DNA of 64,000 bases, from contig NZ_CP090960.1 of NCBI RefSeq assembly GCF_021611515.1, positions 1,550,001 through 1,614,000 of the forward strand. Direction: 5' to 3'. The first letter of the stretch is position 1, and each line of letters starts with the position of its first letter. The stretch comes from Mariluticola halotolerans (GTDB lineage: Bacteria > Pseudomonadota > Alphaproteobacteria > Rhizobiales > Devosiaceae). Positions 1 through 64,000 of this stretch are shown piece by piece. A program made the position numbers and the translations under genes. The notes under the pieces were generated by a model. That model searched no databases and had not been told where the DNA came from. It saw nothing but the letters and a program-made list of their open reading frames with translations.

Positions 1-579
1 GAGCAGAGCTGCCTTGGGGTCGGCGCAAAAGAACGGGTTCTGATCAACCTGATCCCAATCGAAATTATCGTAGTCGATCTTGTGCGGGCCCACCTGCACC
101 AAAGAGGCGCGGATCTTGATATTGGGCAGCACCAGCCGGGCAATGGCCCCGGCGGCCACGCGAGCCGCAGTTTCGCGCGCCGAGGAGCGCCCGCCGCCGC
201 GGTAATCGCGAATGCCGTATTTCTGGTGATAGGTGTAATCGGCGTGCCCCGGACGATATTTGTCGCGGATCTCGGAATAGTCCTTGGAGCGCTGATCGGT
301 ATTCTCGATCATCAGCGAAATTGGTGTGCCGGTGGTTTTCAGCCCGTCCGTACGCTCATCCTCGAACACGCCGGAGAGGATTTTCACCTCATCGGCTTCC
401 CGCCGCTGGGTGGTATATTTCGACTGGCCCGGTTTGCGGCGATCGAGATCGCGCTGGATGATTTCCGCGCTGATATCGAGCATGGGCGGACAACCGTCAA
501 CGACCACGCCCAGGGCGGGGCCGTGGCTTTCACCCCAGGTGGTGAAGCGGAAAAGATGGCCAAATGAATTATCCGACAT
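1..579 (-). CDS. aroC: Chorismate synthase, N-terminal part (cut by window edge)
   Basis: Catalyses the last step of the shikimate pathway, 5-enolpyruvylshikimate-3-phosphate to chorismate, using reduced FMN in the cytoplasm. The reading frame begins at the ATG at 579 and is open to the window edge, giving about 193 of the usual 360 or so residues. The start reads [20 protein letters not shown], which carries the family signature GHLFxxTTxGESHG. Further conserved stretches are [14 protein letters not shown] and the Arg-rich FMN-binding stretch [20 protein letters not shown]. It is the third gene of a minus-strand run fabI, histidine phosphatase, aroC with short gaps, so co-transcription is likely. 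The C-terminal half lies outside the window. Confidence 0.95.
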
Positions 580-659
580 GTCGCGCCTTGCAAAAGTTTG
601 ACCTGTTCTAGAAACCGCAGGGCGCGGCGTCAATCACAAGGGTGCGGATGGTATGCGGC

Positions 660-1286
660 CTAGGCTTGCTGGACGCTGCTCATCTCGGATTCGTGCATGG
701 TCATCTGCCCCATGCGGAAATGGGCGATCACACCCTGGGGGGGTGGCCAATTGACCACCTCACCATGGGGCGCGCCTTCCACGATATGGCGCAGAACCCG
801 CTGAATGCCGCCATGCGCGACAATGACCGAAAGCGCCGGCAAATCGGCGGCGAAGCTTTTCAGCCTATCGGCCACATCTTCGTAATTTTCACCCTCGGGC
901 GGCCGATGATACCAGTATTCGGCATTGCGCCGTCCGGGTGCCTGCGCCAATTCGGGCGGCAGCTCGTCATGCAAAAATCCCTCGAGCGTGCCAAAGGAAA
1001 TTTCCTTCAACCGGTCATCAAATATCACCGGCGGCAAGGTCACATCGAATGCGGCCCGCATGCGATCCATGGTTTCCGAGGCGCGGCTCAGCGGGGACGC
1101 GTACCAGCCGATCGTTGCCGGATCGATTTTGTCCCGCGCCAGCAATTCGCGGAGCAACGGCCCATTGGCATCGGCCTGCTGCCGGCCAAGAGCATTGAGG
1201 GGAATATCCTTTGACCCCTGATAACGGCGTTCGCGATTCCAGTCGGTTTCACCGTGACGCGCGAAATAAAACTCCGGCCAGTTCAT
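660..1286 (-). CDS. Histidine phosphatase family protein (phosphoglycerate mutase-like)
   Basis: A 208-residue protein of the histidine phosphatase superfamily. The N-terminal RHGETDWN motif (around residues 10-17) holds the phospho-accepting His. The second conserved Arg is in SPLSRASETM, an acidic partner is in FGTLEGF, and the late catalytic His is in VAHGG. This is the broad cofactor-dependent phosphatase class rather than a proven glycolytic mutase, so the substrate is open. It sits 43 bases downstream of fabI and about 80 bases upstream of aroC on the same strand, an arrangement I recall from many Hyphomicrobiales. No strong Shine-Dalgarno sequence precedes the ATG. Confidence 0.88.
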   Translation of the reverse strand: MNWPEFYFARHGETDWNRERRYQGSKDIPLNALGRQQADANGPLLRELLARDKIDPATIGWYASPLSRASETMDRMRAAFDVTLPPVIFDDRLKEISFGTLEGFLHDELPPELAQAPGRRNAEYWYHRPPEGENYEDVADRLKSFAADLPALSVIVAHGGIQRVLRHIVEGAPHGEVVNWPPPQGVIAHFRMGQMTMHESEMSSVQQA

Positions 1287-1329
1287 GGTCGTTGCACAGG
1301 TCCTTGTATTTGAAACGGCCTGAGGGAGA

Positions 1330-2133
1330 TCAGGCCTCGTCGGCGGTATTATCCAGCACTTTCATGCCAAGAATATTATAGCCGCCATCAACATAGTGAA
1401 TTTCGCCGGTTGTGCCGCTGGAGAGATCAGACAGCAGATACATGCCCGCGCTGCCCACTTCATCGGTGGTGACATTGCGGCGCAGCGGCGCATTCGATTC
1501 CTGATAGTGCAGCATGTCGCGCAGATTGCCGATGCCTGAGGCTGCAAGGGTCTTGATGGCGCCTGCAGAAATGGCGTTGACGCGGATGCCCTTGGGGCCC
1601 ATGTCGGCTGCCAGATAACGCACACTGGCTTCAAGCGCGGCCTTGGCGACGCCCATCACGTTGTAGTTGGGCAGTACTTTTTCAGCACCGTAATAGGTAA
1701 GGGTCAGCAGCGAGCCGCCGTCGGTCATCAACGCTTCGGCGCGCTTGGCGACCGCCGTGAAGGAATAAACCGAGATATCCATGGTCAGCGCGAAATTATC
1801 GCGGCTGGTCTCGATATAGCGACCCTCAAGCTCTTCCTTGTTGGAAAAGCCGATGGCGTGCACCACGAAATCGAGCTTGCCCCATTTCTGTTTGATGGCC
1901 TCGAAGGTCTTGTCCATGGCGTCGCTGTCGGAGACATCGCATTCGACGACAAAATCGGAACCGAGTTCAGCGGCCAGCGGATCAACGCGGCGCTTGAGCG
2001 CTTCACCCTGGTAGGAAAAAGCCACCTCGGCGCCCTGGGCATGAACTGCCTTGGCAATGCCCCAGGCGATCGACCGATTGTTCGCAACGCCCATAATCAG
2101 GCCGCGCTTACCCGCCATCAAACCTTCAGCCAT
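1330..2133 (-). CDS. fabI: Enoyl-[acyl-carrier-protein] reductase (NADH), FabI
   Basis: Reduces the enoyl-ACP double bond in the last step of each fatty-acid elongation cycle. The 267-residue length is typical. The NAD-binding segment [15 protein letters not shown] lies near residues 15-30 (FabI proteins have GxxxxxSxAxGxA instead of the classical SDR TGxxxGxG). The catalytic Tyr-x6-Lys pair is in YNVMGVAK near residue 156-163, preceded by [12 protein letters not shown]. It heads the fabI, histidine phosphatase, aroC run and diverges from the FAD oxidase gene. A short stem (GGCCTGA/TCAGGCC, 1317-1336) overlaps the stop codon but has no U tract, so I do not call it a terminator. Confidence 0.95.
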
Positions 2134-2240
2134 TTATCGTTCCCTTCGGCACATAATCAATGGCCCGGTTGTGCCACAAGCCCATGACAATTAGCAAGTT
2201 CTCCCTTTCCTCTCCGCGCGCGGCCAAATATGGTTTCACC

Positions 2241-3659
2241 ATGAGTTTTTCACCCGACCAGATCGCCACCGAGCTACTGCACATTCTGCAACCGGACTCG
2301 GTTATTGCCGACCCCATTCATATGGGGGCCTATATCAATGAGCCACGCAAGCGCTTCCACCAGACAGCTGCCGCCGTGGTCTTGCCGCGCAATGTGGAAC
2401 AGGTGCAGGCCATTGCCCGCTGGGCCAATGCCAATGGAGTGGCGCTGATCCCCCAGGGCGGCAATACCGGGCTTGTGGGCGCGCAGGTGCCCATTTCGGG
2501 TGCCGAGGTGATTGTCAGCCTGACCAAGCTGCATGCGGTGCGCGAGGTGAATGCCGAAGCCGGGCACATGACGGTTGAGGCGGGACTGACCTTGCAGGAA
2601 GCTCATCAAGCCGCCGATGAGGCCGGGGCATTATTGCCGCTGACCATCGCCTCGCAAGGCTCGGCGCGGATTGGCGGTGTTTTGTCCTCCAATGCGGGCG
2701 GGGTGCAGGTTCTCGCCTATGGCAATGCGCGCGAACTCTGTCTCGGGGTTGAGGCCGTGCTGGCGGATGGGCGGCTTTATCGCGGGCTTAATGCGCTGCG
2801 CAAGGACAATACCGGCTATGATCTGCGCGATCTGCTGATCGGGGCTGAAGGCACGCTGGGGATCATTACCGCCGCGACGCTGAAACTTTACCCCAAGCCC
2901 GAAGGCTATGAGACCGCGCTGGTCAGTGTCCCCTCCCCGCGCGCCGCGCTGACGCTGTTTGCGCAGATGCGCGAACGCGCCGGCAACAGCCTGACTGCTT
3001 TTGAACTAATACCGCGCATCGGCATCGACATTCAGTTGCATCACGGCATGATCGGCCACGATCCGGCGGCCGGCCCCTCCCCCTGGTATGCGTTGCTTGA
3101 AATTTCACGTCCCAAGGGTGGACGCGAAGGTGTGCTCACCGAGGGTCTCGAGGCGGCTTACGAAGCCGGGTTGATTGGTGACGCAACCACGCTGGCCGAA
3201 TCCGAAGCGGACCGGACGCTGATGTGGACCATGCGTGAACAAATGAGCGAATGCCAAAGCCGGGAAGGCGCATCGATCAAGCACGATGTTTCGGTACCTG
3301 TTGCCGCCGTGCCGGATTTGATCGCGCAGGGCACAGACGCGGTTGGAAAACTGGATCCGGCCATTCGCCCGGTGCCGTTCGGGCATATGGGGGACGGCAA
3401 TATCCACTTCAATTTCAGCCAGCCCGCCGGGGCCGACCCGAAAGCCTTCATGCGCGATTTCGAGGAACCGGTGCATGATGCGGTTTATGAAGTGGTGAAG
3501 CGGTTGGGCGGATCAGTTTCTGCAGAGCATGGCATTGGCCAGCTGAAGACGGATTTGCTGAAACAGGTGAAAGACCCGGTCGCGCTTGAAATGATGCATG
3601 CCGTGAAGAAAGCACTCGATCCCAACGGTATATTAAACCCGGGGAAACTACTCAGTTAA
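2241..3659 (+). CDS. FAD-binding oxidase, GlcD/D-2-hydroxyacid dehydrogenase family
   Basis: A 472-residue flavoprotein of the VAO/PCMH type (FAD_binding_4 plus FAD-oxidase C domain), as in D-lactate, D-2-hydroxyglutarate and glycolate oxidase GlcD. The FAD pyrophosphate loop is PQGGNTGLVG at residues 71-80; GSARIGGVLSSNAGG and GAEGTLGIITAATLKL follow. The C-terminal metal and substrate motif GHMGDGNIHFNF is near residue 380, and the family ending DPNGILNPGK is present. I chose the ATG at 2241 because the frame aligns from there; an in-frame start at 2160 would add 27 non-conserved residues close to the divergent fabI. Its stop overlaps the stop of the convergent SRAP gene. The exact 2-hydroxyacid substrate cannot be told. 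Confidence 0.88.
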   Translation: MSFSPDQIATELLHILQPDSVIADPIHMGAYINEPRKRFHQTAAAVVLPRNVEQVQAIARWANANGVALIPQGGNTGLVGAQVPISGAEVIVSLTKLHAVREVNAEAGHMTVEAGLTLQEAHQAADEAGALLPLTIASQGSARIGGVLSSNAGGVQVLAYGNARELCLGVEAVLADGRLYRGLNALRKDNTGYDLRDLLIGAEGTLGIITAATLKLYPKPEGYETALVSVPSPRAALTLFAQMRERAGNSLTAFELIPRIGIDIQLHHGMIGHDPAAGPSPWYALLEISRPKGGREGVLTEGLEAAYEAGLIGDATTLAESEADRTLMWTMREQMSECQSREGASIKHDVSVPVAAVPDLIAQGTDAVGKLDPAIRPVPFGHMGDGNIHFNFSQPAGADPKAFMRDFEEPVHDAVYEVVKRLGGSVSAEHGIGQLKTDLLKQVKDPVALEMMHAVKKALDPNGILNPGKLLS

Positions 3660-4378
3660 AACAAATCCATCTGTTTGCTTACTGGCTTTTTCGGCGTCTC
3701 TGGCCGCGCTTCGCTGACCACATCGAGCAGGTGCAGGTCGTCATTTTGCACGCTGTTGATCCGGGTTGAAACAGGATGCCAATCGAGCTTGCCTTCTGGC
3801 AGGGCGCGCAGCATGGCATAGGCTTCCTTTTCGTTCACGCCACGCACATTCAACCAGTCGTCAATCTGTGATTTGCCGATGAGCGCGGGCATGCGCTCGT
3901 GAATGTGCCGGATGTCCTTGTTTGCTGAAAGGGTGATGATGGCCGTGGTGTCGATTTCCTCGCCATCCGGCCCCATCCAGGTGGAATAGACCCCGGCAAA
4001 AGCCATCGGCTCGCTGTCCTTGAGGGTAATATAATAGGGCTGCTTCTTGCCGTCGGCCCCTTTGCGCCATTCATAATAGCCGCTGGCGGGTATTATGCAG
4101 CGGTGATGGCGCAAACCACCCTTGAAGGCAGGTTTCTCGGGGAGGGTTTCGGTGCGGGCATTGATGATCAGCGGGAATTCGCGCGGGTCCTTGACCCACA
4201 TGGGCACCAGCCCCCAGCGCATCAGGATTGCCCGGCGCAGCTTTTCCTGATCGGCAATGACAATGACCGGCTGGGTTGGCGCGATGTTGAAGCGGGGCGG
4301 ATAATCGACGCCCTCAATAATATCAAACCACTCCTGCAGTACCGCGGGGGCCAGGTTCAGCGTAAATCGTCCGCACAT
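3656..4378 (-). CDS. SOS response-associated peptidase (SRAP/YedK/HMCES family)
   Basis: HMCES/YedK proteins form a covalent thiazolidine link with abasic sites in single-stranded DNA and shield them during replication. The 240-residue protein begins MCGRFTL, so Cys2 becomes N-terminal and reactive after Met removal. The other active-site residues fall at almost the same numbers as in E. coli YedK: Asn73 in NARTETLPEK, Glu103 in IPASGYYEW and His160 in RHIHERMPA. The start is fixed by the obligatory MCGRF; longer upstream reading is not real. It diverges from the Nudix gene with a 45-base gap, so both may share a control region. Its stop overlaps the stop of the plus-strand oxidase by four bases (TTAA). 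Confidence 0.93.
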   Translation of the reverse strand: MCGRFTLNLAPAVLQEWFDIIEGVDYPPRFNIAPTQPVIVIADQEKLRRAILMRWGLVPMWVKDPREFPLIINARTETLPEKPAFKGGLRHHRCIIPASGYYEWRKGADGKKQPYYITLKDSEPMAFAGVYSTWMGPDGEEIDTTAIITLSANKDIRHIHERMPALIGKSQIDDWLNVRGVNEKEAYAMLRALPEGKLDWHPVSTRINSVQNDDLHLLDVVSEARPETPKKPVSKQMDLF

Positions 4379-4423
4379 GAAAGGCTCCTTGATCGCTTGG
4401 GGCATTCTGGACGAGATTGGGGC

Positions 4424-4816
4424 ATGCAATCCATCCCCAATGCCGTCAGTGTTGCTATTTTTTCCGGACCGGAAGCGCTGTTGATCCAGCGTGCCCGTGC
4501 CCCTTATCAGGGTTACTGGACGCTGCCGGGCGGGCGCATGGAGCGGGCCGAGGTGCCGGAAGACACGGCCAGGCGGGAGATCAGGGAAGAGCTCGGGCTT
4601 GATCTTGGGGCCCTGTTGCCGGTGACAATTTCCAGTGGCGGCGGCGGTTTCGTGCTGGCGGTATTTGCGGCACGGCTGAAAGCGGGCCGGCCAAAACCCT
4701 CTGACGAGATTGCCGACTGGCAGTGGACGCATCCCGATTCGCTGGTTGTGGCACCAGTGACGCCGGGTTTGGCGCGGATACTCCTGCAAGCCGCAGATGT
4801 GCTGAACGGCGGCTGA
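4424..4816 (+). CDS. Nudix hydrolase (MutT-like)
   Basis: A compact 130-residue pyrophosphohydrolase. The Nudix box G-x5-E-x7-REUxEExGU is complete at residues 37-59 (GRMERAE, seven residues, REIREELGL), preceded by the typical YWTLPGG. The N-terminal strand carrying VLLIQR-like residues (ALLIQRARAP) also fits. ADP-ribose, NADH or oxidised nucleotides are all possible substrates; the sequence does not decide. The start ATG at 4424 gives the usual short N-terminus; an upstream in-frame extension runs antisense through the SRAP gene and is rejected. The pairing with SRAP suggests, but does not prove, a nucleotide-pool or DNA-damage role. Confidence 0.9.
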   Translation: MQSIPNAVSVAIFSGPEALLIQRARAPYQGYWTLPGGRMERAEVPEDTARREIREELGLDLGALLPVTISSGGGGFVLAVFAARLKAGRPKPSDEIADWQWTHPDSLVVAPVTPGLARILLQAADVLNGG

Positions 4817-4876
4817 AATTATCCACTACTCATTCCACTGCTTGCGCGCCACGGCCAGCTCTGGCAGGAAAGGCGC

Positions 4877-5272
4877 ATGCGCACCCTGCCCGCCCATCGC
4901 CGTTTTGCCCGAATCGCTTTTACTGCGGGACTGCTTGCTTTCGGCGGTTTTAGTGCGCGCGCCTATGCCATCGACCCGCCCTATCAGGCGGAAATGGAGC
5001 GGCTTATCGAGGTTCTTGGCTCCCTCTATTTCCTGCAACCCCTGTGCGAGGCCGGACAGGAAGACTGGCGGGCGGAAGCGTCAGACCTGATCGCGCTGGA
5101 CCAGCCGGTCGATGAGCGGCGGCAGCGCCTTGTGGGTGCATTCAATGCCGGCTACGAGGCCTATGCCCGCACTTATCGCAGCTGCACACCCTCCGCCCAT
5201 GAGGCCATGGAGCGGTTGTTGATTGAGGCCGAACACGCTGCCCGGGAACTTAACGCAGATTTCACCGAATAG
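4877..5272 (+). CDS. Secreted conserved protein, TIGR02301-like
   Basis: A 131-residue protein with an N-terminal signal peptide (basic MRTLPAHRRFAR, hydrophobic core IAFTAGLLAFGGFSARAYA, cleavage probably near residue 31). The mature part has the pattern I remember for the alphaproteobacterial TIGR02301 family: LGSLYFLQPLC, a Trp-containing helix EDWRAEA, RLVGAFNAGYEAYARTYRSC and a helical C-terminus. Two Cys residues (in PLCEAG and RSCTPSA) could form a disulfide in the periplasm. It follows the Nudix gene by 60 bases and may be co-transcribed with it. No biochemical function is known to me. Confidence 0.75.
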   Translation: MRTLPAHRRFARIAFTAGLLAFGGFSARAYAIDPPYQAEMERLIEVLGSLYFLQPLCEAGQEDWRAEASDLIALDQPVDERRQRLVGAFNAGYEAYARTYRSCTPSAHEAMERLLIEAEHAARELNADFTE

Positions 5273-5297
5273 GCATTGTTACAATTGGCTACAATGC

Positions 5298-5314
5298 GTT
5301 AACCTTTAGGTTAC
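5298..5314. promoter_or_regulatory. Inverted repeat TAACC/GGTTA, CtrA-like site
   Basis: The stretch GTTAACCTTTAGGTTAC combines two TTAA/TTAC half-sites around CCTTTAGG and is an inverted repeat. It resembles the CtrA consensus TTAA-N7-TTAA, but the spacing is off by one. A related block, CTAACCTTTAGG, occurs in the ccrM upstream region at 33541-33552. It lies 66 bases before the next gene. Binding by CtrA is inference. Confidence 0.35.
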
Positions 5315-5379
5315 TTCTCATAGGCATTCGCGCCGTTCGCGTGCTACCTCACATGCAACCTAAAGTGAGCACTCCCCGC

Positions 5380-5640
5380 ATGTTTCTATTCGCCGATACC
5401 GACGCCATGATCCAACGCGAACAAGACGAACGCCAGCTGGCGCTCGAATATATCGCAGAAGCCTGGAACAGCGCCGAGCAGGATGGCGTTGAAGGCGAAG
5501 CCTTGGCACACGCCGCGCTGTTTGCTGCCATTGCGACGCTGGTCAAAACCTTTGGCGAAGAGGCGACAGCCGAGCTGGTCGCGCGCCTGCCCGATCGTAT
5601 CCGGCATGGCGAATACAGCCTTGATCGCGTTATTCAGTAA
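5380..5640 (+). CDS. Small conserved-looking protein of unknown function
   Basis: An 86-residue acidic, helical protein with no signal peptide or membrane segment (DAMIQREQDERQLALEYIAEAWNSA followed by a second helix rich in Ala and Glu and the ending RIRHGEYSLDRVIQ). I do not recognise a characterised family. Codon use matches neighbouring genes and the frame occupies a slot otherwise empty on both strands, which supports it. Starts at GTG 5341 and ATG 5353 are also in frame; I prefer ATG 5380 because the preceding residues look like translated leader. The CtrA-like inverted repeat at 5298-5314 lies upstream, so cell-cycle control is conceivable. Confidence 0.6.
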   Translation: MFLFADTDAMIQREQDERQLALEYIAEAWNSAEQDGVEGEALAHAALFAAIATLVKTFGEEATAELVARLPDRIRHGEYSLDRVIQ

Positions 5641-5664
5641 GCTGCCGGACGCTATTGGCCGGTT

Positions 5665-6993
5665 TTAACCGGCCAATGCCTCGAGAAAACGAATCGGCTG
5701 CCCTTGCGACGGGGTGATCAGCTCACCCTCCCACATGACCTTGTTGCCGCGCACAATCGTGCCAACCGGCCAGCCTGTGACGGAAACGCCGTCATAGGGC
5801 GTCCAGCCCGCCTTTGAGGCCACCCAGTCATTGGTGATGGTTTCGGTACGCTTCAGGTCCACAATCGTCAAATCGGCATCATAGCCCACCGCGACCCGGC
5901 CTTTCTGGGCAATCCCGAACAGGCGATTGGGGCCGTGACTGGTCATATCGACAAAGCGCTGCAAGCTCATGCGCCCGGCATTGACGTGGTCGAGCATGAT
6001 CGGCACCAGCGTTTGCACCCCCGTCATGCCCGAGGGCGAGGCCGGATAGGATTGGGATTTTTCTTCCAGCGTATGCGGGGCATGGTCTGACCCCAGAATA
6101 TCAGCGACGCCATTGTGCACACCGGCCCAGATACCTTCGCGATGCGCCTTGTCGCGCACGGGCGGGTTCATCTGCACCAGCGTGCCAAGATTTGTGTAAC
6201 CGGTCTCATCCAGCGTCAGGTGGTGCGGGGTGACTTCGGTGCTCGCCACATCCTTGTGGTCTGCCAGATAGATCATTTCGTCGGCTGTCGAGATATGCAG
6301 CACATGAATGCGCTTGCCCGTCTTGTGGGCCAGATTGACCAGACGTTTGGTGCACATCAGCGCCGCTTCGGTATCGCGCCAGACCGGATGCGAGGATGGA
6401 TCACCCTCAACCCGCAGGGGCTTACGGTCGTCGAGCCTATATTCGTCTTCGGAATGGAAAGCGGCGCGGCGTGAGATCGCGCGGAGGATATTTTCCACCC
6501 CGTCATCATCGGCGACCAGCAGCGAACCGGTGGATGAGCCCATAAACACCTTGATCCCGGCGCAACCAAGGCGCTGTTCCATTTTCGGCAATAGATCGAG
6601 ATTGTCGTGGGTGCCGCCAAAGTAAAACGCGAAATCGCAATGCATGCGATTGGTCGCGGCGGCGATCTTGGCGTCAAAAGCCTCTTCAGTCACGGTCAGC
6701 GGGTTGGTATTGGGCATTTCGAACACGCCGGTGACGCCGCCCATCACGGCGGAGCGCGATCCCGATTCGAGATCTTCCTTATGGGTGAGGCCCGGTTCGC
6801 GGAAATGCACCTGGGTATCGATGACGCCGGGCAGGATATGCAGGCCGGTGCAATCGACCGTTTCGGCTGCGTCATCCGACGAAAGATTACCAATGGCGGT
6901 TATTTTGCCATTTGTTACGCCAATGTCTGTTTTGCCCTCTCCATCGTGATTGACAAGTGTACCATGCTTGAAAATCAGGTCGTAGCGGGCCAT
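5665..6993 (-). CDS. Dihydroorotase-like amidohydrolase
   Basis: A 442-residue member of the amidohydrolase superfamily closest to class I dihydroorotase and allantoinase. It shows LPGVIDTQVHFREPG, then GVTGVFEMPNTNP, the Lys region AGIKVFMGSSTGS, the metal-binding HVLHISTADE and EVTPHHL, and the catalytic Asp in ILGSDHAPH. The usual metal-binding pair His-x-His at the end of strand 1 is Gln-Val-His here. I recall the same DTQVHFREPG in other Hyphomicrobiales proteins annotated as dihydroorotase. It may act in pyrimidine synthesis or on a related cyclic ureide. The start at 6993 (MARYDLIFKHG) gives the normal N-terminal strand; 20 upstream codons look non-conserved. It diverges from ygfZ. Confidence 0.85.
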   Translation of the reverse strand: MARYDLIFKHGTLVNHDGEGKTDIGVTNGKITAIGNLSSDDAAETVDCTGLHILPGVIDTQVHFREPGLTHKEDLESGSRSAVMGGVTGVFEMPNTNPLTVTEEAFDAKIAAATNRMHCDFAFYFGGTHDNLDLLPKMEQRLGCAGIKVFMGSSTGSLLVADDDGVENILRAISRRAAFHSEDEYRLDDRKPLRVEGDPSSHPVWRDTEAALMCTKRLVNLAHKTGKRIHVLHISTADEMIYLADHKDVASTEVTPHHLTLDETGYTNLGTLVQMNPPVRDKAHREGIWAGVHNGVADILGSDHAPHTLEEKSQSYPASPSGMTGVQTLVPIMLDHVNAGRMSLQRFVDMTSHGPNRLFGIAQKGRVAVGYDADLTIVDLKRTETITNDWVASKAGWTPYDGVSVTGWPVGTIVRGNKVMWEGELITPSQGQPIRFLEALAG

Positions 6994-7073
6994 GTGCGTA
7001 TCTCGCCTGTTGAATTGCTGTTCAGGCGGGTTTAGCGGATCGCTCATAGACACTGCAAGGCGAAGAGGTTGGA

Positions 7074-7904
7074 ATGCCGGTTTTATCTCGAAATAATCGT
7101 GTGGCTTTGCGGATTTCCGGGGTCGATGCCCCGCGATTGCTCAATGATGTACTGACAGCGGATTTTCGGGCCGAGCCCGAAGCCGTTTGCTGGTGGGCGT
7201 TATTGTCGCCCCAGGGCAAGATACAGGCCGAGGGGCTGGCCGGGTGGCATGAAGAGGCATTCTGGCTCGATGTGCCAACTGTCGCCGCTGACGCGTTTTT
7301 GAAACGCATGAAGCTCTATCGTTTGCGGGCCAAGGTCGAATTTGAGGACTTGCGCGAAAGCCATGTGGTCGGCTGGAGCGCTGTGCCCCCTGCCGAGGGA
7401 ATTGTTGTCCGGGATCCGCGTCATGCGCAGATGGGCTTTCGGGTGATCGCACCCACAGAATCCGCTGCCGACTGGGAGAGCGATGAAGACTTCGTCCGCA
7501 CCCGCACGGCCCTGGGCATTGCTGAGATGGGCGACGATTTTGCTATCGACACCACTTTCCCGCACGATATCGGCATGGATTTTCTCTCCGGCGTCGATTT
7601 TGCCAAGGGCTGTTATGTGGGGCAGGAAGTTGTTTCCCGCATGAAACATCGTGGCACCGCGAGGCGACGCCCGGTGATCGTTTCCGGTATTGCGGCAGAA
7701 GCCGGGGCAGCAGTTGTTGCAAGCGGCAAGGAGGCCGGGGTGACCGGGCGGGTTGTTGATGGACAGGCCGTCGCCGTGCTCAGGCTCGACCGGATTGCAG
7801 ACCCGCTGGCGGTGACCATTGATGACAATCCTGTGACTATTGCCCTGCCAGACTGGGCCGGTTACGGTTTTGGAGATTCGGGCAAATCGTCTGAAGACGC
7901 CTAG
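7074..7904 (+). CDS. ygfZ: YgfZ/GcvT-domain folate-binding protein
   Basis: A 276-residue YgfZ-type protein related to the glycine cleavage T protein. Family members bind folate and support iron-sulfur cluster assembly and repair, in E. coli affecting the tRNA modifier MiaB. The signature KGCYVGQEVVSRMKHRG, with the conserved Cys, is at about residues 178-194, and ISGVDAPRLLNDVLTADF near the N-terminus is typical. The C-terminal beta-barrel is short. It precedes the HD-domain gene by 23 bases on the same strand, so the two probably form one transcript. The divergent dihydroorotase-like gene lies 80 bases away. Confidence 0.9.
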   Translation: MPVLSRNNRVALRISGVDAPRLLNDVLTADFRAEPEAVCWWALLSPQGKIQAEGLAGWHEEAFWLDVPTVAADAFLKRMKLYRLRAKVEFEDLRESHVVGWSAVPPAEGIVVRDPRHAQMGFRVIAPTESAADWESDEDFVRTRTALGIAEMGDDFAIDTTFPHDIGMDFLSGVDFAKGCYVGQEVVSRMKHRGTARRRPVIVSGIAAEAGAAVVASGKEAGVTGRVVDGQAVAVLRLDRIADPLAVTIDDNPVTIALPDWAGYGFGDSGKSSEDA

Positions 7905-7927
7905 TTTTATTCGAGCAGGAACTCCTC

Positions 7928-8539
7928 ATGGCGCGCGCGCAACAACGGGCATGGCAACGCATGCTGTCGGGCCGACGGCTCGACCTGCTCGACCCCTCAC
8001 CCATGGATGTGGAATTAAGTGACATTGCGCACGGGCTGGCGCGCGTGGCGCGCTGGAACGGCCAAACCCGGGGCGATTATGCCTTTTCCGTCGCCCAGCA
8101 TTCAGTGCTGGTGATGGAGATCTTTCGCGCCACGGCACCGGATGCAGAGCCTCAAATGCTGCTTTATGCGCTTTTGCATGACGCCTCCGAATATGTGATG
8201 GGCGACATCATCTCCCCCTTCAAGGCGGCCATGGGCGGCAATTACAAGGATGTGGAGACCCGGTTGCTTGGCGCAATCCATGTCCGGTTTTCCCTGCCCG
8301 CCGCACCGCCGGCTGCGCTGACCAAGGCGATCAAGCAGGCCGACCGGCAGGCTGCATTTTTCGAGGCAACCAACCTTGCCGGCTTCGATGTTGACGAGGC
8401 CCGGCGGTTGTTCGGCGAACCCGTTGTTGCCGGTTTTGACATTGATGGTTTTGACCGGCTGATCCGTCCCTGGCCCACCCAGGAGGCGCATGACCGGTTC
8501 ACGGCTGCCTATCACGACGTGGCGCCCGAACTGATTTAA
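7928..8539 (+). CDS. HD-domain hydrolase, YfbR-like
   Basis: A 203-residue HD-superfamily protein. Metal ligands are visible in order: His near residue 58 (FSVAQHSVLV), the HD pair near 87-88 (LLHDASEYVMGDI) and a later Asp in KQADRQAAFFEA. The arrangement matches YfbR-type 5'-deoxynucleotidases and the broader phosphohydrolase class found next to ygfZ in many alphaproteobacteria (my recollection). Substrate specificity is unproven. A Shine-Dalgarno-like AGGAAC precedes the ATG. Confidence 0.85.
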   Translation: MARAQQRAWQRMLSGRRLDLLDPSPMDVELSDIAHGLARVARWNGQTRGDYAFSVAQHSVLVMEIFRATAPDAEPQMLLYALLHDASEYVMGDIISPFKAAMGGNYKDVETRLLGAIHVRFSLPAAPPAALTKAIKQADRQAAFFEATNLAGFDVDEARRLFGEPVVAGFDIDGFDRLIRPWPTQEAHDRFTAAYHDVAPELI

Positions 8540-8565
8540 CCTGATATAAATAATCCGCATTTTTT

Positions 8566-8633
8566 GGCGTTAAGTTTAACGCGCATTCTGCTTTGCAATC
8601 CGCCTGCATATGGTTGATGCTTCGTTAACGAAG
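8566..8633. promoter_or_regulatory. Leader with two TTAA-containing palindromes
   Basis: The region before the secreted-protein gene carries GCGTTAAGTTTAACGC (around 8569-8584) and a perfect 14-base palindrome CTTCGTTAACGAAG at 8620-8633. Both contain TTAA boxes, as in cell-cycle regulator sites. The second lies 26 bases upstream of the chosen ATG and could overlap the promoter. No regulator can be named from sequence alone. Confidence 0.35.
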
Positions 8634-8659
8634 TGTCCCATTATGGTGGAGCGACAATC

Positions 8660-9274
8660 ATGCGTTTTTCAGTAACCGGTCTAGCCCTGGGGCTTACCTG
8701 CGTTGCCGCGCTTGCCGCGCCGGTTGTGCCCGAAGCATGGGTGCCTGATATTGCATTTGCGCCGACCGGCCGTGCCGTGCCCGAGCTTGTGGCGGAAGGC
8801 CAGCGGGCCGCTGGCAGCCTTCTTGTCTCCGTCGCAAGGGCGGATGAACCAGAGGCGCCCCCCATCGATTTTTCGAAACTGGTACGCATCAAGGGCCAGG
8901 ATCACGAACTCACCATTGCCCCTTATGTGTCGACGGACGTGCTCTCGCACAGCCGGGTCCGCAAGATCGGCTATGGCCGGATTTCCGAGGTGTCGATTTC
9001 GACGACCGCGAGCGGGGTTTATTCAACCGACGGGCTGGCTTCGCCGCATGTGCTTTATCCGGGTATCGAGATCAACCCTGTGCCGACCGCTTCGCAAATG
9101 GTCGCGGGTGCGCTCGGCATGTTCTGGAAAACGGGCGCTGGCTGGGTGGCATTGCCGATCAATGCCGGCAAGAAAACCACCACCAGCTTTGGCCGCATCA
9201 ACGGGCATGGACACTATATCGCGGGCCGGGGCACGACCTGTGTTCAGGGCCCAGGTTACGTCAGCTGCAGCTGA
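8660..9274 (+). CDS. Secreted protein of unknown function
   Basis: A 204-residue protein with a clear signal peptide (MRFSVTGLALGLTCVAALA, cleavage near residue 20-23). The mature chain lacks membrane segments and alternates short strand-forming stretches (ITNS-like and VSTDVLSHSRVRKIGYGRISEVSIST), ending in a Gly-rich segment GRINGHGHYIAGRG with two Cys (TTCVQGPGYVSCS) that could form a disulfide. I do not recognise the family. The ATG at 8660 is chosen because the signal peptide begins there; an earlier in-frame start at 8633 adds nothing plausible. It is monocistronic, with a convergent gene downstream. Confidence 0.7.
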   Translation: MRFSVTGLALGLTCVAALAAPVVPEAWVPDIAFAPTGRAVPELVAEGQRAAGSLLVSVARADEPEAPPIDFSKLVRIKGQDHELTIAPYVSTDVLSHSRVRKIGYGRISEVSISTTASGVYSTDGLASPHVLYPGIEINPVPTASQMVAGALGMFWKTGAGWVALPINAGKKTTTSFGRINGHGHYIAGRGTTCVQGPGYVSCS

Positions 9275-9286
9275 CAACAACTGAAA

Positions 9287-9318
9287 ACGGGGCTTTCCTA
9301 AATTAAGGAAAACTCCGT
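9287..9318. terminator. Hairpin between convergent genes
   Basis: Two arms, ACGGGGCTTTCCT and AGGAAAACTCCGT, pair over about 13 bases with two G-U/mismatch positions around an AT loop. The hairpin sits between the stop codons of the secreted-protein gene (plus) and the cell-wall hydrolase gene (minus). It lacks a strong U tract, so termination is a modest inference. Confidence 0.4.
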
Positions 9319-9342
9319 ATATTCAGATATCTACAGAGGTTT

Positions 9343-10416
9343 CTAACTGTTCTTGAAACGGTAGAACCGGTGCAAACCGATTGCTGTGACGCGTGTCATG
9401 CGCGGGGCCCATCGCGGCGAAACATAGGTCGCGTGATAGTGGGTCGCATTGGCGACTTCGGTCAGATAGATCGACCCGTTTGTCACCTTCTCGGCAATAT
9501 CTTCAGCCTGCGCCCATGACTTCTTGTCGTTGACGCGTTCCGGAATACCATCGCAGGCGAAGGAGAACTGGCAGGCATTGCGCCGCGACTGGTTCTGATA
9601 AACCACACCGCAAATTGTATTGGGATAGAGCTTGTGGTTGACGCGGTTCATGACCACCTGCGCCACGGCCACCTGACCGCGATAGGATTCGCCACGAGCT
9701 TCAAAATAGATCGCTGTCGCCAGACATGACAGCTGCTTGTCCGAAACCTTCCGGCTAACTGGTGTCTTGAATTCAGTCACCGGCGTGTTGGCGCGGGCAT
9801 AGGCCAGACGTTCCGGAATGCTGATTGGCAATGGCTGTCCCAGGTCATCGTCGGAACCGTCCACCGCTGCAATCGCGCTCAGCGCCGCAGAGGTCAATTT
9901 CGGATCGATAGCCGCGATTGACATGCGCGGCCCTTCTTCTTCAACAGGTTCGGCTGAAGCGAAGTCCGATTGCATGCCCGGCATCGGAATGAGGGCATCA
10001 TCGCGCAAAGCGGCAAGACGCAGGCGCGCTTCCTCAAAGCCGGTCGAAATTGTCAGGCCATCTTCGGCGGGACGTTTGCGCGCCGATTTTGCTGCCCGGT
10101 TGGGACCGGAGAAGGCATGGCCACCGAACAGACCAGCGACAGAACCGGTGATGATGAGATCTTCGCCGGTGCGCGTCAGGCTGGGGGCCGAAGACAAAGT
10201 CGCGATATTAACCTTGATTTCCGGGTCCGGACTTTTGGCCGCGCCGGTGGAGTTGATCAGCAAGATAGCTGCCAGCGCAATAGCGGTAACGCCCTTGCAA
10301 GCCGTGTGAACACCTCGCGGCGTTCCGGTTTTACGCTTGTATTTGCCCGCGTTTCCGGAAGGCGAACGGGTGTCCACTTCGCCGGGAGACGCCAGGGGCC
10401 GATGGGTTCGGGCCAT
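9343..10416 (-). CDS. Cell-wall hydrolase, SleB/CwlJ-type (Hydrolase_2)
   Basis: A 357-residue membrane-anchored or secreted protein. A basic N-terminal region (residues 1-40) precedes one hydrophobic segment, GVTAIALAAILLINSTGAA. A long low-complexity linker follows, and a C-terminal SleB-like catalytic domain runs from about residue 225 to 345. That domain begins LSCLATAIYFEARGESYRGQ, where the Glu of YFEARGE is the expected catalytic acid, and continues VAQVVMNRV and CQFSFACDG. SleB enzymes cleave peptidoglycan; in non-sporulating alphaproteobacteria they are thought to take part in wall remodelling. The ATG at 10416 has no clear Shine-Dalgarno sequence, so the exact start within the basic region is uncertain. 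Confidence 0.88.
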   Translation of the reverse strand: MARTHRPLASPGEVDTRSPSGNAGKYKRKTGTPRGVHTACKGVTAIALAAILLINSTGAAKSPDPEIKVNIATLSSAPSLTRTGEDLIITGSVAGLFGGHAFSGPNRAAKSARKRPAEDGLTISTGFEEARLRLAALRDDALIPMPGMQSDFASAEPVEEEGPRMSIAAIDPKLTSAALSAIAAVDGSDDDLGQPLPISIPERLAYARANTPVTEFKTPVSRKVSDKQLSCLATAIYFEARGESYRGQVAVAQVVMNRVNHKLYPNTICGVVYQNQSRRNACQFSFACDGIPERVNDKKSWAQAEDIAEKVTNGSIYLTEVANATHYHATYVSPRWAPRMTRVTAIGLHRFYRFKNS

Positions 10417-10540
10417 AAGGTACGCTTTTCACTACTCAACAACACGCGCCGGCTCACACCCCGTAATCCGGCAAGTCAATTATGGGAAATTAACGTTGAC
10501 GTGGGGTAAACAACTTAAATGCGACTGAAATCGGAGCCGC

Positions 10541-10584
10541 AAAGCGGCCATTTCCGGGCATATTTTGCCAAAAATGGCCGCTTT
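10541..10584 (-). terminator. Perfect 13-base inverted repeat after the PPDK-like gene
   Basis: AAAGCGGCCATTT (10541-10553) and AAATGGCCGCTTT (10572-10584) are exact reverse complements around an 18-base loop. The element starts 8 bases past the stop of the minus-strand PPDK-like gene. The A/T ends of the stem supply a short U stretch in the minus-strand RNA. It probably works as a terminator or 3' stabiliser; the long loop and weak U tract lower confidence. Confidence 0.5.
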
Positions 10585-10592
10585 TATTGTGG

Positions 10593-12890
10593 CTAGTTTT
10601 GCTGTTGGGCCTGCGCGAGGGCCAAACGCGCCACCGGAACCCGGTAGGGTGAGCAACTGATATAGTCGACACCAAGCCCGGCAAAGAAGCGGATGGACGC
10701 CGGGTCGCCCGCATGCTCCCCGCAGATACCAATCTTGAGATTGGGGTTGGCCGTACGGCCACGTTCGATGGCGATCTTGATGAGTTCACCCACACCGCGC
10801 TGATCGATGGTTGTAAACGGATCCTCGTCGTAAAGCCCCTTGCGCTTGTAGCTGGCCAGAAACGCGGGTGCGTCATCGCGGGAGATGCCATAGGTGGTCT
10901 GTGTCAGATCATTGGTGCCGAACGAGAAGAAATCGACCATTGGCGCAATGTCGCCGGCGCGCAACGCTGCGCGGGGCAGTTCGATCATGGTGCCGAAGCG
11001 ATAATCGACAGGTTGGGACATGGCCAGTTTGTCGCGCTTGGTAATGGCAGCCACTTCATTGCGCAGCCAGTTCACTTCGCGCGATGAGGTCACAAAGGGC
11101 ACCATGATTTCAAGATCAACAGGTTCACCCGTATCTCCGGCAGCCGCGCGCGCGCCGGCCAGCAAGGCATGTACCTGCATTTCCAGAACCTCAGGATAAG
11201 TGATCGCCAAACGGCAACCCCTGTGGCCCAGCATGGGATTGACCTCGGCCAGGCGCTCCAGCCGTTGCCGCAAAGCCCGGACCTGCAACCCGAGGGAGGA
11301 AGCGGTTTCCTCGATATCCTCATCACTGCGCGGCAGGAACTCGTGCAAGGGGGGATCGAACAAACGGACATTGACCGGCTTGCCCTGCATGATTTTGAAC
11401 AAGGCGGCATAATCACCGCTTTGGTAGTCGACGAGGCCTTTCAGGGCCGCCGCCCGGTCGTTTTCATTCTCTGACAGGATCAGGCGGCGCAGGGCCACCA
11501 TGCGTTCCGGGGTAAAAAACATATGCTCGGAACGTGCAAGACCAATACCCTCGGCGCCAAAACTGAGCGCGGTCTTGGCGGAATCAACGCTTTCCACATT
11601 GGTGCGCACGGCAATGGTCCGGCTGCCGTCGGACCAGTTGAGCAGGTTGCCAATCGCACCGCCGATATGCGGCTGAGACAATGGCAAAGCCCCGGCAAAT
11701 ATGGTGCCGTCGGTGCCATCAATGGTGATCTGTTGCCCGGCGCGTAATTCCGTATCGCCAATGCGGCAGGTCATTTCCACCGGATCGACCTGCATGGCGC
11801 GCACACCGGCAACGCAGGCCTTGCCCGATACACGGGCGATGATGGCGGCATGCGAGTTCTGGCCACCGCGTGCGGTGAGAATCCCGGTCGCAGCCTTCAT
11901 GCCATCAATATCAGCCGGGCCGGTCTCAACCGCCACCAGAATGCAGTGCTTGCCACGCGCCTTGACGCGGGAAGCATCGTCAGCGGTGAAGACAATCATG
12001 CCGCTGGCCGCTCCCGGCGACACGCCAATGCCGGTCGCCAGTGGTTGCCGGTCACCATCGGCGACAAGCCTTGGGTGCAGTAGTTGCGGCAAGCGTTCAG
12101 CCTCGACACGCATCACCGCCTCGCGTGGGGACCAGAAGCCGCGCTCGACCCGATCCACCGCAGCTTCAAGGTCGGCGGCAGCACTTGCGGCGCTGGGGCG
12201 GGCAGAAACCAGGGTGGCCTTGCCGTTATTGACCGCGACCAGACAGGTCATATGCGCGCCAGCGACCCGGTCGATGGCCAAGGCAATCTCGCTCACATTG
12301 GCGGGGAGCGCCGGCAGGCGTGCGCCTGCGACAGGCGCCGGGCCTATTGCACCCGTCTGCAGGTCGCGGCTGGAGAAATCGAGAAAGCTGCCTTCGGCCA
12401 TGGCCTGGACAATAATAATCTGCTGTTCGCGGCGCACCTGCTCGCGCACATTGGTCCAAACGGGCTCATCGGAGGCATAGGAGGCGAAAGCTTCATTGAT
12501 CGCACGCCCCAAAGGCCGCGCGGGATCCACCGAATCTTCCGGTCTGGTGGGCGAGACAATGCCCGTACGGGCGCGCATCAGGCCGGGGCTGTGATGCGGG
12601 GCAGATGTCCGCACGGCCAATAGCGGCATCGGCTCATCACGCCCCACCAGCTTGAAAAGTGTTGCAATCCAGGCGGTGCGCAATCGGGCATCGTCGGTTT
12701 TGCGCTCTTCCTGCAGGGCATTCCACGCTGCCCGGGTGAGACATATCGTTGGCACCACGGGCTGACCCGCCTCATTGACGGCAGAAACCCACCGGGCTTT
12801 GCCCACCAGAAGGTGCCGTTGCTCACCCGTCAGGCTGGCTTCGCCGAAAGCTGGTGCTATCGCAAACATTTGCTGGGCGGCCGTTGCCAT
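10593..12890 (-). CDS. Pyruvate phosphate dikinase homologue with reduced ATP-grasp region
   Basis: PPDK interconverts pyruvate and PEP through a phospho-His swivelling domain. Here the central domain is clear (TGILTARGGQNSHAAIIAR, His347) and the C-terminal PEP/pyruvate barrel is complete (RSEHMFF, GTMIELPRAALRAG, FFSFGTNDLTQTTYGISRDD, and catalytic Cys723 in CGEHAGDP). The N-terminal nucleotide-binding part is only about 230 residues instead of about 340. It lacks the opening GGKGANLAEM motif, and where PPDK has an acidic E-F-x-(I/V)-E strand ending in LQTR, this protein has TCLVAVNNGKATLVSAR. Total length is 765 against roughly 880. It may be a divergent PEP-utilising enzyme or regulator, not a standard dikinase. 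Start at 12890 follows AGGGGAT. Confidence 0.82.
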   Translation of the reverse strand: MATAAQQMFAIAPAFGEASLTGEQRHLLVGKARWVSAVNEAGQPVVPTICLTRAAWNALQEERKTDDARLRTAWIATLFKLVGRDEPMPLLAVRTSAPHHSPGLMRARTGIVSPTRPEDSVDPARPLGRAINEAFASYASDEPVWTNVREQVRREQQIIIVQAMAEGSFLDFSSRDLQTGAIGPAPVAGARLPALPANVSEIALAIDRVAGAHMTCLVAVNNGKATLVSARPSAASAAADLEAAVDRVERGFWSPREAVMRVEAERLPQLLHPRLVADGDRQPLATGIGVSPGAASGMIVFTADDASRVKARGKHCILVAVETGPADIDGMKAATGILTARGGQNSHAAIIARVSGKACVAGVRAMQVDPVEMTCRIGDTELRAGQQITIDGTDGTIFAGALPLSQPHIGGAIGNLLNWSDGSRTIAVRTNVESVDSAKTALSFGAEGIGLARSEHMFFTPERMVALRRLILSENENDRAAALKGLVDYQSGDYAALFKIMQGKPVNVRLFDPPLHEFLPRSDEDIEETASSLGLQVRALRQRLERLAEVNPMLGHRGCRLAITYPEVLEMQVHALLAGARAAAGDTGEPVDLEIMVPFVTSSREVNWLRNEVAAITKRDKLAMSQPVDYRFGTMIELPRAALRAGDIAPMVDFFSFGTNDLTQTTYGISRDDAPAFLASYKRKGLYDEDPFTTIDQRGVGELIKIAIERGRTANPNLKIGICGEHAGDPASIRFFAGLGVDYISCSPYRVPVARLALAQAQQQN

Positions 12891-12990
12891 GTCATCCCCT
12901 TGCCAAATCGCTACGGTCATCATGCATCATAGGGTAATGTGACCGCAACAAGACTTGACTTGCCGCCCCCCAGAAAGCATCTGAATAGAC

Positions 12991-13950
12991 ATGGACACAT
13001 TGCCTCAGCTTGAGATCATCCTTTGCGCCCCGCGCGGCTTTTGCGCCGGGGTCGACCGCGCCATCCAGATTGTCGAGCTTGCGCTCGAGAAATATGGTGC
13101 GCCCGTTTATGTGCGTCATGAAATCGTGCACAACAAATATGTGGTGGACGGGTTGAAGGCCAAGGGTGCGGTTTTTGTCGAGGAACTCGACGAAATACCC
13201 GATACCGAGGCCCCTGTTGTATTTTCGGCCCACGGTGTTCCCAAAAGCGTGCCGCTTGATGCCAGCGCCCGCAAAATGTTCTTTCTCGATGCTACCTGCC
13301 CGCTCGTCTCCAAAGTCCATGTGGAGGCGGAGCGGCATCACGCAGCGGGGCATGAAATCGTTCTGATCGGACACAAGGGGCATCCCGAAGTGGTGGGCAC
13401 GATGGGGCAATTGCCTCAAGGGGCTATCAGCCTTGTTGAAACCGTCGCCGATGCCGAAGCTTTTGAACCGCGCGACCCCGCCAATCTGGCCTTTGTCACC
13501 CAGACCACTTTGTCGGTAGATGACACGGCGGAAATCGTCGGCGTGTTGCAGCGGCGTTTCCCCCAGGTGACCGGACCGCACAAGGAAGACATCTGCTATG
13601 CAACCACCAACCGGCAAGAGGCCGTGAAGCAGGTGGCGCCCGAGGTTGATGCGATGATTGTGGTTGGGGCACCCAATTCTTCCAACTCAATGCGACTGGT
13701 GGAAGTGGCCGAGCGTTCCGGCTGCGCCAAATCGGCGCTGGTTCAGCGTGCCTCGGAGATCGACTGGTCCCTGTTCTCGGGCATCAAGCGCCTGGGCATT
13801 ACCGCCGGAGCGTCGGCACCTGAAGCGCTGGTCGATGAAATTATCGACGCCTTTGCGGCACACTATAAAATCTCTGTGTCGAGCCGGGTGACCGCGCGCG
13901 AGAACATCGCCTTCAACGTGCCAAAGGCATTGCGGGTCCCGGCAAGCTGA
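12991..13950 (+). CDS. ispH: 4-hydroxy-3-methylbut-2-enyl diphosphate reductase, IspH
   Basis: Last enzyme of the MEP isoprenoid pathway, an iron-sulfur reductase that makes IPP and DMAPP. The three cluster Cys are Cys18 in [13 protein letters not shown], one in [12 protein letters not shown] and one in [11 protein letters not shown]. Substrate-contacting motifs HGV ([10 protein letters not shown]), [11 protein letters not shown] and [10 protein letters not shown] are present. The 319-residue length is normal. It lies 73 bases upstream of rnhA. In many alphaproteobacteria thrB separates ispH and rnhA (family knowledge); here it does not. ispE and a polyprenyl synthase elsewhere in the window belong to the same pathway. 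Confidence 0.96.
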
Positions 13951-14023
13951 TGTCCTTTGGCCATCGGCACTAACACCACGAAATCAACGCCAAAATTTTA
14001 TAAATGACGATACGGGGACTGGC

Positions 14024-14500
14024 ATGGCTGACAGTGTAACCATTCACACAGACGGTGCCTGCTCAGGCAATCCCGGTCCCGGCGGCTGGGGGGCGGTGCT
14101 GCAATATAACGGCCATATCAAGGAGTTGAAGGGCGGCGAAGCGCTGACCACCAACAACCGGATGGAGTTGACGGCGGCTATTGAAGCCCTAACCTCACTC
14201 AAACGGGCCTGCACTGTCGAGCTGCATACCGACAGTAAATATGTGAAGGACGGATTGACCGGCTGGATCCATGGCTGGAAGAAAAACGGCTGGCGCACGG
14301 CCGCCAAGAAGCCGGTGAAAAACGCGGAACTCTGGCAGGCGCTGGACGCCGCTGTGCAGCGCCACAAGATCAACTGGCACTGGGTCAAAGGTCATGCGGG
14401 TGACGAAATGAACGAGCGCGCCGACCAATTGGCCAATGAAGGCATGGCCCCGTTCAAGAAAAACGGCAAAGCCCCCGATCCGTTGATGCCGCCTGTCTGA
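14024..14500 (+). CDS. rnhA: Ribonuclease HI
   Basis: Degrades the RNA strand of RNA-DNA hybrids. The 158-residue chain keeps all active-site residues at exactly the E. coli positions: Asp10 ([15 protein letters not shown]), Glu48 ([13 protein letters not shown]), Asp70 (LHTDSKYV), His124 (WVKGHAG) and Asp134 (NERADQLA). The basic handle region [17 protein letters not shown] is also intact. The next gene starts two bases after the rnhA stop codon, which suggests translational coupling. Confidence 0.96.
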
Positions 14501-14502
14501 GC

Positions 14503-14997
14503 ATGGCAAAAGATAGCCCCAAAGAGGTTCTGCAACCGGTCGACGATGCCGTGCGCGCTGAGGTGCGCCGCATGATTGCCGAGGCGCGGCACGCGGCATT
14601 GGCGACCCTGCAGCCAGGCAGCGGCCACCCTTTGGTCAGCCGGGTTGGTCTGGCAACACTTGAAGATGGCGCACCACTGATCTTTGTCTCGGCGCTTGCG
14701 GCCCATACTGGTGCGTTGCTGGCTGATGCACGCTGTTCGCTGCTGGTTGGCATGCCGGGCAAGGGCGATCCGCTGGCGCATCCGCGTGTCAGCATTTTAT
14801 GCAAAGCCGCTATCATGGAAAACGGGCCGGATATGGCCGTTGCGCGTGCGCGCTACCTCGCCGCGCATCCAAAAGCAAAACTCTATATTGACCTGCCCGA
14901 CTTCCGCTTCTTCAAGCTGATGCCGCTTGAGGCCAGCTTTAACGGCGGGTTCGGGCGTGCCTCCCGGCTTACCAGCGCAGATTTACTCAGCGATTGA
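14503..14997 (+). CDS. Pyridoxamine 5'-phosphate oxidase-fold protein (HugZ-like)
   Basis: A 164-residue split-barrel flavin-binding fold protein. Characteristic segments are the N-terminal helix RRMIAEARHAALATLQPGSGHPLVSRVG, the strand LIFVSALAAHTGALLADARCSLLVG and the FFKLMPLEASFNGGFGRA ending, which resemble HugZ/PNPOx-like proteins. HugZ members handle heme, other members bind FMN or F420; the short length lacks the C-terminal heme domain, so a function is not assigned. It follows rnhA with a two-base gap. Confidence 0.78.
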   Translation: MAKDSPKEVLQPVDDAVRAEVRRMIAEARHAALATLQPGSGHPLVSRVGLATLEDGAPLIFVSALAAHTGALLADARCSLLVGMPGKGDPLAHPRVSILCKAAIMENGPDMAVARARYLAAHPKAKLYIDLPDFRFFKLMPLEASFNGGFGRASRLTSADLLSD

Positions 14998-15063
14998 TGG
15001 ACAAACCCCCTCGGGAGGTGGGCACGGCGGACTTTCTGCCGACCGCGCCCACCAAACCATGGA

Positions 15064-16449
15064 TCAGGCCGTTTTCGCGAACAGGCCCCAGCGCAATTGC
15101 CGCCTGTGAGCCGCGTGACCGAGGACCATAAACGTCAATGCCAATAACAACAGTTCCGACCCGGGCCCGGCCCACCAAATGCCGGCCTCACCTACGAACC
15201 GGGGCATGACGACCATTAACGGGATCATGAAGACATAGTATTTGGCGAGACTGAGGATCGCTGCCCGCCCCGCATCGCCAATGGCCTGGAAATATCCAGC
15301 AATCATCATCATCGGTCCGGCGACGCAGTATACTGCAACCATGACAGGCATGATCCGGCCAACCTCACCGATCACCGCACCGTCTTTGACGAACAGACTG
15401 GCAATCGCCTGCGGGAACAGGATCAGTACAGCCTGCACTATTGCGCAATAGAGAAACGCCAGCAGCAGTGCCAGGCGCAGGCTGGTGTTTGACCGCTGCC
15501 AAAGCCCGGCACCGTAATTATTGCCAATGATCGATTGCATGGCCATGGAAAGTCCCAGCAAGGGCAAAAACGTAAAGGTCATGATCCGTGTGACAATGCC
15601 ATAGGCGGCAACCGTATCATCGTAACCGGGGTTACCGATCAGCTGAAGCATTGTCAGGATGGTGCCCGAGACCAGAGCCAGACCGATAAAGCTGATGCTT
15701 TGCGGCGCGCCCAGGGCGAATATGCGTCGCCAGTAAGCCGTGGGGGCATGATGCCCCAGCCCCGACAGGCGAAGCACCGTTTTACCCTTCAGGCGCAACC
15801 CGACAATAATTGTGAGCGCCAAAGTCTGCGCCAGAACAGTACCATAGGCTGAGCCGGCGACACCGAGTCCGGCCCAGACGATCAATATGTAGTTGAAGGC
15901 GATATTGGCCGTTGAAACCAGAATGCTCATGACAGCCATCACCCCTATCAGGCCTTCATTGCGCAAGGCATCGGCGTGCAGTGTCAGCATGAACATGACC
16001 GGCGAGGCAAAGACAATAATTGCCAAATAGACATGCCCCATTTCGGCAATCGACACGACACCATTCGCGGCCAGCAAAGTCACCTGCCACCCTCCAAACG
16101 CGAACAGCAAGATCAACCCGAGACTGATGGTCAGTGCGAGGCCATGCGCACCGGCGAACACCGCATGCGCACCACTGACCGCCCCAGCGCCGAGGCGCCG
16201 GGCGAGAAGGCTCGACATGCCGGAGCCCACAAGCGTGGCGAGGGCTGTAATCAGTATGTAAACAGGAAAGGTAAGCGTGACTGCGGTTAGCGCCGCGGGC
16301 CCGACAAAACTGCCCAGAAACACGGCATCAACAACGGTCAAAAGCCCGTTCAAACTCATCATGAAAATGATGGGCAGAGCGGTTTTTGCGAAAATGGCAC
16401 CCAAGGGGCCATGCGTAAAACGATTGGGGGTGGCGGTATCTGACGACAT
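15064..16449 (-). CDS. MATE family efflux transporter
   Basis: A 461-residue inner-membrane protein with about twelve hydrophobic segments arranged as two repeats. The family pattern is visible in GPLGAIFAKTALPIIFMMSLNGLLTVVDAVFLGSFVGPAAL and the second-half counterpart LGAPQSISFIGLALVSGTILTMLQLIGNPGY. MATE proteins export drugs or metabolites using a Na+ or H+ gradient. A Shine-Dalgarno GAGGAG precedes the ATG at 16449. It reads in the same direction as the acyltransferase gene upstream, but a likely terminator (16651-16677) separates them. The substrate is unknown. Confidence 0.9.
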   Translation of the reverse strand: MSSDTATPNRFTHGPLGAIFAKTALPIIFMMSLNGLLTVVDAVFLGSFVGPAALTAVTLTFPVYILITALATLVGSGMSSLLARRLGAGAVSGAHAVFAGAHGLALTISLGLILLFAFGGWQVTLLAANGVVSIAEMGHVYLAIIVFASPVMFMLTLHADALRNEGLIGVMAVMSILVSTANIAFNYILIVWAGLGVAGSAYGTVLAQTLALTIIVGLRLKGKTVLRLSGLGHHAPTAYWRRIFALGAPQSISFIGLALVSGTILTMLQLIGNPGYDDTVAAYGIVTRIMTFTFLPLLGLSMAMQSIIGNNYGAGLWQRSNTSLRLALLLAFLYCAIVQAVLILFPQAIASLFVKDGAVIGEVGRIMPVMVAVYCVAGPMMMIAGYFQAIGDAGRAAILSLAKYYVFMIPLMVVMPRFVGEAGIWWAGPGSELLLLALTFMVLGHAAHRRQLRWGLFAKTA

Positions 16450-16650
16450 CCCGAACTCCTCATTTCAAGCATTCCGATTTGAAGGATGGGGCTCGCATTG
16501 CCATCCACACGAAACGCGTGGAGGTTGATCTGGATAGGGTCAAATCAGAACTTCACCAAACATAATGTCTGCGAGCGGCTGGCGTCTGAAACCTTTGAGG
16601 TGATATCTCGCGGTCAAGAACGGGTCAATTGGTTTCCAGACAAGAGCGGG

Positions 16651-16677
16651 ACAAAACGAAATAGCCCTGTCAGGGCT
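16651..16677 (-). terminator. Likely terminator of the acyltransferase gene
   Basis: The perfect hyphenated palindrome AGCCCTGTCAGGGCT (16663-16677) overlaps the end of the minus-strand acyltransferase gene. In the minus-strand RNA it is followed by a U-rich stretch (ATTTCGTTTTGT). This resembles a compact intrinsic terminator. The remaining 170 bases before the MATE start hold no gene that I can support. Confidence 0.5.
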
Positions 16678-17830
16678 ACGGCAATTTCGCCCAGGTGTTT
16701 TGTGCAGGCACATTGTCTATGTCGCCTCCTCTACCCTTGCGCGTTATTCGCGCACCGAGACGTATCATGGGGCGTTCCACCACCGCATGGAGGGCCGCGG
16801 CGAAGAGCACGACGGTAATCACATAAATCGCGATTTGTACTGGTGCATAGACGACCTCTAGCCGCTTGTAGAGGTCAATGAAAATGGGATGGCAAATATA
16901 GATGCCAAATGACCATGCACCCATCAATTGAAACATGGGCAGGCGCAACAGACGCGAGACTATGCCTGCCTCGTATGCGTAGATAAAGATCAGGCCCGCG
17001 CCGTAGACGGGTGCAAGATATTGTGTCCAGCTCGCCCAACCAGAGAATACATAGGTCCAGATGATCAGCACAATCAGCCCAACCTCCAACAGGGTTGCGA
17101 ACCTGAGTGACCTGATGCGCTGATAGGCCAGATAGCACAGCACGCCAGTTGAGAAGCCAATAAACCCACGCAGCACGCCGAAGGTGACAAACCCGAATGT
17201 GGCATAATGCACATTCATGAATGACGGTGAAAAGCTGACGATTATCAAACCGGGCAGTGAGATGCTGCAAATGAGCAGCGTGAGGAGCCAGCGAAGACGA
17301 AACCTGACCAGAGCGACGGCACTGAAAAACACCAAGCCAAGCCAGATCTCCACCGACAAGGTCCAGGCGATACCGATGGCCGTTTGCCCGCCCCAGCCTT
17401 GCGGCAGGCCGGGCATAATTCCCGTATTTTGTAACAGCAAGGCCACATTGGCTAACACCGCCAGTGGGACAGGCGCCCATTGAAAGCCGCGCAGAGCCAA
17501 TCCCAGCATTGCGGAAATCAGGGCAACGACAAGATATCCAGGGAATATGCGAAAAACGCGCCGCACAGCAAACTGGCCGATCCATTCAGAAATGCGATTG
17601 CCGCGAAATATCGAGTTGGCGATCACGAACCCTGACAGAATAAAGAATACATCAACAGCCAAGATGAAAGAGAGGGGCAGGCTGTCGTTGTTACCCGTCC
17701 AGTAGGCGAGATGCCCAAGAGCAACAAGAAGCGCAAGCAAGCCGCGCGACGCGTCGAGTACGGCAAACCTTTTCCCCGGAGGGGATGCAACCCGGTCGGT
17801 CGGTGGCTGTTTTGCGATGACCAAAATCAA
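16676..17830 (-). CDS. Acyltransferase 3 family membrane protein (OafA/YrhL-like)
   Basis: A 384-residue polytopic protein of the acyltransferase-3 family, which transfers acyl groups to surface carbohydrates. It shows the typical N-terminal DASRGLLALLVALGHLAYW (the catalytic-type His lies in this first segment), then SFILAVDVFFILSGFVIA, the basic loop FAVRRVFRIFPGYLV, WTLSVEIW in the middle, and YICHPIF near the C-terminus. About ten membrane segments are predicted by eye. The frame needs a TTG start at 17830; upstream is AT-rich, unlike the rest of the window. Such genes are often laterally mobile, so this may be an accessory gene. Confidence 0.87.
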   Translation of the reverse strand: MILVIAKQPPTDRVASPPGKRFAVLDASRGLLALLVALGHLAYWTGNNDSLPLSFILAVDVFFILSGFVIANSIFRGNRISEWIGQFAVRRVFRIFPGYLVVALISAMLGLALRGFQWAPVPLAVLANVALLLQNTGIMPGLPQGWGGQTAIGIAWTLSVEIWLGLVFFSAVALVRFRLRWLLTLLICSISLPGLIIVSFSPSFMNVHYATFGFVTFGVLRGFIGFSTGVLCYLAYQRIRSLRFATLLEVGLIVLIIWTYVFSGWASWTQYLAPVYGAGLIFIYAYEAGIVSRLLRLPMFQLMGAWSFGIYICHPIFIDLYKRLEVVYAPVQIAIYVITVVLFAAALHAVVERPMIRLGARITRKGRGGDIDNVPAQNTWAKLP

Positions 17831-17944
17831 AATTTCTTTTGCTGAAAATTTTAATATTCAGGGATCTCTATTACTGCATACCTGTTTCAGTTTCCTGAAC
17901 AGTGTAGTCATAATTTTTTTGCGACCAGGGGGACCGGACGTGGC

Positions 17945-19879
17945 CTACCAGCCACCGCCGCCACCGCCGCCGCTGCCGCCGCCCGAGCTGCCGCCGCCAC
18001 TAGACCCTGAGGACGAGGATGATACCGGTTGCGCGGCAATCATGGCGGCGCTCATGCCACTGCTGATGCCTGCCAGATCGCGGCCGATACTGGCGCTGGA
18101 GAAGTTGCGGCCATGATACCAATGCGGCTGATAATCGGATTTCCGACCGGCATCTGCGTGGCGTTGCAGCTCTTTCTCGAAATGATCGGCCCAGGGTTTT
18201 TCTACACCCAGTGCAATGGCATAGGGCAGAATGGCCTCGAAGCGCGCCGGGGTGAGTTCCGGCTCACCCACCATGTTCAGGCGCTCTTTTTCGGCGGTTT
18301 CCAGATACATCCGGAAACCTTCTATCTGGTCCATAACCTTGCGGCCCTGGACGGTTGGGGCGCGCATGATGCTGGCGAAAATAATACTCATCACCACGAT
18401 TACGCTTACTACGAAACCGGGGAGCAGGTCGTGGATGCTGGCGAGAAGGACCTCGATGAAATCGCCGTTTTGCAGAGCGATTACAAATAGATAACCTGCA
18501 ATTGCAGCGAGGGCGACCCTGATGAGGGTGTTGGGCCAGCTGCCGGCACTGCCCAAATTCACCAGCATGGCCAGAAGCCCGCCGATGAAGACGGAAACGA
18601 GCAGCGTGAGCAGCAGCCATTCGAAGGCGATGGCGCCGGTGAGGAGCATAATTCCCAACCCTGCCAATGACATAACGATGCCAAGCGCGGTCTCGCCAAC
18701 ATTGTTGCGGAAGTAGGATTCGCGATTTTCCAGCTCAACGGCGCTGGTAAAGTCGCCGCGCAAGCTGGCCAGTTGCGGCCCGGTGGTCTTGTCTACGGTG
18801 ACGCTGCCGCGGTGGACAATAAAGTTTAAAATGACGGTTTCGCCAGCTGATGGAAGGGCCTCTTTATGGGCAATACCAGTACTTATAAAAGTGGTTTTCT
18901 TACCCATTGTTTCGATGTTGATCAGGCCCTTGACGGCGAGGCTGACGAGCGCGGCTGTAAAAGCCTGCCAACCGCTCCAGCCCATGTTGGCGACATAATG
19001 GGTCAGGCCCGGCGAAAACCCTTCGGGCGGGTAGAAAAGTGGAATGATTGTGCCTTTGGCCGGATCGCGGCCGACGCGCAGCCATGCGCGCATGTAATAG
19101 CCGAACAGAACCAGGAAGACGGCGAGCGGCACGATAATCTCGCGATTATCGGAAATGAAGTAGAGCGCCTTTGTGCTGATGTCCGGTTCATCCAGAATGC
19201 CCTTTTGAAACCCGACGGCGACGCTCAGCCCTTCGCGCTCCGCGAGTCGGCGGGTGGCCTGAAATTCGACGATGTTGTCGGCGGTCTTGATGGTTGCAAC
19301 CGCACGATCAGTGCTGCCGAATGCGCCGGTATAGCCCGCTGTTCGTGCGATGACAGCGCCTTCGGGCAAGGTGATTTTGGCTGTGGCGCGCTCGATGGGG
19401 AAGTCCCAGTAATTGCCCGTTGCATTCCAGAAGATCTCGTCCGCGTCATCATATGCGCGCCCGACACGGGTCATGGTGTAATGCAGGGTGTAGGTATGAA
19501 CGCCATTGCGCAAATACACATCGGCATCGCCGATACGGATCCGGACACCGCGCTCTATTGATTCCATCTCGTAAGGCTCGGACGCGCCATTGCGGCGCAC
19601 CTCGACCACCTCAAGGCTTGAGCGAATTTGCCTGCCGTCATCCAGCCGCAGCACGGTCGGGATATCGCGGAAAATGCCCCGGCGGATTTCATAACCCTCC
19701 GCATTCACCGCGATAGTTTCGACGACATCGACCGATCCATCTGTGTGCAAGGTCACATCAGAATCGAACAGCCGGATGGTTTCCGCCGCCACGGCTGGCA
19801 GCGCCAAACCGATTGCGAGAATGACAGTGAGAACAGCGGCGGCAAAAACCCGCGTCAGTTGCCTAGTTGAAACTGACAT
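17945..19879 (-). CDS. DUF2207 membrane protein with Gly/Ser-rich tail
   Basis: A 644-residue membrane protein of the DUF2207 type. It has a signal peptide (to about residue 32, LALPAVAAE), then an extracytoplasmic beta-rich domain that begins with the family-typical RLFDSDVTLHTDGSVDVVETI and EIRRGIFRDIPT. A membrane segment with DNREIIVPLAVFLVLFGYYMRAWLRVGRDP follows, then a pair of hydrophobic segments in the C-terminal half. The tail is nearly pure Ser and Gly and ends in Trp. It overlaps lemA by 17 bases on the same strand, so coupled expression is likely; DUF2207 and LemA proteins often occur together (family knowledge). Function is unknown. I placed the start at 19879, where the signal peptide begins. 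Confidence 0.85.
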   Translation of the reverse strand: MSVSTRQLTRVFAAAVLTVILAIGLALPAVAAETIRLFDSDVTLHTDGSVDVVETIAVNAEGYEIRRGIFRDIPTVLRLDDGRQIRSSLEVVEVRRNGASEPYEMESIERGVRIRIGDADVYLRNGVHTYTLHYTMTRVGRAYDDADEIFWNATGNYWDFPIERATAKITLPEGAVIARTAGYTGAFGSTDRAVATIKTADNIVEFQATRRLAEREGLSVAVGFQKGILDEPDISTKALYFISDNREIIVPLAVFLVLFGYYMRAWLRVGRDPAKGTIIPLFYPPEGFSPGLTHYVANMGWSGWQAFTAALVSLAVKGLINIETMGKKTTFISTGIAHKEALPSAGETVILNFIVHRGSVTVDKTTGPQLASLRGDFTSAVELENRESYFRNNVGETALGIVMSLAGLGIMLLTGAIAFEWLLLTLLVSVFIGGLLAMLVNLGSAGSWPNTLIRVALAAIAGYLFVIALQNGDFIEVLLASIHDLLPGFVVSVIVVMSIIFASIMRAPTVQGRKVMDQIEGFRMYLETAEKERLNMVGEPELTPARFEAILPYAIALGVEKPWADHFEKELQRHADAGRKSDYQPHWYHGRNFSSASIGRDLAGISSGMSAAMIAAQPVSSSSSGSSGGGSSGGGSGGGGGGGW

Positions 19880-20426
19880 CGGGTACCGCACGGTCAGCTT
19901 CGTTCTCGAGCTCGAAATATTCCTTCTTGGTGAAGCCAAATGTATTGGCGACAATATTGGAGGGAACACTTTCGACGGCTACGTTGAGATTGCGGACCGC
20001 GCCATTGTAATAACGACGCGACATCTGGATTTCGTCTTCGACGGTCTGCAACGCGCCCTGGAATTCCAGAAATGTCGTATTTGCTTTCAGATCGGGGTAA
20101 TCCTCGGCCACAGCAATCAACTTGCCGAGCGCGCCGGACAATATGCCCTCAAGGCGTCCGCGCTCCTCTGGACCGGCATTGGCTGCCCCCTGCACCGCGG
20201 CGCGGGCGTTGGTTACCGCCTCAAGCGTCTCGCGCTCATGGCTCATATAGCCTTTGACCGTCTCCAGCATGTTGGGAATCAGGTCAGCGCGGCGCTTGAG
20301 CTGAACATCGATGCCTGACCATCCCTCTTCGGCCAGCTGCCGGTGCTTGACCAGGTTATTGTAGATGACAATCGCGTAGCCAATGATGGCTATAATGATG
20401 ATGAGAAAGATCAAACCGGCGTCCAT
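19863..20426 (-). CDS. lemA: LemA family protein
   Basis: A 187-residue protein with one N-terminal membrane segment (FLIIIIAIIGYAIVIYNNLV) followed by a long helical domain. The LemA signature is strong: YNNLVKHRQLAEEGWSGIDVQLKRRADLIPNMLETVKGY, with RAAVQ, and then EDYPDLKANTTFLEFQ and RRYYNGAVRNLN, ending near FGFTKKEYFELE. The topology is outside-facing C-terminus in related proteins. Start at 20426 (MDAGLIF) is chosen over longer frames lacking similarity. It is followed by the overlapping DUF2207 gene. The biochemical role of LemA proteins in bacteria is not established. Confidence 0.93.
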   Translation of the reverse strand: MDAGLIFLIIIIAIIGYAIVIYNNLVKHRQLAEEGWSGIDVQLKRRADLIPNMLETVKGYMSHERETLEAVTNARAAVQGAANAGPEERGRLEGILSGALGKLIAVAEDYPDLKANTTFLEFQGALQTVEDEIQMSRRYYNGAVRNLNVAVESVPSNIVANTFGFTKKEYFELENEADRAVPDVSFN

Positions 20427-20551
20427 AGCGTCTCGTCCTTGTTGAACCCATGCACAGGCGCCGAAGGCGATTGGCGCGTCCTTTGAATAATTTGCCACCA
20501 ATGTGCGCCTTGCACAACTTAGCTTTTTGTCACGGCGCTGCGCGCCCGGTG

Positions 20552-20851
20552 TTATTCACCGGCTGAATTGATATTTTGAGATAACCGATATCCAGCTAAT
20601 CTTTTCAGATCTGACCTTTTTAACATGATTTCGGTTAACGAAACTGCGTTCCAACTTCCCGCCGCGCTGGTTCGCCTTTCGCGCTGTCGCGGACAGCAAA
20701 AAGGGGAGCCATTTTGGTGCTCCCCTTTGCGGTGTTTGATTTTACGCGAATAGGTTTTGGCGCTTTTGACGGTGCGCTGTCTGAACACCCCGTCGCGCAG
20801 GGCCCGAGCCGCCAGATTGGGCGGTTTGGGCAATCCGGGTTTTTGTCGCAT
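20552..20851 (-). CDS. arfA: Putative alternative ribosome-rescue factor ArfA, non-stop type
   Basis: ArfA rescues ribosomes stalled on non-stop mRNA by recruiting RF2. The first 40 or so residues match the ArfA pattern: N-x-A-x-x-AL-x-D-x-x-FRQR-x-x-K-x-x-K-x-x-Y-x-RK-x-KH (NLAARALRDGVFRQRTVK, then YSRKIKHRKG). E. coli has the same order with NAIEALLHDPLFRQRVEK and YMRKGKH. The ATG at 20851 follows AGGAG with a six-base gap. The frame stays open for 99 codons to 20552, but an intrinsic terminator lies inside it at codons 42-52, so most mRNA should end there and yield a protein of about 50 residues. That is the known arfA control logic: the gene makes its own non-stop message and is expressed when tmRNA fails. 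The reading beyond codon 52 looks like non-coding sequence. Confidence 0.75.
   Translation of the reverse strand: MRQKPGLPKPPNLAARALRDGVFRQRTVKSAKTYSRKIKHRKGEHQNGSPFCCPRQRERRTSAAGSWNAVSLTEIMLKRSDLKRLAGYRLSQNINSAGE
20698..20728 (-). terminator. Intrinsic terminator inside the arfA reading frame
   Basis: On the minus strand AAAGGGGAGC and GCTCCCCTTT form a perfect 10-base stem around a 9-base loop (arms at 20719-20728 and 20700-20709), followed by a run of five T. It is a textbook Rho-independent terminator or RNase III target. It lies 40 codons into the ArfA-like frame and leaves no stop codon before the expected 3' end. Confidence 0.8.
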
Positions 20852-20970
20852 CGTGAACTCCTGTCAGATTGCTGGACAGGCTCTATATAGGGTGTTGCCG
20901 CGGTTTTTCATCCCCCCACCGCCAAGGGCTGGAACGCCAACAATTCGCCACTGCCAAGATGACACAAGGC

Positions 20971-21198
20971 CTATCGGCGCGGCCCCTGCCCCTTGTCATC
21001 GCCGGAACCGGGGCGGAAGACACCGTCATCGTCCTTTTTCAGGTCAATCACATCCGGGCGGGCGCGTTCCTTGAGGTCACGTTCGTGGGTTTCCTTGTCC
21101 AGATCGCGAAAGCGCGCGCGCCAGTCATTGGCGATACGGCGGATGCCGAAATAAACGATAGCGATGAGGGCAGCAAAAACAAAAATGCGAAGGAACAT
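20971..21198 (-). CDS. Small single-pass membrane protein
   Basis: A 75-residue protein with one N-terminal transmembrane helix (IFVFAALIAIVYFGI) and a charged cytoplasmic tail rich in Arg, Asp and Lys. I know similar short unnamed proteins next to S49 peptidase genes in alphaproteobacteria but no function. It starts 12 bases after the S49 peptidase stop codon on the same strand, which suggests one transcript. No motif or Cys is present. Confidence 0.65.
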   Translation of the reverse strand: MFLRIFVFAALIAIVYFGIRRIANDWRARFRDLDKETHERDLKERARPDVIDLKKDDDGVFRPGSGDDKGQGPRR

Positions 21199-21210
21199 GA
21201 CGGGCCCTGA

Positions 21211-22089
21211 CTATAAACCGAAGCGGGACCAGAGCGCCCGGTCTTCCAAAGCGGCGATGGTCTCGGAAGCGATTGTTCCGGCGTTGAGCTGGCTCGCAAA
21301 CGGCAGGCGCGGCAGCTGCAACAGGCCGCGCTTGGGCGCTATTGGCCGCAGGACGAGCTTTTTGCCGAACCGCGCGCGCAAGACCGAGTGCATATCGCCC
21401 AGCTCGTCGATCAGGCCGAGGTCAAGACCCCGCATTGCCGTCCACCACTCGCCGGTGAACAAGTCATCGTCATCGCCCTTCAAACGCTCTGCCCGGCGTG
21501 CCTTGACGTGGTCGATGAACACCTGGTGGATATCCAGTTCAAAGCCTTTCAGCCGCTCAACATCTTCTGGCTTTTCGGGGACAAAAGGATCGAGGCTGGA
21601 CTTGTTGCGCCCGGCGGTATGGATGCGCCGTTTGATGCCAAGCTTGGCGATCGCTTCCTCAAAGCCGAAACCGGCATAGATGACGCCGATAGACCCAACG
21701 ATTGACGAGGGGTCCGCAATGATCACATCACCGGCGACAGCGATGAAATAACCGCCCGAGGCCGCGACATCCTCGACAAAAACCAATACCTGCTTGTCGT
21801 GCTCATCGGCCATGTCACGGATCATTTTGGAGATCAGGCGTGACTGCACGGGCGAGCCGCCCGGCGAGTTGATGATAATGGCGATGGCAGGGGCGCGCTT
21901 GACGGCAAAAGCCCGTTTCAGCAACGGTTCCACGCTGGCGATATTGAGCCGGCCGGGGCGCTGCTCTGACGAAATGGTGCCCTGCAGCCGAACCACCGGG
22001 ATTACCGGCTTGTCACGCCCTGTCAGGCGATTTAACCAGTTTCCGGTTCTCGCAGTGCTTTTGCCTGCTTTTTCGAACGCATTCGCCAT
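21211..22089 (-). CDS. S49 family peptidase (SppA/SohB-like)
   Basis: A 292-residue Ser-Lys protease of the ClpP-like fold, of the short SppA type. The catalytic Ser is in VEDVAASGGYFIAVAGD and the Lys in AGRNKSSLDPFVPE. IINSPGGSPVQSRLI and SSIVGSIGVIYAGF are conserved. These enzymes degrade leftover signal peptides or membrane-protein fragments. There is no obvious N-terminal membrane segment, so it may be cytoplasmic or peripheral. A Shine-Dalgarno GGGAGTG lies upstream of the ATG at 22089; nine upstream in-frame codons are not counted. The downstream gene is a small membrane protein, the upstream one a methyltransferase. Confidence 0.92.
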   Translation of the reverse strand: MANAFEKAGKSTARTGNWLNRLTGRDKPVIPVVRLQGTISSEQRPGRLNIASVEPLLKRAFAVKRAPAIAIIINSPGGSPVQSRLISKMIRDMADEHDKQVLVFVEDVAASGGYFIAVAGDVIIADPSSIVGSIGVIYAGFGFEEAIAKLGIKRRIHTAGRNKSSLDPFVPEKPEDVERLKGFELDIHQVFIDHVKARRAERLKGDDDDLFTGEWWTAMRGLDLGLIDELGDMHSVLRARFGKKLVLRPIAPKRGLLQLPRLPFASQLNAGTIASETIAALEDRALWSRFGL

Positions 22090-22137
22090 CAGTTCACTCC
22101 CAGTTCTCGCCGCCAATTTAGGTACGCGCAGTACCTG

Positions 22138-22923
22138 TTACCAGTGCAGGACGTCATTGCCACGGAAAATAGCGTCGACATCGGGCAAAAATCCGTGACC
22201 TTCAGCTCCGTGAAGCACGAGCGGTGACTTCAATGTCAGCGGACCGCGAGACCCCTTGATCCCGCGCAGGAGAATACGGCTAGCCGCCGCGCCGGGGCGT
22301 GGCACGATGGGCAACAGGGTGAGACTGCCGAAACGGGCATTAAAGGCGGCCAGCAATTCAGCCAGCCCGTCTGCCCGGTAAATGAAAATCACTTCGCCGC
22401 GCGGGGCGGCGGCAGCGGCGGCGGTGCGCACCCATTTATCAAGATCGGCATCGTGCATGTGCCGGGCGGCAGCCCGGCCCTGTTCCGGGGCCTTTGTGCC
22501 CCCGGCCGCGTCAAAGAAGGGCGGGTTGGCGATAACTGTCGAGAAATAATCTGATCGCAGCCCGGCGGCTGTGCGCGCATTCCCTGCGGCGGTGACATCG
22601 AGCGCCAGAGTTGCGGCGCGGCCTGCCATGTCGTTGGCGGCGATATTGTCATTAGCGAGCGCCAGCATATCCGGGTTTTGCTCGGCCAGCCGGGCCTCAA
22701 GCGCCGGATTATGGGCCAAAGCGCTCAAAGCGGCGGTGCCGACGCCGCTGCCCAAATCGAGCAGGGTCCGGCTTTGGGCTGCGACACTTGCACCCAGCAA
22801 TATTGAATCCAAACCCGCTCTAAAACCTGTTTTTGGTTGTAGAATAGCCAGACGCCCCCCAAGAAACGCGTCCAGGGTTGTCGTTTGCGATTTTACAAAT
22901 CCTGCGCCGTGGTCTAGGGACAT
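22138..22923 (-). CDS. N6-adenine methyltransferase, TrmN6/YfiC-like
   Basis: A 261-residue class I SAM-dependent methyltransferase. The SAM loop is LLDLGSGVGTAALSALAHNP, and the amino-methylase motif IV appears as IANPPFF, which is typical of enzymes that methylate adenine N6, such as the tRNA1(Val) A37 methyltransferase. The opening TTTLDAFLGGRLAILQPKTGFRAGLDSILLGA also matches that family. The ATG at 22923 directly precedes this conserved region. Substrate assignment to tRNA is by similarity only. It diverges from the prenyl synthase gene; the intervening 86 bases probably hold both promoters. Confidence 0.87.
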   Translation of the reverse strand: MSLDHGAGFVKSQTTTLDAFLGGRLAILQPKTGFRAGLDSILLGASVAAQSRTLLDLGSGVGTAALSALAHNPALEARLAEQNPDMLALANDNIAANDMAGRAATLALDVTAAGNARTAAGLRSDYFSTVIANPPFFDAAGGTKAPEQGRAAARHMHDADLDKWVRTAAAAAAPRGEVIFIYRADGLAELLAAFNARFGSLTLLPIVPRPGAAASRILLRGIKGSRGPLTLKSPLVLHGAEGHGFLPDVDAIFRGNDVLHW

Positions 22924-23009
22924 TTCATTCACGCTATGAGATTTAGGGCAAGCATAGTGGGTGATAGAACAAATGCCCAACCAGATTAATAGCGTTTATC
23001 GACCGGGCT

Positions 23010-24038
23010 ATGGAGCCAATGGTACTCACCGCGACAAAAACAGCGCCAGCTGACAACAGCCAAGGCGCACTCGACAAGCTGGTTTCAGCCACAAACGACA
23101 GCATGCAAAAGGTCAATGACTTGATCATTTCGCGTGCGGACTCGCATGTGGAGATTGTGCCTGAACTGGCCCGTTATCTGATTGATGCCGGGGGCAAGCG
23201 ATTGCGCCCTATGCTGACCCTTGCCGCCGCGGCCATGTTTGGCGGCGCCAATGGCAATGAAATCCGGTTCGCGGGCGCTGTCGAATTCATGCACAATGCA
23301 ACCCTGTTGCATGACGACGTGGTGGACGAAAGCGACATGCGGCGCGGCAAGCCGGCGGCGCGCAAGGTCTGGGGTAACCAGGCCAGTGTGCTGGTTGGTG
23401 ACTTCCTGCTCGGCCAGGCGTTTTTGATGATGGTGGAAGCCAATGACATCGAGGCGCTTGGTGTGTTGTCGCGCGCGGCGGCGGTGATTGCCGAGGGCGA
23501 AGTGTTCCAGCTGTCGAAGGCCAAGGACCTCAATACCAGCGCTGACGATTATTTTCAGGTGATACGCGCCAAGACCGCGACACTGTTTGAGGCGGCGACC
23601 GAAGTGGGTGCCATGGCCGGTGGCGCCAATGCCGCTGAGCGGCGCACGCTGGGCGATTACGGGCTGGCGCTGGGCCGGGCCTTTCAGCTGATCGATGATG
23701 TGCTCGACTATGGCGGCGTTGCGGGCACGCTGGGCAAAAATACCGGAGATGACCTGCGCGAGGGCAAGATGACCTTGCCGGTGATCCTGGCCCTGCAATC
23801 GGCTGATGACGACGAACGGGCGCTGATTGCGCAAGGGCTTGGCAATGCCGACGCGGATGCGGACATGCTGGCTGGCATTATCGCCATTATGGAAAAATAC
23901 GGTGCCTTGCAGCAATCGCTGGAAGAGGCGGAGCGGGCTGTTGCATCGGCCCATGCCTCGCTTGAGCAATTGCCCGAGAGCGAAATGCGGGCACTTTTGG
24001 CCGGTGTTGCGGATTTCTGTCTGGCGCGCGCCTATTGA
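23010..24038 (+). CDS. ispB: Polyprenyl diphosphate synthase (octa-/decaprenyl type)
   Basis: Makes the long prenyl chain for ubiquinone. The 342-residue all-helical protein has the first Asp-rich motif HDDVVDESDMRRG, the second LIDDVLDYGG, the GGKRLRPML substrate motif and the KT and Q residues around them. ispB-type enzymes in alphaproteobacteria usually make C50 or C45 chains; the exact length cannot be seen. An alternative start three codons in (MVLTATK) is possible. Its 3' end overlaps the convergent ispE by seven bases. Substrates come from the MEP pathway enzymes ispE and ispH in this window. Confidence 0.93.
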   Translation: MEPMVLTATKTAPADNSQGALDKLVSATNDSMQKVNDLIISRADSHVEIVPELARYLIDAGGKRLRPMLTLAAAAMFGGANGNEIRFAGAVEFMHNATLLHDDVVDESDMRRGKPAARKVWGNQASVLVGDFLLGQAFLMMVEANDIEALGVLSRAAAVIAEGEVFQLSKAKDLNTSADDYFQVIRAKTATLFEAATEVGAMAGGANAAERRTLGDYGLALGRAFQLIDDVLDYGGVAGTLGKNTGDDLREGKMTLPVILALQSADDDERALIAQGLGNADADADMLAGIIAIMEKYGALQQSLEEAERAVASAHASLEQLPESEMRALLAGVADFCLARAY

Positions 24039-24904
24039 ACGGGTGCGGCCGCGACCCAGAAGTCCGGCCATATTTCCCTGATGTCATGGGCGGCCTGATG
24101 CGCCTCGGCGCTTGAGCCATAAAGCCCGAACACGGTGGCGCCCGAACCGGACATGCGGGCGGCAACGCAGCCGCGTGTGCTGCCAAGTTTTCCGATAATT
24201 TCGCCGATCACGGGCGCTGTCTCTATGGCCGCTTCCTCAAGATCATTGCGGGTCTGTTCGAGCCAGAGCGCCAAAAGGGAAATGTGTTCCGGCGGCGCAT
24301 CGAAGGCTGGCAGGGCTGCGTTATTACGCTGCCGCAGACGGCGGAATATGTCGGCCGTCGCTATCGGGACAAGCGGGTTCACCAAGACGACGTGACAGGC
24401 GGGGAAGCGCGGCAGCGGCCTGACCACTTCGCCGACGCCTGCGGCAATGCAGGCGCTCGACAACAGGCATACGGGCACATCAGCGCCAAGGGAGGCCGCG
24501 ATGGCGGAGAGCGCCGCCGGATCGATCTCGTGAACGCTCAGGCTGGCCAGCAGCCGCAACGCCGCTGCCGCATCCGCCGACCCACCACCAATGCCGGCGG
24601 CAACCGGCAGGTTCTTGGTCAGTTCGATGGCAATGCCATGGGAAATGGCGTCCGGCCAGCGCGCCCTGAAGGCGGTTATTGCCTTGAAAACCAGATTGGA
24701 CTGCCCGGTGGTCAGCGCCTCGGCAAACGGGCCGTTTAGCGTGAGACTGTCATCGCCGGAAACCGCACGGGCCTGAAGTTCGTCGGCGACGCCGGCGAAA
24801 ACCACCAGACTTTCCAGATCGTGATAGCCATCGGCGCGCCTGCCGGTGACGTGCAAAGCCAGATTGATCTTGGCAGGGGCCGTTTCGAAAAAGCTATCGC
24901 GCAT
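24032..24904 (-). CDS. ispE: 4-diphosphocytidyl-2-C-methyl-D-erythritol kinase, IspE
   Basis: A GHMP-family kinase of the MEP pathway, phosphorylating CDP-methylerythritol. The 290-residue chain opens APAKINLALHVTGRRADGYHDLESLVVF (the Lys and Asp-Gly-Tyr-His signature). It then has the ATP-binding Gly-rich loop LPVAAGIGGGSADAAAALR, the catalytic Asp in LGADVPVCLL and the C-terminal AARMSGSGATVFGLY. All key motifs are intact. The 3' end overlaps ispB by seven bases. It follows the TPR gene after 39 bases on the same strand, so the TPR protein and ispE may share a transcript. Confidence 0.96.
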   Translation of the reverse strand: MRDSFFETAPAKINLALHVTGRRADGYHDLESLVVFAGVADELQARAVSGDDSLTLNGPFAEALTTGQSNLVFKAITAFRARWPDAISHGIAIELTKNLPVAAGIGGGSADAAAALRLLASLSVHEIDPAALSAIAASLGADVPVCLLSSACIAAGVGEVVRPLPRFPACHVVLVNPLVPIATADIFRRLRQRNNAALPAFDAPPEHISLLALWLEQTRNDLEEAAIETAPVIGEIIGKLGSTRGCVAARMSGSGATVFGLYGSSAEAHQAAHDIREIWPDFWVAAAPVQ

Positions 24905-24943
24905 GGGCTGGCCCGGGCTGGAAGGGGTTGGGCGACATCGCGC

Positions 24944-26617
24944 CTAATCGACTGACGCTTCGAGCCCGTTGGCGAGTTTGAGTGTGGCCCGTTCGGTTAC
25001 CTCCGGCCGATCGCCGAGTGTTGCGGCGATCTTCCACTGGAAACGCGCCTCCAGCTTGCGCCCGGCGGCCCAGTAGGCATCCCCGAGATGATCGTTGATT
25101 TCCGGATCATTGGGGCGCAGCTGCACGGCCTGCTCGAGGGTGACCACGGCTTCTTCAGCACGCCCCAGCTTGTAATAGGCCCAGCCCAGACTATCGACGA
25201 TATAGCCATCGGTGGGGCTTGAATTGACGGCTTCGCGGATCATTTCCAGCGCGCGCTTCAGATTGATGCCCTTGTCGACCCAGACATAGCCCAGATAGTT
25301 GAGCACGGAGGGGTGACCGGGGTTCAGCTTCAGCGCCTTGAGAAAGTCAGCCTCGGCCGCATCCCATTCGCCAGCGCGCTCACCGGCAATGCCGCGCACG
25401 TAATAGAAACGCCAGTCCCGCGGGCGTTCACCGCCGGTAATTTCGAGCGCCCGGGTGTAGGCCTCGATCGCTTCCATATAGCGCTCGTCATAGCGGTACA
25501 TATCACCCAGAACAGAGACGGCATCGAGATTATCGGGCTGGGCGGCGGCGATGTTCTTGAGGCGGCGAATGGCTTCGGAACGATCCCCCAGCGCATCGAT
25601 ATTCTCGGCTATGCGCACGCCGGCTGCGACCTTCATGGGCGAACCGGACAGAAGTCTTTCGTAAATCTTATTGGCCATCGCATGGCGGCCGGCATCATCC
25701 AGCAACTGGCCAAGTGCCATGGCCAGCACGTCGGAATCGGGGTCCAGATAAAGACCGAGCCGCAAGAAGACGACGGCGATATCACCCGACCCGTCCCGCG
25801 ACAGTGCCGAGCCGATGCCGTGGAACATTTCGGCCGCACCCGCCTGGGCGCTGGCCGCGAGCTTGCCGGGCCGGAAATCGCGGGCAACAGCCTCGCGCAC
25901 CTGGTCGATTACCGGATGGGTCAGGCCTTCATCGTCATAGGCGGCGAGAATTTTGCGGGCATCGTCAAAGCGCCCGGCATTGCCCAGCATGCGCGCGTAA
26001 GCCTCAACAATACGGGCGACATAGGGGTCGGCTTCATAGGCCATATCGGCATAGCCGATTGCGGCCTCACGCTCTCCGGCGACATCGGCCATCAGGGCGC
26101 GGTGAAACACGAGGAACTCGTCGAGACCGCCACGGCCCAGATCATCAAGCAGGTCCTGGGAGGCGACATACTCGCCTTTCGCCACCAGCGCCCAGGCGTG
26201 CAGAATGCCGGCGGTGATGCCCACAAAGCTTGAGGTATTGACGCTTTTCAGCTCGGTGACGGCGGAGGTATAGCGGCGCTCCTTGAGGGCGGCGGTGCCC
26301 ATGAGCAAATGCGCAAGTTCGTTGCCGGGGGCCAGTTCTAGCAAGTGCTGGCCAATCGCTGCGGCATCATCAATGCGGCCATCGGCGGCCAGGGCCACGA
26401 AGGCGCGTTCGACAATCGCGGGGTTTTCCCAATCGGCCTGGGCGGCGTCGAGGAAATAGCGCGAGGCGTCTTCTGTGCGCAAATCCCGGAAGGCTTCCTG
26501 CCCTGCAAGAAAACTGCCCGAGATGCTGGGCGAGCGGAGCGGCATGGCAGACTGCGCAAAAGCGGCCTGTCCCGACAGCAGGACAACCAGCGTGAACAGG
26601 CAGGACCGAAGGCGCAT
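24944..26617 (-). CDS. Secreted tetratricopeptide-repeat protein
   Basis: A 557-residue protein with a signal peptide (MRLRSCLFTLVVLLSGQAAFAQS) and repeated TPR helices along most of its length. The clearest repeats are in the C-terminal third: NLDAVSVLGDMYRYDERYMEAIEAYTRALE, then AEADFLKALKLNPGHPSVLNYLGYVWVD, GYIVDSLGWAYYKLGRAEEAVVTLEQAVQLRPNDP and EINDHLGDAYWAAGRKLEA (described here in fragments). It is probably periplasmic or on the outer membrane and scaffolds other proteins. The ATG at 26617 was chosen from the signal peptide. Many alphaproteobacteria place such a gene beside ispE and ETF-QO. Confidence 0.87.
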   Translation of the reverse strand: MRLRSCLFTLVVLLSGQAAFAQSAMPLRSPSISGSFLAGQEAFRDLRTEDASRYFLDAAQADWENPAIVERAFVALAADGRIDDAAAIGQHLLELAPGNELAHLLMGTAALKERRYTSAVTELKSVNTSSFVGITAGILHAWALVAKGEYVASQDLLDDLGRGGLDEFLVFHRALMADVAGEREAAIGYADMAYEADPYVARIVEAYARMLGNAGRFDDARKILAAYDDEGLTHPVIDQVREAVARDFRPGKLAASAQAGAAEMFHGIGSALSRDGSGDIAVVFLRLGLYLDPDSDVLAMALGQLLDDAGRHAMANKIYERLLSGSPMKVAAGVRIAENIDALGDRSEAIRRLKNIAAAQPDNLDAVSVLGDMYRYDERYMEAIEAYTRALEITGGERPRDWRFYYVRGIAGERAGEWDAAEADFLKALKLNPGHPSVLNYLGYVWVDKGINLKRALEMIREAVNSSPTDGYIVDSLGWAYYKLGRAEEAVVTLEQAVQLRPNDPEINDHLGDAYWAAGRKLEARFQWKIAATLGDRPEVTERATLKLANGLEASVD

Positions 26618-26708
26618 AAAATTTGTCACAGGTTTTGGGTCTCCACAGGAGCAAATGGTGTCGCGGCAAAGATTGGCCATTTTACGGCCAACCGCAAGAG
26701 ACGAAGGC

Positions 26709-28397
26709 TTACATTCCCGCGTAGTTTGGCCCGCTGCCCCCCTCGGGCGGCACCCAATTGATGTTTTGCGCGGGATCCTTGATGTCGCAGGTCTTGCAAT
26801 GCACGCAATTGGCCGCGTTTATCCGGAAGACGGGCTTGCCGCCCTCCTCTGCCAGTTCATAAACCCCGGCAGGGCAATAAAGCGGCGCGGGCTCGCCGAA
26901 AATCGGCAGGTTATCGCGGATGGGCACTTCGGGATCGGCAAGGCGCAAATGCACCGGCTGATCCTCGTCATGGGCAAGGTTGGCGAGAAAAACCGAGGCG
27001 GGTTTGTCGAATGTGGTCACCCCATCGGGGCGGGGATAGTCGAGATGCGGCTGCAAACCCTTGGGCTCGGTTGTCTCGAAATCCGCCCGGCGATGCCTGA
27101 GGGTGCCGAACATGGTCACGCTGAGCAGCGCGCCCAGCCACATTTCGACGCCGCCAAGGAAAACGCCGAGCAAGGTGCCATAGCGCCCCCAGAGAGGTTT
27201 CACGTTGCGTACAGGGCGCAATTCACGCGCAATGCCGGAGGCCATTGTGGCCTGCTGCAGGGTCTCCAGCCGGTCATTGGCACGTCCGGCGGCCAGTGCG
27301 GCGGCAACCGCTTCGGCAGCGGCCATGCCCGAGCGCATGGCGGAATGAATGCCCTTGAGGCGCGGCACATTCATGAAACCTGCGGAACAGCCGATCAGCG
27401 CGCCGCCGGGAAAGGCGAGGTCGGGGATGGATTGCCAGCCGCCAGAGGTCAGCGCGCGGGCACCATAGGACACGCGCGTGCCATTGCTGATGGTTTTGGC
27501 CACTGCCGGATGGGTCTTGAAGCGCTGGAACTCACCAAAGGGCGAGAGTGTGGGGTTGGCGTAGTCGAGATAGGTGACGAAGCCGAGATAAACCTTGTTG
27601 TCCGCAGCATGATAAAGAAAGCCGCCGCCGCTGGTCTTGTTGTCGAGCGGCCAGCCCATGAAATGCTCGATCTTGCCTTCGTGGTGCTGATCGGCCGGGA
27701 TTTCCCAGATTTCCTTGATGCCAAGGCTGTATTTTTGCGGGGATTTGCCCTTGTCCAGTTCAAACCGCCCAATCAGCTTTTTGGCGAGTGAGCCACGGGC
27801 CCCCTCCCCGATCAGGGTATATTTGGCCTTGAGCGCAATACCCTGCGCATAGCCGTCTTTTGGCGTGCCATCGGCCGCGACACCAAGATCGCCGGTAATA
27901 ATGCCCTCAACCGCCCCCTCGGCATTGGTGATCACGTCCACCGCCGGGGTCATGGGATAGATTTCAACGCCCAGGGCCTCGGCTTCGCCCGCCAGCCATT
28001 TGCACAATTCACCCAGGCTGATGATCACCCCGTTCCGGGTTTTCATTTGCGGCGGCAGCAGAAAATTGGGGAAAGTGAATGCGCCCTTTTCGGTCAGGAA
28101 ACGGAAATGGTCATCCTTGACTTGCGGACCGACCGGCGCGCCCTTTGTCCGCCAGTCCGGGATCAGCTCATCCAGCCCCACAGGGTCAAGCACCGCACCG
28201 GAAAGGATGTGCCCCCCCACTTCGGCGGATTTTTCCACCACGGTGACCGCGATTTCGCTGCCTTGCAGCGCGGCCTGCTGTTTCAGACGAATCGCTGCAG
28301 CAAGGCCGGCAGGACCGGCACCCACGATCAGAACATCGGTCGACATGGTCTCGCGTGCGGGCTCTTCTGCAAGCATTTGGTCGGGCTCCTGGCTCAT
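26709..28397 (-). CDS. etfD: Electron transfer flavoprotein-ubiquinone oxidoreductase
   Basis: Passes electrons from reduced ETF to ubiquinone at the inner membrane. The 562-residue length is standard. The FAD-binding motif is VLIVGAGPAGLAAAIRLKQQA near residue 25, and KSAEVGGHILSGAVLDPVGLDEL is typical. The membrane-facing middle region and the C-terminal ferredoxin-like 4Fe-4S domain are intact: CPAGVYE, then INAANCVHCKTCDIKDPAQNI with the remaining three Cys, and the ending PNYAGM. Genes for ETF itself are not in the window. It diverges from the uracil-DNA glycosylase gene. Confidence 0.95.
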   Translation of the reverse strand: MSQEPDQMLAEEPARETMSTDVLIVGAGPAGLAAAIRLKQQAALQGSEIAVTVVEKSAEVGGHILSGAVLDPVGLDELIPDWRTKGAPVGPQVKDDHFRFLTEKGAFTFPNFLLPPQMKTRNGVIISLGELCKWLAGEAEALGVEIYPMTPAVDVITNAEGAVEGIITGDLGVAADGTPKDGYAQGIALKAKYTLIGEGARGSLAKKLIGRFELDKGKSPQKYSLGIKEIWEIPADQHHEGKIEHFMGWPLDNKTSGGGFLYHAADNKVYLGFVTYLDYANPTLSPFGEFQRFKTHPAVAKTISNGTRVSYGARALTSGGWQSIPDLAFPGGALIGCSAGFMNVPRLKGIHSAMRSGMAAAEAVAAALAAGRANDRLETLQQATMASGIARELRPVRNVKPLWGRYGTLLGVFLGGVEMWLGALLSVTMFGTLRHRRADFETTEPKGLQPHLDYPRPDGVTTFDKPASVFLANLAHDEDQPVHLRLADPEVPIRDNLPIFGEPAPLYCPAGVYELAEEGGKPVFRINAANCVHCKTCDIKDPAQNINWVPPEGGSGPNYAGM

Positions 28398-28479
28398 ATT
28401 TCCCCGTTTTTCTTTTTAGCAGCAGATTGCCGCTGCCGCATGCTGGCGGCCAGATCAGGGCTGTGACATAACAGACATC

Positions 28480-29322
28480 ATGATGGCAAATCGACCCTCA
28501 AGTGATGCAAATCCGTTCGCGCTGCTCGACTGGTATCGGGCGGCGGGTGTGGATTTGGCTGTCGGCGAACTGCCTCAGGACCGGTTTAAAAGTTCGATCA
28601 AACCTGCCAAGGCGCAGGCGGACAAGCCCGACGCGGCCGTTCGCAACCCGGTGCCGCCCCCTGCCAGCATGCAGGCCGCACCGCCCGAAGCCCCGACAGC
28701 GCCGCTGAATGCCGACCCTGAAGCTGCCCGTGAGCTGGCGGCAAAAGCTCAGACACTTGAAGCACTTGAGGAAAGCCTGCGCAATTACGATGGTTGCGCC
28801 CTCAAACTGCGCGCCACGCAACTGGTATTTGCCGACGGCAATCCCGAAGCGGATGTGATGGTGATTGGCGAAGCGCCGGGCCGGGACGAGGATTTGCAGG
28901 GCAAGCCGTTTGTGGGGCGGTCCGGCCAATTGCTCGATCGGATGCTGGCGGCCATCGGCCTCGACCGGAACACGGTTTACATCGCCAATACCGTGCCTTG
29001 GCGCCCGCCCGGCAACCGCACCCCCACCCCGGCGGAAATCGCGACCTGCCTGCCGTTTTTGCACAGGCAAATTGCTTTGGTGGCACCAAAATTCATTATC
29101 ACGGTCGGGGCACCGGCCGCACAGACCCTGTTTGACACCAAAACGGCCATTTCGCGCTTGCGCGGGCAATGGCAGGTGCTCGAAATAGCAGGGCTTTCGG
29201 TCAGGGCGATGCCGACCCTGCATCCGGCATTTCTGCTGCGCCAGCCGGCGCAGAAACAATTGGCATGGCGGGATTTGCTGGCATTGCGGCAGGCCATGGA
29301 CGCCGAAAACACGTCACAATAA
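28480..29322 (+). CDS. Uracil-DNA glycosylase, family 4-type
   Basis: Removes uracil from DNA. The 280-residue protein has motif A as [28 protein letters not shown], the segment [21 protein letters not shown] and motif B as [14 protein letters not shown]. An Ala/Pro-rich N-terminal extension of about 85 residues precedes the catalytic part. Family 4 enzymes have four Cys binding a 4Fe-4S cluster; here only Cys in YDGCALK and ATCLPF are evident, so the cluster is probably absent or altered, as I recall from other alphaproteobacterial homologues. The gene follows ETF-QO divergently. Confidence 0.9.
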
Positions 29323-29390
29323 CGCCATTGGTGCATCGCACCCTTGAATTTTACGGCTCAAAGTGAACAGGCTTTAGCTTGTGTGAATGT

Positions 29391-29409
29391 ACGTCCCGCC
29401 GCGGGACGT
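29391..29409. repeat. Perfect 9-base inverted repeat
   Basis: ACGTCCCGC and GCGGGACGT are exact reverse complements around one base. The palindrome lies between the uracil-DNA glycosylase stop and the MFS start. No U tract follows, so an operator is more likely than a terminator. The rest of the 159-base gap shows nothing clear. Confidence 0.5.
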
Positions 29410-29481
29410 CTTCTGATTGGTCATCTATGCCGTCCGATTGAGGGGAACACCTCCGGGCCCGGCGGAAATACGAAAGCGCTC

Positions 29482-30837
29482 ATGTCTGATATTGTGAAAG
29501 TCTCCGCGCTATTGCTCGGCTCCGCCCTATTGATGTTTGCCGGGGGCCTGCAGGGACTGCTCATTTCCATTCGCGGCGGCGAGGAAGGCTTTTCGCTGCT
29601 CGCGCTCGGCCTGATCGGCACCAGCTGGTCTGTGGGCTATATTGCGGGCACGTTTGTTGTGCCGGGCATGGTGAGCCGTGTCGGCCATATCCGTTCGTTT
29701 TCCGTCATGGCGGCGCTGGCCTCCATGGTCATCCTGTTCAACCTGCTGTTTATCGAACAGACCTCGTGGATCGTGCTCAGGGCCTTTTCCGGGTTCTGCT
29801 TTGCCGGTGCGGCGATGATCGTTGAAAGCTGGCTGAATGAAGTGACCACCAGCGAACGGCGCGGCACGGTGTTTGCCTCCTATATGATGGCCAATTTCAC
29901 CTTCTCGACGGCCGGACAGATGATTATCGCGGCTACCGGTGTGCAGGGCTATTTGCCATTTGTCATCGGCGCTTTGGGCTTTGCCCTTGCTGTATTGCCA
30001 ACGGCGCTGACCGTCAGCGCGCAGCCACGGCCCCTGGCGCGCGCCAAGCTGGATATCGGGCTTTTGTTTCGCACCTCGCCCATTGCGGTGATCGCGACCC
30101 TTGGGGCGGGCATGGCGGGGGGTGCGTTTGGCACGCTGGCCCCGGTTTATGGCATTCAGATCGGGCTGGACAGCGCCACCATCGCCTATTTGATGAGCCT
30201 TTCGGTTGTGATCAGCGCGGTGGGGCAAATGCCCATTGGCCGGCTGTCGGACACGATGGACCGGCGCATTGTGCTGGTTGGGGTGAGCGCTGCGGCGGCG
30301 GCTTCGGGCATTTTTCTTCTGATTTTCAATCCGGGTGATGGCTGGCTGCTCTGGGCGATGTTTGCCCTTTACGGGATCGGCGCGAATTCGATTTATCCGG
30401 TCGCGGCCGCCCATGCGAACGACTTTGCGCAGGACGGCGAATATGCGCGCATCGCCTCCAGTCTTATTCTGTTGTTCGGTGTGGGGCTGGCGACGGGCCC
30501 GCTTTTCGCCTCGATGGCGATGGCGCTGATCTCGCCGGTCGGGCTGTTTCTGGTCACAGCCATGGTGCATGGTGTTGTTGCCATATTCGCGGTTATCCGC
30601 ATCGGCCTGCGCAAACCGGCAACCGAGGAAGAGCGCAATCCGTTCCATATGCAAGTCGACGTCAAGGGTGCCACCATGCAGACTGTGGTGCTCAACCCGC
30701 AGGTTGAGGCCGACGAGGTTCTCGACGAAATGACGGAGCCGGGGGATGAATATATTCCGCCCGAACGTGACGATGTGGATGAAAACGATATGGACAATGA
30801 CGACATCACAGACGAAGTGATGGCTGACAAAACCTGA
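29482..30837 (+). CDS. MFS transporter, YcaD-like, with acidic tail
   Basis: A 451-residue major facilitator with twelve hydrophobic segments up to about residue 385. The first-half signature loop is present in a relaxed form (SRVGHIRSFSVMA) and the second half carries IGRLSDTMDRRIVLV, the GxxxDxxxRR-like loop. The final 65 residues are strongly acidic and probably cytoplasmic (EADEVLDEMTEPGDEYIPPE and an Asp-rich end), which is unusual for this family and could bind a partner. The ATG at 29482 follows the hydrophobic start; 46 upstream in-frame residues are not membrane-like. Substrate unknown. moaB follows after 17 bases. Confidence 0.87.
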   Translation: MSDIVKVSALLLGSALLMFAGGLQGLLISIRGGEEGFSLLALGLIGTSWSVGYIAGTFVVPGMVSRVGHIRSFSVMAALASMVILFNLLFIEQTSWIVLRAFSGFCFAGAAMIVESWLNEVTTSERRGTVFASYMMANFTFSTAGQMIIAATGVQGYLPFVIGALGFALAVLPTALTVSAQPRPLARAKLDIGLLFRTSPIAVIATLGAGMAGGAFGTLAPVYGIQIGLDSATIAYLMSLSVVISAVGQMPIGRLSDTMDRRIVLVGVSAAAAASGIFLLIFNPGDGWLLWAMFALYGIGANSIYPVAAAHANDFAQDGEYARIASSLILLFGVGLATGPLFASMAMALISPVGLFLVTAMVHGVVAIFAVIRIGLRKPATEEERNPFHMQVDVKGATMQTVVLNPQVEADEVLDEMTEPGDEYIPPERDDVDENDMDNDDITDEVMADKT

Positions 30838-30854
30838 TTGCCGGAGCGCTGCAC

Positions 30855-31409
30855 ATGTTCACCTCTGAACTCGACATGTCGAAAGACTTCATTCCGCTGA
30901 CCATCGCGGTTGTGGCCGTTTCGGACACGCGTGACCTTGAAAGCGACACAGCCGGTGCGCTGCTGAAAACCATGCTGGAGGCGGATGGCCACAAATGCGC
31001 GGCGCGGGCGGTGGTGCCCGATGATGTTCAGCTGATCCGGGCGCAGGTGCAGGCATGGGTGGCTGACCCCGAGATTGACGCAGTGCTGACAACGGGGGGC
31101 ACCGGCTTTTCCGGGCGCGATGTGACGCCTGAGGCCATGGAACCGTTGTTCGACAAGCGCATGGACGGTTTTTCGGTGCTGTTTCACCAGTATTCAGCAA
31201 CCAAAATCGGCACGTCGAGCATTCAAAGCCGGGCGACGGCGGGATTGATTGGCACCACTTTTGTGTTCTGCCTGCCCGGCTCGCGGGGGGCCTGCCGGGA
31301 CGCATGGGAAGGCATTTTGCGGGCGCAGCTCGATAACCGGCACAAACCGTGCAATTTTGTCGAGGTGATGCCCCGGCTGGCGGCGCGTGACGGGGTAACC
31401 CCCAAATAG
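30855..31409 (+). CDS. moaB: Molybdenum cofactor biosynthesis protein MoaB
   Basis: MoaB/MogA-fold protein of 184 residues that acts in molybdopterin adenylylation or binding in the cytoplasm. The motifs are TIAVVAVSDTRDLESDTAG, the Gly-rich loop LTTGGTGFSGRDVTPEAMEPLF and CLPGSRGACRDAWEGIL. The C-terminal NFVEVMPRL is typical of MoaB. It follows the MFS gene closely and may share its transcript, though the MFS has no known link with molybdate. An alternative start at the second Met (residue 8) is possible. Confidence 0.92.
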   Translation: MFTSELDMSKDFIPLTIAVVAVSDTRDLESDTAGALLKTMLEADGHKCAARAVVPDDVQLIRAQVQAWVADPEIDAVLTTGGTGFSGRDVTPEAMEPLFDKRMDGFSVLFHQYSATKIGTSSIQSRATAGLIGTTFVFCLPGSRGACRDAWEGILRAQLDNRHKPCNFVEVMPRLAARDGVTPK

Positions 31410-31511
31410 GTTTTTGCACTAAAGTTCTTGTTTTGTTCCAATTTGCGTACTAGTTCTAACGAGCGGTTAACAGCGGCCTGATTCTGGCGGCGGACCCACC
31501 GCAGGGAGAAC

Positions 31512-32663
31512 GTGATGGCCAGTTCGGTACAACCCAATTTTGAAACGCTCGAACGCCTTTCCAAAAGCGCGGACGCGGATTTGACGCGCCATATATTGCT
31601 GGACCCCAAGCGCAATCGCGGGCGCGGGGCACAGAACAACGTGTCTGGCCGGTTCGAGCGTGAAGCGCGCGAAGAATTTGACGATGGCTGGGACACAGCA
31701 GAACCGCTGCCGATTTTCGAGACGCATGAACATGTCGAGAAAGCCAAATCGGTTATTTCGAAAAACGACAGCCCCGATATTGGCTTTGACCGCTCGATCA
31801 ACCCCTATCGTGGGTGCGAGCATGGCTGCTCTTATTGTTTTGCGCGCCCGACCCATGCCTATCTCGGCCTGTCGGCGGGGCTGGATTTCGAGCGCGAAAT
31901 TTATGTGAAGGTGAATGCGGCGGAGCTGTTGCGGCGCGAATTGTCCAATCCGCGCTACAAGGTGAAACCCATTGCCATTGGCACCAATACCGACCCCTAT
32001 CAACCGGCGGAACGCAAGCACAAGATCATGCGCTCTATTCTGGAAGTGCTGCTGGAAACCCGGCATCCGGTGAGCATTGTCACCAAATCGGCGCTGGTTG
32101 TGCGCGACCTCGATATTCTCAGCGAAATGGCAAAGCACAATCTGGTTTCGGTGGGGATCAGCATTACCTCGATGGATCACAAGCTTTCGCGGCTGATGGA
32201 GCCGCGTGCATCGGCCCCGGCACGGCGGCTGGAAGCGCTGCGACTGCTCTCTGCGGCGGGCATTCCCACAATGGTGATGGCCGCGCCGATGGTGCCGGCG
32301 ATCAATGATATGGAACTGGAACGCATTCTTGACGCCGCCAAGGCGCAAGGGGCGCAAGCCGCCTCAATGATCCTTTTGCGCCTGCCCGGCGAGGTGCGCG
32401 ATGTCTTCCGGGAGTGGCTGTTCCGGCATTATCCGGGCAAATTGCGCCATGTGCTCTCGCTGGTGCGCAGCACACGGGGTGGCCGGGACAATGACCCGCG
32501 TTTCGGCTCGCGCATGACCGGTGAAGGGCCTTATGCGACCATGTTGCGGCAGCGGTTCGAGAAGGCATGCGAACGCTATGAACTGAAAAAGCGCCTGCCC
32601 ACCCTGCGCTCGGACCTGTTTGAGGCGCCAAGAGCGGACCAGGAGCAGCTGAGCCTGTTTTAG
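31512..32663 (+). CDS. PA0069-type radical SAM protein
   Basis: A 383-residue radical SAM enzyme of the SplB-like group known as PA0069 in Pseudomonas. The cluster motif is Cys-x3-Cys-x2-Cys in RGCEHGCSYCFARPTHAYLG near residue 102. NPYRGCEHGC and DLDILSEMAKHNLVSVGISITS are characteristic. The C-terminus ends in QLSLF, resembling a clamp-binding peptide (QxxLF), so interaction with the DNA clamp is possible but untested. Its biochemical role is not known; spore photoproduct-lyase relatives repair DNA. Inverted repeats and rnhB follow. Confidence 0.87.
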   Translation: MMASSVQPNFETLERLSKSADADLTRHILLDPKRNRGRGAQNNVSGRFEREAREEFDDGWDTAEPLPIFETHEHVEKAKSVISKNDSPDIGFDRSINPYRGCEHGCSYCFARPTHAYLGLSAGLDFEREIYVKVNAAELLRRELSNPRYKVKPIAIGTNTDPYQPAERKHKIMRSILEVLLETRHPVSIVTKSALVVRDLDILSEMAKHNLVSVGISITSMDHKLSRLMEPRASAPARRLEALRLLSAAGIPTMVMAAPMVPAINDMELERILDAAKAQGAQAASMILLRLPGEVRDVFREWLFRHYPGKLRHVLSLVRSTRGGRDNDPRFGSRMTGEGPYATMLRQRFEKACERYELKKRLPTLRSDLFEAPRADQEQLSLF

Positions 32664-32684
32664 ATTAGTGGATTTGGGGCACCT

Positions 32685-32710
32685 GTCATTCCCGCCTGCG
32701 CGGGAATGAC
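32685..32710. repeat. Short inverted repeat (GTCATTCCCGC arms)
   Basis: Arms GTCATTCCCGC (32685-32695) and GCGGGAATGAC (32700-32710) are exact complements around CTGC. I recall this sequence as a common intergenic repeat in many proteobacteria. It lies in the 228-base gap between the radical SAM gene and rnhB. Confidence 0.75.
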
Positions 32711-32740
32711 GTTGGGGGTGCGCTGAAGACTTTGCAAACT

Positions 32741-32816
32741 CTCATCCTGAGCTTGTCGAAGGACGCGGGTTTCAGCACCGGGCTTGTTGTCCATCCTTTG
32801 ACGGGCTCAGGATGAG
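32741..32816. repeat. Long imperfect inverted repeat (CTCATCCTGAGC arms)
   Basis: CTCATCCTGAGC at 32741-32752 is the exact reverse complement of GCTCAGGATGAG at 32805-32816, and the pairing continues inward over another eleven bases with three mismatches (TTGTCGAAGGA against TCCTTTGACGG). The structure resembles dispersed palindromic elements that I recall from Hyphomicrobiales and Sphingomonadales intergenic regions. It ends 76 bases before the chosen rnhB start. Confidence 0.75.
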
Positions 32817-32891
32817 GTTCAGCGAAAGGACGGGCGGAAAAGGGGCATGCCGGGACTGGCCCCACCCGTTGCGAAGCGGCATGGTGCGGGT

Positions 32892-33523
32892 ATGGCAAAA
32901 TCCGATTCGACACCTGGTCCCGATTTCTCGATTGAACATGCGCTGATGGCGGGTGGTCTGCGCCGGATTGCCGGTGTCGATGAAGCGGGGCGCGGGCCGC
33001 TGGCGGGGCCGGTTGTGGTATCCGCCGTGGTGCTGGACCCGGCCAATATTCCCCAAGGGCTCAATGATTCCAAAAAGCTGACGCCGAAAAGGCGCGATGC
33101 CCTGTTTGAGGCGATCATGGCGACGGCGGAAGTGTCGATTATCACCGCGCCGCCAAAAATCATCGATTTGCTCAATATTCGCGGCGCGACGCTTTGGGGC
33201 ATGTGCCAGGCGGTATTGGGGCTTTCTGCGACGCCGGACCATGTGCTGATTGACGGGCGCGATATTCCAGAAGGTCTGCCCTGCCCAGCCGATTATCTGA
33301 TTGGCGGTGACGGGCGCAGCGTTTCCATCGCGGCGGCTTCGATTATTGCCAAGGTGATGCGGGACCGGATGTGCCCGATCATGGATAGCGATCATCCCGG
33401 GTTCAGCTTTGCCAAACACAAAGGCTATGGCACGGCCGTGCATATGAGCGCGCTCACCGCGCTGGGGCCGACCGATCACCATCGCAAAAGCTTTGCACCG
33501 GTGCTGGCGGCAACGCGTTCCGC

Positions 33524-33527
<4 letters not shown>
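32892..33527 (+). CDS. rnhB: Ribonuclease HII
   Basis: Cleaves RNA in RNA-DNA hybrids and at single ribonucleotides in DNA. The 211-residue protein carries the family start IAGVDEAGRGPLAGPVVVSAVVL with the catalytic Asp-Glu pair, the GLNDSKKLTPKRR motif, the VLIDGRDIP catalytic Asp, SIAAASIIAKVMRDR and the late HKGYGT. I chose the ATG at 32892 (MAKSDSTPG); the frame is open further upstream without similarity. It precedes ccrM by 84 bases, which hold the ccrM regulatory repeats. rnhA is also present at 14024, so both hybrid-degrading systems exist here. Confidence 0.95.
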
Positions 33528-34751
<1,224 letters not shown>

Positions 34752-34781
34752 CGATGACCTCCAACTCTCCCAGGCTATTCA

Positions 34782-34815
34782 AGCCGCCGGTTCCCAACAA
34801 CCGGCGGCTTTTTTC
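34782..34815 (+). terminator. Rho-independent terminator of ccrM
   Basis: AGCCGCCGGTT and AACCGGCGGCT form a perfect 11-base GC-rich stem with a six-base loop, followed by six T (34809-34814). The element lies 31 bases after the ccrM stop and just at the end of the convergent mutY gene. Confidence 0.85.
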
Positions 34816-35912
34816 TATTCTGCGGCTGGATCGGGCAGTTCGTCGATCCCGCTCATGGCGAGGACTTTGCGGAACAGGCTGGGCAAGGCTTCATTGCCAA
34901 GATTTTCCGGCGCACTCCACCAGCCGTCCGACCCGGCCATATCCCCGGTCAGCTGGAGATGCCAGACGTCCAGTTCGAGCCGGAAATGGGTGAAGACGTG
35001 GATGACCCGGCCCTTGTTCTGCCAGTTCCCTTTAAGGGGAAAGGCGGGTTCGCCGGGTTGATGATCCCAATGGGAGCCAGGCACTTCCGTCATTTTCGCA
35101 AGCAGGCCTTTTTCTGGCCGCTGCTGCAGCCAGACCGCGCCATCGGGCCGGGTCAAAACAAAGGCGTGGCCGAACCTTGTGGGGCGTTCGGCCTTGACCG
35201 GTTTGACCGGGAAATCGGTGGGGCGGCCACTGGCAAAGCCCATGCATCCGGCTTGTAGCGGGCACAGCATGCAGGAGGCCGCGCGGGGCGCGCAAAGGGT
35301 TGCGCCAAGATCCATCATTGCCTGGGCGAAATCCCCGGCCCGTTCGGGCACGGCGCGCTGCACCTCGGTTCGCACACGGGGCTTGTCCTCGCGCACCGGC
35401 ACATCAAGCGCGATATAGCGGGCGATGACCCGGTCAACATTGCCATCAACTACGGCTATCCGTTCGTCATGGCAGATCGCTGAAATTGCCGCTGCTGTAT
35501 AAGGGCCGATGCCGGGCAAGGCCTGCAAGCCATCGGAGGTGGCGGGGAAAACCCCGCCCAGTTCAGTGGCGACCTTTACCGCGCAGGCATGCAGGTTGCG
35601 GGCGCGGGCGTAATAGCCAAGCCCGGCCCATTCCACCAGCACATCATCAAGAGGCGCATTGGCGAGCGCTGCGACATCTGGCCAGCGCGTGGTGAACCGG
35701 TGAAAATAATCACCCACTGTTGCCACGGTGGTTTGCTGCAACATGATTTCGCTCAGCCAGACGCGATAAGGGTCGGGACGCACCCCACGGGCGCGATCAG
35801 CGGGTGCGGTTCGCCAGGGCAAAGTGCGCGCATGCCGGTCATACCAGGCGAGAAGCGCCTTGGCATTAAGCGGGGCAGTTGCGGGCTTTTGTCTGGCGGT
35901 CGATTGAGGCAT
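34815..35912 (-). CDS. mutY: A/G-specific adenine glycosylase MutY
   Basis: Removes adenine mispaired with 8-oxoguanine. The 365-residue protein has WLSEIMLQQTTVATV, with the catalytic Glu in the helix, the helix-hairpin-helix LPGIGPYTAAAISAI, the catalytic Asp in VVDGNVDRVIARY, and the 4Fe-4S Cys set C-x6-C-x2-C-x5-C in CAPRAASCMLCPLQAGC. A C-terminal Nudix-like domain that recognises 8-oxoG follows (FVLTRPDGAVWLQQRPEKGLLAKMTEVPG in part). Start at 35912 gives the normal N-terminus; the frame is open upstream through antisense of the next gene. It diverges from the DUF721 gene. Confidence 0.94.
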   Translation of the reverse strand: MPQSTARQKPATAPLNAKALLAWYDRHARTLPWRTAPADRARGVRPDPYRVWLSEIMLQQTTVATVGDYFHRFTTRWPDVAALANAPLDDVLVEWAGLGYYARARNLHACAVKVATELGGVFPATSDGLQALPGIGPYTAAAISAICHDERIAVVDGNVDRVIARYIALDVPVREDKPRVRTEVQRAVPERAGDFAQAMMDLGATLCAPRAASCMLCPLQAGCMGFASGRPTDFPVKPVKAERPTRFGHAFVLTRPDGAVWLQQRPEKGLLAKMTEVPGSHWDHQPGEPAFPLKGNWQNKGRVIHVFTHFRLELDVWHLQLTGDMAGSDGWWSAPENLGNEALPSLFRKVLAMSGIDELPDPAAE

Positions 35913-35957
35913 TATGCGCGCACCAAACGCCAAGGCTTGTTTTTGTGCAAGCAATGA

Positions 35958-36464
35958 ATGGATTTCATCCCCATGGCCGACAAGAAACCGAAAGACAAGC
36001 GGGCCAACAGAACATTGGGCCTGAGCGAAGCCATAAGCGGGGCGATTGACCCTGTGTTCCGCAAACGGGGGTTTGCCAGCCGCGACATTATTACAAACTG
36101 GGCCTCCATCGCGCCTGTGCCCTATGACAAGGTGGCGATACCGGACAAGCTGATGTGGCCGCGCGGCAAGGCGGGGGCGGAAGGGGCGATCCTTTTTCTG
36201 CGCTGCGCTGAAAGCCATCGGCTGGGGCTGGCGCATGAGGGGGCTGCGGTGGCCGCCGCCATCAACCGGTATTTCGGCTATGTGCTCGTGGGGGCTGTGA
36301 AATTGTCCGCTGAACCGTTCACCCCCGGTTCAGGCATCAAAGGCGATAAACGTGATGAACCACGCCCCGAAACCCGGCGAGCGGTGAATGAAGCGATTGC
36401 CGGGGTTGAGGACGAAGGCATCAGGGAAGCCTTGCGCCGATTGGGGCATGGTCTGCTTAAGTGA
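35958..36464 (+). CDS. DUF721/DciA-like protein
   Basis: A 168-residue basic protein of the DUF721 family. The recognisable section is the opening SEAISGAIDPVFRKRGFASRDIITNWASIAPVPYDKVAIPDKLMWPRG, followed by GAILFLRCAESHRLGLAHEG and RYFGYVLVGAVKLSAEP (quoted in fragments). DciA proteins help load the replicative helicase; alphaproteobacterial DUF721 proteins are related but their function is not proven. The gene sits in a conserved mutY-DUF721-dsbA-smc order. Start could also be the Met at residue 6. Confidence 0.82.
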   Translation: MDFIPMADKKPKDKRANRTLGLSEAISGAIDPVFRKRGFASRDIITNWASIAPVPYDKVAIPDKLMWPRGKAGAEGAILFLRCAESHRLGLAHEGAAVAAAINRYFGYVLVGAVKLSAEPFTPGSGIKGDKRDEPRPETRRAVNEAIAGVEDEGIREALRRLGHGLLK

Positions 36465-36567
36465 ACAGACTGATCACCGGGTGTTGAACGAAAGCCCAAG
36501 TTTCACCCTGTTGCTGCCGCAAAGCATATGCTTAGTGTCAGCGAAACAACTGAGATGGAGTTAATCA

Positions 36568-37215
36568 GTGACCGTTAATCGCCGTAATGCCATGATCCTG
36601 ACCGCTGGCGCTTCCTTTGCCAGCCTGACTGGATTCAGCCCGTCCTTCGCTGCAGAGGGCGATACCTATGACATCGCCAAAATCATGGCGCCTAAAGGCA
36701 TGGCAGACCGGCCGATCGGCGGCACTGACGCCAAGGTGACAATGATTGAATATGCCTCCCCGACATGTTCGCATTGCGCCGCCTTTGCAGTGAACGTTTA
36801 TCCGACACTGAAGCAAGACTATATCGACACGGGCAAGATCACCTTCATCATGCGGCCGTTTGTCCGCAATGTGCTGGATGCGGTCGTCTTCATGCTGGCG
36901 GCAACGGCCGAGGATAATGAGACCTATGCGAGCATTTTGCACACCTTCTTTGAAACACAGGCGCAGTGGGCATTGTCGGACAAGCCGCGGGATGCAATTC
37001 TCGCGATTGCGTTGCAACTCGGGTTTACTGAGGAAAGCTTTGAGGCTGCCTTGACGAATCAGGAGCTGTTCGCCGGGATGGAAACCTTGCGTACGCAGGC
37101 TCTCGATGAATTCGATCTTACGGGAACACCGACGTTCTATATTAATGGTAAGCAGATTTCCGGAGACAAATCGCTTGAGGATCTGGCCGCTGAAATTGAT
37201 CCCCAGCTCGGCTAG
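36568..37215 (+). CDS. DsbA family periplasmic thiol oxidoreductase
   Basis: A 215-residue thioredoxin-fold protein with a signal sequence (MTVNRRNAMILTAGASFASLTGFSPSFA, a twin-arginine-poor Sec type). The active site Cys-Ser-His-Cys is in EYASPTCSHCAAF, followed by the inserted helical domain and the cis-Pro segment TGTPTFYINGK. DsbA-like proteins introduce or isomerise disulfides outside the cytoplasm. The gene uses a GTG start at 36568 preceded by GGAG. It lies just upstream of smc, from which it is separated by 24 bases, so read-through into smc is likely. Confidence 0.9.
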   Translation: MTVNRRNAMILTAGASFASLTGFSPSFAAEGDTYDIAKIMAPKGMADRPIGGTDAKVTMIEYASPTCSHCAAFAVNVYPTLKQDYIDTGKITFIMRPFVRNVLDAVVFMLAATAEDNETYASILHTFFETQAQWALSDKPRDAILAIALQLGFTEESFEAALTNQELFAGMETLRTQALDEFDLTGTPTFYINGKQISGDKSLEDLAAEIDPQLG

Positions 37216-37239
37216 CACGTTCCTTTCTGGAGGTGCGTG

Positions 37240-40200
37240 GTGAAATTCACGCGCCTCAAACTCACCGGTTTCAAAAGCTTTTGCGACCCGACGGACCTTT
37301 ATCTCGAACCGGGATTGACGGGTGTCGTCGGGCCAAACGGCTGCGGCAAATCCAATCTTGTGGAAGCCCTGCGCTGGGTGATGGGCGAAAGCTCCTACAA
37401 GGCCATGCGCGCCTCGGGCATGGATGATGTGATTTTTTCCGGGTCGGGCAACAGGCCGGGGCGCAATACGGCCGAAGTCACTGTTGTTCTCGACAATACC
37501 GACCGCACGGCCCCCGCCGCCCTCAACAATGCCGACATTCTTGAAGTGACCCGCCGGATCGAGCGCGAGGCCGGTTCTGTTTACCGGGTCAATGGCCGCG
37601 AGGTGCGGGCCCGCGACGTTCAATTGCTGTTTGCCGACGCCTCGACCGGCGCGCATTCGCCCGCTTTGGTGCGGCAGGGACAGATCGGTGAGCTGATTGC
37701 CGCCAAACCGGTGCAACGCCGGGCGCTGCTTGAAGAGGCGGCCGGCATTTCCGGCCTGCATTCGCGCCGGCACGAGGCGGAATTGCGCTTGCGGGCGGCT
37801 GAACAGAACCTGGAGCGGGTTGACGATGTCATTGCCCAGGTGGAACAGCAACTTGAGACATTGAAGCGGCAGGCAAGGCTGGCCACCCGCTATCGCAATA
37901 TTTCGGGCGACATCCGTCAGGCCGAGGCGACGCTTTATCACCTGCGCTGGGTGGCGGCGCGTTTTGCCGAAAAAGAGGCCGAAGCGCAGCAAGGCCGGCT
38001 GATCAACCAGCTAGCCGAGGCCACCCATGCCGAGCGGATGGCCGCAAAGGCGCTTGAAGCGGCCGATGAACGGGTGGAACCCCTGCGCAATGCCGAGGCA
38101 TCTGCCGCTGCCGCCCTGCAACGGCTGACCATTTTGCGCAGCCAGCTCGAAGACGAGATGCGCCGGGCCAATGCCCGCCGCTCGGAACTGGAAGACCGGC
38201 AAAAACAGATTGCCGCTGACGCTGAACGCGAGCGGGCGCTGGTTGTGGAAGCAGAGGGGCTGATTGCCACCTATGCCGAGGAAACAGCGAGCCTTAACCG
38301 CGAAACCGCCGATGAACAGGAAGCCGCTGACACGGCACGGCAGGAATCGGAACAGGTGCGCGTGGCGTTGACAGAGGCGGAAGCCTTGTCGCGGGAGGCG
38401 GCTGACGCGCTGGCGCAATTGCGGGCGCGGCGCAACCAGGCCAGCCGGACCCTTGCCGATGCCGAGCAGCGCGTCGCCCGGCTCAGAGACCAGATCAAGG
38501 ATGTGGACGCCGAGGCCACGGGCGTGCGCGCCAATCTGGAAGCCGATGAAGCGGTTGCGGAACGCACCGGCGCGCTTGAGGCCGCCAAACAGGCATCGGA
38601 CGCGGCCGAGCAGGCCACCAATGCCGCCGAACAGGTTGTGGCCGAGCGCCAGACAGCGCTGGATGCGGCCCGCCCGGCGCTGGCGGAACTGGACACGCGC
38701 GTATCGGCGCTTGAATCCGAGGCGGCCACGCTGGCCCGGGTGCTCAATGTCGAGGGTGGCTCGCTCTGGCCACCCATCGTTGATGCGCTGAAAGTGACTG
38801 CCGGATATGAAACAGCGCTGGGTGCGGCGCTGGGCGATGATCTGGAAGCGGCGTCGGACAGTGGCGCGCCCCTTTATTGGGCTGAACCCGGCGCTGGCGC
38901 TGACGACGCGAAATTGCCGGACGGGGCCAGAGCGCTGGCAGACTTTGTGACCGGCCCTGCCCTTTTGAACCGCCGCCTCAACCAGATCGGGCTTGTGGAC
39001 AAGGCTGACGGGCCAAAACTGATGCCGCTATTGAAGCCCGGCCAGCGCCTTGTCACCGCCGAGGGCGATCTTTGGCGCTGGGACGGGTTTGTTGCGGCAG
39101 CGGATGCACCCACGGCGGCGGCCCAACGGCTGAGCCAGCGTAACCGGCTGGCGGAACTGGATACCGAAATCACCGCTGCACGTGATGCCCGCGAAAAACT
39201 GAAAGCGGAGGCTGATGCGCTGTTGGCCGCCCTTGATGCGGCAAAGCAGGATGAGCGCGTGGCGCGTGACGGATGGCGGGAAGCGCAGCGGGCGATTGCC
39301 ACGGCCCAGACCGGCCTTGATGTGGCGCAGAAGGCCTTGAGCCAACTCACCTCGCGCAAGAGCGCCCTTGAAGAAGCCAAGACGCGGCTGACCGCCAGCC
39401 TTGCGGAAGCGGAAGCAGCGGAGGCCGAGGCCCGCACGGGGCTTGCGGAAACCGGCGATGAAACCGGGGCGCAGGCCCATGCGGAAGCCCAGCAGGCCGC
39501 GCTTGTGGCCCTGCGCGACAAGGCCGAACAGGCGCGGGTTAAACTGGGTGGATATGAAAATGCCGCCCGCTTGCGCGAAAGCCGGCTGCGCCAGATACAA
39601 AACGATGTTGCCAGCTGGGAGCGGCGCAAATCGGGCGCTGCCGCGCAGCTGGAGACGCTTGAGAAACGCCAGGCTGAAATCGGCGCGCAATTGAAAGCGC
39701 TTGATGCGACGCCGGACAGTTTTGCGGCCAAGCGCACGACGCTGGACGAGGACATTGAGGCGGCAACTGCCGACCACAAGGCGGCAGCGGACCGGATGGC
39801 TGAAGCGCAAACCAGCTACAGGGAAACCGACAAGGCGGCGCGCGCCATGATCGAAGCGCTGTCAAAGGCGCGCGAAGAGCTGGCCCGTGTGGAAGAGCGG
39901 ATGAAGGGCTTTATTGCCCAGCGCCAGCAGATTGAACGCAGCGTTGAAGAGAACCTTTCCATTCCGGCCAGCAAAACCGCCGAAGTGGGCGGCATTCGCG
40001 CTGACGCGCCGCTGCCGAATGAAGAGCAGGTTGAGCGCAAGCTGGAGCGGCTGAAATCGGAACGCGAACGGCTGGGCGGGGTCAACCTGGGTGCCGAGCG
40101 CGAATCGGAAGAGGTGAAGGAAAAGCTGGAAACCATGATCACCGACCGCGACGACCTGATCGCGGCGATTGCCAAATTGCGCAGTGGCATTTCCAGCCTG

Positions 40201-40698
40201 AACCGGGAAGGCCGGGCCCGGCTGACCGAGGCCTTTGAAAAGGTCAATGGGCATTTCCAGGAGCTTTTCACGTCATTGTTTGGCGGGGGCACCGCCGAAC
40301 TTACCTTTGTGGAGAGCGATGACCCGCTGGAAGCGGGCCTTGAAATCATCGCGCGCCCGCCGGGCAAGAAGCCGCAGACCATGACCCTGTTGTCGGGCGG
40401 CGAGCAGGCGCTGACCGCGCTCAGCCTGATTTTTGCGGTATTTCTGACCAATCCGGCACCGATCTGCGTACTCGACGAAGTGGATGCGCCGCTGGACGAT
40501 GCCAATGTGGAGCGGTTCTGCAACCTGCTCGACAGCATGCGCAGCCGCACCGAGACCCGGTTTATGGTCATCACCCATAATCCGATCAGCATGAGCCGGG
40601 TGGACCGGCTTTATGGTGTGACAATGGCTGAACGCGGGGTCAGCCAGCTGGTTTCGGTGGACCTGAAAACCGCTCAGGAAGTGGTCGAGGCGGTGTGA
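37240..40698 (+). CDS. smc: Chromosome segregation protein SMC
   Basis: The 1152-residue condensin ATPase. Walker A is VVGPNGCGKSNLVEALRWVMGE near residue 27-45, followed by two long coiled coils (roughly 165-470 and 650-970) around a hinge at about 490-640. At the end are the ABC signature LLSGGEQALTALSLIFA and Walker B PICVLDEVDAPLDDAN. The chain is very rich in Ala, Glu and Arg, as expected for coiled coil. I prefer the GTG at 37240 over the one at 37237 because GGAGG at 37229-37233 is then six bases away. ScpA and ScpB genes are not in the window. Confidence 0.97.
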   Translation: MKFTRLKLTGFKSFCDPTDLYLEPGLTGVVGPNGCGKSNLVEALRWVMGESSYKAMRASGMDDVIFSGSGNRPGRNTAEVTVVLDNTDRTAPAALNNADILEVTRRIEREAGSVYRVNGREVRARDVQLLFADASTGAHSPALVRQGQIGELIAAKPVQRRALLEEAAGISGLHSRRHEAELRLRAAEQNLERVDDVIAQVEQQLETLKRQARLATRYRNISGDIRQAEATLYHLRWVAARFAEKEAEAQQGRLINQLAEATHAERMAAKALEAADERVEPLRNAEASAAAALQRLTILRSQLEDEMRRANARRSELEDRQKQIAADAERERALVVEAEGLIATYAEETASLNRETADEQEAADTARQESEQVRVALTEAEALSREAADALAQLRARRNQASRTLADAEQRVARLRDQIKDVDAEATGVRANLEADEAVAERTGALEAAKQASDAAEQATNAAEQVVAERQTALDAARPALAELDTRVSALESEAATLARVLNVEGGSLWPPIVDALKVTAGYETALGAALGDDLEAASDSGAPLYWAEPGAGADDAKLPDGARALADFVTGPALLNRRLNQIGLVDKADGPKLMPLLKPGQRLVTAEGDLWRWDGFVAAADAPTAAAQRLSQRNRLAELDTEITAARDAREKLKAEADALLAALDAAKQDERVARDGWREAQRAIATAQTGLDVAQKALSQLTSRKSALEEAKTRLTASLAEAEAAEAEARTGLAETGDETGAQAHAEAQQAALVALRDKAEQARVKLGGYENAARLRESRLRQIQNDVASWERRKSGAAAQLETLEKRQAEIGAQLKALDATPDSFAAKRTTLDEDIEAATADHKAAADRMAEAQTSYRETDKAARAMIEALSKAREELARVEERMKGFIAQRQQIERSVEENLSIPASKTAEVGGIRADAPLPNEEQVERKLERLKSERERLGGVNLGAERESEEVKEKLETMITDRDDLIAAIAKLRSGISSLNREGRARLTEAFEKVNGHFQELFTSLFGGGTAELTFVESDDPLEAGLEIIARPPGKKPQTMTLLSGGEQALTALSLIFAVFLTNPAPICVLDEVDAPLDDANVERFCNLLDSMRSRTETRFMVITHNPISMSRVDRLYGVTMAERGVSQLVSVDLKTAQEVVEAV

Positions 40699-40802
40699 GA
40701 ATCTCTCCCCTTGGCGCGCCATGAGTGTGGACTCGTTGCCGCAGGCTGAATGGCAGACGAAATGTCATTATAATTCAATACCTTATGATACATAAGCATT
40801 GC

Positions 40803-40831
40803 TTGACACCTCCGAATGCTGACACTATGGT
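40803..40831 (+). promoter_or_regulatory. Sigma-70-type promoter of the F0 ATP synthase operon
   Basis: TTGACA at 40803-40808 matches the -35 consensus exactly, and TATGGT at 40826-40831 is a fair -10 box with a 17-base spacer. It lies 36 bases upstream of the first F0 gene. The 168-base gap after smc shows no other feature. Confidence 0.6.
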
Positions 40832-40866
40832 GCGCGCGACTTTGAGGGGCAGCCTCATCATGCAAG

Positions 40867-41286
40867 ATGGTCGAACAGGATAGTAGGGTGATGGCGATGC
40901 CGCGCAATGCAAATGGTTCGACCGGCGGCAACGGTCGCTCGGAGACCTCGGATTTGGCACAACGTATTGCCAAGGCCCGCGGTCTGGGTCCAAATGGCAC
41001 GAAAGTGTCGTCGGGGTCCAAGCAAGGAGACCTGCAAGGCCTCGGCCGCGCAGCACGCCTTGGAACCGAGTTCATTGCTGCGGTGCTGGTTGGCGCGGGG
41101 ATTGGCTATGGCCTTGATCTGCTGCTAAACACCACACCCTGGCTGATGCTGGTGATGCTTCTTGTGGGCTTTAGCGCTGGCATCTTGAATGTTGTACGCG
41201 CTGCAGCGCAAATGAATGCGGCGAATCCCGCCCCGCTCAATGCGGACCTCGGTCCTCATGAGTATGACGAAGACGAGTTGAACTGA
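40867..41286 (+). CDS. atpI: ATP synthase protein I (AtpI/AtpZ-like)
   Basis: A 139-residue protein encoded first in the F0 operon. The N-terminal half is hydrophilic; two membrane helices follow ([19 protein letters not shown] and [19 protein letters not shown]) with a short loop containing TTP. AtpI proteins help assemble the c-ring; related AtpZ proteins transport Mg2+ or Ca2+. The start could be a later ATG at 40891 or 40897. Operon order I-a-c-b'-b is typical of alphaproteobacteria. Confidence 0.88.
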
Positions 41287-41303
41287 GGCAAGGGCCGTTA
41301 AAC

Positions 41304-42071
41304 GTGGCAGACCCGAACAAAGTCGATCCAATCCATCAATTTGGTATTGAGACTCTTTTCTCTTTTGGCGGTGGTGACGGTGGTTCGCTGATTGCGTTCA
41401 CCAATTCCTCGCTGTTCATGGTGCTGACGGTTGTCGTCATCGCCGGCTATCTCATTCTGTCGACCCGAGGTCGCGGCCTTGTGCCGAACCGGGCGCAGGT
41501 TTTGTCCGAGATGCTCTATGAATTCGTCGCCAATATGGTGCGCGATTCTGCGGGTACCGAGGGGATGAAGTTCTTCCCCTTCGTGTTCTCGCTGTTCATG
41601 TTCGTTCTGGTGGCCAACCTGTTCGGCATGGTGCCGTTCTTCTTCGCCGTTACCAGCCATATCATTGTCACCTTCGCGCTGGCGCTGCTGGTGATTTCGG
41701 TGGTCCTTGTTTACGGGTTCATGCGCAACGGGCTTGGTTTCTTCAAGCTTTTCGTGCCTGCTGGTGTCCCCGGCTATGTTCTGCCCATCGTGGTGCCGAT
41801 CGAGATCATCTCGTTCCTGTCGCGCCCGATCTCTCTCAGCGTGCGTTTGTTCGCCAATATCCTTGCGGGACACATCACGCTTAAAGTGTTTGCCGGCTTC
41901 ATCTTCACGATGGGTTCGCTCGGCTTTCTCGGTTTCCTCGGTGCTGCCTTGCCGCTGTTCATGACAGTGGCGCTGACAGCGCTCGAGTTTCTGGTTGCCG
42001 CATTGCAGGCCTATGTGTTTGCAGTGCTGACGGCAATGTATCTCAATGATGCGATCCATCCGTCACATTAG
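41304..42071 (+). CDS. atpB: F0F1 ATP synthase subunit a
   Basis: Membrane stator subunit that forms the proton half-channels with the c-ring. The 255-residue chain has five to six membrane helices. The key Arg is in the helix [21 protein letters not shown] (around residue 180), and the C-terminal helix [35 protein letters not shown] is also conserved (given in part). A GTG start at 41304 lies 18 bases after the atpI stop. It belongs to the F0 operon; the F1 genes are elsewhere. Confidence 0.96.
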
Positions 42072-42149
42072 GGTTTAACGAAATTCGCGGCGGTCAAAAC
42101 AGTCCGTCGTGTAAAAGCAACAACGCTTTATCTTTGAAAGGAACATGTC

Positions 42150-42377
42150 ATGGAAGCAGAAGCTGCAAAACTGATTGGTGCCGGTATCGCCTGTATAGGT
42201 CTCGCTGGTGCAGCAATGGGTGTGGGTAACATCTTCGGCAACTTCCTGTCGGGTGCCCTGCGCAACCCCTCCGCCGCACAGAGCCAGTTCGGCAACCTGA
42301 TCTTTGGCTTCGCTGTTACTGAAGCTTTGGGCATCTTCTCGTTCCTGATCGCCCTTCTGCTTCTGTTCGCCGTCTAA
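42150..42377 (+). CDS. atpE: F0F1 ATP synthase subunit c
   Basis: The proton-carrying c subunit, 75 residues in two helices. The first helix has the Gly/Ala motif [19 protein letters not shown], the loop is [11 protein letters not shown] and the second helix carries the essential carboxylate Glu ([20 protein letters not shown]). GAAMGVG differs slightly from the usual alternating Gly pattern but is common in alphaproteobacteria. A Shine-Dalgarno AAAGGA precedes the ATG. Confidence 0.97.
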
Positions 42378-42482
42378 TTCAGGCTTACTGAAATCGCGAC
42401 GGCGGCCGGGGCCAAAAGCCATGGCTGCCGTTGATTTGTCTGGCACCTGCCAGACGAGCATTGACCCAATGGGTGTTTGATC

Positions 42483-43115
42483 ATGACCGGTACACTGGTG
42501 GCTCAGGAAAATGCCGTGGAGCATGCCCTCGAGGAGCTCGAACAATCGAGTGAAGTCGATGGCGTATTGCACCATACGCAAGAGGGAACTCTTGCTCATG
42601 GTGGTGAGGACGCACATTCGTCCGCATTCCCGCCATTTGACAGCAGCACATTCGGATCACAGCTGTTGTGGCTGGCCATTGCTTTCGGCCTTCTCTATGT
42701 GCTGATGAGCCGTGTCGCCCTGCCCCGTATCGGCGAGATTCTTGAAGTCCGGCGCGACCGGATTGAAGGCGATCTGGCTGAAGCCGAGCGTATGCGTCAA
42801 AAGACCGATCAGGCTTTGGCCGATTATGAGAAAGCCCTGGCTGATGCCAAGGCCAAGTCTCAAGGCATTGCCGAGGCAACCCGCAGCAAGGTGAAAACCG
42901 AGCTCGATGCCAAGCGCACCAAGGTGGAAGCCGATCTTTCCAAAAAGATGAGCGAAGCCGAAACGCGGATTCAGGCAACCAAGGCTGAAGCCATGGGCAA
43001 TGTCGGCGAGATTGCTGTCGATACTGCACAGGCTCTGGTCGCCCAGCTTTTGGGCAAGGTGCCGGTAAAGTCCGCACGCGACGCTGTCGCCAAAGTGGTT
43101 AAGGAGCAAGCATAA
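42483..43115 (+). CDS. atpG: F0F1 ATP synthase subunit b'
   Basis: A 210-residue peripheral-stalk subunit. A hydrophilic N-terminal stretch of about 55 residues (EHALEELEQSSEVDGVLHH and so on) precedes the single membrane helix (LLWLAIAFGLLYVLMSRVALP) and a long charged coiled coil with EVRRDRIEGDLAEAERMR. It pairs with subunit b, as b' in phototrophic-type and alphaproteobacterial enzymes. The ATG at 42483 is preferred to an upstream TTG. It overlaps the next gene by one base (TAATG), so translation is coupled. Confidence 0.93.
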   Translation: MTGTLVAQENAVEHALEELEQSSEVDGVLHHTQEGTLAHGGEDAHSSAFPPFDSSTFGSQLLWLAIAFGLLYVLMSRVALPRIGEILEVRRDRIEGDLAEAERMRQKTDQALADYEKALADAKAKSQGIAEATRSKVKTELDAKRTKVEADLSKKMSEAETRIQATKAEAMGNVGEIAVDTAQALVAQLLGKVPVKSARDAVAKVVKEQA

Positions 43116-43609
43116 TGGGTTGGGATGCAACAACCTGGGCCTCGGTCTGGGTCTTCATTTCGCTGATCCTGTTTCTGGCTCTGATGGTGTATTTCGGCTT
43201 GCCGAAAATGATCGCCAAGTCACTGGACGACAAGATTGCCAAGATCGGCAATGACCTTGATGAAGCCAAGCGCCTGCGCGAAGAAGCACAGGCCTTGCTG
43301 GCGGAATATGAGCGCAAGCGCAAGGATGCCGAGAGCGAAGCGGCAGACATCATCACCGCCGCCCAGGAAGAAGCCGAGCGCATTGCCGAGGAAGCCAATG
43401 CATCGCTGGAAGACCTGATCTCCCGCCGCACCAAGGCTGTGGAAGATAAGATCGCCCAGGCCGAAGCACAGGCGATTGGCGAAGTGCGGGCACGTTCTGC
43501 CGATGTCGCCGTGGAAGCGGCGCGGGCTATCCTTGCCGACCAGATGACGGCCAAGGGCGACGCGCTTGTTGACCAGGCCATCAAAGATGTGGCTGCCAAG
43601 CTCAACTGA
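43115..43609 (+). CDS. atpF: F0F1 ATP synthase subunit b
   Basis: The second peripheral-stalk subunit, 164 residues. An N-terminal membrane helix (WASVWVFISLILFLALMVYFGLP) is followed by a charged helical region with DDKIAKIGNDLDEAKRLREEAQALLAEYE (cited in part). Start overlaps the b' stop by one base. A strong terminator follows 24 bases later, which closes the operon. Confidence 0.95.
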   Translation: MGWDATTWASVWVFISLILFLALMVYFGLPKMIAKSLDDKIAKIGNDLDEAKRLREEAQALLAEYERKRKDAESEAADIITAAQEEAERIAEEANASLEDLISRRTKAVEDKIAQAEAQAIGEVRARSADVAVEAARAILADQMTAKGDALVDQAIKDVAAKLN

Positions 43610-43632
43610 TCCTTTTGTAAATGCTGAAGTTT

Positions 43633-43659
43633 AAAAACGGGCCGCAAGGCCCGTTTTTT
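43633..43659 (+). terminator. Rho-independent terminator of the F0 operon
   Basis: ACGGGCC and GGCCCGT pair around the stable GCAA tetraloop (43637-43654), with A-tract on the left and a run of six T on the right. It is an unambiguous intrinsic terminator 24 bases after atpF. Confidence 0.9.
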
Positions 43660-43777
43660 ATTGGTAAAACCTGATTCTTGCTCTCGGCTTCTGGTGGTGG
43701 GTGGTGTCTCAGTTTGAAGTCCCGATAGTTTAACACCCCTATCGAAACCATCGCCGAATTCCTATATGCTGAGCGGC

Positions 43778-44005
43778 ATGGATAACCCAGAACGAATTCA
43801 CCAAATACTGACTGAACACACACCAAAGCCGTTGTGCGATGATTGCCTTGCCGGGATGGCCGAAATATCGCCACGCCAGCAAGTGAATGTTATCGCTAGA
43901 TCGCTTGGCCTCACAACGGACTTCTCACGTGCGCATGGCAGATGCCTAGAATGCGGTGACGACAAACTAGTTACAAGGTCACTTCGATATGCCGACCGGA
44001 CCTAG
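43778..44005 (+). CDS. Small Cys-rich protein with two CxxC motifs
   Basis: A 75-residue protein with paired cysteines CDDC (near residue 20) and CLEC (near 56), which would bind one zinc ion. The spacing segment SPRQQVNVIARSLGLTTDFSRAHGRC looks like a helix-turn-helix. I recall small proteins with CDDCL...RQQVN...CxxCG in many proteobacteria, some near restriction systems, but no proven function. An alternative ATG at 43766 is in frame. The start region has a TATAT box at 43763. Base composition is lower in GC than the neighbouring genes. Confidence 0.6.
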   Translation: MDNPERIHQILTEHTPKPLCDDCLAGMAEISPRQQVNVIARSLGLTTDFSRAHGRCLECGDDKLVTRSLRYADRT

Positions 44006-44323
44006 GGGGGCGACGCTAAAGGACGGCAGCTTCTGAAGGCGACCGCCAACGTGGATTTAAGATTTCAAACTGAGATACCACTCTGCTTCTCCGGTCGTTG
44101 CGCAGCGTGCCTTCAGTCGCTAAAAATATCTCATGTGTGCTTTTTTCTATATTCGCATTCGCGCGCTCTAGGCGCGATGCCAGTCCGTTGACAGGGTTTG
44201 TTGATCGCCAGTATGGCGAGCAGATTTGTTTGCGCGGGATCCGGTACATCTAGACTGCAGGTCCTCTCCCGAAATCGGCATCGCTCTTTTGACGCAGTTG
44301 AACGCGTTTAATGAGAACACATA
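44006..44323. other. Intergenic stretch with no supported gene
   Basis: This 318-base gap between the Cys-rich protein and a methyltransferase is lower in GC than its surroundings. A 77-codon frame lies on the minus strand but shows no codon bias, start signal or recognisable motif. I see no terminator, repeat or RNA signature. It may be decayed foreign sequence. Confidence 0.5.
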
Positions 44324-45112
44324 ATGTCACGCAAATTTACTGCGCCCCGTTCCAGCTCAACGAGCTGGGATGCGGTAGCTGACTGGTATGCCGGATGGGT
44401 TGGTCCTGATGGCAGCAAATATCACCGCACCCTTGCCATCCCCTTGCTCTTGTCACTGCTTGATGGGCAAGACGACATGCAGGTTGCCGATCTGGGCTGC
44501 GGGCCGGGCATCCTCGCCCCCCATATTGCCCGGGCCGGGGGACGCCTGACAGGAATTGACCTGTCGCCAAAACTGATCGCCCTTGCCCGGCGCCATCATG
44601 GTCAGCATGGCCGGTTTCTGGTTGGGGACGTGACCAGGCTGACGGCCATGCCCGCATTGAAACCCGCCAGCTTCGATGTTGCGACGTTTCTGCTGTCGCT
44701 TCAGGATATTGATCCGCTGGCGGCGGCACTGAAATCGGCGGCGTGGCTGATCAAGCCCGGTGGCCGGCTGGCCATCGTCATGCTGCACCCCTGCTTTCGC
44801 ATTCCCCGCCAAAGCGGCTGGGGATGGGACGAGAAGCGCGCTTTGCAATACCGGCGGCTCGACACCTATCTATCGCAGCTGGCGGTGCCCATGCAGGCCT
44901 ATGGCGGGCAGCGGCAAGGCACCACGCGCAGCTATCACCGGCCCCTTGGCGTTTATGCGGCGGCATTGAAGGATGCCGGATTTATCATTTCGGATATCCG
45001 CGAGGTCACCGACAGCACCATCACGGCCGGCACCAAGGCCGCAAGGCGGGCGGTAGGCGAGTTTCCGCTTTTTCTGGGACTGGCGGCCCACCGGGTGGCT
45101 GCCGATAAATAG
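44324..45112 (+). CDS. Class I SAM-dependent methyltransferase
   Basis: A 262-residue methyltransferase with the SAM-binding motif VADLGCGPGILAPHIARAGGRLTGIDLS near residue 55-80. Post-motif sequences are DVATFLLSLQDIDPL and a Gly-rich GGRLAIVMLHPCFRIPRQSGWGWDE. The C-terminal part, with RSYHRPLGVYAAALKDAGF and FPLFLGLAAHR, is like the UbiE/ubiquinone or TehB-type small-molecule methyltransferases. Substrate is not evident. It is monocistronic, with a GC-rich hairpin directly downstream. Confidence 0.85.
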   Translation: MSRKFTAPRSSSTSWDAVADWYAGWVGPDGSKYHRTLAIPLLLSLLDGQDDMQVADLGCGPGILAPHIARAGGRLTGIDLSPKLIALARRHHGQHGRFLVGDVTRLTAMPALKPASFDVATFLLSLQDIDPLAAALKSAAWLIKPGGRLAIVMLHPCFRIPRQSGWGWDEKRALQYRRLDTYLSQLAVPMQAYGGQRQGTTRSYHRPLGVYAAALKDAGFIISDIREVTDSTITAGTKAARRAVGEFPLFLGLAAHRVAADK

Positions 45113-45128
45113 AGACATCGGCAAACGG

Positions 45129-45152
45129 CGCGGGCCCCCTCAAGGGCCCGCG
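45129..45152. terminator. GC-rich hairpin between convergent genes
   Basis: CGCGGGCCC and GGGCCCGCG form a perfect 9-base stem with loop CCTCAA, followed by TTTCATCT on the plus strand. It separates the methyltransferase stop from the RNase T2 stop and may act in both directions; the U tract is weak. Confidence 0.6.
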
Positions 45153-45158
45153 TTTCAT

Positions 45159-45959
45159 CTATTGCAGGCCGACCGTATCGATGACGCCTGAAGGGCACCC
45201 AGTGGCGCGAGGTGAGGCTGCAAGAATGGCGGCACCGAGCGGGGCACCGGCCCCGACTTTGCCTTCAAGCCCAATCCGCAGTTCGGCGATCAGGGTGCGA
45301 TCCCCGTCCCTGACGCAGTCAATTCCGACGCGGGCACCGGCGCCCTTGCCAAAGACATCATCAAAGGTGGCGCGGATTTCGGCAGCGGTGAGCGACTGGC
45401 CCTTGCTGGCATCAAACAGGGTGCGCACAGGGGTGGCATTCAAACCGTCCATCAGCGCCAATGAAGTTGCGTAATAATCTTCCGCTGTGCTGTTGGCGCA
45501 GGTGCCGTGCTTTATCCATTCATGCCGGTCGAGCTGGGACTGGGTGCCGGGCATGATCGTATTCAGACGGTCGCGTGTGGTGGGCGACAATTCCGGCTGT
45601 TCCAGATCCTGCCAGCGCCCGGCCTTGTCCATTTGCACTTCGTCATCGCTGACGCCGCAATAAAGGCTGTCCGGGCCCTCGGGCCAAAGACCGTGCAGGG
45701 AGAAATTTTCGGCGTCGAAGCGGGCCGCGGTCTGGCTTTCGCATTCGCGCTTTTCCGGGCGGGTTTCGCAAAAGGCGGGCTGCCAGTTGACCGCCAGCGT
45801 GAATGTTCCCTCCAGACCATTCCCCAGATAGGCCTGTGTTGTTGGCTGCTGGCCGGCCTGTTCCTCATTGCTGGGGAAAAGCGTGGGCCAGAGCACCATG
45901 GCGATGGCGCCGGCCAGCAGAATGCCGATGACCGGTGCCGCCATTTTCCGTTTGCGCAT
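45159..45959 (-). CDS. Secreted ribonuclease T2 family protein
   Basis: A 266-residue protein with an N-terminal membrane or signal segment (VIGILLAGAIAMVLWPTLF). Both T2 active-site blocks are present: CAS1 as FSLHGLWPEG and CAS2 as EWIKHGTCA, each with its catalytic His and with Cys for disulfides. T2 RNases cut single-stranded RNA in the periplasm or outside the cell. The ATG overlaps the gcvPB stop by one base (TAATG), so it is coupled to the glycine cleavage operon. That linkage is unusual and hints at nucleotide or nitrogen salvage, but no direct link is known. Confidence 0.87.
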   Translation of the reverse strand: MRKRKMAAPVIGILLAGAIAMVLWPTLFPSNEEQAGQQPTTQAYLGNGLEGTFTLAVNWQPAFCETRPEKRECESQTAARFDAENFSLHGLWPEGPDSLYCGVSDDEVQMDKAGRWQDLEQPELSPTTRDRLNTIMPGTQSQLDRHEWIKHGTCANSTAEDYYATSLALMDGLNATPVRTLFDASKGQSLTAAEIRATFDDVFGKGAGARVGIDCVRDGDRTLIAELRIGLEGKVGAGAPLGAAILAASPRATGCPSGVIDTVGLQ

Positions 45960-47506
45960 TACTCTGCAGCTTCCTGTTCTGCGACCGGAGCCACCCATTT
46001 GAGCATCGGGCTGCGGGCCGCGCGGGTTTCATCGAGACGCCGCCGGGGCGCTTTCATTGGCGCGGCGGTGAAACGGGTGAGATTGCCCGCTTTGGCGTCC
46101 GCTGCCAATTCCAGCATGGTATCGCAGAATTTGTCGAGGGTTTGTTTTGATTCCGATTCTGTGGGCTCAATCAGCATGGCCCCATGCACGACCAGGGGAA
46201 AATACATGGTCATGGGGTGGAAACCCTCATCGATCATCGCCTTGGCGAAATCGAGCGTGCTGACGCCGCTGCCCTCAAGGAAGCTGTCATCGAACAGCGC
46301 TTCATGCATGCAGGGCTGACCGCCGAACGGGGCGGAGAACACCTTTTCGAGCCGCGCCTTGATGTAATTGGCATTGAGCACCGCATCTTTGGCCCCTTGG
46401 GCCAGCCCGTCACCGCCATGGGAGAGCATGAAGCTCAACGCACGGGTGAACATGCCCATCTGGCCATGAAAGGCCGTGAGGCGGCCAAAACTTTGCGTGC
46501 CTTCGCCATGTTCGACCAGAACCCGGCTGTTCCCGTCCTTGCGGACGAAGGGAATGGGCGCGAAGGGCGCAAGCGCCTCGGAGAGCACCACAGGCCCCGC
46601 ACCCGGCCCACCGCCGCCATGGGGCGTCGAGAAGGTCTTGTGCAGGTTGATATGCATGGCATCAATGCCGAGATCACCCGGGCGGACGACGCCCATGATG
46701 GCGTTGAAATTGGCCCCGTCACAATAAAAGAAGGCGCCCGCGTCATGTACAGCCTGGGCGATTTCGATCACTTCGGGCTCAAACAGGCCGCAGGTGTTCG
46801 GATTGGTCAGCATGATCGCGGCCACATCGGGGCCGAGCGCGGCAATCACCGCACTGGCGTCCACGGTGCCATTGGCATTGGCGGGAATGGATTTGACGCT
46901 ATAGCCGAGAAAGGCGGCGGTTGCCGGATTGGTGCCATGGGCGCTTTCGGGCACCAGAACCACTTTACGATGGCCCTCGCCCCGCGCCTCCTGCGCCGCC
47001 TTGATGGCCATCATGCCGCAAAGCTCGCCATGGGCACCGGCTTTCGGGCTCATGGCCACGGCTGAGGTATTGGTCAGTACCATCAGCCAGTCGGCCAGCT
47101 CGTCGATCAGTTCGAGCGCGCCCTGCACGGTGGAGACCGGCTGCAGGGGATGAATATCGGCAAAGCCGGGCAGACGCGCCAGTTTTTCATTAAGGCGCGG
47201 ATTATGCTTCATGGTGCAGGAACCAAGCGGGTACATGCCGCTATCAATCGACATGTTGAGCCGGGACAGGCGCACATAATGGCGCATGGCCTCCGGTTCG
47301 GTCAGGCCGGGCAGATCGAGCGGGCTCTTGCGGGCATGATTGCCAAGGCGGGTGCCGGTGATTTCCACATCGGGCAGATCGACGCCGGAATGATCTGTAT
47401 CGCCGATTTCAAACAGCAATGGCTCGTCGGGCAGAAGCGCTGCGCCGGTGGCGGTGACAGCATCATTTGTGGGGGCGGTGGGGCGGCCCTGATTATTCAT
47501 GCTCAT
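45959..47506 (-). CDS. gcvPB: Glycine dehydrogenase (decarboxylating) subunit 2, GcvPB
   Basis: The PLP-binding half of the two-subunit glycine decarboxylase (P protein). The 515-residue chain has the PLP Lys in [21 protein letters not shown], with [13 protein letters not shown] upstream and the Gly-rich loop. The ATG overlaps the gcvPA stop by four bases (ATGA), giving a tight 1:1 coupling. It is the fourth gene of the riboswitch-controlled operon gcvT, gcvH, gcvPA, gcvPB. The C-terminal extension of about 25 residues is longer than in some relatives. Confidence 0.96.
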
Positions 47507-48846
47507 GCCAGCACCTCTTTCAATCCAGCTACCAGAGCTGCGATGTCACCATCGCTGGTGAGTTCCGTTGCGGCGAGCACCAGCAGATTATCAAGCTCGG
47601 GCTTGCCCGGCTCCAGCCGGGAGACCGGCACGCCGGCGATGATGTTTTTGGCGACCAGTGCTTCGACAACTGCCGCCGCGGGTTTGGAGAGGCGCAGGGT
47701 CATTTCGTTGAAGAAGGTGTCGTTGAGCAATTCGACGCCGGGGATCTCCTCCAGCGCGTCGGCCAGGGCACAGGCTCTAGCATGGTTGAGGCGGGCAAGT
47801 TTTGTCAGCCCGGCCTCGCCCAGAAGCGACATGTGGATGGAAAAGGCGAGCGCACAAAGGCCGGAATTGGTGCAGATATTGGATGTCGCTTTTTCGCGGC
47901 GGATATGCTGCTCGCGGGTGGAAAGCGTCAAAACGAAACCGCGCTTGCCTTCCGCATCAACCGTTTCACCACAAAGCCGGCCCGGCATCTGGCGGATGAA
48001 TTTGTCCCGCGTAGCCATCAGCCCCACATAGGGGCCGCCGAAATTGAGCGCATTGCCGATGGACTGGCCTTCGGCGACGACAATATCGGCCCCCAGCGCA
48101 CCGGGGGCTTCGATCAGGCCGAGGGCCACCGCTTCGGTGACAACAACGATCAACAGCGCGCCCTTGGCGTGGGCGGCTTCGGCCAGCGATTTGACATCGC
48201 GCAGATGACCATAAAAATCGGGGGTCTGGATGACGATGGCGGCAGTTGCGTCGTCGACCTCGGCGGTGATACCGCCCTGCCCTTCGGGGCTGGCCTCAAG
48301 ACAGACAAGATGTTCGCCTTCGCCCATATAAGTGCGCACCACATCGCGATAATGGGGGTGGATGCCGCCGGAGAGAATGATCTTGTTGCGCCTTGTCAGG
48401 CGGCAAGCCATCAGCACCGCTTCGGCAGTGGCGGTGGAGCCGTCATACATGGAGGCATTGGCCACATCCATGCCGGTGAGATTGGCGACCTGGGTCTGGA
48501 ACTCGAACAGCATTTGCAGCGTGCCCTGGGAAATCTCGGGCTGGTACGGCGTGTAGGCGGTAAGAAATTCGGAACGCTGAATCAGGTGATCAACGCTCGC
48601 CGGCACGTGATGGCGATAGGCACCGGCACCGACAAAAAACGGGCCGTCCCCCGCCGCACGGTTTTTGCCCGAAAGGGCGTGCATATGGTTTTCGACCATA
48701 TATTCGGGCTGATGCCCCGGCAGGTTGAGACTTTCCGTTTGCAGCGCTGCGCGCGGCACGGCAGCAAACAGGTCTTCAACGGTTTTCGCGCCGATCACGC
48801 CGAGCATTTCGGCGCGTTCGGCATCGCTGTGCGGCAGATATCGCAT
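47503..48846 (-). CDS. gcvPA: Glycine dehydrogenase (decarboxylating) subunit 1, GcvPA
   Basis: The other half of the P protein, 447 residues. It starts [19 protein letters not shown], then has [47 protein letters not shown] in the family's conserved order and [11 protein letters not shown]. Two-subunit P proteins are typical of Gram-positive bacteria and occur also in some Hyphomicrobiales; enteric and most proteobacterial P proteins are single chains. It overlaps gcvPB by four bases and follows gcvH by six. Confidence 0.95.
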
Positions 48847-48852
48847 GCAGAA

Positions 48853-49218
48853 TTACCCTTGAGCGGTGTGTGAGGCGTAGGCGGTGGCATCCATCAGATC
48901 GTCGAGTTCTCCGGCGTCACTAACGGACAGCTTGAAAATCCAGCCATTGCCTTCAGGATCGGAATTAACAAGACCGGGATCGCCATTCAGCGCTTCATTG
49001 ACCTCGGTGACGGTGCCCGATACGGGCGCATAGATTTCTGATGCGGCCTTGACCGATTCAACAACAGCGGCTTCGTCGCCTTTTTTGAGCGCGGTGCCGA
49101 CGGCGGGCAGTTCGACAAAAACGATGTCGCCGAGCTGTTCTTGCGCAAAGGTGGAGATACCGACTGTGCCAGCGTTACCCTCGGTACGGATATATTCGTG
49201 ATCGGTGGAAAATTTCAT
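48853..49218 (-). CDS. gcvH: Glycine cleavage system H protein
   Basis: The 121-residue lipoyl carrier that shuttles the aminomethyl group between P, T and L proteins. The lipoylated Lys is in AAVVESVKAASEIYAPVSG. STDHEYIRTEGNAGTVGIST and QLGDIVFVELP are standard H-protein segments. It lies between gcvT and gcvPA, with a 29-base gap to gcvT and six bases before gcvPA. Confidence 0.97.
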   Translation of the reverse strand: MKFSTDHEYIRTEGNAGTVGISTFAQEQLGDIVFVELPAVGTALKKGDEAAVVESVKAASEIYAPVSGTVTEVNEALNGDPGLVNSDPEGNGWIFKLSVSDAGELDDLMDATAYASHTAQG

Positions 49219-49247
49219 GGTTTGGATCTCTCCAGTGGGAATGGAAA

Positions 49248-50387
49248 TCAGGAAAGCGTGCGCACATAGCGCTGCGGGACAAAGGGCATTTTGGTGATGG
49301 TGCCGGTGACCGGCTTGCCGCGCACCATGGCGGTGACTGGGTTGCCCAGGGCTGCAACCGATGCGGGCAGATAGGCCATGGCAATCGGGGCTTCGAGACT
49401 GGGCGAGAAGCCGCCGGATGTGACATGGCCATGGGGCTTGCCATCTGCATCCACCAGTTCCGCGCCCTCGCGCACCGGCAGGCGGCCATCAAAACGAATG
49501 CCGACGCGGCGCATGGCCGGGCCATCTTCGAGAACTTTCAGAACGGTGTCCGCGCCGGGGAAACCGCCCTCGGTGCGCCGGCGCTTGCCGATGGCGAAAA
49601 AGATGCCGGCGGTGACCGGATCAATGTCTGCATTCATGTCGTGGCCATAAAGGCAAAGCCCGGCTTCAAGACGCAGGCTGTCGCGGGCGCCAAGGCCAGC
49701 GGGTTCCAGTTCCGGTTCGGCCAGCAGCAGTTCGGCGATTTGCTTGGCATGGGCATTGGCGACAGAAATTTCAAACCCGTCCTCGCCCGTGTAACCGGCG
49801 CGCGAGACATGGCAATAAAAGCCGGCAATGGTTGCCGGGCCGGCCTGCATGAAGGTAAGTTTTTGTGTGATATCGCTGTGGCGGGCCAGCGCATCAACGG
49901 CCTTTGGCCCCTGAATGGCGATCAGCGCCCGGTCATCATGCAGGGCGAAATTGAGCTTGTCGCCCAAAGCGGCCTGCATGAGCTTCATGTCGTTATGTTT
50001 GGTTGCCGCGTTGACGACGATAAACAGGATGCCATCGGGCGCCTGGCCCTCGGCAGGGCGGGTGACGATCAGATCATCCTCAATGCCGCCCTTGTCGTTG
50101 AGCAGGACCGTGTAGCGCATTTCGCCGGGCTTGAGGGAGAGCAATTCGCCGGGCAGGATGGTTTCAAGCGCTGCCGCCGTTGTGGCGTGGTCAGGGCCGG
50201 TGACGGTGACCTGGCCCATATGCGAGACATCGAACAGGCTGGCGCTCTGACGGGTCTGGAGATGTTCGGCGACGATGCCTTTATACTGGACCGGCAGCGC
50301 ATAGCCGCCAAAACCGACCATGCGGCCGCCCAAGGCGGTGTGCAGATCGAATAATGGCGTTTTCAGAAGGTTGTCGGTTTCCACCAT
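49248..50387 (-). CDS. gcvT: Aminomethyltransferase, glycine cleavage T protein
   Basis: Transfers the methylene group from H-protein-bound intermediate to tetrahydrofolate. The 379-residue chain has FDVSHMGQVTVTGPDHATTAAALE, the folate-contact FEISVANAHAKQIAELL region and RDSLRLEAGLCLYGHDMNADIDPVTAGIFFAIGKRR in the expected order (shown in part). It is the first gene after the tandem glycine riboswitch, 49 bases below it. The distant relative ygfZ lies at 7074. Confidence 0.96.
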   Translation of the reverse strand: MVETDNLLKTPLFDLHTALGGRMVGFGGYALPVQYKGIVAEHLQTRQSASLFDVSHMGQVTVTGPDHATTAAALETILPGELLSLKPGEMRYTVLLNDKGGIEDDLIVTRPAEGQAPDGILFIVVNAATKHNDMKLMQAALGDKLNFALHDDRALIAIQGPKAVDALARHSDITQKLTFMQAGPATIAGFYCHVSRAGYTGEDGFEISVANAHAKQIAELLLAEPELEPAGLGARDSLRLEAGLCLYGHDMNADIDPVTAGIFFAIGKRRRTEGGFPGADTVLKVLEDGPAMRRVGIRFDGRLPVREGAELVDADGKPHGHVTSGGFSPSLEAPIAMAYLPASVAALGNPVTAMVRGKPVTGTITKMPFVPQRYVRTLS

Positions 50388-50436
50388 TTCACCTCAGGTT
50401 TGGCACACAGGGGCGCTGGGCATTTGCCAATGCCTT

Positions 50437-50700
50437 GCACGCCCCCTCTGTCCTACAACCTGAGAGATTTCCCGCTTTCGTCCGGCACTTGCCAAACGCC
50501 TGCGGCTACTCCGTCGGTGGGATGTCCGGGGGAATTGCAGAAGGAGACGATCCCTCCGCGGCCCGGCATCCGCTTTCCAGAGTTCTGGTTCGATTGCGGT
50601 CCTTTTGCCTGAGAGTTTCCGGGGCGGTTGCTCCTTCGGCGTTGGGATGGTTTTGATGATTGCCCCCAAAAGGCGGCACCAGCCCAATCTCTCCCGCAGT
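50437..50700 (-). ncRNA. Tandem glycine riboswitch (gcvT leader)
   Basis: Two glycine aptamers in series read on the minus strand. Aptamer 1 (about 50700-50570) has GGGAGAG, the core GCCGAAGGAGCAACCGCC and ACTCTCAGGCAAAAGGACC. Aptamer 2 (about 50560-50437) has GGAGGGA, CACCGACGGAGTAGCCGCAG and ATCTCTCAGGTTGTAGGAC. The paired cores and the CTCTCAGG conserved segment twice over are diagnostic of the class. A small hairpin (50419-50434, GGCATT/AATGCC) between aptamer 2 and the gcvT start could form the expression platform. Glycine binding would switch on the gcv genes. Confidence 0.95.
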
Positions 50701-50784
50701 CATGGGCACCATGGTTCAGAATCGAAAGGGCGTCAATCCGAACCGGATCAACGCCCTGAAATTCACGGGATTATCTGCCTGAAA

Positions 50785-51399
50785 TCAGGAGCGCGGGTCG
50801 AAACCCACCCAAATCGTGATGTCCTCGCCGCCGACATAGGGAATGGCGACATTCTCGACGACCTTGACGAATTCTTCCGACTGGTTCGGCGGTGTCACCT
50901 GAACCGGGATGTCATATTTCTCGGAGAAGATGGCCTGCTGATCGCGCTCAACTGCGAAGCGCAGCGGCAGGGTGAAATCCTTCTGCTCGCCAGCGGGGCC
51001 CAGCAGCAAGCGGCCGACAACACCCATTTTGACGGTGATCAGGCCGTTGGAGACGACGCAATTGCGCGACTGTTTGTCGATAACAGCCTGGAATTGCAGC
51101 TCCCGCGGGTCGCCAATCTTCTTGTTCGCGTAGGAGAAAACGGATTCGCCGCCATTGCGCACCTTGATCGGCGGGCATTCGGTTGCGATGGCGGGCAAGG
51201 CGCTGGGGGCCGCTTGGGCAATCGCTGCCTGGCTGGTGGCCGCATCGGCCAGATTATTATTGGTGGCACCGGTGATCGAGGGGTCACCGCCGCCCATGAA
51301 AGACCCCATGCCGCAGCCCGAAAGCGCGCCGGCAACGGCCAGTATTCCTACAACACGGATCGCGCGGCGCATGCCCTGTCCCCCGAAAGCGATTTTCAT
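50785..51399 (-). CDS. Lipoprotein of unknown function
   Basis: A 204-residue protein with a lipoprotein signal: hydrophobic VVGILAVAGALSGC, where LSGC is a lipobox and the Cys would be lipidated near residue 29. An Ala/Asn-rich linker follows, then a domain with TECPPIKVRNGGESVFSYANKK and beta-strand segments. I do not recognise a named domain. The ATG at 51399 follows AAGGAG with a nine-base gap. The next gene on the same strand, a peroxiredoxin, ends 27 bases upstream of this start. Confidence 0.8.
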   Translation of the reverse strand: MKIAFGGQGMRRAIRVVGILAVAGALSGCGMGSFMGGGDPSITGATNNNLADAATSQAAIAQAAPSALPAIATECPPIKVRNGGESVFSYANKKIGDPRELQFQAVIDKQSRNCVVSNGLITVKMGVVGRLLLGPAGEQKDFTLPLRFAVERDQQAIFSEKYDIPVQVTPPNQSEEFVKVVENVAIPYVGGEDITIWVGFDPRS

Positions 51400-51426
51400 C
51401 TGCCCCAACTCCTTACGCATAACTTT

Positions 51427-51924
51427 TTAGGACGGCATTGATTCAAGAAATTCAACGATAGCGGGTGCGCCCGAGGAAGTCACCTGCCCTGGTTGATCTT
51501 CGGTAAACACCGCCTCGACAATCCCGTCTTTTATCACCAGCGCGGAGCGGATGGCGCGTGTGCCCATGCCGCCGCCACTCATGTCCTTGTCGAGACCGAG
51601 CGCCTTTGTCAGGGTGGCATTGCCATCGGCGATGAATTCAACAACACCCAATGCCTCTGAGGCATCGGCCCAGGCACTGACCACATGATGATCATTGACG
51701 GTCATGCAGATGATGCGGTTGACACCCTTGGTGCGCAGGGCTTCGCCCGCGCTGACATAGCCGGGCAGATGATTATTGTGGCAGGTGGGGGTGAAGGCGC
51801 CCGGCACTGTGAACAGGATCACGCGGCCATCGCCAAAGATGGTGGCGCTGTCGCCGTCAATAACACCGCTCTTGTTCACCAGTTTCACCGCTACAGATGG
51901 AATGGCGTCGCCTTGCTGGATCAT
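51427..51924 (-). CDS. Peroxiredoxin (Prx5-type, redoxin domain)
   Basis: A 165-residue thiol peroxidase with the Prx5-type active site VPGAFTPTCHNNHLPGYV, whose Cys is the peroxidatic residue. NRIICMTVNDHHVVSAWADASEALGVVEFIADG and GMGTRAIRSALVIKDGIVEAVFTED follow the family order (shown in part). It reduces hydrogen or organic peroxides using glutathione or thioredoxin. A second Cys is present (RIICMTVND), but whether it forms the resolving disulfide is unclear. It precedes the lipoprotein gene on the minus strand. Confidence 0.93.
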   Translation of the reverse strand: MIQQGDAIPSVAVKLVNKSGVIDGDSATIFGDGRVILFTVPGAFTPTCHNNHLPGYVSAGEALRTKGVNRIICMTVNDHHVVSAWADASEALGVVEFIADGNATLTKALGLDKDMSGGGMGTRAIRSALVIKDGIVEAVFTEDQPGQVTSSGAPAIVEFLESMPS

Positions 51925-52029
51925 GCCCGAACCTTGTTTATTCAGATGTGCGGATCACACGGCGCGACCCTCTGGATTTGTCATAAAGACCGTGTCATTC
52001 CGGCATGTGGGCCGAAATCGCAAAAGACC

Positions 52030-52839
52030 TCAGCGATCGCGCATCCTGACGATACGGGAGACCTCAAAGGCACCATTTTCAGTCAGGAATGTGAGCCGAA
52101 CGGGTTGACCTTGCAAGCCCTCTCCTGCCCTCTTTCCCAGCAATTCGAAGCTGACTAACCCCGCTTCGGGGCTTTTTTGCGGCATGGAAAACAGCAAACC
52201 TGGATCGCCATTATCAATGATGACGCTTTGCGGATCGACCTGAGCGGTATCGATGGCGACATCGAGGCGGCGGCTTACCGGATCGATGATGACATCGCCG
52301 ATAATGGTTGCATCGCCGGCCCATGGTGCCGGGACATCGGCGAGTGCCTGCTGAATGCGCAAGCCCTGTCGCCTGTCCGGCCTGGCCGGGTTAATCGTCA
52401 GTGCCAGTTCCGCACGAACGGGTACGCAGATCTGATCGCAGACGCCGAGCATGACATTGGCGGTGACCTCAGCGGCACCGGAACCGACGGTGAGCGCCAC
52501 GGGCAATAGGGTCTCGCCCTTATAGACAAAATCGACAAAACCGTGCTCAATCTGGCGCAACGGGTAAGGCCAGACGATTTCGCCGCTTTCAACATTGGTT
52601 GAACCGGCCAGATCAAGCTGGGCGGGGATCCCTGTTTCCCCGGGAATGCGCCAATAGGTCTTGGTCGCTGCGGGCATATCCAGCTCAATCGCCGCCATGG
52701 TCTTGCCGTTGACCACAAGGTCGTTGGAAATCAGGCGCATGCGTGTGTCAGGCGCAACCTCGACCCACGGGCTTTCGGCAGCGTGGGCGGCGGGACAGGC
52801 CGCGAGAACAAGCGCGGCTATGGGCAAAAATCTTTTCAT
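52030..52839 (-). CDS. DsbD N-terminal-type periplasmic protein
   Basis: A 269-residue protein with a signal peptide (MKRFLPIAALVLAACPAAHAAES). The mature part resembles the DsbD N-terminal immunoglobulin-like domain (DsbC-binding), with the Cys pair in VMLGVCDQICVPVRAELAL near residue 140. Proteins of this type carry electrons to periplasmic disulfide isomerases or copper chaperones. There are no membrane segments and no C-terminal thioredoxin domain, so it must act with another membrane protein. Start could be the preceding Met (52842). It is divergent from yqgE. Confidence 0.82.
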   Translation of the reverse strand: MKRFLPIAALVLAACPAAHAAESPWVEVAPDTRMRLISNDLVVNGKTMAAIELDMPAATKTYWRIPGETGIPAQLDLAGSTNVESGEIVWPYPLRQIEHGFVDFVYKGETLLPVALTVGSGAAEVTANVMLGVCDQICVPVRAELALTINPARPDRRQGLRIQQALADVPAPWAGDATIIGDVIIDPVSRRLDVAIDTAQVDPQSVIIDNGDPGLLFSMPQKSPEAGLVSFELLGKRAGEGLQGQPVRLTFLTENGAFEVSRIVRMRDR

Positions 52840-52912
52840 CATGTCCTTGGCTAGCGCATTGTCCGGCATTCTCAAAGTCGCGTTTGATCAGGCCTTCGTG
52901 ATCTTACAGCTT

Positions 52913-52942
52913 TTGCATAAGAAGCATATTGGCGGTTATGAT
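52913..52942 (+). promoter_or_regulatory. Likely promoter of the YqgE gene
   Basis: TTGCAT (52913-52918) and TATGAT (52937-52942) form a -35/-10 pair with an 18-base spacer. The -10 box matches the consensus at five of six positions. The gene starts 33 bases downstream, preceded by GAGGA. Confidence 0.5.
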
Positions 52943-52974
52943 AGATTGAATGAAAGCCAAGCGAGGACAAAAAA

Positions 52975-53568
52975 ATGATGACCTCTCTTAAAGGACAGTT
53001 TCTCATCGCCATGCCCGGGATGATGGATGCGCGCTTTCGTGATGCCGTGGTTTACCTGGTCGCCCACGGCGAGGAAGGGGCAATGGGCATCGTCATCAAC
53101 CAGAGCCTGCCGGACATGCATTTCACCGAAATTCTGGAAGAGATGAATCTCGGCCATCCGGACGAATATATAAAGCTACCGCCGGAAGTGCGCGACCGGG
53201 CGGTGCTGAGCGGTGGCCCGGTGGAACGCGGGCGCGGATTTGTGCTGCATTCGCCGGACTATTTCGGTGAAGACAATACGGTGATTGTCACCGATGACGT
53301 GTGCCTGACCGCGAGCATTGACGTGCTCAAGGCGATTTCTTATGGCCCCGGACCAGAGAATGCGTTGTTTGCGCTTGGCTATTGCGGCTGGAGTGCGGGA
53401 CAGCTTGAGGATGAAATAATGGCCAATGGCTGGCTGACGGCACCGCAATCGGTCAGGCTGCTGTTTGAAGAGCCTATCGACAACCGTTATGACGCGGCCC
53501 TGTCCACATTGAGCCGGGATGGCAGTGTCAACCGCGCCAGCCTCAGCTCCACATTCGGCACGGCTTGA
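52975..53568 (+). CDS. YqgE/AlgH family protein
   Basis: A 197-residue member of the YqgE/AlgH family. It begins SLKGQFLIAMPGMMDARFRDAVVYLVAHGEEGAMGIVINQSLPDM, with LSGGPVERGRGFVLHSPDY and the ALGYCGWSAGQLEDEI motif. AlgH was linked to alginate regulation in Pseudomonas, but the molecular function is unknown. All family motifs are intact. It converges with the large EAL protein three bases downstream. Confidence 0.93.
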   Translation: MMTSLKGQFLIAMPGMMDARFRDAVVYLVAHGEEGAMGIVINQSLPDMHFTEILEEMNLGHPDEYIKLPPEVRDRAVLSGGPVERGRGFVLHSPDYFGEDNTVIVTDDVCLTASIDVLKAISYGPGPENALFALGYCGWSAGQLEDEIMANGWLTAPQSVRLLFEEPIDNRYDAALSTLSRDGSVNRASLSSTFGTA

Positions 53569-53571
53569 CGA

Positions 53572-56448
53572 TCAGGTAAACTGGCTTGCCAGCCGGCGAC
53601 GGAACTCGTCGCCGGTCATTGCCGCACCAAAGGCAAACCCCTGGGCGTGGCGGCAATTGAGATGGCGCAGGCGCTCCACCTCATCGTCGGTTTCTGCCCC
53701 CTCGGCAATCACCATCATGGACAGTTCGGCTGCCAGCGAGATGACCGCGCGCATGATGGGCACCTGGGTATGAGCGAGGCCGGCCTGTTCGCTGATCTGG
53801 ACGAATGGCGCCGGGATTTTGACCGTATCGAAGGGGAAACGGTGCAGATAGGAGAGCGAGGAATAGCCCGTGCCAAAATCATCAAGCGCCAGCCTGAGGC
53901 CCATGGATTTCAGGCTCTGGAGCACATAGGCGGCGTGCTCGGGATTGCTCATGACCTGGCTTTCGGTCACCTCAAGCTTGAGATGCTTGATGACCTGCAT
54001 GTGCTGGGAGACGAGCGATTTCATGTCCGAGAGCATGTTCTCGGTGGCGAGCTGGCGCGGTGACAGGTTGACCGAGACAAAAAATTCATCGCTGAGCGGG
54101 AAAGCGCGACGCCAGGATTCAGCCTGGTTGGCGGCCTGTTCGAAAGCCAATCGCCCGATTTTGGTGATATGGCCGGTACGCTCGGCCAAGGGGATGAATT
54201 CGTCCGGGCTGACCGAACCGCGCGTTGCGTGGTTCCAGCGCATCAGCGCTTCGGCACCGGCGATCTGGTTGGTGTGAATATCCATGATCGGCTGGAACTC
54301 AACCTGGAGTTCACCCTGACGCAAGGCGCGGGCCAGATCTTCTTCCGTGGCGCGGGAATAGGCGGTGATGGAGCGGGCCGAGGCGCGATAGGCCTCGATA
54401 CGGTCGCCGCCATGGCGCTTGGCGTAATACATGGCCAATTCCGCATCGCGCAGCACATCGAGCGCTGTGGCGCTGGAATTGTCGAAAATGGTGATGCCGA
54501 TGGAAACGGTCATCGTCAGGTCGCGGTCGCCGAAATTGAAAGGCGCGCGCAGGGCCTTGCGGATTTGTTCTGCCACTTCGGCGATCTTGCCAACGCCATG
54601 CTCTGCCGAAAGGATCACGGCAAACTGGTCGCTATTGATGCGTGACACCGTATCGAGCGGGCGCAGGACGCGGGCAATGCGGCGCGACGCCGCCAGCAAT
54701 ACGGAATCGGACGCGGTAAGGCCGACGCGCTCATTGAGTTCGGCGAATTTGTCGATATCAATGAGGAACACGGCCGGTTTGGAACCGCCATTGGTGCGCG
54801 AGCGCACCAGCGCCCTGTCGAGCCGGTCGAGGAACAATTCCTTGTTGGGCAGCCCTGTCAGGCTGTCCGTGACAGAATCATGCAAGAGCCGCTCGCGGGC
54901 GGCGCGTTCGTCGGAAATGTCCTGCAAAGTGCCCACGATACGGGTAACCTGCCCGTCACCGCCCAGAACCGGTTTCACCCGCATGCGGAACCAGCGGTGG
55001 CTGCCATCCTGATTGGCGATACGCACATCGGTGTTGACCTTGCCCCGGCGCATTTCCACCAATGTGTCGAGGGCGGCGCGGAACTTGTCGCGGTCTTCGG
55101 GATGGATACGGTCGAGCCAGCGCTTGATGGCACCGCGCAGGGCCCCGCGCCGTTCGCCGAGGCGCTGGGAGAGTTCTTCGGAGACGTTGACGCGATCGCG
55201 ATCGATATTCCAATCGAAAACGAAATCGCCGCTGCCGGTGAGCGCCATGGCGCGCCGCTCGACCTCGGACAAGGTGCCCACCGAGACCTGCCCTTCAGAA
55301 AAGGCGTGCTGCACGGCGGTAAAGCCGATCAGCATGACAATCAGCATCAGGCCGCCGGCAACGGCGGGCTGGGCAATGTCATTGGAAACCTGACCGGTGA
55401 CAACCATCCAGCCATAGAACAACCAGGCGAGATAAATGATCCATGTCGGCACCAGCAGCACGGCGCGATCATAGCCACGCAGTGCCAGCAAAACGACGAG
55501 AAACAGCCCTGTCAGCCCCAGCAGCACCAGCACCACGCGGGCAATGGTTGCGGCAATGGCCGGCTGGAAAAAGGCCACACCGAACAGGATGAGGAACACC
55601 CCGGCCAGCGCCATGGCCAGATGCACGAAGCGCAAATGCCAGCGATGCAGATTGAGATAGATGAACAGGAAGCCGAACAGTGTGGTCGCAAGCCCCGCCT
55701 CCGCTGCGGCGCGGAAAGGCTGCATTGAGCCGTTACCAATCCCCAGAAGGCGGCCCATGATGCCGAAATCGATCAAAAGATAGATCAGCACCGCCCAGGC
55801 AAAAGCGGCGGTTGCCGGGAACACGCCCCGGCCCTTGACCACAAACATGATGGTGAGGAACAGCGCCGCCAGACTGGCGACACCGAGCACCGTGCCGCGA
55901 AACAGCGTGAACGAGTTGACATAATCGCGATACGCATCGGGCTTCCAGAGGTAAAGCTCGGGCAGACTGCCTTCACTCAACTCGGCAATAAAGGTGACTG
56001 TCGCGCCCGGATCGAGGGTGATGCCGAAAACATCAGCTTCCGCGTCGCTTGTGCGTTCGGGCCGCAGCCCCTGGCTGACGGTGATGACCGAAACCCGTTC
56101 CGCACCCAGATCCGGCGCGATAACACCGGATCCCGGCAGGCGGAAGAACGGGGCGACCAGCAGGCGCTCAAGCTGCACATCGGTATCATTGCGCAGGGCA
56201 AACAGGGCCCATTTCGGGTTGGTGCCATCTTCGGACGCCAGCACTTCGATGCGGCGGATAATGCCATCTTCGCTTGGTGCGGTGCTGAGCTGGATACGCC
56301 CGTTCTCGCCGGGGAAAACATCGACCCCTGCCCGCAGGTTGATGGCATTCACATCTTCGGGAACCGAAATGACCTCGAAGGCGGCAGCCGGCAAGGCGCT
56401 GGTCAACGCGCACAGGAAACACATCGCAAAGGCAAGAAGATAGCGCAT
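53572..56448 (-). CDS. Membrane PAS-GGDEF-EAL cyclic-di-GMP signalling protein
   Basis: A 958-residue protein. A signal peptide (residues 1-23) and periplasmic beta domain (25-180) are followed by seven or so membrane helices (185-380), a PAS domain (400-515), a GGDEF domain (525-690) and an EAL domain (705-955). The GGDEF site is degenerate: the loop reads RINSDQF near residue 605, so cyclase activity is unlikely. The EAL domain keeps EALMRW (733), VNLSPRQ (793), LEVTES, DDFGTGYSSL (856) and IAEGAET, but the usual KID after it is KIP. A phosphodiesterase with GGDEF acting as a sensor is the best guess. It lies three bases from YqgE and 80 from the GNAT gene. Confidence 0.88.
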   Translation of the reverse strand: MRYLLAFAMCFLCALTSALPAAAFEVISVPEDVNAINLRAGVDVFPGENGRIQLSTAPSEDGIIRRIEVLASEDGTNPKWALFALRNDTDVQLERLLVAPFFRLPGSGVIAPDLGAERVSVITVSQGLRPERTSDAEADVFGITLDPGATVTFIAELSEGSLPELYLWKPDAYRDYVNSFTLFRGTVLGVASLAALFLTIMFVVKGRGVFPATAAFAWAVLIYLLIDFGIMGRLLGIGNGSMQPFRAAAEAGLATTLFGFLFIYLNLHRWHLRFVHLAMALAGVFLILFGVAFFQPAIAATIARVVLVLLGLTGLFLVVLLALRGYDRAVLLVPTWIIYLAWLFYGWMVVTGQVSNDIAQPAVAGGLMLIVMLIGFTAVQHAFSEGQVSVGTLSEVERRAMALTGSGDFVFDWNIDRDRVNVSEELSQRLGERRGALRGAIKRWLDRIHPEDRDKFRAALDTLVEMRRGKVNTDVRIANQDGSHRWFRMRVKPVLGGDGQVTRIVGTLQDISDERAARERLLHDSVTDSLTGLPNKELFLDRLDRALVRSRTNGGSKPAVFLIDIDKFAELNERVGLTASDSVLLAASRRIARVLRPLDTVSRINSDQFAVILSAEHGVGKIAEVAEQIRKALRAPFNFGDRDLTMTVSIGITIFDNSSATALDVLRDAELAMYYAKRHGGDRIEAYRASARSITAYSRATEEDLARALRQGELQVEFQPIMDIHTNQIAGAEALMRWNHATRGSVSPDEFIPLAERTGHITKIGRLAFEQAANQAESWRRAFPLSDEFFVSVNLSPRQLATENMLSDMKSLVSQHMQVIKHLKLEVTESQVMSNPEHAAYVLQSLKSMGLRLALDDFGTGYSSLSYLHRFPFDTVKIPAPFVQISEQAGLAHTQVPIMRAVISLAAELSMMVIAEGAETDDEVERLRHLNCRHAQGFAFGAAMTGDEFRRRLASQFT

Positions 56449-56529
56449 ATAGGTCCGGGATTTCCCGCTGTTCACTGACAAGAGGCATTCCTTGGTAAAG
56501 GGCTTTGCGTCATGCCACAAGGTCTGGCG

Positions 56530-57132
56530 TCACACGCTCCCATGCGATGTTTCGTAGCGCTCGCGTGACAGCCCATAAAGCACATGGTCGCGCCACGCAC
56601 CGTCGATCTGCAAATAATTGTCCGCATAGCCTTCTTCGTGAAATCGGTTTTTTTCAAGGACACGGCGGGACGCCATATTGGTGGGGAGACAGGCGGCATG
56701 CACCCGATGCAGGCCAAGATCATCAAAGACAAAGGGCAACACTGTGGCGACGGCCCGGGTCATGATGCCCTTGCCCGCGTCGTTGACGCTCATCCAGTAC
56801 CCCAGATTAACCTGCTGGGCGACGCGGCGGCGGATGTTTGACAGGGTCAGACCGCCGGCCAGCCGCTGGGTGCCACCATCGGTGACGAAGATAAAAAAGG
56901 TGTATTCCGTGCCCTTGGCGCTGGCCTCAGCGCCCCGCTTTATCCGCTCGAGGTAGATATTCCGGTCCAGATCAGCCTCTGTCCAGCGCGGCTCGAACGG
57001 CTTTAAAAACGGGCGGCTGGCCAGCCGGACGCTGTGCCATTGCGTAAAATCGCTTTTGGCGGGCGCGCGCAGAACCAGTTCCTGACAGCGCAGAACGGGG
57101 GTCTTGTCCCGAACGAGCCAGCGCCCCAGCAT
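56530..57132 (-). CDS. GNAT family N-acetyltransferase (RimJ/RimL-like)
   Basis: A 200-residue acetyltransferase. The region LVLRAPAKSDFTQWHSVR is a typical RimJ-like opening, then LSNIRRRVAQQVNLGYWMSVNDAGKGIMTRAV holds the acetyl-CoA loop (Q/GxxG/A type, here NDAGKGIM) and LGLHRVHAACLPTNMASRRVLEKNRFHEEG is the conserved C-terminal motif (shown in part). RimJ-type enzymes acetylate ribosomal protein N-termini. The gene follows the M16 peptidase after nine bases, so one transcript is likely. Confidence 0.88.
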   Translation of the reverse strand: MLGRWLVRDKTPVLRCQELVLRAPAKSDFTQWHSVRLASRPFLKPFEPRWTEADLDRNIYLERIKRGAEASAKGTEYTFFIFVTDGGTQRLAGGLTLSNIRRRVAQQVNLGYWMSVNDAGKGIMTRAVATVLPFVFDDLGLHRVHAACLPTNMASRRVLEKNRFHEEGYADNYLQIDGAWRDHVLYGLSRERYETSHGSV

Positions 57133-57141
57133 GTTGGTGCC

Positions 57142-58404
57142 TCAGGCCTTCAGACGCTGCACGATGACGTCATAGTCCGGCATGTTGGCCACCGGCCCCA
57201 CGCCCGCCACCGAGGGGTTTGCCGCGTCGAGAATTTCGCGGGCGATCTTTTTCACCCGGTCCACGTCAATCCGGCCTATGCGTTCAACGGTTTCCTGCAG
57301 CGGGATTGGCCGCCCCCAGAGAATTTGCTGGCGGGCCAGCTGGCCTGCGCGGGAGGCCGGGCTTTCCAGCGACATCAGCAGCCCGGCGCGAATCTGGTTG
57401 CGCACCCGCACAACTTCTTCCTCGGTGATGCTTTCGGTGGCATTGCGCAATTCTTCCATGATCACCGGCACCAGTTCGCCGACATCGTCGGCTCCCGTGG
57501 CTGCTGCGACGCCAAAAATGCCGCTATCGGCAAAGGCCCAGTGGAAAGCATAGACGGAATAGCACAGGCCGCGCTTTTCGCGCACTTCCTGGAACAGGCG
57601 CGAACTCATGCCGCCACCCAGAATACTGGACAGGATCTGGACGGCATAGAAACCGTCGGAATTATAGGGACGCCCCTCAAGACCGATCACCACATGGGCC
57701 TGCTCGTGATCGGATTCGTGGCGCAGATCGCCGCCGACATAGCGGGCCTTTTGCGGCTCCGGCGCGCCGGTGGGTTTTAGATCCTTGAAGCGTTCGGATG
57801 CGATATCGACCAATTGATCGTGATCGACATTGCCGGCGGCCGAAATCAGCATCCGGTCGCCGACATAATTGCGATCCATATAGGCGCGGATCGCATCCGG
57901 CTCGAAACCGCGCACGGAATCGGTGGTGCCCAGAATGGTCCGGCCAATGGCCTGATCGGGAAAGGCGGCGGCCTGAAAAAGATCAAACACATGATCGTCG
58001 GGCGTATCGTGCGAGGCGCCGATTTCCTGCACAATCACCTGCTGTTCGCGGGACAATTCATGCGCGTCGAACACGGAATTTTGCAAAATGTCGGAAAGGA
58101 TATCTGCGGCCAGGGCGGCGTCATCCTTGAGGACGCGGGCAAAATAGCCGGTGTGCTCGATTGAGGTCGCCGCGTTGAGATCGCCGCCGACATTCTCGAT
58201 GGTTTCGGCAATCTGGCGCGAACTGCGGGTTTTTGTGCCTTTGAACGCCATATGTTCGAGCAGGTGAGAAACGCCGTGTTCATTGTCAAACTCGCTGCGC
58301 GAGCCGGATTTGACCCAGACACCCAAAGCGGCGCTTTCGAGATGCGGCATGTTATCCGTCAGGACGGTCATGCCGTTCTCAAGCTTGGTGATTTGTGCTC
58401 TCAC
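57142..58404 (-). CDS. M16 family zinc metallopeptidase (mitochondrial-processing-peptidase-like)
   Basis: A 420-residue protease of the M16B type. The inverted zinc motif HxxEH is HLLEHMAFKGT near residue 46-50, and the third ligand Glu is in ENVGGDLNAATSIEHTGYFARVL. The C-terminal half holds the R/Y pair regions (SRLFQEVREKRGLCYSVYAFH). The protein is close to the bacterial ancestor of the mitochondrial processing peptidase beta subunit. It starts directly at the thrC stop (adjacent codons) and precedes the GNAT gene; thrC-M16-GNAT is a recurrent order in Hyphomicrobiales. Confidence 0.93.
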   Translation of the reverse strand: MRAQITKLENGMTVLTDNMPHLESAALGVWVKSGSRSEFDNEHGVSHLLEHMAFKGTKTRSSRQIAETIENVGGDLNAATSIEHTGYFARVLKDDAALAADILSDILQNSVFDAHELSREQQVIVQEIGASHDTPDDHVFDLFQAAAFPDQAIGRTILGTTDSVRGFEPDAIRAYMDRNYVGDRMLISAAGNVDHDQLVDIASERFKDLKPTGAPEPQKARYVGGDLRHESDHEQAHVVIGLEGRPYNSDGFYAVQILSSILGGGMSSRLFQEVREKRGLCYSVYAFHWAFADSGIFGVAAATGADDVGELVPVIMEELRNATESITEEEVVRVRNQIRAGLLMSLESPASRAGQLARQQILWGRPIPLQETVERIGRIDVDRVKKIAREILDAANPSVAGVGPVANMPDYDVIVQRLKA

Positions 58405-59805
58405 TCAGTCCTCCCAGGCGCGCGTACGGGCCTTGATATAAGTTTCGACCGCGTCCTGGTCATTGTCCAGAACGTCCATGCGTTCTGGTTTCTTGTGCAG
58501 ATCAGCCAACCACACCGGCAGGGATGGTTCAACATTCGCCGCAGCGCTGACGGCTGCAGGGAATTTGGCCGGATGGGCCGTCGACAGGGTAATCATGGGC
58601 GTCGTCCCGCCGGAGAACCGGCGGGCAACTGCAATACCGACCGCTGTATGCGGGTCTGCAAGGTAAGCGGAGCGCTTATGGCAATCGGCAATGGTGGTGC
58701 TGGTTTCAAATTCACTGACACGCGCCGCATCGAAACCGATGCGGATGGCGGCCAGTGCCGGGTCGGGCACGGTGAAGCTGCCGGACTGGTTGAGACTGTC
58801 CATCAGCCCCTTGGTCGTCTCTGCATCGCGATTAAGCGCCTCGAACAGAAGCCGCTCGAAATTGGATGACACCTGAATATCCATGGAGGGGCTGGCGGTT
58901 TCCGTCACCGTGCCGGTTTCATAACGGCCGGTTTCCATGGTGCGGGCCAGGATGTCATTTTCATTGGTGGCAATGACCAGTTTTTCCACTGGCAGGCCCA
59001 TGCGCGTTGCCGCGTAGCCGGCAAAGATATCGCCGAAATTGCCGGTCGGCACGGTGAAGCTCACCTTGCGCTGCGGCGCGCCGAGATCGCTGGCGGCTTT
59101 GAAATAATAAACGATCTGGGCAACGATGCGGCCCCAATTGATCGAATTCACGCCCGACAGCTTCACGCCATCGCGGAACGCGGGGTTGGCGAACATGCCT
59201 TTGACGATTTTCTGACAATCGTCGAACGTGCCCTCCAGCGCGATATTGTGCACATTATCGTCGAGCACGGTTGTCATCTGGCGGCGCTGCACATCGGAGG
59301 TGCGGCCACGCGGATGCAGGATGAAAATATCGATATTATCGCGGCCCCGGAATGCCTCAATGGCCGCCGATCCGGTATCGCCGGAGGTGGCACCGACAAT
59401 GGTGGCGCGCCCGCCACGGCCTGTGAGCACATGATCCATGACCCGGGCCAGGAATTGCATGGCGACATCCTTGAAGGCCAGGGTGGGGCCATGGAAAAGC
59501 TCAAGGATGAAATGGTTCGGCTCCAGCTCCACCATCGGTGTGGTTGAGGGATGACGGAATGTGGCATAGGCCGCATCGATCATCGGGCGCAGTTCGGCAT
59601 CGGAAATTTCATCCGCCGTGAAGCGCCTGATGACATCAAAGGCAATATCGGCATAGGGCTTGCCCGCATATCCCGCGATATCTTCCGCAGAGATTTGCGG
59701 CCATTCCTGGGGCAGGTAAAGACCGCCATCAGGGGCAAGGCCGGTCAGGATCGTATCACAAAAACCAAGCGCAGGCGCCGCGCCGCGCGTAGAGACAAAT
59801 TTCAT
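58405..59805 (-). CDS. thrC: Threonine synthase
   Basis: PLP enzyme making threonine from O-phosphohomoserine. The 466-residue length matches the proteobacterial type. The PLP Lys is in GPTLAFKDVAMQFLARV, preceded by HFILELFHGPTLAFKD; further signatures are GATSGDTGSAAIEAFRG, FDDCQKIVKGMFA and VNSINWGRIVAQIVYYF. The opening FVSTRGAAPALGFCDTILTGLAPDGGLYLPQ is typical. No homoserine kinase gene (thrB) is present in this window. It sits between SURF1 and the M16 peptidase. Confidence 0.96.
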   Translation of the reverse strand: MKFVSTRGAAPALGFCDTILTGLAPDGGLYLPQEWPQISAEDIAGYAGKPYADIAFDVIRRFTADEISDAELRPMIDAAYATFRHPSTTPMVELEPNHFILELFHGPTLAFKDVAMQFLARVMDHVLTGRGGRATIVGATSGDTGSAAIEAFRGRDNIDIFILHPRGRTSDVQRRQMTTVLDDNVHNIALEGTFDDCQKIVKGMFANPAFRDGVKLSGVNSINWGRIVAQIVYYFKAASDLGAPQRKVSFTVPTGNFGDIFAGYAATRMGLPVEKLVIATNENDILARTMETGRYETGTVTETASPSMDIQVSSNFERLLFEALNRDAETTKGLMDSLNQSGSFTVPDPALAAIRIGFDAARVSEFETSTTIADCHKRSAYLADPHTAVGIAVARRFSGGTTPMITLSTAHPAKFPAAVSAAANVEPSLPVWLADLHKKPERMDVLDNDQDAVETYIKARTRAWED

Positions 59806-59869
59806 CGGGAGCTACTCTGAATCCAACCGGTGCACCCTAGTCGCTCACTTGGCCGACTGCAACCCGCCC

Positions 59870-60685
59870 TCAACGGGCGCGCTGCCGCCAGAGCCACATG
59901 CCTGTCATCAGCACAGTGACAGCCGAGAGCAGGAACCAGGTCATTGCATATTCAAAATGGCGATTGGGGAAATCGATCACGGTTTCGCCGCCCTGTGGCA
60001 GATCACCCGCCTTGGCTGCATCCTGATCCACATAGATGGGCGCGACCGGGGCCAGCGCTGCGTCCATCATTGCGATCAGGCGATCGATATTGCGCACATA
60101 TTCGATATGCCCCGCCAGATCCGGCCCGGGGGTGAAGGTATTTGTTGCCTCGGACACACGCGCCAGACCGGTGATGGTGACAGTGCCTTGCGGCAGTGTG
60201 GCATCGCCGCTGGCACCAATGAAGCGTTGTCCGGCCCCTTGCGGCACGAACCCGCGATTGACCAGCACCGTGCCGCCCGTCTCGAGCGCGAACGGGCTCA
60301 TGACCCAAAAGCCCTGCCCTTCATAGGGGCCACGGGTACCGGTCATGGACGTGAAGACCAGCACGCTGTTATCGGTCACAAAACGGCCCTCAAGCTTTAC
60401 CGGGCGGAAATTGAACACCTCTTCGTCAAACGAATCCCATTCGGCCACTGGCGGCAATGCTGCGGGGGGCAGATCGATCCGGGCGTCCACGGCTGCAATC
60501 AGCGCTTGTTTTTGCCCAAGCCGATCCAGCTGCCAGACGCCAAGACTGGCCAGAAACAGCGCCAGGGCAATCATGACGATTACAAAAGCCCAGGAGACCG
60601 GTGCCGAAACCGGTTTGCGCCGGGCTTTGAGCGCATTGGACACTTCGGCGAAATCATCTTCAGTCAGGGCGGGTTTCCCTTGCAT
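59870..60685 (-). CDS. SURF1 family cytochrome oxidase assembly protein
   Basis: A 271-residue inner-membrane protein with one membrane helix near residues 33-52 (FVIVMIALALFLASLGVWQLDRLG) and one near the C-terminus (FLLSAVTVLMTGMWLWRQ). The SURF1 motifs are LGVWQLDRL and VLVNRGFVP, with GYARTRE-like positions replaced. Shy1/SURF1 proteins help insert heme a into subunit I of aa3 oxidase. It overlaps the DUF983 gene by 26 bases, following the cta genes in the same direction. Confidence 0.92.
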   Translation of the reverse strand: MQGKPALTEDDFAEVSNALKARRKPVSAPVSWAFVIVMIALALFLASLGVWQLDRLGQKQALIAAVDARIDLPPAALPPVAEWDSFDEEVFNFRPVKLEGRFVTDNSVLVFTSMTGTRGPYEGQGFWVMSPFALETGGTVLVNRGFVPQGAGQRFIGASGDATLPQGTVTITGLARVSEATNTFTPGPDLAGHIEYVRNIDRLIAMMDAALAPVAPIYVDQDAAKAGDLPQGGETVIDFPNRHFEYAMTWFLLSAVTVLMTGMWLWRQRAR

Positions 60686-61031
60686 CGTGCTGATATTGGA
60701 GAGCGATCATGACGCCCTTGAATGGCGGCAGCATGGCCAGGCACAAAATAACCGTGGCGGGCAGCCAGAGCATGAGATGCACCATAACCGGCGGATGGAA
60801 CAGATTGTCCACCATCAGGGCCAAAGCCATGATGATGAAGCCGACAATGAAGATGATGAACACTGCCGGGCCGTCGCCGCTATCGGCGAACTCGAGATCC
60901 AGATCGCAGCTTTCGCAACGTGAGGCGACTTTCAAATAGCCGCGGAACACCGGACCCTCGCCGCAACGCGGACACCGGCACATCAGGCCGGCGATGAATG
61001 GAGAAGGCGTGCGGTGAGATGGTTGGGTCAT
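60660..61031 (-). CDS. DUF983 membrane protein with zinc-ribbon
   Basis: A 123-residue protein with a zinc ribbon of two CxxC pairs (RCPRCGEG and SRCESCDLD) in the first 40 residues, followed by two membrane helices (AVFIIFIVGFIIMALALMV and LMLWLPATVILCLAMLP). DUF983 proteins regularly lie between ctaE and SURF1 in alphaproteobacteria and probably help oxidase assembly; the exact role is unknown. Start overlaps nothing upstream; a hairpin separates it from ctaE. Confidence 0.9.
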   Translation of the reverse strand: MTQPSHRTPSPFIAGLMCRCPRCGEGPVFRGYLKVASRCESCDLDLEFADSGDGPAVFIIFIVGFIIMALALMVDNLFHPPVMVHLMLWLPATVILCLAMLPPFKGVMIALQYQHDARETRPD

Positions 61032-61040
61032 AAAGAAAGA

Positions 61041-61062
61041 GGCCCCGGACGGGTCCGGGGCC
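61041..61062 (-). terminator. GC-rich hairpin between ctaE and DUF983
   Basis: GGCCCCGGAC and GTCCGGGGCC form a perfect 10-base stem with a two-base loop; on the minus strand it is followed by a broken T-rich stretch TCTTTCTTT. It lies in the 43-base gap between ctaE and DUF983 and may be a partial terminator that lowers expression of the assembly genes. Confidence 0.6.
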
Positions 61063-61074
61063 TTCCTGATCTTG

Positions 61075-61908
61075 TTAGTGGGTAATCACAACGCCCCAGC
61101 TTCCCCAGACATAGATGCTGGCGAACAGGAACAGCCAGACCACATCGACGAAGTGCCAGTACCAGGCAGCGAATTCAAAGCCGAGATGGTTCTTGGCATC
61201 AAACTGGCCGGCCAGCGCCCGCAGCAGGCAGACAATAAGGAAGATGGTACCGACGAGCACATGGAAGCCGTGGAAACCGGTCGCCATGAAGAAGGTCGCG
61301 CCATAGATATTGCCTGAGAAGCTGAACCCGGCCGAGGCATATTCGATGGCCTGGACAACAGTGAACAGCGCCCCGAGTGCCACGGTGAGGATCAGACCCC
61401 ATTTCAGGCCCTCGCGATCATCATGCAAAAGGGCATGGTGTGCCCAGGTGATGGTTGTGCCCGAGGTGAGAAGGATCAATGTGTTGAAGATCGGCAAATG
61501 CCAGGGATCGAACACCTCGATGCCAACGGGTGGCCAGACACCGCCAGTGGCGGCTACGCGGGCAAACTGCTCGATATCGTCAACCCGGAAGAAGCCGTCG
61601 AAATAGGCCCAGAACCAGGCCACGAAGAACATGATCTCCGAGACAATGAACAGGATCATGCCATAGCGATGATGGATCTGCACCACGGGGGTGTGATCAC
61701 CAGCATTGGCTTCGCGGATGACGTCGGCCCACCATGCATACATGGTGTAGAGCACAGCAATCAGGCCTGCCCAGAACACCCAAGGGGTGACATCGCGCAT
61801 CCACAGGATGCCGCCGACTGCGATGATGAACGCCGCAAGACCGCCAAGGGCGGGCCACGGGCTCGGATTTACAAGATGGTAGTCATGGTTTTTGGCATGG
61901 GCCGCCAT
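61075..61908 (-). CDS. ctaE: Cytochrome c oxidase subunit III
   Basis: The 277-residue subunit III of the aa3-type oxidase, with seven membrane helices. Conserved segments are HDYHLVNPSPWPALG at the start, SEIMFFVAWFWAYF in the middle (with the conserved Glu), LLTSGTTITWAHHALLH and the ending FEFAAWYWHFVDVVWLFLF. It follows ctaG after two bases. Subunit III stabilises the proton-uptake path of subunit I. Confidence 0.97.
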   Translation of the reverse strand: MAAHAKNHDYHLVNPSPWPALGGLAAFIIAVGGILWMRDVTPWVFWAGLIAVLYTMYAWWADVIREANAGDHTPVVQIHHRYGMILFIVSEIMFFVAWFWAYFDGFFRVDDIEQFARVAATGGVWPPVGIEVFDPWHLPIFNTLILLTSGTTITWAHHALLHDDREGLKWGLILTVALGALFTVVQAIEYASAGFSFSGNIYGATFFMATGFHGFHVLVGTIFLIVCLLRALAGQFDAKNHLGFEFAAWYWHFVDVVWLFLFASIYVWGSWGVVITH

Positions 61909-61910
61909 GG

Positions 61911-62471
61911 TCAGCTTCCCCCATTGTCTGAAGCATAGAAGGTGTAACTCAAGGTAATCTCATGCACTGTGTCGAGATCCTTGTCAGCATCAATATCCGG
62001 GTCCACGAAGAACGTGACCGGCATTTTTACTGTTTCGCCCGGTGCAAGCACCTGTTCGGTGAAACAGAAACACTCGATCTTGTTGAAATAGACGCCCGCC
62101 TTTTGCGGGGTCACATTGAAGCTTGCCGTCGTCATCAAGGGCCGCGCAGTCAGATTGGTCGCGGTGAATTCGATGGTTTCGGGCGTGCCAATCGCACCGG
62201 AGATCGGTTTGGCGGGTGTAACGCGGATGGGCAGACCGCTGGAAACGGTCGCGTCGAAACGCGTTACCATTTCGCGGCCGATGACGCCTTTGAGATTGGC
62301 CTCTGCGCGCTGGGTCGTGCCACCATAGCCGGTGACCTGACAGAATATCGAATAGAGGGGCACTGCCGCATAGGCCATGCCGATCATGCCCAAAACCAGC
62401 AGCGCCAGCACACCGGCCGTTCTCAGGTTACTTCTTGTCGCGGGTTCGAGCGTTGTGTCCATCTGGCTCAT
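61911..62471 (-). CDS. ctaG: Cytochrome c oxidase assembly protein CtaG/Cox11
   Basis: A 186-residue copper chaperone for the CuB site. It has one N-terminal membrane helix (GVLALLVLGMIGMAYAAVPLYSIFCQ) and then a periplasmic beta domain. The copper-binding Cys pair is in IECFCFTEQVLAPGE, and YGGTTQRAEANL and MPVTFFVDPDID are conserved. The ATG at 62471 follows GAGGGG with a good spacing; a longer start at 62483 is possible. It is preceded by the 50-residue membrane protein gene. Confidence 0.95.
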   Translation of the reverse strand: MSQMDTTLEPATRSNLRTAGVLALLVLGMIGMAYAAVPLYSIFCQVTGYGGTTQRAEANLKGVIGREMVTRFDATVSSGLPIRVTPAKPISGAIGTPETIEFTATNLTARPLMTTASFNVTPQKAGVYFNKIECFCFTEQVLAPGETVKMPVTFFVDPDIDADKDLDTVHEITLSYTFYASDNGGS

Positions 62472-62479
62472 ATTGCCCC

Positions 62480-62632
62480 TCACAACGGACGATCAAATAC
62501 TGACGGGCCCATCTTGACCACGGTCAGCACATAGAACACCACAACCAGCACACCCAGGGCGATGCCGATGGCAACCGACCGCTTGCGGCGGCGGGCCTTG
62601 ATTTCCTCGTCACTCAATTGCACCGGGGCCAT
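62480..62632 (-). CDS. 50-residue membrane protein in the cta cluster (CoxF-like)
   Basis: A short gene encoding [20 protein letters not shown] followed by one hydrophobic helix ([19 protein letters not shown]) and a short tail with [10 protein letters not shown]. The basic stretch before the helix sets the N-terminus inside. The ATG overlaps the ctaB stop by one base (TAATG), and the stop lies eight bases before ctaG, so it is part of the operon. Tiny proteins at this place are called CoxF or 'hypothetical' in some alphaproteobacteria (from memory); a role in oxidase assembly or regulation is inferred only from position. Confidence 0.88.
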
Positions 62633-63561
62633 TAGACAGCTCCAAACCATCTGATGATGCCGACGTCAGCCAGCAGCGCCAGAAACAGGATGAACAGATA
62701 ATAGAGGGAGTAGACAAACAGCGTGCGCGCGCGGCGGCGCATCTCTGCCCCCTCGGCCATGCGCAACCGCACAGCGAGCACTGAAAAGCCCAAACCCAGA
62801 ATTGTTGCGGGGACCGCATAGAACCAGCCGACAAGTCCGGTCAGTACAGGCGTGAAGGCCACCAGCGTCAGCAGCACGGAATAGACGACGATCTGGTTCT
62901 GCGTCGAACGTTCGCCGGCCACATTGGGCATCATGGGAATGCCGGCGGCGGCATAATCTGATTTTTTGTAGAGCGCCAGCGCCCAGAAATGGGGTGGTGT
63001 CCACAAAAAGATAATCAGGAACAGGGCCATGGCATCAAGCGATATCTGGCCGGTCATTGCCGCCCAGCCCACCATTGGCGGGAACGCACCGGCTGCGCCG
63101 CCGATGACGATATTCTGCGGCGTCGCGCGCTTCAGCCAGACCGTGTAAATGACCGCGTAAAAGAAGATGGTGAAGGCCAGAAGACCGGCCGCCACCCAAT
63201 TGGTTGCCAGCCCCAAAAGACCGACAGAGAAAGCTGCAAGCACAATACCGAAAACCAGGGCATCGTCCCGCACCATGCGGCCACCGGGAATAGGCCGGTT
63301 GGCCGTACGGCTCATCACGGCATCGATATCGGCCTCATACCACATGTTCAGCGCACCCGAGGCCCCTGCCCCGACCGCGATGCAGAAAATGGCGATGAGG
63401 CCGACAAAAGGATGCACGCCCACAGGCGCCACGACCATACCAACGAGGGCCGTGAACACCACAAGCGACATCACACGCGGCTTGAGAAGCGCGAGATAAT
63501 CCTCTACGCGCGCTTCCCTTGCGTGGGTCGAAATGTTCTGGCTGTCGTCAATATAGGCCAA
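62632..63561 (-). CDS. ctaB: Protoheme IX farnesyltransferase (heme O synthase)
   Basis: A polytopic enzyme of 309 residues that adds a farnesyl group to protoheme, the first step to heme A. It has about nine helices. The Asp-rich substrate site is in [24 protein letters not shown], and the second conserved set in [20 protein letters not shown]. The farnesyl donor derives from the IPP and DMAPP made by the isoprenoid pathway also represented here. It overlaps the small membrane gene by one base and follows ctaD. Confidence 0.96.
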
Positions 63562-63573
63562 AGCGATACCCTG

Positions 63574-64000
63574 TTAGTGAGCGGAGGTCGTGATCCGCGG
63601 CAGCATTTCAAACTGGTGGAACGGCGGCGGGGAGGACAGGGTCCATTCGAGCGTGGTTGCCCCTTCGCCCCAGGGATTGTCAGCAGCCTTGCGCTTTTTC
63701 ATCTGCGCCTCGATCACCGTGATGATGAAGACCACCACGCCGATTGCCGTCACGACATAACCGAAGGAAGAGACCTGGTTCCAGAGCTCGAACGCATCCG
63801 GGTAGTCGATATAACGACGCGGCATGCCGGCAAGACCAAGGAAATGCTGCGGGAAGAACACAAGGTTCACGCCCACAAAGGTCAGCCAGAAATGGATGTT
63901 GGCAAGGGTCTCATTGTACATGTTGCCGAACATTTTCGGGTACCAGTAGTACCAGGCCGCAAAGATGGCGAACACAGCACCCAGCGAGAGCACATAGTGG
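63574..64000 (-). CDS. ctaD: Cytochrome c oxidase subunit I, C-terminal part (cut by window edge)
   Basis: The last 142 or so residues of subunit I of the aa3 oxidase. The sequence includes [25 protein letters not shown], with the conserved helix XI residues, then [42 protein letters not shown] (in part), and ends in RITTSAH. The arginine pair GMPRRY contacts heme propionates. The upstream part, with heme a, a3 and CuB ligands, lies beyond the window. ctaB follows after 12 bases. Confidence 0.96.

Follow-up and report, generated by a model that had tools for sequence, protein, structure and literature searches.

The question raised by this locus is what a homologue of the dikinase PPDK (EC 2.7.9.1) can still do once its histidine and PEP/pyruvate domains have been kept and its ATP-binding part has been cut down and rebuilt. 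The gene lies in a 64,000-nucleotide stretch of the Mariluticola halotolerans genome (the window; the host genome comprises 3.45 Mb on two contigs), within an open reading frame of 776 aa, 10593..12923(-). An in-frame ATG at 12923, upstream of the start at 12890, would yield this longer product; the ATG at 12890 is the start conserved in relatives and agrees exactly with the coordinates 10593-12890 of the original prediction. The gene and its immediate neighbours are the following.

9343..10416, (-) strand: SleB-like cell-wall hydrolase, downstream; a locus marker common to ordinary PPDK loci of other families, and a locus neighbour by position alone
10593..12890, (-) strand: short PPDK homologue, coding sequence of 765 aa and a stop codon, beginning with the ATG at 12890, a start set by comparing relatives
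12991..13950, (+) strand: ispH-like gene, divergent; conserved in Devosiaceae (58/67 loci), and a neighbour by position alone

Pfam recognizes the phosphohistidine domain and the PEP barrel in the 765-aa protein and finds no match to PPDK_N. The protein reaches 692.9 bits with the NCBIfam PPDK equivalog model, below the cut-off of 843.45, and 133.9 bits with the enzyme I model TIGR01417, below the cut-off of 341.7. The solved chains nearest to it are PPDKs, and the whole AlphaFold model superimposes on PPDK 2r82 with a Z of 46.0 (737 aligned, rmsd 4.4). It is the Devosiaceae form of PPDK, descended from an ordinary bacterial PPDK. The orthologous locus, the order of the three domains, the His and PEP-site residues and the fold are common to both, whereas the short protein is without NBD2, without the acidic ATP ligands and without the regulator gene, and falls below the equivalog cut-off.

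We take the order of genes in the window to be dihydroorotase-like, ygfZ-like, HD-domain-like, SleB-like, short PPDK homologue and ispH. SleB is found near PPDK in 5/12 ordinary PPDK loci from other families, and a SleB homologue lies within the short flank in 23 of the 31 further loci that were read. In two genomes (G028 and G038) the PPDK locus also has the three other genes (dihydroorotase-like, ygfZ-like and HD-domain-like) close by, and in G028 these follow beyond SleB in the order of the window. Since SleB and other neighbours are thus common to ordinary PPDK loci, the short protein sits at the ancestral PPDK locus. A search for a conserved operon partner beside the gene found only these locus neighbours, with no partner gene standing out. 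A tree built from the His/PEP part places the Devosiaceae rows (21 of 85 used) together in a single clade (100/100), whose long stem measures 0.89 changes per column; the deep branching between lineages is poorly resolved. Three rows in which the cutting motif was not found (L003, L125 and L115) and two without a PEP domain (L148 and L149) were left out of this tree.

The family to which these loci belong (f1) is Devosiaceae, within Hyphomicrobiales; loci fetched from its members are identical to loci of Arsenicitalea, Devosia and Maritalea (e.g., L008 equals L085 of Arsenicitalea aurantiaca). All 25 family genomes searched carry the short homologue, the gene being split over two contigs in two of them (G003 and G020) and truncated by a contig end in a third (G007). 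In a scan of 397 genomes of the order with a profile of the N-terminal (N) domain, 21/21 Devosiaceae match at E below 1e-90, and another 48 genomes give weak matches only (E above 4e-6), which mostly fall, over residues 13-146, in ordinary PPDKs of about 900 aa and thereby show common descent with these. The scan of named genomes used one peptide pattern, so that a lack of matches in the rest of those genomes says little; the order scan is the stronger evidence. Titles and abstract openings in the literature yielded no description of such a short PPDK form, including for Devosia.

The gene is not decaying. The N domain has a median dN/dS of 0.088 (highest value 0.195) over 80 Devosiaceae pairs, with 63 named loci compared, and is thus under purifying selection; the median of the His/PEP part is 0.048. 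Within Devosiaceae the N domain is the less conserved part, with a mean identity of 56 % versus 75 % for the His and PEP domains. Six ordinary PPDKs conserve both parts equally well (75 % for the N domain, 70 % for the rest). An assembly artefact or a pseudogene is ruled out by the presence of the gene in 25/25 family genomes together with the low dN/dS. Two loci, L071 and L089, each have one frameshift in the latter half of the coding sequence; one locus is from a MAG (Devosia ginsengisoli), the other from an isolate (Devosia aurantiaca H239), and the frameshifts may reflect sequencing errors or gene loss.

What has become of the nucleotide-binding domain can be read from four segments.

12186..12890, (-) strand: residues 1-235, reduced ATP-grasp domain without NBD2 and without the Glu271/Glu279 strand-loop, from alignments and model
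12777..12806, (-) strand: VGKARWVSAV, the altered opening, with Gly30-Lys31 kept (Lys31 is Lys22 of C. symbiosum PPDK; 77/77)
12609..12611, (-) strand: Arg94 (Arg92 in C. symbiosum, Arg95 in Flaveria), kept in 77/77
12198..12248, (-) strand: residues 215-231, the former Mg-ATP strands, with Asp321 become Thr215, Glu323 become Leu217 and Gln335 become Ser229; Arg337 corresponds to Arg231

The AlphaFold model, built with 28 aligned sequences, has a pLDDT of 85.8 for the whole protein; the N domain modelled alone reaches 92.4. For the latter, the best PDB neighbour is the PPDK nucleotide domain 5jvl_A (Z 15.6, 209 aligned, rmsd 3.8), followed by rifampin phosphotransferase and D-Ala-D-Ala ligases (4c5a, Z 11.4, 154 aligned, rmsd 3.0). 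Because these are its closest folds, the domain is predicted still to adopt a reduced ATP-grasp fold. It comprises about 235 residues versus about 340 in PPDK, i.e., some 105 fewer, close to the shortfall of about 110 that had been proposed. The missing part consists of NBD2 (112-196 in PPDK, with subdomain borders as given in an excerpt of PMC5371819) and of the Glu271/Glu279 loop.

Residues were counted over 85 Devosiaceae rows, reduced to 77 distinct sequences by removal of duplicates; five of the 68 named loci had been dropped beforehand, two for their frameshift (L071 and L089) and three for running off a contig (L082, L100 and L102). Mapped onto C. symbiosum PPDK, the protein has no counterpart of the segment that carries Glu271 and Glu279, and its strand at Asp321 and Glu323 reads TCLVAVNNGKATLVSAR. 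The original prediction was right that this acidic Mg-ATP strand had been replaced, and the equivalent positions, 215 and 217, are acidic in 0/77 sequences; together with the presence of the homologue in 25/25 family genomes, this goes well beyond chance. No complete ATP-grasp site turned up: in the model the ATP-grasp fold is there, with uncharged residues at the metal-ligand positions. The opening, by comparison, had been described as lacking, and is in fact altered, VGKARWVSAV aligning with GGKGANLAEM. Lys31, Arg94, Gln162, Arg175 and Arg231 are invariant, as is Gly30 (77/77 each). Relative to ordinary PPDKs there are also new invariants, namely Trp34, Trp56, Trp74 and Asp207, and His213 is nearly so (75/77). 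For residues other than Arg95 and Glu324, the roles are those that we presume for PPDK or that PDB titles indicate (K22A, 1jde; R337A, 2dik; T453A, 1ggo). In Flaveria PPDK, as far as an excerpt of PMC5507339 goes, Glu324 (the counterpart of Glu323) and Arg95 are directly involved in ATP binding.

The other two domains present the opposite picture, as had been predicted for the phosphohistidine domain (His347) and the PEP/pyruvate barrel (Cys723), both residues lying where they were expected.

11691..12035, (-) strand: residues 286-400, swivelling phosphohistidine domain (PF00391), from Pfam
11850..11852, (-) strand: His347 (His455), the phosphorylated residue by homology; His in 77/77
10596..11660, (-) strand: residues 411-765, PEP/pyruvate barrel (PF02896), with Arg453, Arg509, Glu637, Asn660, Asp661 and Cys723

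The modelled swivel domain (residues 276-403) matches 2fm4 with a Z of 18.6 (128 aligned, rmsd 2.0). Arg561, Arg617, Glu745, Asn768, Asp769 and Cys831 of C. symbiosum PPDK are all six present in the 765-aa protein; over the 77 distinct Devosiaceae sequences, five of these PEP-site residues never vary, and 76 sequences have Cys at 723. Position 345 is equivalent to the regulatory Thr453, the residue on which the PPDK regulatory protein would act; the 765-aa protein has Asn there, and the family sequences have Thr (43), Ser (28) or Asn (6).

The PPDK regulatory protein PF03618 (DUF299) is absent from 25/25 family genomes versus present in 14/16 relatives from the order; in the order scan it is absent from 21/21 Devosiaceae and present in 327 of the 397 genomes overall. 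The two Devosiaceae sets overlap by seven, so that the regulator gene is missing in 39/39 distinct genomes. A review excerpt (PMC8100219) has DUF299/PF03618 present in all bacteria with PPDK. In the genome of M. halotolerans a Pfam search found no PPDK_N match anywhere, the same search giving matches in 13/14 control genomes, and searches with PPDK_N and with homologues revealed no second full-length PPDK, a point that the original prediction had put forward for checking. Other PPDK_N proteins, of 810-1048 aa, occur in 5/25 family genomes, two of them probably PEP synthases by their appearance, and in 20/25 there are none. Pyruvate kinase is encoded in 23/25 family genomes and ATP-type PEPCK in 24/25, one of the latter being a fragment below the family cut-off; since most family genomes have both, a dikinase may be dispensable.

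The loss is not confined to Devosiaceae. At residue level we read 31 homologues, from 30 chosen genomes and from G031; the genomes were chosen mostly for weak scores, and the fractions that follow are thus not estimates for the order. Among the homologues from genomes without the regulator, 25/27 differ from the standard at at least one of Glu279, Asp321, Glu323, Gln335 and Arg337, a few of them only conservatively (G106, G377 and G352); none of the 27 has a change at His455 or at any of the six PEP-site residues. Ordinary PPDKs with the regulator keep every checked ATP ligand (12/12). In one genus, f34-g132, four genomes (G303, G357, G330 and G369) have lost the whole N domain, with no trace of it found upstream in the locus; their open frames of 575-704 aa (L140, L142, L143 and L144) retain the His and PEP residues, and SleB adjoins. 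The tree, whose backbone is weak, spreads the altered forms over a number of distinct clades (f1, f34-g132, f22, f15, f43 and f51), some of them beside intact relatives (G038 and G178). Other lineages of Hyphomicrobiales thus appear to have lost or altered the ATP module separately, with the His and PEP halves left intact. The Mg-ATP acids have indeed gone, without exception in Devosiaceae and again in other lineages, and the sequences therefore give good support to the view that the 765-aa protein would not act as a standard ATP-dependent dikinase.

Across the order, the PPDK match is weak in 26, strong in 20 and lacking in 3 of the 49 non-Devosiaceae genomes without the regulator, versus 19, 304 and 4, respectively, of the 327 genomes that have it. 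This corresponds to an odds ratio of 20.8 between regulator absence and a weak match, among genomes that are related to each other and with many weak matches that are fragments. Absence of the regulator is nonetheless no strict indicator that the ATP site has gone: two genomes without the regulator (G256 and G178) have an intact site, and one with it (G183) has an altered site. A separate observation concerns L115 (G031, f8), a protein of 907 aa with a full-length, heavily altered N domain, in which Asp321 is Lys, Glu323 is Asn and Arg337 is Glu; it has no Pfam PPDK_N match, and its genome has no regulator.

We give barely better than even chances to the view that this PPDK descendant at the ancestral locus has turned into an ATP-independent, PEP-driven phosphohistidine transferase or into a PEP sensor. 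From the observed residues, fold, locus, gene content and selection we infer the following catalysis and acceptor. PEP and Mg2+ would bind to the intact barrel through Arg453, Arg509, Glu637, Asn660 and Asp661, and the phosphoryl group would pass from PEP to His347, Cys723 protonating the enolate to give pyruvate. The swivel domain would then bring the phosphate to the remodelled N domain, where the basic residues that would grip phosphate (Lys31, Arg94, Arg175 and Arg231) remain and the Mg-ATP acids are gone. Because the former remain and the latter do not, the acceptor would be something other than AMP and PPi, either a small molecule or a protein, or the phosphate on His347 may itself be the signal. 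One half reaction, PEP + His to pyruvate + phospho-His, thus seems still to be whole, the other end of the dikinase being missing or rebuilt.

The PEP-driven reading is favoured by the invariance of His347 and of the PEP site, the lack of any acid at 215 and 217, the selection on the N domain, the absence of the regulator, the shared locus with ordinary PPDK and the repeated losses. The retention of Lys31, Arg94 and Arg231 speaks against it, as some binding of a nucleotide or polyphosphate would be possible, and the metal ligands of ATP-grasp enzymes are known to differ. So do the single-copy HPr, the lack of a partner gene beside the locus and the exceptions to the link between regulator and ATP site. 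The alternative that survives best, and that we regard as unlikely, is a dikinase that still works: its ATP-grasp would have diverged so that other residues hold Mg-ATP for the usual interconversion of PEP and pyruvate. It accounts for the retained fold, for the five residues kept in 77/77 and for the purifying selection on the N domain; it does not sit well with the disappearance of all four acids (Asp321, Glu323, Glu271 and Glu279), kept in 12/12 ordinary PPDKs at the locus, nor with a protein that falls short of Pfam PPDK_N and of the NCBIfam PPDK equivalog cut-off, the loss of the regulator gene, and the presence of PEPCK and pyruvate kinase, with which a dikinase may be dispensable.

Rather improbable, in our view, is an N domain whose phosphoryl donor or acceptor has changed to a non-nucleotide phosphate, such as Pi giving PPi, polyphosphate or a phospho-metabolite. 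The basic residues kept are those that contact phosphate, and the residues lost are those on the adenine and metal side, a division that we presume in part from general knowledge of PPDK. The three new invariant Trp and the near-invariant His213 suggest, moreover, a pocket that was rebuilt and not abandoned. However, f34-g132 has dispensed with the whole domain, and at least there no N-domain substrate is needed. We see little chance that the protein is a non-enzymatic pseudo-dikinase, in which the binding of PEP or pyruvate or the scaffolding of a dimer matters and phosphotransfer does not: enzyme relatives have turned into regulators, e.g. VadK, which is still phosphorylated according to part of PMC13400623, but all 77 sequences keep His347 and the catalytic PEP-site residues (76 in the case of Cys723), and binding alone would not call for that. 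The protein might also be one half of a split dikinase, with an ATP-grasp partner phosphorylating it as HpeI does HpeH. Split dikinases have a precedent in an excerpt of PMC12167813, but this reading is very improbable here, as the short protein retains its own remodelled domain, its genome holds no PPDK_N protein, and the family genomes hold none (20/25) or ones of 810-1048 aa (the other five).

With this, the original prediction holds in the main as an observation, which is partly confirmed, and is partly supported as an interpretation: a changed phosphoryl donor is possible, PEP being the donor with an intact site; a role as a regulator would fit; a separate partner for phosphorylation, in the sense of HpeHI, is unsupported.

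Among known systems, PTS enzyme I is like the short protein, as read here, in forming a phosphohistidine from PEP with a PEP barrel and no working ATP site, and residues 285-765 match 2hwg with a Z of 29.3 (385 aligned, rmsd 3.0). It differs in that the short protein is below the enzyme I cut-off and has an ATP-grasp remnant, and in that a separate enzyme I-like homologue, probably EI-Ntr, is encoded in the genome (G000:C1:2689932), which rules out that the short PPDK homologue has replaced enzyme I. An expansion of HPr as a sign of a partner was not seen either, each of the 25 family genomes having one match, single-copy as in most relatives. For the PEP-driven reading, HpeH and VadK may serve as precedents by analogy. 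HpeH is the swivel-His half without an ATP-grasp and, in the excerpt of PMC12167813, transfers phosphate alone; the HpeH/HpeI dikinase differs in acting on aromatic substrates and in having an ATP-grasp partner (PMC12167813), of which no counterpart was found in the M. halotolerans genome. VadK (Rv1127c) of mycobacteria likewise descends from PPDK and has turned into a regulator after losing one of the two substrate ends, but it is the mirror image, since its ATP domain is the one retained and its PEP domain is gone. Full-length mycobacterial PPDKs without critical kinase motifs are mentioned in passing in that partial source (PMC13400623).

More tentatively, PPDK of Hyphomicrobiales may have turned several times independently into ATP-free PEP phosphotransferases resembling enzyme I, the ATP-grasp being rebuilt as a new acceptor site in Devosiaceae and deleted in f34-g132. 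If so, the repeated conversion would point to an unrecognised role in PEP-dependent phosphorelay or signalling already in the ancestral PPDK. Such genes are likely annotated as PPDK and may enter metabolic models as reversible PEP-pyruvate enzymes, and, as far as sequences can tell, the short PPDK would hardly carry out that reaction in the known way. A PEP/His half kept alone several times would have a role worth finding, perhaps in PEP sensing or in a phosphorelay separate from the classical PTS. A clean system for testing this is Devosia, with one gene copy, no ordinary PPDK, no regulator, and pyruvate kinase and PEPCK to cover the usual route.

Two further architectures were met at related loci. 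In f11, three homologues (L116, L148 and L149, from G034 and G081) keep the ATP and His domains and have no PEP barrel, with SleB adjoining and the regulator kept, a VadK-like architecture outside Actinobacteria. In L134 (G045, f22), which sits on a very long branch, the ATP ligands are intact and Glu745, Asn768 and Asp769 are replaced, the mirror image of the Devosiaceae case.
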